Shown: one piece after another, positions 1 through 26,224 of the stretch
How the letters are laid out: each line of letters starts with the position of its first letter
Position numbering within the stretch: position 1 is the stretch's first letter
Virus record (IMG/VR): IMGVR_UViG_3300014911_000025
Location: 1 to 26,224 of that record
Direction: 5' to 3' (one strand)
From: a virus
Length of the DNA stretch: 26,224 bases
Made by a program: the position numbers and the translations under genes
The notes under the pieces: model-generated
The model's input: only the letters and a program-made list of their open reading frames with translations
Told to the model about the DNA's origin: nothing
The model's database searches: none

Positions 1-400
1 GTTTCCATAAACGGCTTCTTATTTCAACTTGTTGCCGAAGAACATTATTTAATTTTCTTTCAGTTTCTAAAAGAGCTATTTTGCGTTTTTGCGCTTCTTT
101 CGCTGCCGCTATTTGCTTAGCCTCCATGGCTAACCTGTATTGATCTATTTTTTTATATTGAAGTTTTATTTTATCGCCAAGTTTTTCTAAACCAGGAAGA
201 TTCTCAAAAGACTTAACTTGTTTAAGAGGATATTTGGCCTTTGCTATAGACGGAACAAATTTGCCCAGCTGTCTTTCTAGTTCTTTTGTGCTACCAAGAC
301 CGACATCTACCTTTATTTTATTAACTTTTTTTTGAAGTTTTTCGACACCGGTAATTTTATCAATATTAAAGTCTATATTAAGATTAAAATTATCAGCCAT
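1..400 (-). CDS. Tape measure protein, N-terminal part (runs off the left edge)
   Basis: An open frame starts at ATG 400-398 (MADNFNLNIDFNIDKITG) and stays open to the window edge, giving 133 codons. The visible part is lysine-, glutamine- and glutamate-rich and strongly helical, with a coiled-coil-like stretch from about residue 75 (AMEAKQIAAAKEAQKRKIAL). An AGAAGG element lies about 8 bases upstream of the start. Tape measure proteins set tail length and follow the tail-assembly chaperone genes in siphophages, which is the position here. I infer the identity from that synteny and from the helical composition; the hydrophobic and domain-rich remainder is outside the window. A promoter-like motif and a stable hairpin lie in its leader. 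Another long helical tail protein is possible but less likely. Confidence 0.7.
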   Translation of the reverse strand, partial: MADNFNLNIDFNIDKITGVEKLQKKVNKIKVDVGLGSTKELERQLGKFVPSIAKAKYPLKQVKSFENLPGLEKLGDKIKLQYKKIDQYRLAMEAKQIAAAKEAQKRKIALLETERKLNNVLRQQVEIRSRLWK

Positions 401-427
401 AATATCCCTTCTTTCTTTTTATAAGTT

Positions 428-455
428 GAGACGGCCCTTTAACAAGAGCCGTCTC
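428..455 (-). promoter_or_regulatory. Stem-loop in the tape measure leader
   Basis: GAGACGGC (428-435) and GCCGTCTC (448-455) are perfect inverted copies. Read on the minus strand the stem extends through a U-G wobble to 12 continuous pairs closed by a GTTA loop; on the plus strand the same position is an A-C mismatch, so the minus-strand RNA is the folded form. No T-run follows it, and it sits between a promoter-like motif (491-517) and the tape measure start. It therefore looks more like a 5' untranslated stabilising or processing hairpin than an intrinsic terminator. Confidence 0.6.
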
Positions 456-490
456 GTTTAAATTGTACCGTTTAAAAACCCCAAGTGGCC

Positions 491-517
491 GTATTCTACT
501 ATTTATTATACACTAAA
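491..517 (-). promoter_or_regulatory. Putative late promoter upstream of tape measure gene
   Basis: Minus-strand sequence TTTAGTGTATAATAAATAG carries the GTGTATAAT core shared with four other intergenic sites in this window. It lies immediately after the TAG stop of the upstream gene and about 100 bases before the tape measure start. No recognisable -35 box is seen. Assignment rests on recurrence and position only. Confidence 0.5.
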
Positions 518-519
518 GA

Positions 520-1230
520 CTATTTCTTTTTTTGAGAACGTTTTTTCTTTGGGGGCTGAACATTAGATTCTTCGTCTTTAAAATCAAGAATGTTGCCCTC
601 TTCGTCTAATAGTTTATATTTATCAAGCCATATGTTTTCAATGAAACTTTCCTTGGGTGATTCTGTGCCATATATAACATATATAGTGTTCAAAATAGCA
701 TCTTGGGTTGCAATGTCGTCTGAACGGTCCACAAGATCATCATACGATTTAAAGAACGGATGCGGTTGAACTGAATCTACATAAGTACACTGAGCTGCGA
801 TATATGCATCTCTAATATCGGACGCATAAGCCTCGGCTGTGTTACGCATAATTTCATTTTCTTTATTTAGCAAACTAAAATAAGTTAGTCTCAATGTTCT
901 TAGTTTAAGAGAAAGATCATAACCCTCTTTTGTTTTTTCTGAAATTTCAGATAGGCGTTCTGCCGTATCAAAAATTTCTTGCTGTACAGCTTCTACCTGT
1001 CTTGTATATTCTTCGGTTATAATATTTCGCTTTTTTAAAATCTCTCTTGCCTCTTCTTCTGTAAAATATCCTTCACGAATAGCATTACTCCAGTGTTTTC
1101 CATATTGAAATTGCGCATCACGTATAACTTTTTTTGATGGCTGCTTAATAAATAGTTTTATTGTTTTTTCTTTCCCGTCTGCTCCAATAGTTTTTGTTTT
1201 AAATCTTCTTGCAATATCTTTTTCTTCCAT
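520..1230 (-). CDS. Tail assembly chaperone-like protein (second copy)
   Basis: The product has 236 residues from ATG 1230 (MEEKDIARRF); this start is chosen over one 16 codons upstream because AGGAGAGG sits 5 bases before it. Residues 30-55 contain a helical segment ending in IREGYFTEEEAREIL, followed by long charged helices (60-140) and an acidic region. The C-terminus is a basic tail (PPKKKRSQKKK). It resembles the product of 1607-2644 in architecture, and both precede the tape measure gene, the usual place of the G/GT-type tail assembly chaperones that coat the tape measure during tail growth. I see no slippery site joining it to a neighbour. The stop is TAG, the only non-TAA stop among the genes here. 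Function is inferred from synteny and architecture. Confidence 0.5.
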   Translation of the reverse strand: MEEKDIARRFKTKTIGADGKEKTIKLFIKQPSKKVIRDAQFQYGKHWSNAIREGYFTEEEAREILKKRNIITEEYTRQVEAVQQEIFDTAERLSEISEKTKEGYDLSLKLRTLRLTYFSLLNKENEIMRNTAEAYASDIRDAYIAAQCTYVDSVQPHPFFKSYDDLVDRSDDIATQDAILNTIYVIYGTESPKESFIENIWLDKYKLLDEEGNILDFKDEESNVQPPKKKRSQKKK

Positions 1231-1232
1231 TT

Positions 1233-1589
1233 TTACCTCTCCTCTGTTTTTATTACTGTAAATTTCCCTAGCCCACATTCACCCGAATCTACAACTTCTC
1301 CGTCTACATCTACCCCCGGCTGCACAAAACGGATAGTGTGTTTAATTGGGCTTACGTGTACACAATTATTTATAATAGATTTAACTTCACGAATTTTATT
1401 GTTAGCGTTTCTTAAAATACTTGATCTTACATTTTTGTAATTTTTAAATTCTGCAAATCCGGCAAGTTCCATTGCCTGTAAAGCCCCAACAAAAATATTT
1501 TTCATCCGCTTTTCAATTTCTTTTACCAAAAGCTCTTTACAGTCCTCGTCAGAATCCCGTTCTTCAAACTCTAAACTTTCTTCTAGCAT
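1233..1589 (-). CDS. Small unknown protein in tail module
   Basis: The product has 118 residues from ATG 1589, preceded by AAGGAGAGG. The first 20 residues are very acidic (MLEESLEFEERDSDEDCKEL); the middle (20-75) is helical and basic. The C-terminal third looks beta-rich (HTIRFVQPGVDVDGEVVDSG, then LGKFTVIKTEER). It ends 2 bases before the start of the next gene, so the two are probably translationally coupled. I do not recognise the family. Its place between the two chaperone-like genes suggests a small tail component or an assembly partner, but nothing in the sequence proves this. Confidence 0.6.
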   Translation of the reverse strand: MLEESLEFEERDSDEDCKELLVKEIEKRMKNIFVGALQAMELAGFAEFKNYKNVRSSILRNANNKIREVKSIINNCVHVSPIKHTIRFVQPGVDVDGEVVDSGECGLGKFTVIKTEER

Positions 1590-1606
1590 TATATCCTCTC
1601 CTTTCT

Positions 1607-2644
1607 TTAAGTATAGTTTCTCTTAACATACACTATTTTATCATCATGTTCGCCAAGCTTTTTCGCCAGTTCTGTTTCGTCAATAGGTTTGCCCCCTCTA
1701 GAATTAATAATATCCATTTTTCTTTTTAGTTTCATTCTGTTGATAGGACTATTTAGGTTTAAAACCTCCTCAGCCTCTTCTGGGTTTTTAGTAACCTTAA
1801 ATATATCTTCATGAGAATCCACCGTAGGACCACCGCGAACAACCGTGGTAGAACTAGTTTTGCTTTCATTTTCTTGTCTTTTTAACCATGCATCAAATTT
1901 TTTGTCGTCTTCAAATTCTTGTTGTGTAGGCGGATGAATACTTTGTAAGGCATTCTCGTATATATTAGTCCATCTTAAAAACATCTGCTGATCGATGGTT
2001 AGTTCATCAAGACGATTATACAAAATGTTTTCCCCAAAATCTTTGGCGGAAGTCCATATTAATCTCCAAACAAAACTTCTCGCAATTCTTCTAATATCGG
2101 AAATTGTTATGTCAAATGTATCATTATAATGGTCTAAAATACTTTTAAGCACCGTATCATCTTCATCAAAATCATTTGGCGTTTTCCATAATCTTTCCCC
2201 ATCAATCGTTAAACAATTCAAGCATATGGACCAAAGATTCTTCTGTTGTTCGGCTATTGACTCAGCAGACTGCTCTGTTAATTTATTTCTTTTTTTAGTT
2301 AGCTCGTCTAATTCTCTCGAAAATTTTCTTAACATTCTTTCGTCATAATTATCTTCAGAAGAATATTTTTTGACTAAACTTTGTAAATTTAAAAGTCTTT
2401 TTTCTTGTATGTGAGACCATGTGTTTCTTTTAATAGCCTCTTGAATAAGCTCATTTTCTGTTAAAAATCCTTCTGAAATAGCATGTTCTTTGGCGGCTTT
2501 ATATATGGCATCTAAAAGCAAAATGTCTTTAGAGGAAGATGATTTTATTTGCACTAAAGCCATACCATTATCGGTTTTAACGCAAACTATTTTTCTTCCA
2601 TAAAGTAAATATGCCAGTAATATATCGTCCCTATTTCTTTCCAT
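1607..2644 (-). CDS. Tail assembly chaperone-like protein (first copy)
   Basis: The product has 345 residues. An N-terminal beta-type segment (about 1-40) is followed by a helix and the motif AISEGFLTENELIQEAIKRN (55-74), charged helices (75-135), a segment QQKNLWSICLNCL (133-145), and an acidic or polar second half ending in basic residues. The motif, helix and Cys-containing segment recur in the same order in the product of 520-1230, which suggests duplication. The gene lies between the major tail and tape measure genes, where tail assembly chaperones are normally found. It starts 2 bases after the homing endonuclease stop, and its own Shine-Dalgarno is weak, so it may depend on coupling. 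Function is inferred from position. Confidence 0.5.
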   Translation of the reverse strand: MERNRDDILLAYLLYGRKIVCVKTDNGMALVQIKSSSSKDILLLDAIYKAAKEHAISEGFLTENELIQEAIKRNTWSHIQEKRLLNLQSLVKKYSSEDNYDERMLRKFSRELDELTKKRNKLTEQSAESIAEQQKNLWSICLNCLTIDGERLWKTPNDFDEDDTVLKSILDHYNDTFDITISDIRRIARSFVWRLIWTSAKDFGENILYNRLDELTIDQQMFLRWTNIYENALQSIHPPTQQEFEDDKKFDAWLKRQENESKTSSTTVVRGGPTVDSHEDIFKVTKNPEEAEEVLNLNSPINRMKLKRKMDIINSRGGKPIDETELAKKLGEHDDKIVYVKRNYT

Positions 2645-2646
2645 AA

Positions 2647-3735
2647 TTATACCAGCATAGCTTTTGCCGCAATATATTTCCTGTTCATTCTGGTATTTTC
2701 TCTTGAACCATTATAAATATACTTGACAAATTTCTCTGTGTCTTTCTTTGATACGCGTAAATTATTAGAAGGTTTCCAGTTTATGTTGCGTTGTTTTCGT
2801 GTGTTGAGATAACACTTTATATTATTTTCTTCTAATATGTCTTTGATTGATTCTAGAAATTGTTTGCTTGTGGAGTAAAAAGCCGCCCTATTTGAATTAA
2901 TATCAATACCGCCATCTGCCTCCCAGAATCCTCTAATAAAATGGTTTACTTTTGGGTGATTTTTTATCCACTCAGGGAGCACCATTTTGCCAATTCTATT
3001 CCCTTCTGGAAACTGTCTTTCTTGTAAGTATTCAGCAAATTTTTTTGAGTAAACCGTTAGCGCTATATTGTTTTTTCTGGTGTAAAAAGCTCCATCTAAA
3101 TTAAGTTTATGATATAATTTTTGAAATTTCTCTAAAATATCCAAATCTTTTTTATTTAATTCAATACAAATCCTATAATTTCTTTTTTCTAAGTGTCCAT
3201 CGCCAAACAAAAAGCCCATATACCATAACAGATTAGCATCTGTTATTTTGCTTGGAGAGATTTTTTTCTCTTTATAGTGCGCAGATTCTTGCACATTTCG
3301 GCTTATACCTTCTTCTTTTAGCCAGTACCAAACAGTCATAGGTGAATTAACAGAAAGTTTTTCCGCTATTGTTTGTGTTCCCACGCCAGCTTTATAAAGT
3401 TTTAGAGCCTTTTGTTTTGTTTCTAAAGAATATTTTTTGTGTCCTCTGCTTACACCTTTTTTCTTCAACCATACCCATATAATGTTAGCCTTAGAGGGCT
3501 CGATACCAAGTTCTTCGGCTACTTGATCTATTGTTTTACCGCTTTTATATAGACTAAGAGCCTTTTGTTTTGTTTCTTTGGAGTATTTATTATGACCTCT
3601 ATTGATATTAGCTTTTTGTGTCCAGGTCACAATGGTTTGTGTAGGTATACCCAGTTCCTTTCCCACATTTGTTGCCGTTAATCCTTTTTGATATAAATTA
3701 ATAGCTTTTTGTTTTATTTCCTTTCCATACCTCAT
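2647..3735 (-). CDS. LAGLIDADG homing endonuclease with three N-terminal HTH repeats
   Basis: The product has 362 residues from ATG 3735 (MRYGKEIKQKAINLY); AAGGATG lies 7 bases upstream, whereas the earlier in-frame ATG has no ribosome site. Residues 1-46, 50-97 and 101-147 are three similar helix-turn-helix units (SKETKQKALSLYKSG, SLETKQKALKLYKAG). Two LAGLIDADG helices follow: WYMGFLFGDGH (171-181) and FIRGFWEADGG (266-276), each with the acidic residue expected at the active site, so it is a single-chain pseudo-dimeric enzyme. Such enzymes cut a long target site and spread their own gene. It stands free between tail genes rather than inside a recognisable intron or intein, flanked by a terminator, its own promoter-like motif, and a closely packed downstream tail gene. 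It is a selfish insertion and probably not needed for the virion. Confidence 0.92.
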   Translation of the reverse strand: MRYGKEIKQKAINLYQKGLTATNVGKELGIPTQTIVTWTQKANINRGHNKYSKETKQKALSLYKSGKTIDQVAEELGIEPSKANIIWVWLKKKGVSRGHKKYSLETKQKALKLYKAGVGTQTIAEKLSVNSPMTVWYWLKEEGISRNVQESAHYKEKKISPSKITDANLLWYMGFLFGDGHLEKRNYRICIELNKKDLDILEKFQKLYHKLNLDGAFYTRKNNIALTVYSKKFAEYLQERQFPEGNRIGKMVLPEWIKNHPKVNHFIRGFWEADGGIDINSNRAAFYSTSKQFLESIKDILEENNIKCYLNTRKQRNINWKPSNNLRVSKKDTEKFVKYIYNGSRENTRMNRKYIAAKAMLV

Positions 3736-3742
3736 AGTACCA

Positions 3743-3772
3743 TCCTTTCTAATATATATTATACACAATTTT
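3743..3772 (-). promoter_or_regulatory. Putative late promoter upstream of homing endonuclease
   Basis: Minus-strand AAAATTGTGTATAATATATA matches the GTGTATAAT core of the recurrent motif. It lies downstream of the terminator at 3786-3831 and 8 bases upstream of the endonuclease start codon, overlapping its leader. Expression of the endonuclease and of the tail genes behind it probably restarts here. Assigned from recurrence and position. Confidence 0.5.
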
Positions 3773-3785
3773 GGTGAAAAATTTA

Positions 3786-3831
3786 ATGGGGCAAATGATT
3801 TTTTTGAGTGTTATTTAATCACTTGCCCCAT
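3786..3831 (-). terminator. Rho-independent terminator after major tail gene
   Basis: The arms ATGGGGCAAATGATT (3786-3800) and AATCACTTGCCCCAT (3817-3831) form a 15-pair stem with one G-U wobble when read on the minus strand (A-C mismatch on the plus strand), closing a loop of about 16 bases. The stem is followed on the minus strand by TAAATTTTT. It begins 27 bases after the major tail protein stop and separates that gene from the homing endonuclease. Confidence 0.85.
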
Positions 3832-3857
3832 AAGTCCAATAATATCAACAGGTTACA

Positions 3858-4835
3858 TTAACCACCAGCAACAGCTAATTCATTGAAATTCGAGAAATTG
3901 TAAGTGACATTAACGTCACCTCCGGTTGCATCTCCACCACCATAATCAATAGATCTCAATTTATTATTACTCCCAAGATCAATAGCAAGATCAAACGGAC
4001 TCTTAAGCTGAATCTTAATTTGTTTACCGTAAGTGTTTGTCGTCAAATCACTTCTGGCGTCAATTTTATCACCTGCAGCAGTAATAGTTTCAAAAGCACT
4101 TGTTACCTCAATTGGATAACTAGGTATTTTTGTGTACGGTTTTCTCTGACCTAGTCGATAAATGTCTCGGCGAGAAAAGTCCGCAGAAATAGTTATTGTT
4201 TGCAAATGGTCATCAAGGGATGCCCCAGTATAAGGCATTCCACCAGCACCGCTTGGGAATATACTATTAACCAAATCTAAATCCTGTCTACGCGCAACAG
4301 CAGGAACAGTTTCGCCACCAGAGAAGAATCCATCAGGGACATCTCCGCCTATGGTCCACGCCATAGAATCGTCTACTCCACTAGCCCACATTTTATCATT
4401 TCCAACGACCGTAACTCTCTCTGTAGCAACACCTTCAACAGGCATTGTAAATGTCCAGTTATTCAAATACATCCCAGAACAATAACATGCCGCAACAGCA
4501 TAACCACTAGAGGCAGTTTGGCTGTCCGAATAAATTAGTAATGCCATATCAAATTTCTGGGTCAAACGACCAGGAAGGTCATCACCATCAGTAGTACAGT
4601 AGTCCCACAAAGTAGGAGTTCCATCAATAACTCTTTCTATGGTACCCTCAACAGCCGGCATCGTTTCAACGTCAGCATAGATCTGCAATTGACCGAGCTG
4701 ATAAGTCTGTTCGGTTTCAAATGTCGTCGTAAGACCTACAGACTGAACACCAGAAACAGGATACCATGTATCACTACCAGTATCCCTAAGGTGAACTGCG
4801 TGTATCGCATAAAATACATGTTCGTTATTAGGCAC
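3858..4835 (-). CDS. Major tail protein (tail tube)
   Basis: The product has 325 residues starting at GTG 4835, preceded by AAGGAGGTG. It is beta-rich with many Thr, Gly and Asp residues. Residues 20-70 contain a pattern typical of tail tube subunits, a strand-turn-strand block followed by VEGTIERVIDG. The second half has a repeat-like beta region (DLDLVNSIFPSGAGG, then LQTITISADFSRRDIYRLG). Tail tube proteins stack as rings around the tape measure and form the DNA conduit. The gene sits after the tail terminator-like gene and before the chaperone-like genes, has its own promoter-like motif upstream and a strong terminator downstream, as expected for a high-copy protein. No sheath gene is adjacent. 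Confidence 0.8.
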   Translation of the reverse strand: MPNNEHVFYAIHAVHLRDTGSDTWYPVSGVQSVGLTTTFETEQTYQLGQLQIYADVETMPAVEGTIERVIDGTPTLWDYCTTDGDDLPGRLTQKFDMALLIYSDSQTASSGYAVAACYCSGMYLNNWTFTMPVEGVATERVTVVGNDKMWASGVDDSMAWTIGGDVPDGFFSGGETVPAVARRQDLDLVNSIFPSGAGGMPYTGASLDDHLQTITISADFSRRDIYRLGQRKPYTKIPSYPIEVTSAFETITAAGDKIDARSDLTTNTYGKQIKIQLKSPFDLAIDLGSNNKLRSIDYGGGDATGGDVNVTYNFSNFNELAVAGG

Positions 4836-4870
4836 CTAAAACTCACCTCCTTATTTAAATCGTCATAAGA

Positions 4871-4900
4871 CTATATGTCACATATAATTATACACTATTT
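4871..4900 (-). promoter_or_regulatory. Putative late promoter upstream of major tail gene
   Basis: Minus-strand AAATAGTGTATAATTATATG continues into GTGACATATAG. It is nearly the same over 30 bases as the site before the protease gene (18403-18432): both have AAATAGTGTATAA, two variable bases, ATA, one variable base, then GTGACA. The shared GTGAC lies about 5 bases after the TATAA box and may mark the transcription start. It lies 36 bases upstream of the GTG start. Confidence 0.65.
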
Positions 4901-4911
4901 CAGTATGTTTA

Positions 4912-5757
4912 TTATACGTTATAAAACCTAAGGGTAATTTGCGCCAATCCCCCTTCGTAATAATCCAAATCAACACTATTATATACAATTCTTCTAACCC
5001 AACATTGACCACAAGAATAATTATCTTGCCAATTTGAAAAATGAAAATCGTTAGCAATACTTCCATATTCATCAAATATTTCTGGGGCACTATCAAAATC
5101 AATTATTTTTAATCTAATTTCTTCTTTTTCTTTAAGTGTTTCTAATATATTATCTCTATCTACTAAATTATCTGCAATGACATAAACATTAAACCAGTAC
5201 TCAACATTCTTGCCACCACCAAGCTGATAACCCCCTATTGTTCCAGCTCTATAAAGTTCATAAAATACAATAGGCATTTTAGAAAGCGTCCCGCTTGGGA
5301 TTGTTTCCGGTCTATTAAAGACATCACTAAACAACCTTCTATCATTAGCTACATTATAAACAGCCACAGTATTATACGAGAATTCTCCAACCACAGAAGC
5401 CGTTACAGATTGGGGGGTGTCAAAAATTACTCTACCATTCAAATAATCAACATGTACCCCACTCCCATTAGGGATAAAAACATTATCAACATAGACACCA
5501 CTACAAATAATCAAATCGGTATAACCACTTGGCGCAGAAACATCCTGGTCAAACACGAAATTATCATAATAACTTTCCCAAACTGTCCCTTCGGGATAAC
5601 TAGGATCATGCGACAAAGTAAACCTATCATATTTTATATTTTGGAACCAACCAGTGAGACCAGATGTTACAGTATTATACCCACCGGCATTAGCAAACGT
5701 ATTTCTAAGCCAATAATCCATGGTTTTTTGTATATTTGTAAGTCTCTTATTTATCAT
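4912..5757 (-). CDS. Tail terminator / tail completion-like protein
   Basis: The product has 281 residues. Its ATG overlaps the stop of the gene above (TAATG at 5755-5759). The N-terminal helix (MINKRLTNIQKTMDYWLRN) leads into a Gly/Tyr/Thr-rich beta insertion (about 25-135). The last half reads like the conserved part of tail terminators: KMPIVFYEL, then EYWFNVYVIADNLVDRDN (about 195-212), helix ILETLKEKEEIRL, and a closing strand AQITLRFYNV. Tail terminators cap the finished tube and join it to the head. Position just before the major tail gene supports this. The insertion makes it longer than the usual 130 to 180 residues of the family. The family is assigned from synteny and pattern, not from a search. 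Confidence 0.55.
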   Translation of the reverse strand: MINKRLTNIQKTMDYWLRNTFANAGGYNTVTSGLTGWFQNIKYDRFTLSHDPSYPEGTVWESYYDNFVFDQDVSAPSGYTDLIICSGVYVDNVFIPNGSGVHVDYLNGRVIFDTPQSVTASVVGEFSYNTVAVYNVANDRRLFSDVFNRPETIPSGTLSKMPIVFYELYRAGTIGGYQLGGGKNVEYWFNVYVIADNLVDRDNILETLKEKEEIRLKIIDFDSAPEIFDEYGSIANDFHFSNWQDNYSCGQCWVRRIVYNSVDLDYYEGGLAQITLRFYNV

Positions 5758-6518
5758 TATTTTTTCCTGTATTCTTTAATAAGTTTACTTTTTACATATT
5801 CTATAATTCCGTTTTTAATAATTTTTCTGTTAGAGGGCGTGAAAACCTCTTCTCGCCAATTAGCAACTTCTGGATTAGAAGACAAGACCGACCATGTTCC
5901 TTGTTTTGGATTCATGTATGGTAAAAAGCCAAAAACTCTTCTTGCAAAGTAAGTACGCGATTTATGCGGGGCATGTCCAAACACAAGAGAAACTAAACCA
6001 GTATCATACCATTTATATTTTGCACCTACAACTGCACCATCTATAAAATCTATCAACGATCTTCCCGCCAATTTTTCAGCAAAAGAAAACGCAAATTGTT
6101 CATACGCTGTATATTCTCTTAATGTTTGTGTTTTAAACGCTTGAATATTAATACTTCCAACTGCCCCCTTTTTTGTTGACCCTTTAACATTAGCGGTACC
6201 CCTACAAGATTTTCTGAAAGCATCTAACAAAATTTCGCTAGAATAAGGATTTTCTAAACCAAGCTGAGCTATACCTCCCTGTCTACTGTTGTCATTTATC
6301 CAGCGCCACATTTCTGTGTCTTGTATACTCGTTATCCCAGCGTATTTGCCCCCACCTTCGTGTTTTTTAGTTAGAGATGCAACTGCAATACCAACAGCTG
6401 TTTTCATGCCATGGCTACGAAAGACTTTCCTGGATTTGTTGGTAAGTCTTTGGCGCAATTCTGATTCTAGTTTTTCTATATTTCGTTTATTCATATGTAT
6501 TTTAATCTGAAAAGCCAT
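5757..6518 (-). CDS. Neck / tail completion protein (HK97 gp10-like by position)
   Basis: The product has 253 residues from ATG 6518 (MAFQIKIHMNKRNIEKLESE). I preferred this start to one 7 codons upstream because GTGGAG lies about 8 bases before it and it falls 1 base after the previous stop. The protein is basic with an N-terminal charged helix, a Gly-rich middle, and the segment LVFGHAPHKSRTYFARR (about 184-200); the C-terminus is a lysine-rich helix. In siphophages the gene between head closure and tail terminator usually encodes this small basic neck protein. The family match is inferred from gene order; length is above the typical 110 to 150 residues. Confidence 0.45.
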   Translation of the reverse strand: MAFQIKIHMNKRNIEKLESELRQRLTNKSRKVFRSHGMKTAVGIAVASLTKKHEGGGKYAGITSIQDTEMWRWINDNSRQGGIAQLGLENPYSSEILLDAFRKSCRGTANVKGSTKKGAVGSINIQAFKTQTLREYTAYEQFAFSFAEKLAGRSLIDFIDGAVVGAKYKWYDTGLVSLVFGHAPHKSRTYFARRVFGFLPYMNPKQGTWSVLSSNPEVANWREEVFTPSNRKIIKNGIIEYVKSKLIKEYRKK

Positions 6519-6519
6519 T

Positions 6520-6999
6520 TTATTTCTCCACAAAATCACCTATAGCTAAAAAATCTTCACCAAGACCCTTTTTAACAGGTGGCGTAAGAGGTATATATGA
6601 TTTATCCCTAATCCTCATTTCAACACAATTAGCCATATAATCAAAGTTAACTAAAAAGGTTTTAAGTCTCGCAACATTACGATGTTCAATAACACCATTT
6701 TTGTTTTGTATTTCTTTGCGCTCTGTTTGCACAGTTGCAATAAACGAGTTATTATTTTGAACCGTAATTCTACCGTACCCACCACAAACTGGACACGTTT
6801 GTCCCGGTCCAAACGGAATACCAGAAGGAGATGGCGTATATTTGTTGCCACTTCTTTTATTTTGATAATCGTAAGTACAGTTATAACAATCAATTGTGCT
6901 TGGCTGTCCAATGGCAGTAACTGTGCGCCCAAAAGAATTAATCATTTCGGTCATTTTGGATTGCCATAAACTAATTACTTGTGCACTTATTAACGGCAT
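6520..6999 (-). CDS. Zinc-finger head-closure / connector protein
   Basis: The product has 159 residues from ATG 6999; its start directly follows the previous stop. The four cysteines C38, C41, C69 and C72 form a CxxC pair and a CPVCGGYG pair, the knuckle pattern of DnaJ-type zinc ribbons, so it should bind one zinc ion. Around the ribbon lie an N-terminal helix and a C-terminal beta region (ARLKTFLVNFDYMANCVEMR) with a polar tail. Zinc-ribbon proteins of this size next to the adaptor gene act as head-closure or stopper proteins in several phage groups; here that role is inferred from the gene order. Confidence 0.5.
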   Translation of the reverse strand: MPLISAQVISLWQSKMTEMINSFGRTVTAIGQPSTIDCYNCTYDYQNKRSGNKYTPSPSGIPFGPGQTCPVCGGYGRITVQNNNSFIATVQTERKEIQNKNGVIEHRNVARLKTFLVNFDYMANCVEMRIRDKSYIPLTPPVKKGLGEDFLAIGDFVEK

Positions 7000-7797
7000 T
7001 TAAAACCACCCATATGTATTTACACTTCCCGGAGGGATAACTTGACTTAAATAATCTCTTGTTATTTTAAATGCATATCTTTTTTTCGCTTCATTGTATT
7101 GTCTTCTAAGTTCCATCAATACAGAATTCTTAGACGCCACACCAACATTTGTATCAATTTCATCATCTCCGCTACGAACTCTTATACCTTCGCTAGCGCC
7201 CTGAGATGTGGATTCTTGAACTATATTATATGCAGTTTGTAAAACAACTAGATCTACAAAGTCCCAATCTTTTTGAAGCACTGGATCGGGTATGATTGCT
7301 GGTGCAGGATAAACTGTGGTAGTATAAACCCTATTATATTCGGCACTACTTATTTCTGGTATATCTATTGTAACCTCTAACGCGGCTTGGGCTATTTTTT
7401 CATAAAGATCTGTGCCAGAAGGAGATACAACATTAGAAACCTTATTTTTAACCATTTCACCGATAACACTTTGCCAGGTTGTATCAGAAACAGCTTGTAC
7501 ATCATAGACAATGATAGAGCCAAATTCATAAGAATATCCAGCCCCAGATTCAGCTATATATGTCCACTTGTCTGTATAGCTTCCTTCTGTAGAAACACCA
7601 CTCATAGTAACACTATATACACCAGCGCTAACATTAGTAACATTTTCTGAATCTATTGTTTGTATTAAATTAAAAGATGGATCATATATCTGAACCTGTA
7701 CAATCTGATACGGATTATTTAAGACTCCATTTTTTGTAAAAGTCATATTTAATGTTATGTCTTCGTTTATTACTGCCGTAGAACGAGTTACTGCCAC
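7000..7797 (-). CDS. Head-tail adaptor with N-terminal Ig-like domain
   Basis: The product has 265 residues from GTG 7797, preceded by AAAGGGGTG. Residues 1-100 look like an Ig-like beta sandwich (DITLNMTFTKNGV, then VSAGVYSVTMSGVSTEGSY). Residues 105-265 are helical, with a segment DWDFVDLVVLQTAYNIVQES and a basic helix KNSVLMELRRQYNEAKKRYA, as in helical-bundle adaptors that dock on the portal ring. The order Ig domain then helical bundle and the location right before head-closure and neck genes support the assignment. A related Ig-like domain forms the separate protein at 8561-8953. Confidence 0.5.
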   Translation of the reverse strand: MAVTRSTAVINEDITLNMTFTKNGVLNNPYQIVQVQIYDPSFNLIQTIDSENVTNVSAGVYSVTMSGVSTEGSYTDKWTYIAESGAGYSYEFGSIIVYDVQAVSDTTWQSVIGEMVKNKVSNVVSPSGTDLYEKIAQAALEVTIDIPEISSAEYNRVYTTTVYPAPAIIPDPVLQKDWDFVDLVVLQTAYNIVQESTSQGASEGIRVRSGDDEIDTNVGVASKNSVLMELRRQYNEAKKRYAFKITRDYLSQVIPPGSVNTYGWF

Positions 7798-7810
7798 TTA
7801 TATCACCCCT

Positions 7811-8545
7811 TTAACCTGTACTAGAATCTTGTTGGTTTTGTGCTAGTTTTTTATTTTCTTCTGCAAATCTATTAGTTAAATCTTCCACCGAACAGTAACT
7901 TTTAAATTTTCTGAATGATTTTTTATCCATCTCAACAAGCTTTGTCCACAATTCAGGAAAATCATTATAAAGCACTCTAAGTTCATCTATTCGTGATAAA
8001 GGACAACACCAACAAGAAGCGCGGGTAAATTTTTTGTATAATCCGCCCCAATCAAAACCTTTATTATAACAATATTCAAGTGCCATTTTTTCTGTTACAC
8101 CCCACTCTATAAGCGGGTATTGAATAATTCTGCGCCTTCTGCTATTTTTATCAGATCTGTGCTTTTCGTTTGCTGCAATACCATGAAATTCGACTACATT
8201 ATCAAATTTTTTTATATATCGTGCAAAGGGCAGATTTTTTAGAATATACGTACACCATCTGTTTCTAAAATCCGGATGTCCATACCCAATTTTTCCATTA
8301 CGCTTAACGTGTTCTCCTAAAAGGTACTCATATGTCTTTTCATTTTTAACAACAGTTACTTTTCGATTTATATATTCCTCAACCTTTTTTATATGCTCAT
8401 ATATTTGAGGAAATTCCATGCCCGTATCGCAAAACACAATATCATCAACAGGCATCTTTTTTTCTAACATCATTAAAAGCATTGCTGTTGAATCTTTGCC
8501 ACCACTAAAGCTAACGATATTAGTTTGTTTAGATTCTTTTTGCAT
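7811..8545 (-). CDS. PP-loop ATP pyrophosphatase, PAPS reductase-like
   Basis: The product has 244 residues from ATG 8545, with TAGGAG upstream. The PP-loop SGGKDS (14-19) binds ATP or an adenylylated substrate; CDTGMEFP (39-46) and RWCT (96-99) are standard for the phosphoadenosine phosphosulfate reductase / DndC superfamily. GIAANEKHR (122-130) continues the nucleotide site, and a CWCCPL cluster (178-183) together with C98 could hold a metal or iron-sulfur centre. Family members reduce sulfate, handle thiolation of RNA or DNA, or activate carboxylates. It sits inside the connector module but is not a virion protein by sequence. No partner genes (DndDE, cysteine desulfurase) are visible, so the substrate is unknown. 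Family assignment is firm; the role is open. Confidence 0.85.
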   Translation of the reverse strand: MQKESKQTNIVSFSGGKDSTAMLLMMLEKKMPVDDIVFCDTGMEFPQIYEHIKKVEEYINRKVTVVKNEKTYEYLLGEHVKRNGKIGYGHPDFRNRWCTYILKNLPFARYIKKFDNVVEFHGIAANEKHRSDKNSRRRRIIQYPLIEWGVTEKMALEYCYNKGFDWGGLYKKFTRASCWCCPLSRIDELRVLYNDFPELWTKLVEMDKKSFRKFKSYCSVEDLTNRFAEENKKLAQNQQDSSTG

Positions 8546-8560
8546 AATTGATATCTCCTA

Positions 8561-8953
8561 TTATGACGGAGTAGCCTCCCAGTTATTACTGCTTAATTGG
8601 CTTTCTCTAATAGCCTGTAAACAATCTGTTGTCCTATCGTATGTATCTTCATCTCCTGGGCGCATTATCATATTTTGATACTTTAAAGTTGCATTACCAT
8701 TTCCAAAGACAACATATCTATCAGAGTTGCTGAGACTATCACCACCGTCTGCGATAAAAACATAATCTTGCGCATCATCATAGGAGGTCCAACTATACGT
8801 ATAAAATCCGTTACCCATTTCTTCCATTGGCGCAGAAATTAGCTCTTTTATTCCTTCTGGGGCATTCCAGCCATTTAACACTGGGGTTAGTCCAGTTGCA
8901 GGAACACCCCTATCAGAAAAATAAACAATCAACAGCTCTGTAGTAATAGCCAT
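8561..8953 (-). CDS. Small Ig-like structural protein
   Basis: The product has 130 residues from ATG 8953. It has a beta-strand pattern (TELLIVYFSDRGVPATGL, then GNGFYTYSWTSYDDAQDYVF) that resembles the N-terminal part of the adaptor at 7000-7797. A short tail follows (DRTTDCLQAIRESQLSSNN), the kind of helix seen where Ig-like phage proteins attach to a partner. The start lies 1 base after the previous stop. It may be a minor virion component; I do not recognise a specific family. Confidence 0.5.
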   Translation of the reverse strand: MAITTELLIVYFSDRGVPATGLTPVLNGWNAPEGIKELISAPMEEMGNGFYTYSWTSYDDAQDYVFIADGGDSLSNSDRYVVFGNGNATLKYQNMIMRPGDEDTYDRTTDCLQAIRESQLSSNNWEATPS

Positions 8954-8954
8954 T

Positions 8955-9149
8955 TTATTTAGCCTTTTCTTGTGTTTCTTCTAATTCTAATTGTTTAATT
9001 ATATCATTAATTTCATTTAAATGACCTACCAGTTCGTTTTTTTGATCTAGTAGAGATTGTTTTCTAATTTCCATTGTCCCAAGTTCTGCATAAATGCCCA
9101 ATAGTCTATTGTTAATTTCTCTTTGTCTTGCCTGTAATATTTCTAACAT
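8955..9149 (-). CDS. Short coiled-coil protein
   Basis: The product has 64 residues from ATG 9149, directly after the stop of the upstream gene (TAAATG). The whole chain reads as one amphipathic helix with heptad-like hydrophobic spacing (MLEILQARQREINNRLLGIY; ELVGHLNEINDIIKQLELEE), charged at the end. It could be a small structural or regulatory protein in the head module. No enzymatic motif is present. Confidence 0.6.
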   Translation of the reverse strand: MLEILQARQREINNRLLGIYAELGTMEIRKQSLLDQKNELVGHLNEINDIIKQLELEETQEKAK

Positions 9150-9476
9150 TTATTGTACCCTTTCTTTAACTGTATTTAGTTCTTTGGCTAAATTACTTAA
9201 TGTTTCTCCTGCACACGCAACAGAACAAAAGTGTAATTCTGGATCAATCCAATATTCATCGTCAACTTCTTTGGCATCAGTAACTCTCATTTTGAACGTA
9301 TATAAAATTTTTGGTAAATCATCCTGCCTCCATTTTACGTTATTGGGACAGTTTGGATTCGCGCACCTAAAAGCCACAACCTCTATGTCTTTTGTGGGAT
9401 ATTGCGGATCCGATACTTGGCGTTTTAATTTTGATTTTCTTACAGAATTTAAATTAACTATACTTATACTTGGCAT
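9150..9476 (-). CDS. Small zinc-binding protein
   Basis: The product has 108 residues from ATG 9476; GGAGGTGG lies 5 bases upstream and overlaps the last codons of the fibre gene. C38 and C43 (CANPNC) pair with C84 and C88 (CSVAC), a treble-clef-like C-x4-C...C-x3-C zinc site; the second pair resembles the FCSxxC knuckles that begin a helix. The N-terminus is basic. It is placed between the fibre gene and connector genes. No specific role is recognisable; it could be an assembly factor for the fibre or a virion component. Confidence 0.6.
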   Translation of the reverse strand: MPSISIVNLNSVRKSKLKRQVSDPQYPTKDIEVVAFRCANPNCPNNVKWRQDDLPKILYTFKMRVTDAKEVDDEYWIDPELHFCSVACAGETLSNLAKELNTVKERVQ

Positions 9477-9477
9477 T

Positions 9478-12400
9478 TTAACCACCTCCTAACAACACCC
9501 ACTCGGCGTTTCCTGTAGTCCCGCCAGATATACAACCATAAAATCCTTCATCGTCTGTGTTAAATACAATTTCACCTGTCGAACCAGCAATTACATCATT
9601 TATATCGTAGCCATCGGTATCTACACTTCTAAAAATTGCCCTACCATTAAATGTAAAAGTATTTGTAGAATAGTTACCAAATATCGCGTTGCTGTTAAAA
9701 TAACAAGTGTTAGCAAAAGTGCATTGGTTTAAAAATCCTATTGCACTGTCGGTAATACTAATTTTAGTATCCCCATCGTATTGCAATTCTAAAGATAATC
9801 CACTGTCACCATCAGCATCAACATTGATCGCTAAACCCTTGTTGGCTTCAATTTTTCTATTGGATGTACCAACAAAATTTAAATTACTATAAAAATAGCA
9901 AAAATCGTTAAAAGTACATGGATTATCAAAATAACAATTTTCTACAAAAGATATATTATTTGCATCAATGTTAATCATTTCATTGCCTTGACACTTTAAC
10001 CTTAAAAACCTGCCGCCATCTCCATCAATATCAGCATCTATTACTAAATCTTTTTTAGCTGTTATATAAGAAGCTGTTGTGGCGTTTAAGTTAATATAGC
10101 TTCCATATATATCAAAATTTCCCTGAGTAGTTATGCCACCACCGGCAGACAATGTACCACCAGTTGAAAAACCAGCTGAGGATGTTATAAATCCGGTAGT
10201 ATGTACTGTGCCATCAAATTCAACATTGTTAGCGAACTCAATTGTTTCAGATGGCGGAATATCTGTTTCGCCGTTAGGCGTTACTGTTTCACCTTCGTCA
10301 GAAAAATCAAAGTCGGCAACACTACCCATTTGAAAATATTGAACGTCACTAACCCATCGTTGTTCGCCACCATAAACGCTTCGCACCCAGACTTCATAAA
10401 CACCAGTTGACATACGTTTCAAGAAGAGATCAATATTACCTTTTATTAACGTTTTTGTAAATCGTTCATTGTATATTGTGTTAGAACGATTAATGTTAAT
10501 GGTAAAATCTATTCTGCCTTTTGCGTTATAATAATAATGCGATATAATGGAACCCGTAAGAATAACACCATCATAAGTGTTATTCGTCAAGTCTATTTTA
10601 CAAAGACGTTGATAACCGGATGCTGTAAATTTATTTCTTTTTCGATGATGATACCAGTGATTTGTAAATGTGTTTGCATAAGGATAATGTTCATCGCCAC
10701 CTAGTGATAATACACCATCAAAAGCATAAGTATCTACGCCGCTAAATAAAACTTGGTTATTAACTGATGGATCAATTTTTATGTACAGTGAACGTCGCGC
10801 TGTATCGCCAGATTTATATCCCCGAATAACAAATTGCGGAGTTTGCCCTTCTTCTGCAAGGTCAAACAAATACACATTATTGCTCGCAAACATATTAAGA
10901 TGTAGCCCAGCACTTCCTATGGCTTCAATTACCGATCTACCATCATAATAATATTGTCGCCCTTGCCATATTTTCAGACCATCACTCCCGTCCGCCTGAT
11001 CTAAAATTAATTTGCCAGCACCAATATCATTGCCTGCTATATGTACCACCCCATCAACGCCGCCTCCCATTGCTTGCAAATATAACTCACCATCAGACCA
11101 CTGAATATACGGATTATTACCATCCTGGGTTATTGTAATAGTATCAAAATTTTCAGATATTGTTATTGGACCGTTCATATACGTATTGAGATTCGGAGCA
11201 ATGTCTACCGGTGAACCAGAAGCAACATCACCCCAGACCGACAGGTCACATAGATTTAACTGTGATTCATAATATTTCAGGTGAGCTTGTATACGAGATA
11301 TTGCGTAAATCCATACCTCATAAATATTTGGATCTGTTGCCGTTTGTTTTAAAGCAACATTTAATATCTGCGATGAAGAACCATATAATGTTTTAGAAAA
11401 CCGTGTTTGATATGTTGTTCCCGACTGAAATTCAATCGAAATAAAAAATTCAGCTTTTGCGCCACGGCCTCCATATGCTCGTTGCATTATGGTTCCGTCA
11501 ATCCAGACACTTTGATAATTAGATGATCCCGTATAATCAATTTGACATAACTTAAGCCATGTTCCGGAATCGTAATATTTTGTAGCCGTCCAATATTTTA
11601 TATTATCATGATAAACCGTATTACCGTAAACAGTTAAATTGCCGGCTGCAGATATATTGTTTGCTGACAAATTTATTCCTGTAGCGTTTGTCCAATCAAT
11701 ATGTTCATTGGCCACAAATCCATTTAGATTATCGTGATTGGGAACTTTATCAGCAGTTAGTGCTGTTCCATTCCATACGCCTGTAGATATTGTTCCGAGA
11801 GTTGTAATATTAGTCGTCCCAGCCCAGCTTGATAATGCGGTATTTTCAACATTAGAAAGACCCACTTGTGATTTTGTTACACTGTGAGGATTAGAGGTAC
11901 TAGAAATATGAGAGTCTATTTGTGCATGGGTATTATTTCCAATGTCACTTAATACAGTATGAGATTTTGTGGTAATATCAGCCAAACTAGATGTGGTTTT
12001 GTCTACTTGTGCCCACGTTATATTGTGTGGATTATTTGTATTACTAAGGTGATCTTGCCATTCCCCACTTGCTGCCTCAATATAATCTATTCTTGTATCT
12101 AGATTCCCACTAGCAGACTGTAAATCCGCAATATCAGAAGTATTAGAATCTATTGCTTCCTGAAGAACGCCACTGTTTGCCGACGTCAAATAGTCGTCTT
12201 CTATTATAGATACACGACTGTTTAAATTTCCAGAAGCTGTTGCAAGATTGTCTAATTTTGTGTCTATTTGCACATGTGTATTAGAGCCAATATCAGTTAA
12301 AGATGTATGGGATCTTGTTGTTATATCTGCTATATCTGAAGTTGTTTTGTCAACTTGTGTCCATGTTATATCGTGTGGGTTATTTGTATCTGATATATGG

Positions 12401-14772
12401 CTATCAAGATCTGTTCTAAGAATCCCACTAGACGCTTCTATTTGGTCAACAATTACGCCGCTTGCAATTTCAAAATTAGTATTAAGCATGTATTGTGGAT
12501 GATCGTCATCTGACAGTCCGCCCAATGCGCCATGATCTTGCGCTTCAAAGTTTCCTGCGGGCAAAAGTCGAATTAATCTTAAATCGGTTACTTGTTCAAC
12601 AATTTCTGAAGTGCCATTTCTTTTTATAATAATTTGCCAAAGAGGCTTCATCTGTAACGTGGGAGGATTAGAAAGATTTAAATTACCTACACTTTGGTTT
12701 GCTATTGCTTCTGAAAGTTTTGAATCAACTCTTTGTCCAACAACACAATATAAAGGGTCATCTATATTACACGTAGCATACATGTAATATGAAACATAAT
12801 ATCTATTAGGAACATCTGTTAGTACGCCATTATTATCATATTGCAAAATAGAAGAAACTTTCTTAAAAAATCCAGAAGAAGGCTCATCAAAATTCCAATA
12901 ACCCGTAGTTCCATTAGAGTAAAATATTCGACAAGTTGTTTGTTCTTCTATTGATATTTCTAAATCACAATCATATATTTTTCCAGCAGTTACAACAAAG
13001 GTATTATCGTTATTAAACGTTCCAGTTAAACCTGAATCATATGCTACCCCAATGGTATTATTAATAAATTTGTGGGTAGCCCAAGACATTGAAACCCCGT
13101 GTCTTTCTTCATGTAAAAGGTACCCGGATCCTTGAGGATCCCAATATACAGTTGCTACAGGGACCACACTACCATCAAAACTCCATACTTCTTGAGAAGA
13201 AACCAAGTCATCATTAGAGTCAAAATAAATATAGTGTAACCCGCTAGAGTTAGGTATTACAACTGTCTGGTTGCCAGATTTGGTTACTTGTCTCGTTTGT
13301 CGCCAATAACTAAATCCATCACCGTTATCAACAAGAGTAAATGTTCTAGTTTCGTTATCAAACGAAAGACTTGTTTCTTCAAGTGTCGAAAATCCTGTTG
13401 GATCTAATGTTGTAGTTTGTGTGGTGCGAATTATTCCACTTGCTGTTTGAAGATCTGTTATATCAGAATCATTATTAGTTATTTGAACCTGAAGTATCCC
13501 ACTGGAAGCCTCTATTTGATCTACAAGAACTCCGCTTGATGTAACCAAGGTAGAATCGGACACAAACCCAGTGTGGCCCGAATTATCGTAGTCAAGGTTG
13601 CTAAGCATTGCATGGTCTGTCATTCCTGGATGATTAGTAAAATGGTCTTCAAGAGTTGTATTGCCGCTCGGATCTACTACAGAAATAGCAACATTTTGAA
13701 ATGCTCCACTCGGAACACTACCAGTGTGAGTAGAATATGCGTGTATACGTGGGTGATGCGCATCTTCTGTAATATGTTCAGAAGTCAAATAATCTTCTTC
13801 TATTGTATCTAATCTTGTATCTAGGTTGCCGCTTGCTATATTCAACAAACTTATATTGTCAGCATTAGTAGTAATCCCACTTTGCAAAATTCCGCTTTGA
13901 ACAGATGTTAAATAATCTCCCTCTATTGTTGTTAATCGCGTGTTTAAGCTACCGCTTGCTTCTTGCAACTCAATAATATCAGAATCATTGGCAAGTATTT
14001 CATTATGTAAATATCCGCTTGCAGCATTGAGCGCTGTTACTTCTGGCAGAGTTCCATAGTGATCTGGTCCACTAATATCATGAACTTGAGGATGATGATC
14101 ATTTGGACCAATATTGTCTAAATCACTATGATTTTTTGTAGTATGGCTTGCCAGCGTATGATCTTTGGGGTGATGTACATCTTGTAATGCCGCATGTGCA
14201 GCAATCAATGCGTCTGATTCGGCTTCAGTATAATATCTCCCATCATGATCAGAATTGGTAGAACTAGGCATATCAGATAAATCGGAATGAGATATTGAAC
14301 CGCTACCAGTAGGATGATTCAAAAAATGGTCTTCAAGGGTAGTATTACCTCCTGGATCTTCTTTAGATATACTAACTCCTTGAAACGCACCGCTAGGGAT
14401 AGTGCCAACAATCTGAGAGCCATTTAGGTTTGTAAGAGTACTAGCATCTAAATCTATATGATCGGATATATTGTGTCCGCTTGGATGATGTGCGTCTGGT
14501 GTTATATGAGAACTGGTTAAATAGTCTCCTTCTATTTCGGAAACACGATTTTCGAATAGTCCAGATGATGTTATTATGTTATCGTTAAGTATCCCAGAAG
14601 CAACCTGAAGATCTTCAATTTCTGATATACGTTCTGTGTTTTGGTTTATCAAATATGTTATAGTGCTATCATTAGAGGTTATTTGTGTTTGAAGAAAACC
14701 AGAAGCACTTTCTAATTGACCGCTAGTTATTCCTTCACCACCAGAACCGGTTGTATTTTTTCCTAAAATCAA
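9478..14772 (-). CDS. Giant fibre protein (1764 residues)
   Basis: The start is TTG 14772 behind AGGTGGGTG. Residues 1-490 are trimeric-fibre repeats: ASG-containing helical stretches, four EGDYLTS-type hinges across the protein, and His-rich links (DAHHPSGH, DVHHPKDH, NDHHPQVH, DAHHPRIH). Residues about 500-745 form a globular beta domain, ending before HGALGGLSDDDHPQY (about 750-762), a motif common in phage fibres. Two near copies of a 116-residue unit with TNNPHDITWTQVDKTT follow (about 795-960). Two copies of a second beta domain lie at about 1055-1194 and 1370-1504. The C-terminus (FNTDDEGFYGCISGG) is a usual fibre ending without an S74 chaperone domain. Fibres bind host surfaces. The gene sits between major capsid and connector genes, has its own weak promoter-like site, and may encode a head fibre or a tail fibre. 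Confidence 0.8.
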   Translation of the reverse strand: MILGKNTTGSGGEGITSGQLESASGFLQTQITSNDSTITYLINQNTERISEIEDLQVASGILNDNIITSSGLFENRVSEIEGDYLTSSHITPDAHHPSGHNISDHIDLDASTLTNLNGSQIVGTIPSGAFQGVSISKEDPGGNTTLEDHFLNHPTGSGSISHSDLSDMPSSTNSDHDGRYYTEAESDALIAAHAALQDVHHPKDHTLASHTTKNHSDLDNIGPNDHHPQVHDISGPDHYGTLPEVTALNAASGYLHNEILANDSDIIELQEASGSLNTRLTTIEGDYLTSVQSGILQSGITTNADNISLLNIASGNLDTRLDTIEEDYLTSEHITEDAHHPRIHAYSTHTGSVPSGAFQNVAISVVDPSGNTTLEDHFTNHPGMTDHAMLSNLDYDNSGHTGFVSDSTLVTSSGVLVDQIEASSGILQVQITNNDSDITDLQTASGIIRTTQTTTLDPTGFSTLEETSLSFDNETRTFTLVDNGDGFSYWRQTRQVTKSGNQTVVIPNSSGLHYIYFDSNDDLVSSQEVWSFDGSVVPVATVYWDPQGSGYLLHEERHGVSMSWATHKFINNTIGVAYDSGLTGTFNNDNTFVVTAGKIYDCDLEISIEEQTTCRIFYSNGTTGYWNFDEPSSGFFKKVSSILQYDNNGVLTDVPNRYYVSYYMYATCNIDDPLYCVVGQRVDSKLSEAIANQSVGNLNLSNPPTLQMKPLWQIIIKRNGTSEIVEQVTDLRLIRLLPAGNFEAQDHGALGGLSDDDHPQYMLNTNFEIASGVIVDQIEASSGILRTDLDSHISDTNNPHDITWTQVDKTTSDIADITTRSHTSLTDIGSNTHVQIDTKLDNLATASGNLNSRVSIIEDDYLTSANSGVLQEAIDSNTSDIADLQSASGNLDTRIDYIEAASGEWQDHLSNTNNPHNITWAQVDKTTSSLADITTKSHTVLSDIGNNTHAQIDSHISSTSNPHSVTKSQVGLSNVENTALSSWAGTTNITTLGTISTGVWNGTALTADKVPNHDNLNGFVANEHIDWTNATGINLSANNISAAGNLTVYGNTVYHDNIKYWTATKYYDSGTWLKLCQIDYTGSSNYQSVWIDGTIMQRAYGGRGAKAEFFISIEFQSGTTYQTRFSKTLYGSSSQILNVALKQTATDPNIYEVWIYAISRIQAHLKYYESQLNLCDLSVWGDVASGSPVDIAPNLNTYMNGPITISENFDTITITQDGNNPYIQWSDGELYLQAMGGGVDGVVHIAGNDIGAGKLILDQADGSDGLKIWQGRQYYYDGRSVIEAIGSAGLHLNMFASNNVYLFDLAEEGQTPQFVIRGYKSGDTARRSLYIKIDPSVNNQVLFSGVDTYAFDGVLSLGGDEHYPYANTFTNHWYHHRKRNKFTASGYQRLCKIDLTNNTYDGVILTGSIISHYYYNAKGRIDFTININRSNTIYNERFTKTLIKGNIDLFLKRMSTGVYEVWVRSVYGGEQRWVSDVQYFQMGSVADFDFSDEGETVTPNGETDIPPSETIEFANNVEFDGTVHTTGFITSSAGFSTGGTLSAGGGITTQGNFDIYGSYINLNATTASYITAKKDLVIDADIDGDGGRFLRLKCQGNEMINIDANNISFVENCYFDNPCTFNDFCYFYSNLNFVGTSNRKIEANKGLAINVDADGDSGLSLELQYDGDTKISITDSAIGFLNQCTFANTCYFNSNAIFGNYSTNTFTFNGRAIFRSVDTDGYDINDVIAGSTGEIVFNTDDEGFYGCISGGTTGNAEWVLLGGG
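10260..11610 (-). repeat. Duplicated beta domain inside the fibre gene
   Basis: Copy one is at about 11190-11610 and copy two at about 10260-10665. They share the order LKLCQIDYTG / QRLCKIDLTN, then DGTIM / TGSII, AKAEFFISIEF / GRIDFTININ, TRFSKTLYG / ERFTKTLIK, and IYEVWIYAI / VYEVWVRSV. The copies are clearly diverged, so the duplication is old. A separate segment (about 1195-1365) parts them. Boundaries are approximate. Confidence 0.75.
11939..12395 (-). repeat. 116-codon tandem repeat in fibre gene
   Basis: Segments beginning at plus-strand positions 11939 and 12287 (348 bases apart) resemble each other over about 105 bases. Both encode NNPH-ITW-QVDKTTS-ADITT-SHT-L-DIG-NTH-QID with a few changes, and each is followed by an ASG helical stretch. 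The repeat is typical of shaft units in phage fibres and could change fibre length by recombination. Confidence 0.75.
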
Positions 14773-14785
14773 ATTACATCACCCA

Positions 14786-14807
14786 CCTATATTTTATACC
14801 CATATTT
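14786..14807 (-). promoter_or_regulatory. Weak candidate late promoter upstream of fibre gene
   Basis: Minus-strand AAATATGGGTATAAAATATA resembles the recurrent AAATAGTGTATAATATATA motif with several changes. It lies just behind the capsid terminator (14813-14844) and about 15 to 25 bases before the TTG start. Its position is right for restarting transcription, but the match is weaker than at the other sites. Confidence 0.35.
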
Positions 14808-14812
14808 AAAAT

Positions 14813-14844
14813 AAAGGCTGCTAAGAATTACCCTAACAGCCTTT
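14813..14844 (-). terminator. Rho-independent terminator after major capsid gene
   Basis: AAAGGCTG (14813-14820) and CAGCCTTT (14837-14844) are perfect inverted copies; on the minus strand the stem continues inward with wobble pairs to about 13 pairs and a 6-base loop. The stem ends in TTT and is followed by ATTTTAAAT. It lies 33 bases past the major capsid stop, as expected for a high-level transcript end. Confidence 0.8.
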
Positions 14845-14877
14845 ACAATAATTATTTTAATTATTATTTACTGTACT

Positions 14878-15900
14878 TTAAGCACGCCAACCAATAGACA
14901 GTAGACGGTTTGCATTAAGAACAGCAAAACCAACTCGCATCCAGCCGTACACGCCCATACGACCCTTTTTATGGAGTTCCATATCATCAAATACCTCAAG
15001 ATCACCGCGCAAAGCAAACACGAAACTATCACGATGGTCATCCGTAAGATCGAAACCAATACCAATTTCGTCATACGTAGAATCACCGGTAATCGAGGTC
15101 CATTCATTCTGGTAAGCCTGACCGGCACCGAAATCGTACAGCTCGTTAATTCTTACACCAAACAAACTCTCAGTAGGCTGAGAACCAGGTTTCTGCAACA
15201 GTTCATACCGAGTTCTGTCATCCATAAAGTTTTCACTATTAACATACGTAGCAGAGTCACGCAAATCTTTAAAAGCCTCAGGGCTAACATACAGATCCGT
15301 CAACTTAGCGCCACGTTCGATTCGAGCCATAGCGTTTTGAGCTTTAGATACCAGCCTGTGGCTGAATATACCAGAAACAGCCGAAGAATCACCATCACAT
15401 GTTATTGTGCTCTTTGTCCCGCCGTTATACGCACCATAAAGAATCGTTTTCCAACCGTCGTCATTGAGCTTTTTAGTAAAACCATCACGGAAAATCTTGA
15501 TAGCTCTACCAACAACATCCCAATTTGCATCGTTGGCAAGATCCAAATCCCAATCAATAGAATTTTCTATCTTGTATGTTTTAACAAATATTTCATCTCC
15601 ATCAACATGTTTTTCAGGTATACCTCCATGGCGAGGCATAACATACGCGCTAAAGTCATCAACATGATCCGGATTTATAATGTCGATAGGATACCTCAAA
15701 GCCTCATCTTTGTTTACATTAACGGTTGAATAGATATTGCCAATGGTATTACCCTCAACAATCACAGCCTTCCGTATAGGTGCAACTAGCTGAGCCGCAA
15801 AGGCTTTGCGGGCATTACCCGCGGTTTCTGGATTCTCACTAGCACACGCACGAAGAGCCTCTTTCATATTATCGTCAATTACAAATTTGTCTTCTTTCAA
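14878..15900 (-). CDS. Major capsid protein (HK97 fold)
   Basis: The product has 340 residues. The start is TTG 15900 with GGGAGGTG 8 bases before; the first in-frame ATG (codon 12) has no ribosome site. An N-terminal helix (MKEALRACASENPETAGNAR) is followed by a segment like the HK97 E-loop (about 60-110), a long helix with KIFRDGFTKKLNDDGWKTIL, the P-domain region (KLTDLYVSPEAFKDLRDSAT), and a C-terminus typical of the family (KGRMGVYGWMRVGFAVLNAN). Hundreds of copies form the capsid shell. It follows protease/scaffold and decoration genes and precedes a terminator. The first residues may be removed by the protease, which I cannot place from sequence. Confidence 0.88.
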   Translation of the reverse strand: MKEDKFVIDDNMKEALRACASENPETAGNARKAFAAQLVAPIRKAVIVEGNTIGNIYSTVNVNKDEALRYPIDIINPDHVDDFSAYVMPRHGGIPEKHVDGDEIFVKTYKIENSIDWDLDLANDANWDVVGRAIKIFRDGFTKKLNDDGWKTILYGAYNGGTKSTITCDGDSSAVSGIFSHRLVSKAQNAMARIERGAKLTDLYVSPEAFKDLRDSATYVNSENFMDDRTRYELLQKPGSQPTESLFGVRINELYDFGAGQAYQNEWTSITGDSTYDEIGIGFDLTDDHRDSFVFALRGDLEVFDDMELHKKGRMGVYGWMRVGFAVLNANRLLSIGWRA

Positions 15901-15945
15901 TCTAAAACACCTCCCTTTTTATAAAAATAAATCATTTTTTAAACA

Positions 15946-16443
15946 TTAGGCAAACGTATTAATCTGGATCTTAGCATATCCATCAGAATCTTTGCCCGAC
16001 AAGAACCATCCAATCTGTTTCCTCGTATACGTACCAGTATCATCAACCGTAACATCATAAGTGCTGTCGGTCGTAATTTTACCGGAACTAGCAACATATG
16101 CGCCAGAACCAGCTGCAGGAACATCCCCATCAACTATCTGATCTGTGGTAACGACACCTATAGTCAAAATATTGATAGGTTCGCCGCTTCCAACTACGTT
16201 TTTATAAACATTTTCGGGACGGGTTAATGTTCCGAGATTGCTCTTGGTATAATTATTGTCTACTTCAGTCGTCAAAATACCGATAGGGACAGCCGGCGCA
16301 ACACCAGACGTTTCAACATAAATCTGGCCCTGTGTGTTGTCATAATGACACACAACTACTCCGGGCGCTGCTGTGCCCATATTATACAAACCGCCGCTTC
16401 TCTGGATTTCCTGTACGGTAACTCGCTCTGCTTTAAGCGCCAC
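15946..16443 (-). CDS. Capsid decoration-like protein
   Basis: The product has 165 residues from GTG 16443 with GGAGGTG upstream. It is small, Gly/Val/Thr-rich and beta-structured: N-terminal MALKAERVTVQEIQRSG, then GVVVCHYDN and VPIGILTTEVDNN, a middle ILTIGVVTTDQIVDGDVPAA, and C-terminal TRKQIGWFLSGKDSDGYAKI. Decoration proteins of this shape bind and stabilise the expanded capsid, and their genes commonly lie between scaffold/protease and capsid genes, as here. I recognise the general pattern, not a named family. Confidence 0.65.
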   Translation of the reverse strand: MALKAERVTVQEIQRSGGLYNMGTAAPGVVVCHYDNTQGQIYVETSGVAPAVPIGILTTEVDNNYTKSNLGTLTRPENVYKNVVGSGEPINILTIGVVTTDQIVDGDVPAAGSGAYVASSGKITTDSTYDVTVDDTGTYTRKQIGWFLSGKDSDGYAKIQINTFA

Positions 16444-16508
16444 TATATTTCACCTCCTAAGTTTATTTTAAACAGTTAATAATTTTTCAAATATCTAGTT
16501 GTTTAAGT

Positions 16509-17207
16509 TTAACCAATGTGCAATACTTCGTTAAACCCTTGTTCAAATATTCCAATACTTTCACTAGCTTCTGTTTTTTCAGAAACTTTTGTTTCTATTT
16601 CGCTATCAATTTCGCCTTCCTGTTCAAAAATAGCCGCCTCAGCCGCCTGAGCTGTTTCGGTTTCTTTTGCTTCTATCGTATTGTGCTCTTCTTCGGCCTT
16701 TTTTTCAGGCTCGCTATTGTTTTTTGCATCATTTCTGCTAAGATCGATGGCTTCAATATACTTACTCCACTCTTCATCATCCATTTTACGGGCCGAATCC
16801 TCCAGTTTTACAATAAGCTCCGAACCATATCCTTTATCCTTAAGGCTCAAAAGTCGTTCAGAGGTCCGATGTTCATTTTTAATAGACGCCAATTCTTTAG
16901 CAAAAACTTCAATCTCTTTATCTTTTTCGACAATAGTTGCTTCTAGATCAGAAACCTTATTGTTGAGAACATCTATAGTTTCTTGAAGTTTTTCGTTTTC
17001 AGATCTCAGTTCGCTAGCCTCAGCTACCATTTCTGCCAAAGCAGAATTGATATCAACATCAGACTTGGTAGAAACCTCCTCCTCTTTATCATTAGTTTTT
17101 TCTTCAGCAACAATTTTGGTCTCTTCCTTTTCAGGGTTATCCACCAACTCTTCTTTGCTTTCAGCCGCAACAATTTCTTCGGCCTTATTGTCTTTTTTAG
17201 TTCCCAT
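16509..17207 (-). CDS. Nested scaffold protein from internal start
   Basis: The internal ATG at 17207 (residue 358 of the fusion) lies in frame, behind AAGGAGGTG at 17217-17225 with 9 bases between. The 232-residue product starts MGTKKDNKAEEIVAAE and is nearly all acidic helix with a coiled coil (about residues 60-115; ELRSENEKLQETIDVLNNKV), the usual composition of capsid scaffolds. Lambda makes its scaffold Nu3 from an internal start in the protease gene C in the same way; other phages use this plan too. A free scaffold in excess over the protease-bearing form would be expected. The start itself is seen; its use is inferred. Confidence 0.7.
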   Translation of the reverse strand: MGTKKDNKAEEIVAAESKEELVDNPEKEETKIVAEEKTNDKEEEVSTKSDVDINSALAEMVAEASELRSENEKLQETIDVLNNKVSDLEATIVEKDKEIEVFAKELASIKNEHRTSERLLSLKDKGYGSELIVKLEDSARKMDDEEWSKYIEAIDLSRNDAKNNSEPEKKAEEEHNTIEAKETETAQAAEAAIFEQEGEIDSEIETKVSEKTEASESIGIFEQGFNEVLHIG

Positions 17208-18278
17208 ATCTTTGTACACCTCCTTATCGTTTGATAAAACTTTAAATCTAGGATCGCTTAGGTATATTGTAGTGCTTCCTTTTATTAAATCTACACTACC
17301 ATTTTGGTTCATGCTTCCAATTTTATTTTGATTAATAAGATTTATGTAATCATTATTTTCAATGTCTAAGTCTATATATGCCATTTGTGCTACAGCTACA
17401 AGATTATCACTAGAAGAACTTCTGTCACCAATGTTAAGCGCTTTTGCATGCTTTTCTAAGTGCGCCCTAGCTCTTTCTTTGCTTTCAGGAGTAGCAAACT
17501 TAGTTTGAGAAAATCTCGCTAAAGCGTTACGAAGTCTACCCAAGTCTATTGTGGTATTTTCAGAACCATCTTCAACCTGATCGGTATGATGAGGCAAATG
17601 TCGTAAACTTCTAGGAACAGTTTTACCTTCTTCATCCTTTTCGCCACCGGGATCTATACTTGCAAAAGCAGCATCAGGTAAATCATTTATTTTTGTCCCA
17701 GGTGTTCCTTTCATATCCGATTGTTTGGGAGTGTCGCTTGCAACAGATACGATAACAGAAGATTTGTTAGCAGGACGACCTACAACCCCTTTCCCGGAAA
17801 ATAATATATGCCTAGGTATACGTTTTACCGTCTTTATCTGTCCTTTATCGACAATTGTCCCATTTCCCCCAAAACATCTAAGATAATCATCTAAAAAAGA
17901 AGTGTCTTCATTTCTTGCAACAATATCTTGTCCCACAAGATAATTATAATCTAGGAAATAACATTCCATACTGACACCTAATGAATCATCCTGAGAAGCT
18001 TTTATAATACTTTTGGCTTCTTCTGGGTATCTATGTTTCCAAACTACTGAATAATCCATTATATCTAACCGTCCATCGTAATTTTTGGCATCTTCCGGCG
18101 AAATTTCTTCGCCATTAGCAACCAAAACACTATCATAAATGGCACCTATTGTATATTTTGTTTTATGTTCCCAATCAACAGCTTTATTTATAGGAGTCTG
18201 ATAAGAATTTATAATTTCGTCTTTGAGGAAAACATCATCATTTTTATTTGCGCCTGTCGAAACTAAAATACTTTTCAT
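16509..18278 (-). CDS. Prohead protease fused to scaffold
   Basis: The first ATG is at 18278, giving 589 residues, but the frame is open and coding-like for 31 codons upstream (see 18279-18371). Residues 1-175 form a herpesvirus/HK97-type prohead serine protease: ILVSTGANKNDDVFL, His38 in WEHK and Ser103 in LGVSMECYF are the likely catalytic pair. Residues 198-285 hold a domain (LPDAAFASI, RSLRHLPHH, ERARAHLEKHAKAL) that also occurs in the product of 18620-19288. Residues 355-470 are acidic and coiled-coil, as in scaffolds, and the rest is acidic and helical. The protease cleaves scaffold and capsid during maturation. A perfect internal ribosome site before residue 358 should also yield the scaffold alone. 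Confidence 0.85.
   Translation of the reverse strand: MKSILVSTGANKNDDVFLKDEIINSYQTPINKAVDWEHKTKYTIGAIYDSVLVANGEEISPEDAKNYDGRLDIMDYSVVWKHRYPEEAKSIIKASQDDSLGVSMECYFLDYNYLVGQDIVARNEDTSFLDDYLRCFGGNGTIVDKGQIKTVKRIPRHILFSGKGVVGRPANKSSVIVSVASDTPKQSDMKGTPGTKINDLPDAAFASIDPGGEKDEEGKTVPRSLRHLPHHTDQVEDGSENTTIDLGRLRNALARFSQTKFATPESKERARAHLEKHAKALNIGDRSSSSDNLVAVAQMAYIDLDIENNDYINLINQNKIGSMNQNGSVDLIKGSTTIYLSDPRFKVLSNDKEVYKDMGTKKDNKAEEIVAAESKEELVDNPEKEETKIVAEEKTNDKEEEVSTKSDVDINSALAEMVAEASELRSENEKLQETIDVLNNKVSDLEATIVEKDKEIEVFAKELASIKNEHRTSERLLSLKDKGYGSELIVKLEDSARKMDDEEWSKYIEAIDLSRNDAKNNSEPEKKAEEEHNTIEAKETETAQAAEAAIFEQEGEIDSEIETKVSEKTEASESIGIFEQGFNEVLHIG
17217..17225 (-). promoter_or_regulatory. Internal Shine-Dalgarno for nested scaffold
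   Basis: Minus-strand AAGGAGGTG is one of the strongest ribosome binding sites in the window, although it lies within a coding region (codons for KEV). It is 9 bases before the in-frame ATG at 17207 and falls where the protease-linked domain ends and the acidic scaffold begins. Confidence 0.75.
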
Positions 18279-18371
18279 GTATAAGAGATCCGGCTGCTTG
18301 TCTTTGACAAAATAATCTTGGCTTACTCCAGCAATAGCAACGTTTTTCGCATTAATACTTACTTTATCCAG
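18279..18371 (-). other. Probable N-terminal extension of protease, CTG start
   Basis: Upstream of ATG 18278 the same frame is open to a TGA at 18380-18378. The codons give LDKVSINAKNVAIAGVSQDY and on to QPDLLYMKS, which joins smoothly to the protease strand ILVSTG. A GAGAGGTG ribosome site (18379-18386) lies 7 bases before CTG 18371, while ATG 18278 has none. No ATG, GTG or TTG occurs in the extension. The start may be CTG (or the nearby ATC), unless the sequence has an error here. Confidence 0.6.
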
Positions 18372-18402
18372 GATTAATCACCTCTCTTTGTTGGACATAA
18401 CA

Positions 18403-18432
18403 TTAATTGTCACTTATGGTTATACACTATTT
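18403..18432 (-). promoter_or_regulatory. Putative late promoter upstream of protease gene
   Basis: Minus-strand AAATAGTGTATAACCATAAG continues to GTGACAATTA and matches the major tail gene site (4871-4900) at most positions over 30 bases. It lies between the small basic gene and the protease/scaffold gene, about 30 to 60 bases before the inferred start. TATAAC would be the -10 element; no clear -35 element is seen. Confidence 0.65.
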
Positions 18433-18434
18433 TG

Positions 18435-18611
18435 TTAGCTTTTTAACAAATCGGAAATTTCGTTGTTTAATATTTTTTTAATTTTTTCCCTTTTATATTT
18501 ACGTTTGTTTCTTTTATGAGAACTGATTTCCCCCGTTGAACGTTTTTTGTTTATTCTACGAGGCTTAGGTTTTTGTTTGCCCGAATTATTTCTGTATTTT
18601 TTTGAATGCAT
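18435..18611 (-). CDS. 58-residue very basic protein
   Basis: The frame runs from ATG 18611 to TAA, MHSKKYRNNSGKQKPKPRRI and onward, with about 22 Lys/Arg residues of 58 and a short C-terminal helix (LNNEISDLLKS). It starts 8 bases after the previous stop; the nearest purine-rich site (AAAGGG) is about 20 bases upstream, so translation may rely on coupling. Its composition suggests nucleic acid binding or neutralisation of acidic partners such as the scaffold. No family is recognised, and chance cannot be excluded for so short a frame, though it fills the space exactly between its neighbours. Confidence 0.55.
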   Translation of the reverse strand: MHSKKYRNNSGKQKPKPRRINKKRSTGEISSHKRNKRKYKREKIKKILNNEISDLLKS

Positions 18612-18619
18612 TGTTATTA

Positions 18620-19288
18620 TTAAAGTTTACCCTTTTTGTATTGAGTTTGGCAAATTTTCCACGCTGAACTTTTAATCTCTTTCAGAGCTTCTTTGTCTGG
18701 TTTTTTCCCATATTTTTTTTTATAATCTTTTATTTTTTGTTCCGTAACAGCCTTAACACAATCATCAACTACCTGTGGCGCCATTGTTGTTTTATATTCA
18801 TTAAACACATGCGCCATCAAATGTTTTTTAGCTTTTTCTAATTTTGCTTTAGGACCTTTTGCGGTTTTAAGCAAATTAAGGGCTTCTGAAACCATTCTCA
18901 TATTAACTGTTCCGTCTTCATTGTGATGCGCAAACCGACGATACTTATGATGATCTTTGATCTGTATCATAGCAAATGCACTATCTGGCAATTTTGCTAA
19001 ACTTTTTTGTACACTAGCAATTGTATTATTGTCGGCACGAATAGGCATACTTTCAGTCACAACACCTTCAAGACCATTTTTTACATCAGCCTCACCAGGT
19101 TTTTCCAAAACAAACCCGGTATCAACACGTATACCGTCTTTTGTTTGGTAAGACCACCTAACATTAATTACACTCCACTCTTTAGACCTGTAACAACCAA
19201 TGCCAAACTCGGTTGCTTTTATTGGTTCACCCTGAACATCAAACAAAATATTATCAAAACTGTTTACAATAAGTCTTGCGATACTCAT
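18620..19288 (-). CDS. Head-module protein sharing the protease-linked domain
   Basis: The product has 222 residues from ATG 19288 with AAAAGGAGGATAAA upstream. Residues 1-75 are beta-rich and include IGCYRSKEWSVINVRWSYQT. Residues 100-160 (LPDSAFAMI, RRFAHHNEDG, EKAKKHLMAH) align in order with residues 200-281 of the protease fusion. The C-terminal 45 residues form a basic helical segment ending SAWKICQTQYKKGKL, a pattern I associate with proteins encoded beside phage proteases. The location between portal and protease points to a head assembly role. The domain seems to be a small helical fold with paired His residues; its function is unknown. Confidence 0.6.
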   Translation of the reverse strand: MSIARLIVNSFDNILFDVQGEPIKATEFGIGCYRSKEWSVINVRWSYQTKDGIRVDTGFVLEKPGEADVKNGLEGVVTESMPIRADNNTIASVQKSLAKLPDSAFAMIQIKDHHKYRRFAHHNEDGTVNMRMVSEALNLLKTAKGPKAKLEKAKKHLMAHVFNEYKTTMAPQVVDDCVKAVTEQKIKDYKKKYGKKPDKEALKEIKSSAWKICQTQYKKGKL

Positions 19289-19300
19289 TTTATCCTCCTT

Positions 19301-21187
19301 TTATTGATTTGCTATATTATAAGCTTCAGTATGCGATTTTCCATTTTGGATAGCCTTTCCGTAAAGATACACAAATTCTGGATACTTGTTAATAAATCTT
19401 TTTTTATAATCAGAAACTATATTTTTTATATTTTTTCCAGTAGGCGGGAGACCTTCCTGAGAACACACATATGTTACAGCAGAAATAATAAGCTCTATGG
19501 AATTTTCTTTTATGTCTGGATAAAGCAATCTTACTTGGCGTTCAATATATTCTCTAGACGCTCCAGTCGGTTTAGTATCGCGAGTTTTTTCTTGCTTCTT
19601 TTTTTCACCCGGAGGACGTCCGCCATAATTAGGATCGGTATCTACGTTGGTTGTTCTTTTTTGACCAATCTTAATACTTTCGACCTGAGGATTAAGAAGA
19701 ATATTTTCTTCTCGTCTTATCTTTTCTTCTTCTCGCATTCTTTGAACCTCAACATCCTTATCAATACCCAAAAGATCCATAAGCGTCTCATAAGAAATAA
19801 GTTGCCTGTCAGCCATTTTAATAAGAACATTCTTTTCTTGTATTTCGTCACGAAGAGTCATTTTGTTAAATGTTACATGTGGCAACTTTCTAAATCCCAT
19901 CGCCCTACAAATGTCTTTAAGATCCTTATAAATCCATTCGTTAAGAATAATTCCTCTTGCGGTTTCTAATTTTTCCAAAAGACCTTTTACTGCTAAATAA
20001 GAATTGGCATAGCTCCCGCCTTTACCTCCTCCTCCAAGAAGAACTTCAGGGATACCAAGACCATACGTAATGTCCTTATTAACTGCTTCATATTTTTGGC
20101 TACCCAAAATATCACCAACTGGAGGATAGTCGGTTTGCATTTCAATACCTTCATGCCATATAATATCTTTGCTTTTAGTTTGCTTTTGAAGCATAGCAGC
20201 AAGCTTTCTAAATTCAACAGGACTGGGGTCAAGACCTTCTTTTATTTTTCCCAATTTCCACAGTGTTTTAGCATATATGATTCCGTTCATCACACTTATA
20301 TCCATAAGACGCATCTGTTTTTTATATTTCAGATCTTCTAATATAGAGGCAATAAGGGGTTCAGCCATATCTTGAAAATCATCTTTTTTATATGCGAGAT
20401 AAACAATACGGTCATTATCAAGTACTATTCTATTTCCCTTACCCATTGTAGTTGTATTAAATAATTTTTTAATGTCGGCGCTCATAGGATCGTCATCGTT
20501 TGTTAGGGCATTAATTACATTCGGGGATAAATAATATTCAACTACAGGTTTGGTAAAGAAATCATAATTTTTAATGTTAATATTTTCAGGGTTAAGAATA
20601 ACATATCTGACCGGAATAGAATTTTTTTTGTTGGGAGTTTTAAAAATATCAAAATCCTCTTCTTTAACAAGCTCCATTTTTCCAGAATATCTTTTGTCTC
20701 TTTCAAATTTTCCGTAGATTTTATATATTACAACATTAGCTGCCTTAAACAAAAGGTTAGCAACTCTTTCTATTCTGTTTTCAAGATTGGTCAATTTAAC
20801 CCATGCAGAAAAGAATTTTTCTACACTCGGATTAGAGTGATAAAATTTAAGACCATCAGCAGTAAAATCGCTCATTAGATCAACTACATTTTTAATAACC
20901 CCAACAGTTTTATACATATCAATGCATTCTTTTATGACACTTTGAGGTCCGGTAGGTTTAGAGTACAGTCCGCCACGATATGTTTTAAACTCATCTCGTC
21001 TCAACGACTCGCTAATATATGTTGAACCGGCAGTATATAAATCATTTTCATTTATTTTGCGTCCGGTGTAAGCTTCACTTGTATCTATTTGTTTTGTAAA
21101 TTCGGCAAGAGCATCTCGAACTTTTTGGGCACGATATTTAGATATTCCTGGCGATACAACTTTCTGAACAACAGGTTTTTCTTTCAA
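19301..21187 (-). CDS. Portal protein
   Basis: The product has 628 residues from TTG 21187, with AAGGAGGTG 6 bases before; no in-frame ATG with a ribosome site exists near it. Residues 75-160 (GPQSVIKECIDMYKTVGVIK, then VEKFFSAWVKLTNLENRIER) form the helical wing start. Residues 280-300 are helical. Residues 376-400 carry the Gly-rich segment GLGIPEVLLGGGGKGGSYAN followed by SYLAVKGLLEKL, a hallmark of phage portals, and 415-450 the stem/crown junction. A Lys/Glu/Pro linker (505-540) precedes a C-terminal helical domain (550-628) beyond the standard portal. Twelve copies form the DNA entry channel and dock the terminase. The gene directly follows the large terminase. Confidence 0.85.
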   Translation of the reverse strand: MKEKPVVQKVVSPGISKYRAQKVRDALAEFTKQIDTSEAYTGRKINENDLYTAGSTYISESLRRDEFKTYRGGLYSKPTGPQSVIKECIDMYKTVGVIKNVVDLMSDFTADGLKFYHSNPSVEKFFSAWVKLTNLENRIERVANLLFKAANVVIYKIYGKFERDKRYSGKMELVKEEDFDIFKTPNKKNSIPVRYVILNPENINIKNYDFFTKPVVEYYLSPNVINALTNDDDPMSADIKKLFNTTTMGKGNRIVLDNDRIVYLAYKKDDFQDMAEPLIASILEDLKYKKQMRLMDISVMNGIIYAKTLWKLGKIKEGLDPSPVEFRKLAAMLQKQTKSKDIIWHEGIEMQTDYPPVGDILGSQKYEAVNKDITYGLGIPEVLLGGGGKGGSYANSYLAVKGLLEKLETARGIILNEWIYKDLKDICRAMGFRKLPHVTFNKMTLRDEIQEKNVLIKMADRQLISYETLMDLLGIDKDVEVQRMREEEKIRREENILLNPQVESIKIGQKRTTNVDTDPNYGGRPPGEKKKQEKTRDTKPTGASREYIERQVRLLYPDIKENSIELIISAVTYVCSQEGLPPTGKNIKNIVSDYKKRFINKYPEFVYLYGKAIQNGKSHTEAYNIANQ

Positions 21188-21208
21188 TTAATACACCTCC
21201 TTGGCTTA

Positions 21209-21238
21209 AGTATTTCGTTAGTATTTTTACACTATTTT
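21209..21238 (-). promoter_or_regulatory. Putative late promoter upstream of portal gene
   Basis: Minus-strand AAAATAGTGTAAAAATACTA repeats the AAAATAGTGTA half of the motif exactly, with the TATAAT box changed to TAAAAA. It lies in the 61-base gap between large terminase and portal genes, about 22 bases before the TTG start. Confidence 0.5.
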
Positions 21239-21248
21239 GCGGGTATTT

Positions 21249-23207
21249 TTAAAATAAACTACAAACTTCGTTGTCGGTTACTACAAACCCTCTATCGCCC
21301 TGAGGAACTTTTCTAACTTTAATATCCTGGTCAACTCTTATTTCGCCGCCAGCAAACTCGTCCACAAACCCTCCAATGGGTGTTTTAACTTTTGCGCTTT
21401 CTATCACGTCGCTTATCCCAACATGCATTACGTGACGAGCCGCATACGAACCAAGAAGAATAGCAGAATATCTGTCTTTTCTCGTAACAGAATCTACACC
21501 CATAAGTTTATCAATATCAAAATGTTCTTTACCTGTATGTCCAGTGGCAGTAACAATAATACTTGTCATTTCTCTTTTAGCTTCTTTTATTTCTTCTAAA
21601 ATTTTATCTAGATCTTCTTTTCTCCCACTTTTGCCATATAAAAATCCAGGGACAAAAGTAGGGGGGAATAAACATCGATTATTTTCTAGATCACTTCGCA
21701 AGCCATGGTTAGCTTTACTTATCCAATCTTGATTAAATCCTATCATTTCAAGAATATGTAATCCAATATTAGATGCTGTTTCTTTGTTGTTAGCTTCCCA
21801 GATTAGGCTTTCCCCGGCTGGGGTATTGGTAGGATCTTGCAAAATATCACGTATAGCGTGTCCTCCACCACCCGAATCCATCGCTAAATAACAGGTAGTC
21901 GGATAAGCTTTTAGTTTTGCGCGTATCATTCTTGCCATATTAGGATAAGAAAATTTATTTAAAACGACCATATCTACTAAAGCATAAAAATCTTCATGTA
22001 GCTCAAAAATAGCCATGGCAAAATTATCATGCCATCTTGCCGGGTCTACACCAATAACATATTTTTTCCCGCCATCTCCATGTGTTTTAATGTAGAACGA
22101 CATTCTGCCGTCAGGTGAGGGAGAAACAGTAGCATTGTTTAATGTTGACATTTTAAAAAATCCTTCTGTATCGTCACCAAATCTTGCCATAAACTCCATG
22201 TCAAACTCTGGTTTAGACATAGACATTTTAGCGTCACTAATAATTTTCTTATCCAAAAAACCATCAGGAAGTTTTGTGTACGGAATCTGAATAATACAAA
22301 AATCTTTATAGTTTACGTTTTGGCCTTCGCCGTCCTGATTATATCCAAAAATTTCTGGATAATTTAATGTAGAACCAACAATTTTATTATCTATTATTTT
22401 TTTATATAAATCATAAGTTTTATACATATGGTTAAATTTCCAAGAAGCAGTACCAGAAAGAATAATTTGGTTACCTCTAAATTCCTCGTCTTCGTCTTCT
22501 ATGATAGCTCCTTGTTCAATAAGCATTTCTTTTGCAGCTATATCTTTGGCTGTAGCAACAGGATCCTGAGAGACAACAGCAAAACCACGAATAACAACGT
22601 CAAAAATTGTTTCGGGAATAGTAGCGAACTCATCAGCTAAAATAACATGTGCACGCAAACCTCTTATTCCTCCGCCCATTATTCCTAACGGAACAGCACT
22701 AATAGTAGATGTGCCAATCTGCATTTTCCATATGTCAGGCAAGTGTTGTGGTTCACGTATAGAGGCGCTTTTTTGAAGAACAGAAGATCTGGAGTAAATA
22801 TTTGACACATAATCAAAAATTACTTTTGCTTGTCGCCAACAACTGCCAACCATAACAATTTTGCAATTTGGCTGTAAAAGAGCTTTCATTAAAGCATAAA
22901 CAGCACAAATAAAACTTTTACTAGCACCACGGCTACTCACATTTAAAAGAAAAGGGTGCGTGAACATTTCTTTTAGTATTGCTAACTGAAACACAGCCAA
23001 ATCAATTCCAAGAACATATTTAGACATCCACCACAAATTTTGCTGACACATTGTTGCAAATTCTGTTTTTGCGTCATAACATACGTCGGGATTGATGGGT
23101 TTGGGAATAGAAGAAATTAGTTCTGGATTATTAAAATCAAACGCCCAAGGCAAATCAAGTTTTTTTAAACTGGGGAAAACTCTAATATCTTGTTTTCTTT
23201 TTTTCAT
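21249..23207 (-). CDS. Terminase large subunit
   Basis: The product has 652 residues. Its ATG overlaps the stop of the ERCC4 gene (TAATG). The ATPase domain has Walker A SSRGASKS (91-98), Walker B HVILADE (187-193) and coupling motif SGTAS (251-255). The RNase H-like nuclease domain has D388 in GVDPAR, D444 in LAMDSGGGG and D572/D578 in GVDSVTRKDR. The enzyme cuts concatemeric DNA and pumps it through the portal into the prohead. All key residues are present, so it should be active. Subfamily and packaging mode cannot be settled from this sequence alone. Confidence 0.95.
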   Translation of the reverse strand: MKKRKQDIRVFPSLKKLDLPWAFDFNNPELISSIPKPINPDVCYDAKTEFATMCQQNLWWMSKYVLGIDLAVFQLAILKEMFTHPFLLNVSSRGASKSFICAVYALMKALLQPNCKIVMVGSCWRQAKVIFDYVSNIYSRSSVLQKSASIREPQHLPDIWKMQIGTSTISAVPLGIMGGGIRGLRAHVILADEFATIPETIFDVVIRGFAVVSQDPVATAKDIAAKEMLIEQGAIIEDEDEEFRGNQIILSGTASWKFNHMYKTYDLYKKIIDNKIVGSTLNYPEIFGYNQDGEGQNVNYKDFCIIQIPYTKLPDGFLDKKIISDAKMSMSKPEFDMEFMARFGDDTEGFFKMSTLNNATVSPSPDGRMSFYIKTHGDGGKKYVIGVDPARWHDNFAMAIFELHEDFYALVDMVVLNKFSYPNMARMIRAKLKAYPTTCYLAMDSGGGGHAIRDILQDPTNTPAGESLIWEANNKETASNIGLHILEMIGFNQDWISKANHGLRSDLENNRCLFPPTFVPGFLYGKSGRKEDLDKILEEIKEAKREMTSIIVTATGHTGKEHFDIDKLMGVDSVTRKDRYSAILLGSYAARHVMHVGISDVIESAKVKTPIGGFVDEFAGGEIRVDQDIKVRKVPQGDRGFVVTDNEVCSLF

Positions 23208-23710
23208 TATTCTATCAAACCCTTATCTTTTTGATCTTTAAGATAATATTCCCAGGCTTTTTTCATTATGTGCCTAGCGTATTGTTGTGCATGCGCCCTA
23301 TCGTTAGCAAAAATAACATGTACGTTCTCTTTCATCATAAGAGATATCAGCCAACCTGGAACAAACTTTTTAGGGAGATGTGAATATCTGCTACCTTTCA
23401 TTATATGACTTAAGCTGTCCTCTACTATTAAAAATTTATATTTTGCTTTGCTTTCTATAAAATGATTACGTAATCTTTTTTTGCTTGCCGCTTTTCCGAG
23501 GTTCCCAGAGAGTTCATCAATACTAGCTTTTCTTTCAATCATAAGAAACTCATCTTCTAAGCTATTGCCATCAAGACCGGCAATTGTATAATCACCGTGC
23601 TTAAGACGTTTTGTTTTGATTTCTTTAACCACATTAGACTTCCGAAAAGCCCATGGTTTTTTTTCATTACAATCAATATACATAATAAAAGGTTCTTTTT
23701 TTATATTCAT
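23207..23710 (-). CDS. ERCC4-type nuclease between terminase genes
   Basis: The product has 167 residues from ATG 23710 (MNIKKEPFIMYIDCNEKKP), with AGAAAGGA upstream; the open frame extends further but overlaps the small terminase. Asp13 in YIDCNE, GDYTIAG (39-45) and IERKASIDEL (58-67, ERK then D65) form the ERK-x3-D active site of ERCC4/XPF-type nucleases. The rest is a helical-beta domain (FLIVEDSLSHI; FVPGWLISLMM) usual for this fold. There is no tandem HhH domain in this short protein. Its place between the terminase subunits, with overlap to the large subunit, suggests a part in DNA packaging or in resolving branched DNA before packaging. The family is firm; the role is inferred. Confidence 0.85.
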   Translation of the reverse strand: MNIKKEPFIMYIDCNEKKPWAFRKSNVVKEIKTKRLKHGDYTIAGLDGNSLEDEFLMIERKASIDELSGNLGKAASKKRLRNHFIESKAKYKFLIVEDSLSHIMKGSRYSHLPKKFVPGWLISLMMKENVHVIFANDRAHAQQYARHIMKKAWEYYLKDQKDKGLIE

Positions 23711-23714
23711 AAAA

Positions 23715-24638
23715 TTATCCTTTCTTAAAAATTTCTTGTTGTACTGCACCATTTTCGTACACATCTGTAATGTACGAATAAAGAGCCGCCTCATTAACGG
23801 CTTTTTTGTGTGTTCTCTCATCTCTAAAAGCATGAAGCAATTTAACAATATCAACTCCACCATCAGAAGCATTTTTGAGTCTTTGATCTCTGGTTATCTT
23901 TAAACTTTGCTGATATTTGTTTAGCCGACTAACAGATTCGTTATATTCTTTCTGTAATATGACTGAACTATCTCCGCTTTTTGCAAGCCGACTTTCTTCT
24001 TTAAGAATTCTTGTTTGTCTAATAACCTCAAGACACATTAATGTTAACGTTTGCATTTCTGGCGGGGTTAAATCATCTGTATAATCTAAAAAAGATAACA
24101 ACTGTTCAAAAAATATTCTTTTTTCATCTGCTGTTAAAGAAGAAAGAATAGCTTTCCCATAATTGCTAGAACTAAAACTCTGTTGAAAAAGAATCTTTTT
24201 TTTGCTAATTGGTAATGACTGCACATCTACAGTTTTGTTTATTAGTTCAAATGTTTTTTTTGGGTTCTCTTTTTCAAGAGTATCAAGAACATCTTCCAGT
24301 ATCCCCATTTCTACATCAGCAGTTTTTTCGTCTTCTGTCATTTGTTCTTCTACTTTAATAATTTCTTCTGGCTTCATTTCTTTTATAGACTTTTGAGATG
24401 TTATACTTTGAACCTTGTTCGCAACAAACTTCAGTATTTCCTTAGATGTTTCATGTTTCCTGAATAACCCCCTGGAAAATCTATAATCCTTAAATCTGTC
24501 AATATTAATCCCAAGATGTTCAGCAATTTCCTCATCCGTTTCAGATGGAAAATTATTCTCTATATATATAAGTTGTTCATTAGTAGGTTTAAACCTTCTT
24601 ATTGGTGCTCTTTTTAAATGTTTCTTTTTAGCAGGCAT
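23715..24638 (-). CDS. Terminase small subunit-like protein
   Basis: The product has 307 residues from ATG 24638 (MPAKKKHLKRAPIRRFKP), chosen for AAGGAGGGG just before it. A basic N-terminus leads into a helix-turn-helix at about 18-56 (TNEQLIYIENNF, ETDEEIAEHLGINIDRFKDY). Long acidic and charged helices follow (60-165), then DYTDDLTPPEMQTLTLMC and a coiled-coil part (NESVSRLNKYQQSLKITRDQ) for oligomerisation. DNA-binding HTH plus coiled coil plus location two genes before the large subunit fits a small terminase, which picks the viral DNA. It is longer than the usual 140 to 200 residues. Confidence 0.65.
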   Translation of the reverse strand: MPAKKKHLKRAPIRRFKPTNEQLIYIENNFPSETDEEIAEHLGINIDRFKDYRFSRGLFRKHETSKEILKFVANKVQSITSQKSIKEMKPEEIIKVEEQMTEDEKTADVEMGILEDVLDTLEKENPKKTFELINKTVDVQSLPISKKKILFQQSFSSSNYGKAILSSLTADEKRIFFEQLLSFLDYTDDLTPPEMQTLTLMCLEVIRQTRILKEESRLAKSGDSSVILQKEYNESVSRLNKYQQSLKITRDQRLKNASDGGVDIVKLLHAFRDERTHKKAVNEAALYSYITDVYENGAVQQEIFKKG

Positions 24639-24648
24639 TCTCCCCTCC

Positions 24649-25428
24649 TTAATAGTAATATCCAGCTGGCATAGCTTCGCCAACAAATTTAAAGGCTAAT
24701 CTTATATTAAGCCCAGGCTTTATTGGCGCGACAGAAAGACCTATGTGATAATTATGCGCGCTGCTAGAAAGACCCTTGTCAACCAAATATAACGGTCTAT
24801 TAATTCCACCTATTTGCTTCCACTCAGGATAGAAATATCCTGTTCCATTATTAGAGGTTGGTTCCCAATGACCCCCACCCTTATAAGTGTTGTCATCTCT
24901 TATGTTTGCCGATATATTCCCCGTTTGATCAGACCGATACCACATAGATTGTGGTATGTAAGACGAACTAATAAAATCAATTATTTCACAAGCCATTACA
25001 ATAACACCATCTGGCGGTTCGTTAGGTACGTCGGGATTGTATGCATAAAACTTTCCCCTAACAACTATAGAGGTTTCGCCAGGATCATAAACAACCCTAA
25101 CCGTTTCGTCACCAACATTAAGATCTGCAAGGGTATTAATTACCGGATCTGAATTTTCGGCAATATCTCCTATTATAGCTTTGTCTCCGCCCTCATATCT
25201 TATGTTGTTAGCTTTATAGGAGTTAATGGGTTCTGCTACATTACCATATTTGTCACACGCATAAGTAAAGCCATTAAACTCTCCGACAGTTATAGGTAAA
25301 AGCTGTTTTTTACTTTGAGGAACAAAATTTCCTTCAGTACGACCGAAGAATCCTAAAGTGCTAGGCTCTTGAGACGCAGAACTATAAATTTGGACATTCC
25401 CATTTGCAATATAAAAAGATGTACCCAT
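24649..25428 (-). CDS. Unknown beta-rich protein upstream of terminase
   Basis: The product has 259 residues; its ATG overlaps the stop of the sigma-like gene (TAATG at 25426-25430). It is Gly/Ser/Asn/Tyr-rich and beta-structured (FYIANGNVQIYSSASQEP; TVRVVYDPGETSIVVRGKFY; NIRLAFKFVGEAM), without helices of note, a signal peptide or enzyme motifs. The look is that of a virion surface or adsorption protein. No family is recognised. Tight coupling to the sigma-like gene and closeness to packaging genes place it in the late region. Confidence 0.55.
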   Translation of the reverse strand: MGTSFYIANGNVQIYSSASQEPSTLGFFGRTEGNFVPQSKKQLLPITVGEFNGFTYACDKYGNVAEPINSYKANNIRYEGGDKAIIGDIAENSDPVINTLADLNVGDETVRVVYDPGETSIVVRGKFYAYNPDVPNEPPDGVIVMACEIIDFISSSYIPQSMWYRSDQTGNISANIRDDNTYKGGGHWEPTSNNGTGYFYPEWKQIGGINRPLYLVDKGLSSSAHNYHIGLSVAPIKPGLNIRLAFKFVGEAMPAGYYY

Positions 25429-26024
25429 TAGTTACCAAACACCTCTCTCGCTACCTTTTTAATAATAGCTAAATATTGGTATGGTATTTTTTCGTTATTT
25501 CTGTACTGCCTATAATATTCGATTGCTTTTTGATTAGGCAAATGATCTATGATCTCTTGATCAAAAAATTCTACCGACATATTATTTTTTACACCAAAGT
25601 AATTATGAAATAAATCTAGAGGTTTTGAATCATAAAAAGCGAGTTTAGAATTTCTCTTTTTGATATATGCGGCGTAACGCTCACAAGAATCTTGACGGTC
25701 GCACGGGTAAGAAACATCGCCACTAAAATATTTGCATGCGGATTTAGTACGATTATTATAACAGGGGGGTTTACAGCTAAAAAAATTGTCTCTAAGCAAA
25801 TTTGCCAACATGTTATTTACACATGTGGTCAAATAAGTTTCAATCTTAGCGCCGGAATTAGGATCATATTTTTGAATTGCAACAAAACATTTTATTCGTA
25901 TTTCTTGGGCAATATCGTCTTCGCCCCAAATATCAAATTTATACTTACGTGTCTTGCTTTTGATTAATTTTTCAACAATGGGTTCTATGTCTTCATATGA
26001 TATATTATTTATTTTCTCCTTCAT
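25428..26024 (-). CDS. Sigma factor-like transcription protein (region 2)
   Basis: The product has 198 residues from ATG 26024, with TAGGAAAAT just upstream. Residues 34-80 (GEDDIAQEIRIKCFVAIQKY, then KIETYLTTCVNNMLANLLRD) match sigma-70 region 2, which binds core RNA polymerase and opens the -10 box. A cysteine-rich insert follows (C84, C88, C97, C108, C114). The last 60 residues are helical but show no obvious region 4 HTH. Phages use such factors (for example T4 gp55) to switch host polymerase to late genes. A recurrent -10-like motif without a -35 box before late genes fits. Partner identity and DNA contacts are unproven. Confidence 0.75.
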   Translation of the reverse strand: MKEKINNISYEDIEPIVEKLIKSKTRKYKFDIWGEDDIAQEIRIKCFVAIQKYDPNSGAKIETYLTTCVNNMLANLLRDNFFSCKPPCYNNRTKSACKYFSGDVSYPCDRQDSCERYAAYIKKRNSKLAFYDSKPLDLFHNYFGVKNNMSVEFFDQEIIDHLPNQKAIEYYRQYRNNEKIPYQYLAIIKKVAREVFGN

Positions 26025-26224
26025 ATTTTCCTATAGTATTTTTATGAATTATTTTTAATTTTTCTTTATAATCGTCAATAGGCATTCCAATGGGAATCCA
26101 TCCATCTGCAAGTTCTGCAGTAATTTTTAGCATTCTTGGACCATGAGCCCCTATCCAAATTGGTGGTGGTTGATTTTTATTATAAGGTTCAATTCCAATA
26201 ATTGCATCATTTAAAGTCCAAAAA
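26005..26224 (-). pseudogene. 3' fragment of luciferase-like (F420-type) oxidoreductase gene
   Basis: A frame open from the right edge to TAA at 26007-26005 encodes about 72 residues: FWTLNDAIIGIEPYNKNQPP, then PIWIGAHGPRMLKITAELAD, GWIPIGM and a helix. The PIWIGAHGPRML...ADGW motif is a hallmark of luciferase-like monooxygenases, among them F420-dependent methylene-tetrahydromethanopterin reductases. Normal proteins continue for more than 100 residues after it; this one stops after about 34 and its last residues are read from the start of the sigma gene. It thus seems truncated at about 26025-26045. It could be a host gene at an integration or recombination edge, captured cargo, or a mis-joined contig. 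Confidence 0.65.

Follow-up and report, generated by a model that had tools for sequence, protein, structure and literature searches.

In phage lambda the scaffold, Nu3, is nested in the same frame within gene C for the head protease, of which it makes up the C-terminal part; the C protein is a ClpP-like S49 peptidase and contacts Nu3. The scaffold of phage T4, gp22, has a separate gene. Mu and Mu-like phages of Pseudomonas possess an in-frame scaffold start within the protease gene (PMC4378225). In herpesviruses, UL26 and UL26.5 give a fusion and an in-frame, C-terminally identical scaffold, which is the major form, while scaffold from the long form makes up just about 10% of the total (PMC12474303); the short form is made from an internal promoter (PMC2949831). 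The nested protease/scaffold arrangement and its mechanism are already known from lambda, Mu and the herpesviruses.

In this work we analysed a stretch of 26,224 bases with 35.5% GC, an IMG/VR virus record, hereafter called the window. Our analysis indicated that an internal start at 17207 is very probably used to make the scaffold, so that one frame would give two 3′-coterminal products. New here are the phage lineage, the depth of conservation, and a domain inserted in the gene of the window.

Head-gene context

The genes of the window are ordered terminase, portal, protease-scaffold gene, 165-aa protein, and capsid protein (Table 1), an order that agrees with head assembly. The capsid family was related to gp27 of phage G (profile match to 6wkk, E 4e-12; hhalign probability 97%, E 1e-11) and also matched the PHROG of major head proteins. 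The main head and tail genes start with TTG, GTG or CTG behind strong Shine-Dalgarno (SD) sequences (14772, 15900, 16443, 18371, and 21187, minus strand), unlike the nested scaffold, whose start is ATG. A short, strongly basic Lys/Arg-rich frame ending ...KKILNNEISDLLKS was also seen on the minus strand at 18437-18620, between gene 18620-19288 and the protease gene; it is absent from the list of open reading frames at 60 aa.

Table 1. Features of the head-gene region and of the protease-scaffold gene in the window.
Feature	Position	Strand	Evidence or remark
Large terminase subunit	21249..23207	-	profile searches
Portal protein	19301..21187	-	phrog_9232, E 1e-8
SD region for the long product, caaagagaggtgattaatc ahead of the CTG	18372..18390	-	-15.8 kcal/mol
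Full-length protease-scaffold gene, 620 codons, CTG start	16509..18371	-	homology of residues 5-217 to the syntenic gene in 40/40 contigs
Predicted protease domain, residues 25-213, assemblin / T4 gp21 fold	17733..18299	-	predicted structure, alignment
Invariant His69	18167-18165	-	alignment
Invariant Ser134	17972-17970	-	alignment
Inserted mobile domain of ~90 aa, residues 226-326, weakly DUF6582-like	17394..17696	-	homology searches
Low-confidence linker from inserted domain to scaffold start, holding the internal SD	17208..17393	-	predicted structure
Internal SD, AAGGAGGTG	17217..17225	-	sequence, duplex energy, conservation
Internal ATG, predicted start codon of nested scaffold	17205..17207	-	sequence, conservation
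Predicted nested gene for an acidic 232-aa scaffold; long helix spanning residues 429-512 of the full-length protein	16509..17207	-	predicted structure
165-aa protein between scaffold and capsid genes, phage G decoration-protein position	15946..16443	-	context
Major capsid protein, phage G gp27-like	14878..15900	-	profile matches

The long gene and its domains

The start of the long product was assigned to CTG 18371 because the frame contains no ATG, GTG or TTG before 18278. This weak start codon stands behind a strong SD, gagaggtgat. AlphaFold2 modelling with 66 sequences gave one confident domain at about residues 25-213, with pLDDT > 90 across most of residues 30-210. The predicted domain matched the assemblin (protease) of VZV (Z 11.2, rmsd 2.5, 114 aligned) and T4 gp21 (Z 9.6, rmsd 3.4, 128 aligned). 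Its structural matches in BFVD were prohead proteases and phage G gp19, the latter being second best, and a plain Foldseek search with the protease model reached a best E of 0.009. The model thus predicts a protease fold of the assemblin / T4 gp21 type. His69 and Ser134, which were invariant in the 66 sequences, are the putative catalytic residues.

Upon Pfam search, neither S49 nor Mu-like_Pro (PF10123) was matched by the window protein or by 16 homologues, a result still compatible with distant kinship to the Mu-like proteases. Pfam and PHROGs returned just coiled-coil or scattered weak matches for the protease-scaffold family, and a PDB search by sequence alone with the family profile returned nothing but coiled coils. 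Residues 389-620 are acidic and contain the long helix. No characterised scaffold matched the nested product in sequence; the coiled-coil prediction, the position of the product, and the analogy with known systems support its assignment as a predicted scaffold.

The initial annotation had placed the internal start exactly where the protease-linked half of the protein gives way to an acidic coiled coil. The coiled coil does follow the site, but the protease does not extend to it, ending at about residue 213, and residues 226-326 form a separate mobile domain that had been missed. The assignments of a protease and a coiled coil as such are backed by the predicted structure and the fold matches.

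The inserted mobile domain

The pattern of this domain is LPDAAFAxIxPGGEKDEEGKTxPRSLRHLPHH...HLxxHAKxL. Its fusion at the protease-scaffold junction was found in the window only, and in 0 of 271 collected relatives. The domain has a gene of its own, located upstream of the protease gene, at seven loci in five contigs of the family. Elsewhere in phages it occurs as a small stand-alone protein, together with a Mu-like protease domain (L018, L021, and L049), or ahead of an HK97-type capsid protein. One domain member gave a weak match to DUF6582, and Pfam, PHROGs and NCBIfam otherwise gave no clear match to the domain. Seventy loci from the whole-protein search matched via this domain alone (residues 228-324), neither the N-terminal nor the C-terminal part of the window protein having a match in them, and they were dropped for the start-site test.

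As the internal SD and ATG lie downstream of the inserted domain, the long product alone would carry it. It is possible, though we hold this idea tentatively, that the nested start also acts as a dosage divider, by which a head-associated, DUF6582-like cargo would ride the rarer long product into the prohead at a protease-like copy number.

The probable internal start site

The SD sequence AAGGAGGTG was found on the minus strand at 17225-17217, followed by a 9-nt spacer, TACAAAGAT, and an ATG in frame with the 620-codon open frame. This bears out the claim of an internal SD 9 bases ahead of an in-frame ATG. The frame read from this ATG is exactly 232 aa long and begins with MGTKKDNK. There are just two other exact copies of AAGGAGGTG in the 26 kb, one ahead of the start of gene 3858-4835 and one ahead of that of gene 19301-21187.

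SD strength was calculated as the energy of pairing with the anti-SD at the 3′ end of 16S rRNA. With −15.0 kcal/mol, the internal site ranked first among the 293 internal in-frame ATG, GTG and TTG codons of the window, the next one having −11.4, and its value lay among those of the window's strong gene starts, which span −12 to −17 kcal/mol. Synonymous codon shuffles within the gene produced an equally strong junction site in just 0.4-0.7% of cases. The site had been described as unlikely to be due to chance and on par with the best starts, and both the ranking and the shuffles agree with this. Local RNA structure at the site was weak (−7.8, compared with −14.2 ± 4.2 for 106 internal ATGs). 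The spacing counts against the internal start as a small flaw: GGAGG and the ATG are 11 nt apart, which exceeds the distance at the other strong starts of the window by 1-3 nt.

Conservation among relatives

A search with the capsid protein gave 40 contigs, and the gene order was identical in all 13 whose genes were mapped individually. The protease-scaffold position was occupied in 40 of 40 contigs by a gene of about 500 codons; each of these genes was homologous to the window protein over residues 5-217 (E 1e-19 to 1e-31), and the genes end in a coiled coil. Scans of viral contigs with family profiles found at least 550 relatives per scan. We collected 272 family members, the window included, nearly all of them from uncultivated phages. 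No close relative was found by a peptide-pattern search of viral contigs with the protease part or the portal, and with neither the protease-scaffold nor the capsid protein did tblastn reveal a convincing relative among isolated-phage records.

Members with less than 70% identity formed a non-redundant set of 120, and 118 of these had a tail long enough for a scaffold; L118 and L203, which have short tails, were excluded from the tail statistics. On the latter contig (L203:4764-5546) the scaffold half stands in a separate overlapping frame, and an SD-like/ATG site is still present at 4986. The apparent split was seen on one metagenome contig alone and may reflect a frameshift error.

All the 118 non-redundant full-tailed homologues have an in-frame junction start with an SD-like sequence, the start codon being ATG in 110 and GTG in eight. 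The junction sites had an exact SD core of 4 nt or longer in 99% of cases, compared with 31% of 1095 other internal ATGs; for cores of 5 nt or longer the values were 60% and 6%. Junction sites of homologues include caggagaaattaacATG, gctgaggagattactATG, cggagactataactATG, and aaggagacatatATG. The internal Met is among the alignment columns that are at least 90% conserved, and the length of the nested product is steady, mostly 190-286 aa. The alignment of homologues had been set beforehand as the refuting test, and with the SD and the in-frame ATG or GTG kept in every sequence the internal start was not refuted.

The L119/L120 group was considered as a set of exceptions without ATG, and this was rejected: GTG replaces ATG there, behind an even stronger SD (AAGGAGGTG or AAGGGGGTG, −18 to −19 kcal/mol). 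L120 itself (L120:5929-9713, CP070695.1) is a contig labelled as a Candidatus Heimdallarchaeota MAG, an Asgard archaeon chromosome, and it holds the head-gene cluster of the family, consisting of a stand-alone domain gene, the protease-scaffold gene, the 165-aa protein, and the capsid gene; a provirus or a misassembly may account for it. Another copy of the protease gene, broken and apparently interrupted, was found in the complete bacterial genome of Limnoglobus roseus (L121, chromosome NZ_CP042425.1). This suggests that the copy belongs to a prophage in decay and that the host may be a planctomycete.

Codon-level selection and other explanations

The SD-like sequence might arise incidentally from a conserved linker rich in Lys and Glu, with the fusion as the only product and the scaffold freed by self-cleavage. 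Such linkers do raise SD likeness. We took the best site within the 60-codon junction stretch of each homologue and applied the identical rule to synonymous shuffles, whose mean best energy was still −5.5 kcal/mol. The observed mean over the 118 homologues was −9.3 kcal/mol, however, and 112 of the 118 sites were stronger than the mean of their own shuffles. Fisher's combined p was about 1e-34 for the 118 sequences and about 2e-6 for 27 sequences with less than 45% identity, both values being too small because the sequences are related; the direction of the result was uniform despite this relatedness. Single homologues had a median p of 0.08, many of them not being significant by codon choice alone, and the case is thus a collective one. 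Codon choice is biased in favour of the SD beyond the needs of the protein.

The peptide ahead of the start pointed in the same direction. It is not conserved, as 67 different hexapeptides were found in 68 sequences, and the SD falls in two main codon registers. This indicates that an RNA motif has been kept and not a peptide. A linker by-product also does not explain that an in-frame start codon is always present and that GTG occurs solely behind very strong SDs. We consider self-cleavage of a sole fusion product improbable.

Intragenic SD-like sequences have been suggested to slow ribosomes, and the internal SD might accordingly cause a pause that gives the protease time to fold ahead of scaffold synthesis, with no initiation at the site. 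A pause needs no start codon, yet ATG or GTG stands downstream in 118/118, and the first G of GGAG lies mostly at −10, −12 or −13 from it. We regard pausing alone as very improbable. The least probable explanation is that two separate genes fused recently and left the site behind as a relic without present importance: the presumed protease of phage G, a distant capsid relative, is indeed encoded by a separate gene followed by acidic genes, and the split L203 contig would fit as well, but a relic would be expected to decay among homologues so diverged, and this site is kept in all 118 under codon-level selection.

Proposed mechanism

The use of the internal start to make the scaffold therefore remains our preferred reading, and what we observed for it are the site, its strength and conservation, the codon-level selection, the predicted fold and coiled coil, and the head-gene context. 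The initial annotation had proposed two products, a protease-scaffold fusion and a 232-residue scaffold; the conservation and the codon bias support this proposal, with both products being predictions. By analogy with lambda, Mu and the herpesviruses, the steps from initiation at the site to digestion of the scaffold would be the following. Ribosomes starting at CTG 18371 would make a 620-residue protein composed of an assemblin-type serine protease, the DUF6582-like domain, and the acidic coiled-coil scaffold. Ribosomes starting at AAGGAGGTG/ATG 17207 would make the 232-residue scaffold alone, probably in excess. Through the common coiled coil and C-terminus, the fusion would co-assemble with plain scaffold in the prohead and bring a few copies of the protease, with the extra domain, into it. 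After shell assembly and before DNA packaging, the protease would digest the scaffold.

If so, the known range of the nested arrangement widens to include a large, diverse lineage of uncultivated phages whose capsid protein resembles that of phage G. Gene callers normally annotate the long product alone, and the probable major scaffold is easily overlooked in this way. The 118 natural variants also offer material on how a start site persists inside a coding sequence.

Comparison with known systems

The initial annotation had likened the locus to lambda C/Nu3. The likeness holds for the organization, a nested same-frame scaffold, but not for the ancestry of the protease, which is of the S49 type in lambda and has a predicted assemblin / T4 gp21 fold in the window. 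T4 gp21 resembles the window protease in this fold, whereas the T4 scaffold is encoded in its own gene.

Phage G is the nearest isolate by capsid protein, and its head genes (gp14-gp27) share the order terminase, portal, protease-like gp19, decoration protein gp26, and capsid protein gp27. Unlike the product of the window gene, gp19 is 300 aa long without a fused scaffold, and the acidic gp20 and gp21 follow it with their own starts. Profile comparison of the window families with phage G gp19 and gp26 was not significant, and the kinship of gp19 thus rests on the fold match. In the same head-gene region (L202, 19865-21534), the annotation gives gp23 as a join of two parts that begins at the start of gp22, and gp22 is amidase-like with a LysM-type end.

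Mu I/Z and herpesvirus UL26/UL26.5 are analogues equally as good as lambda C/Nu3. Mu gene I/Z is similar to the window gene in having an internal in-frame start behind an SD and a scaffold that is the C-terminal part of the protease (PMC4378225). The two differ in the Pfam match to PF10123, which the window protein lacks, and some Mu-like protease proteins share the inserted domain of the window. The herpesvirus scaffold UL26.5 depends on an internal promoter, whereas the window is predicted to use an internal SD on one message. The herpesvirus assemblin is similar to the window protease in its modelled fold, with Z up to 11.2, and this assemblin-type protease would bring the layout of the window close to that of UL26/UL26.5.
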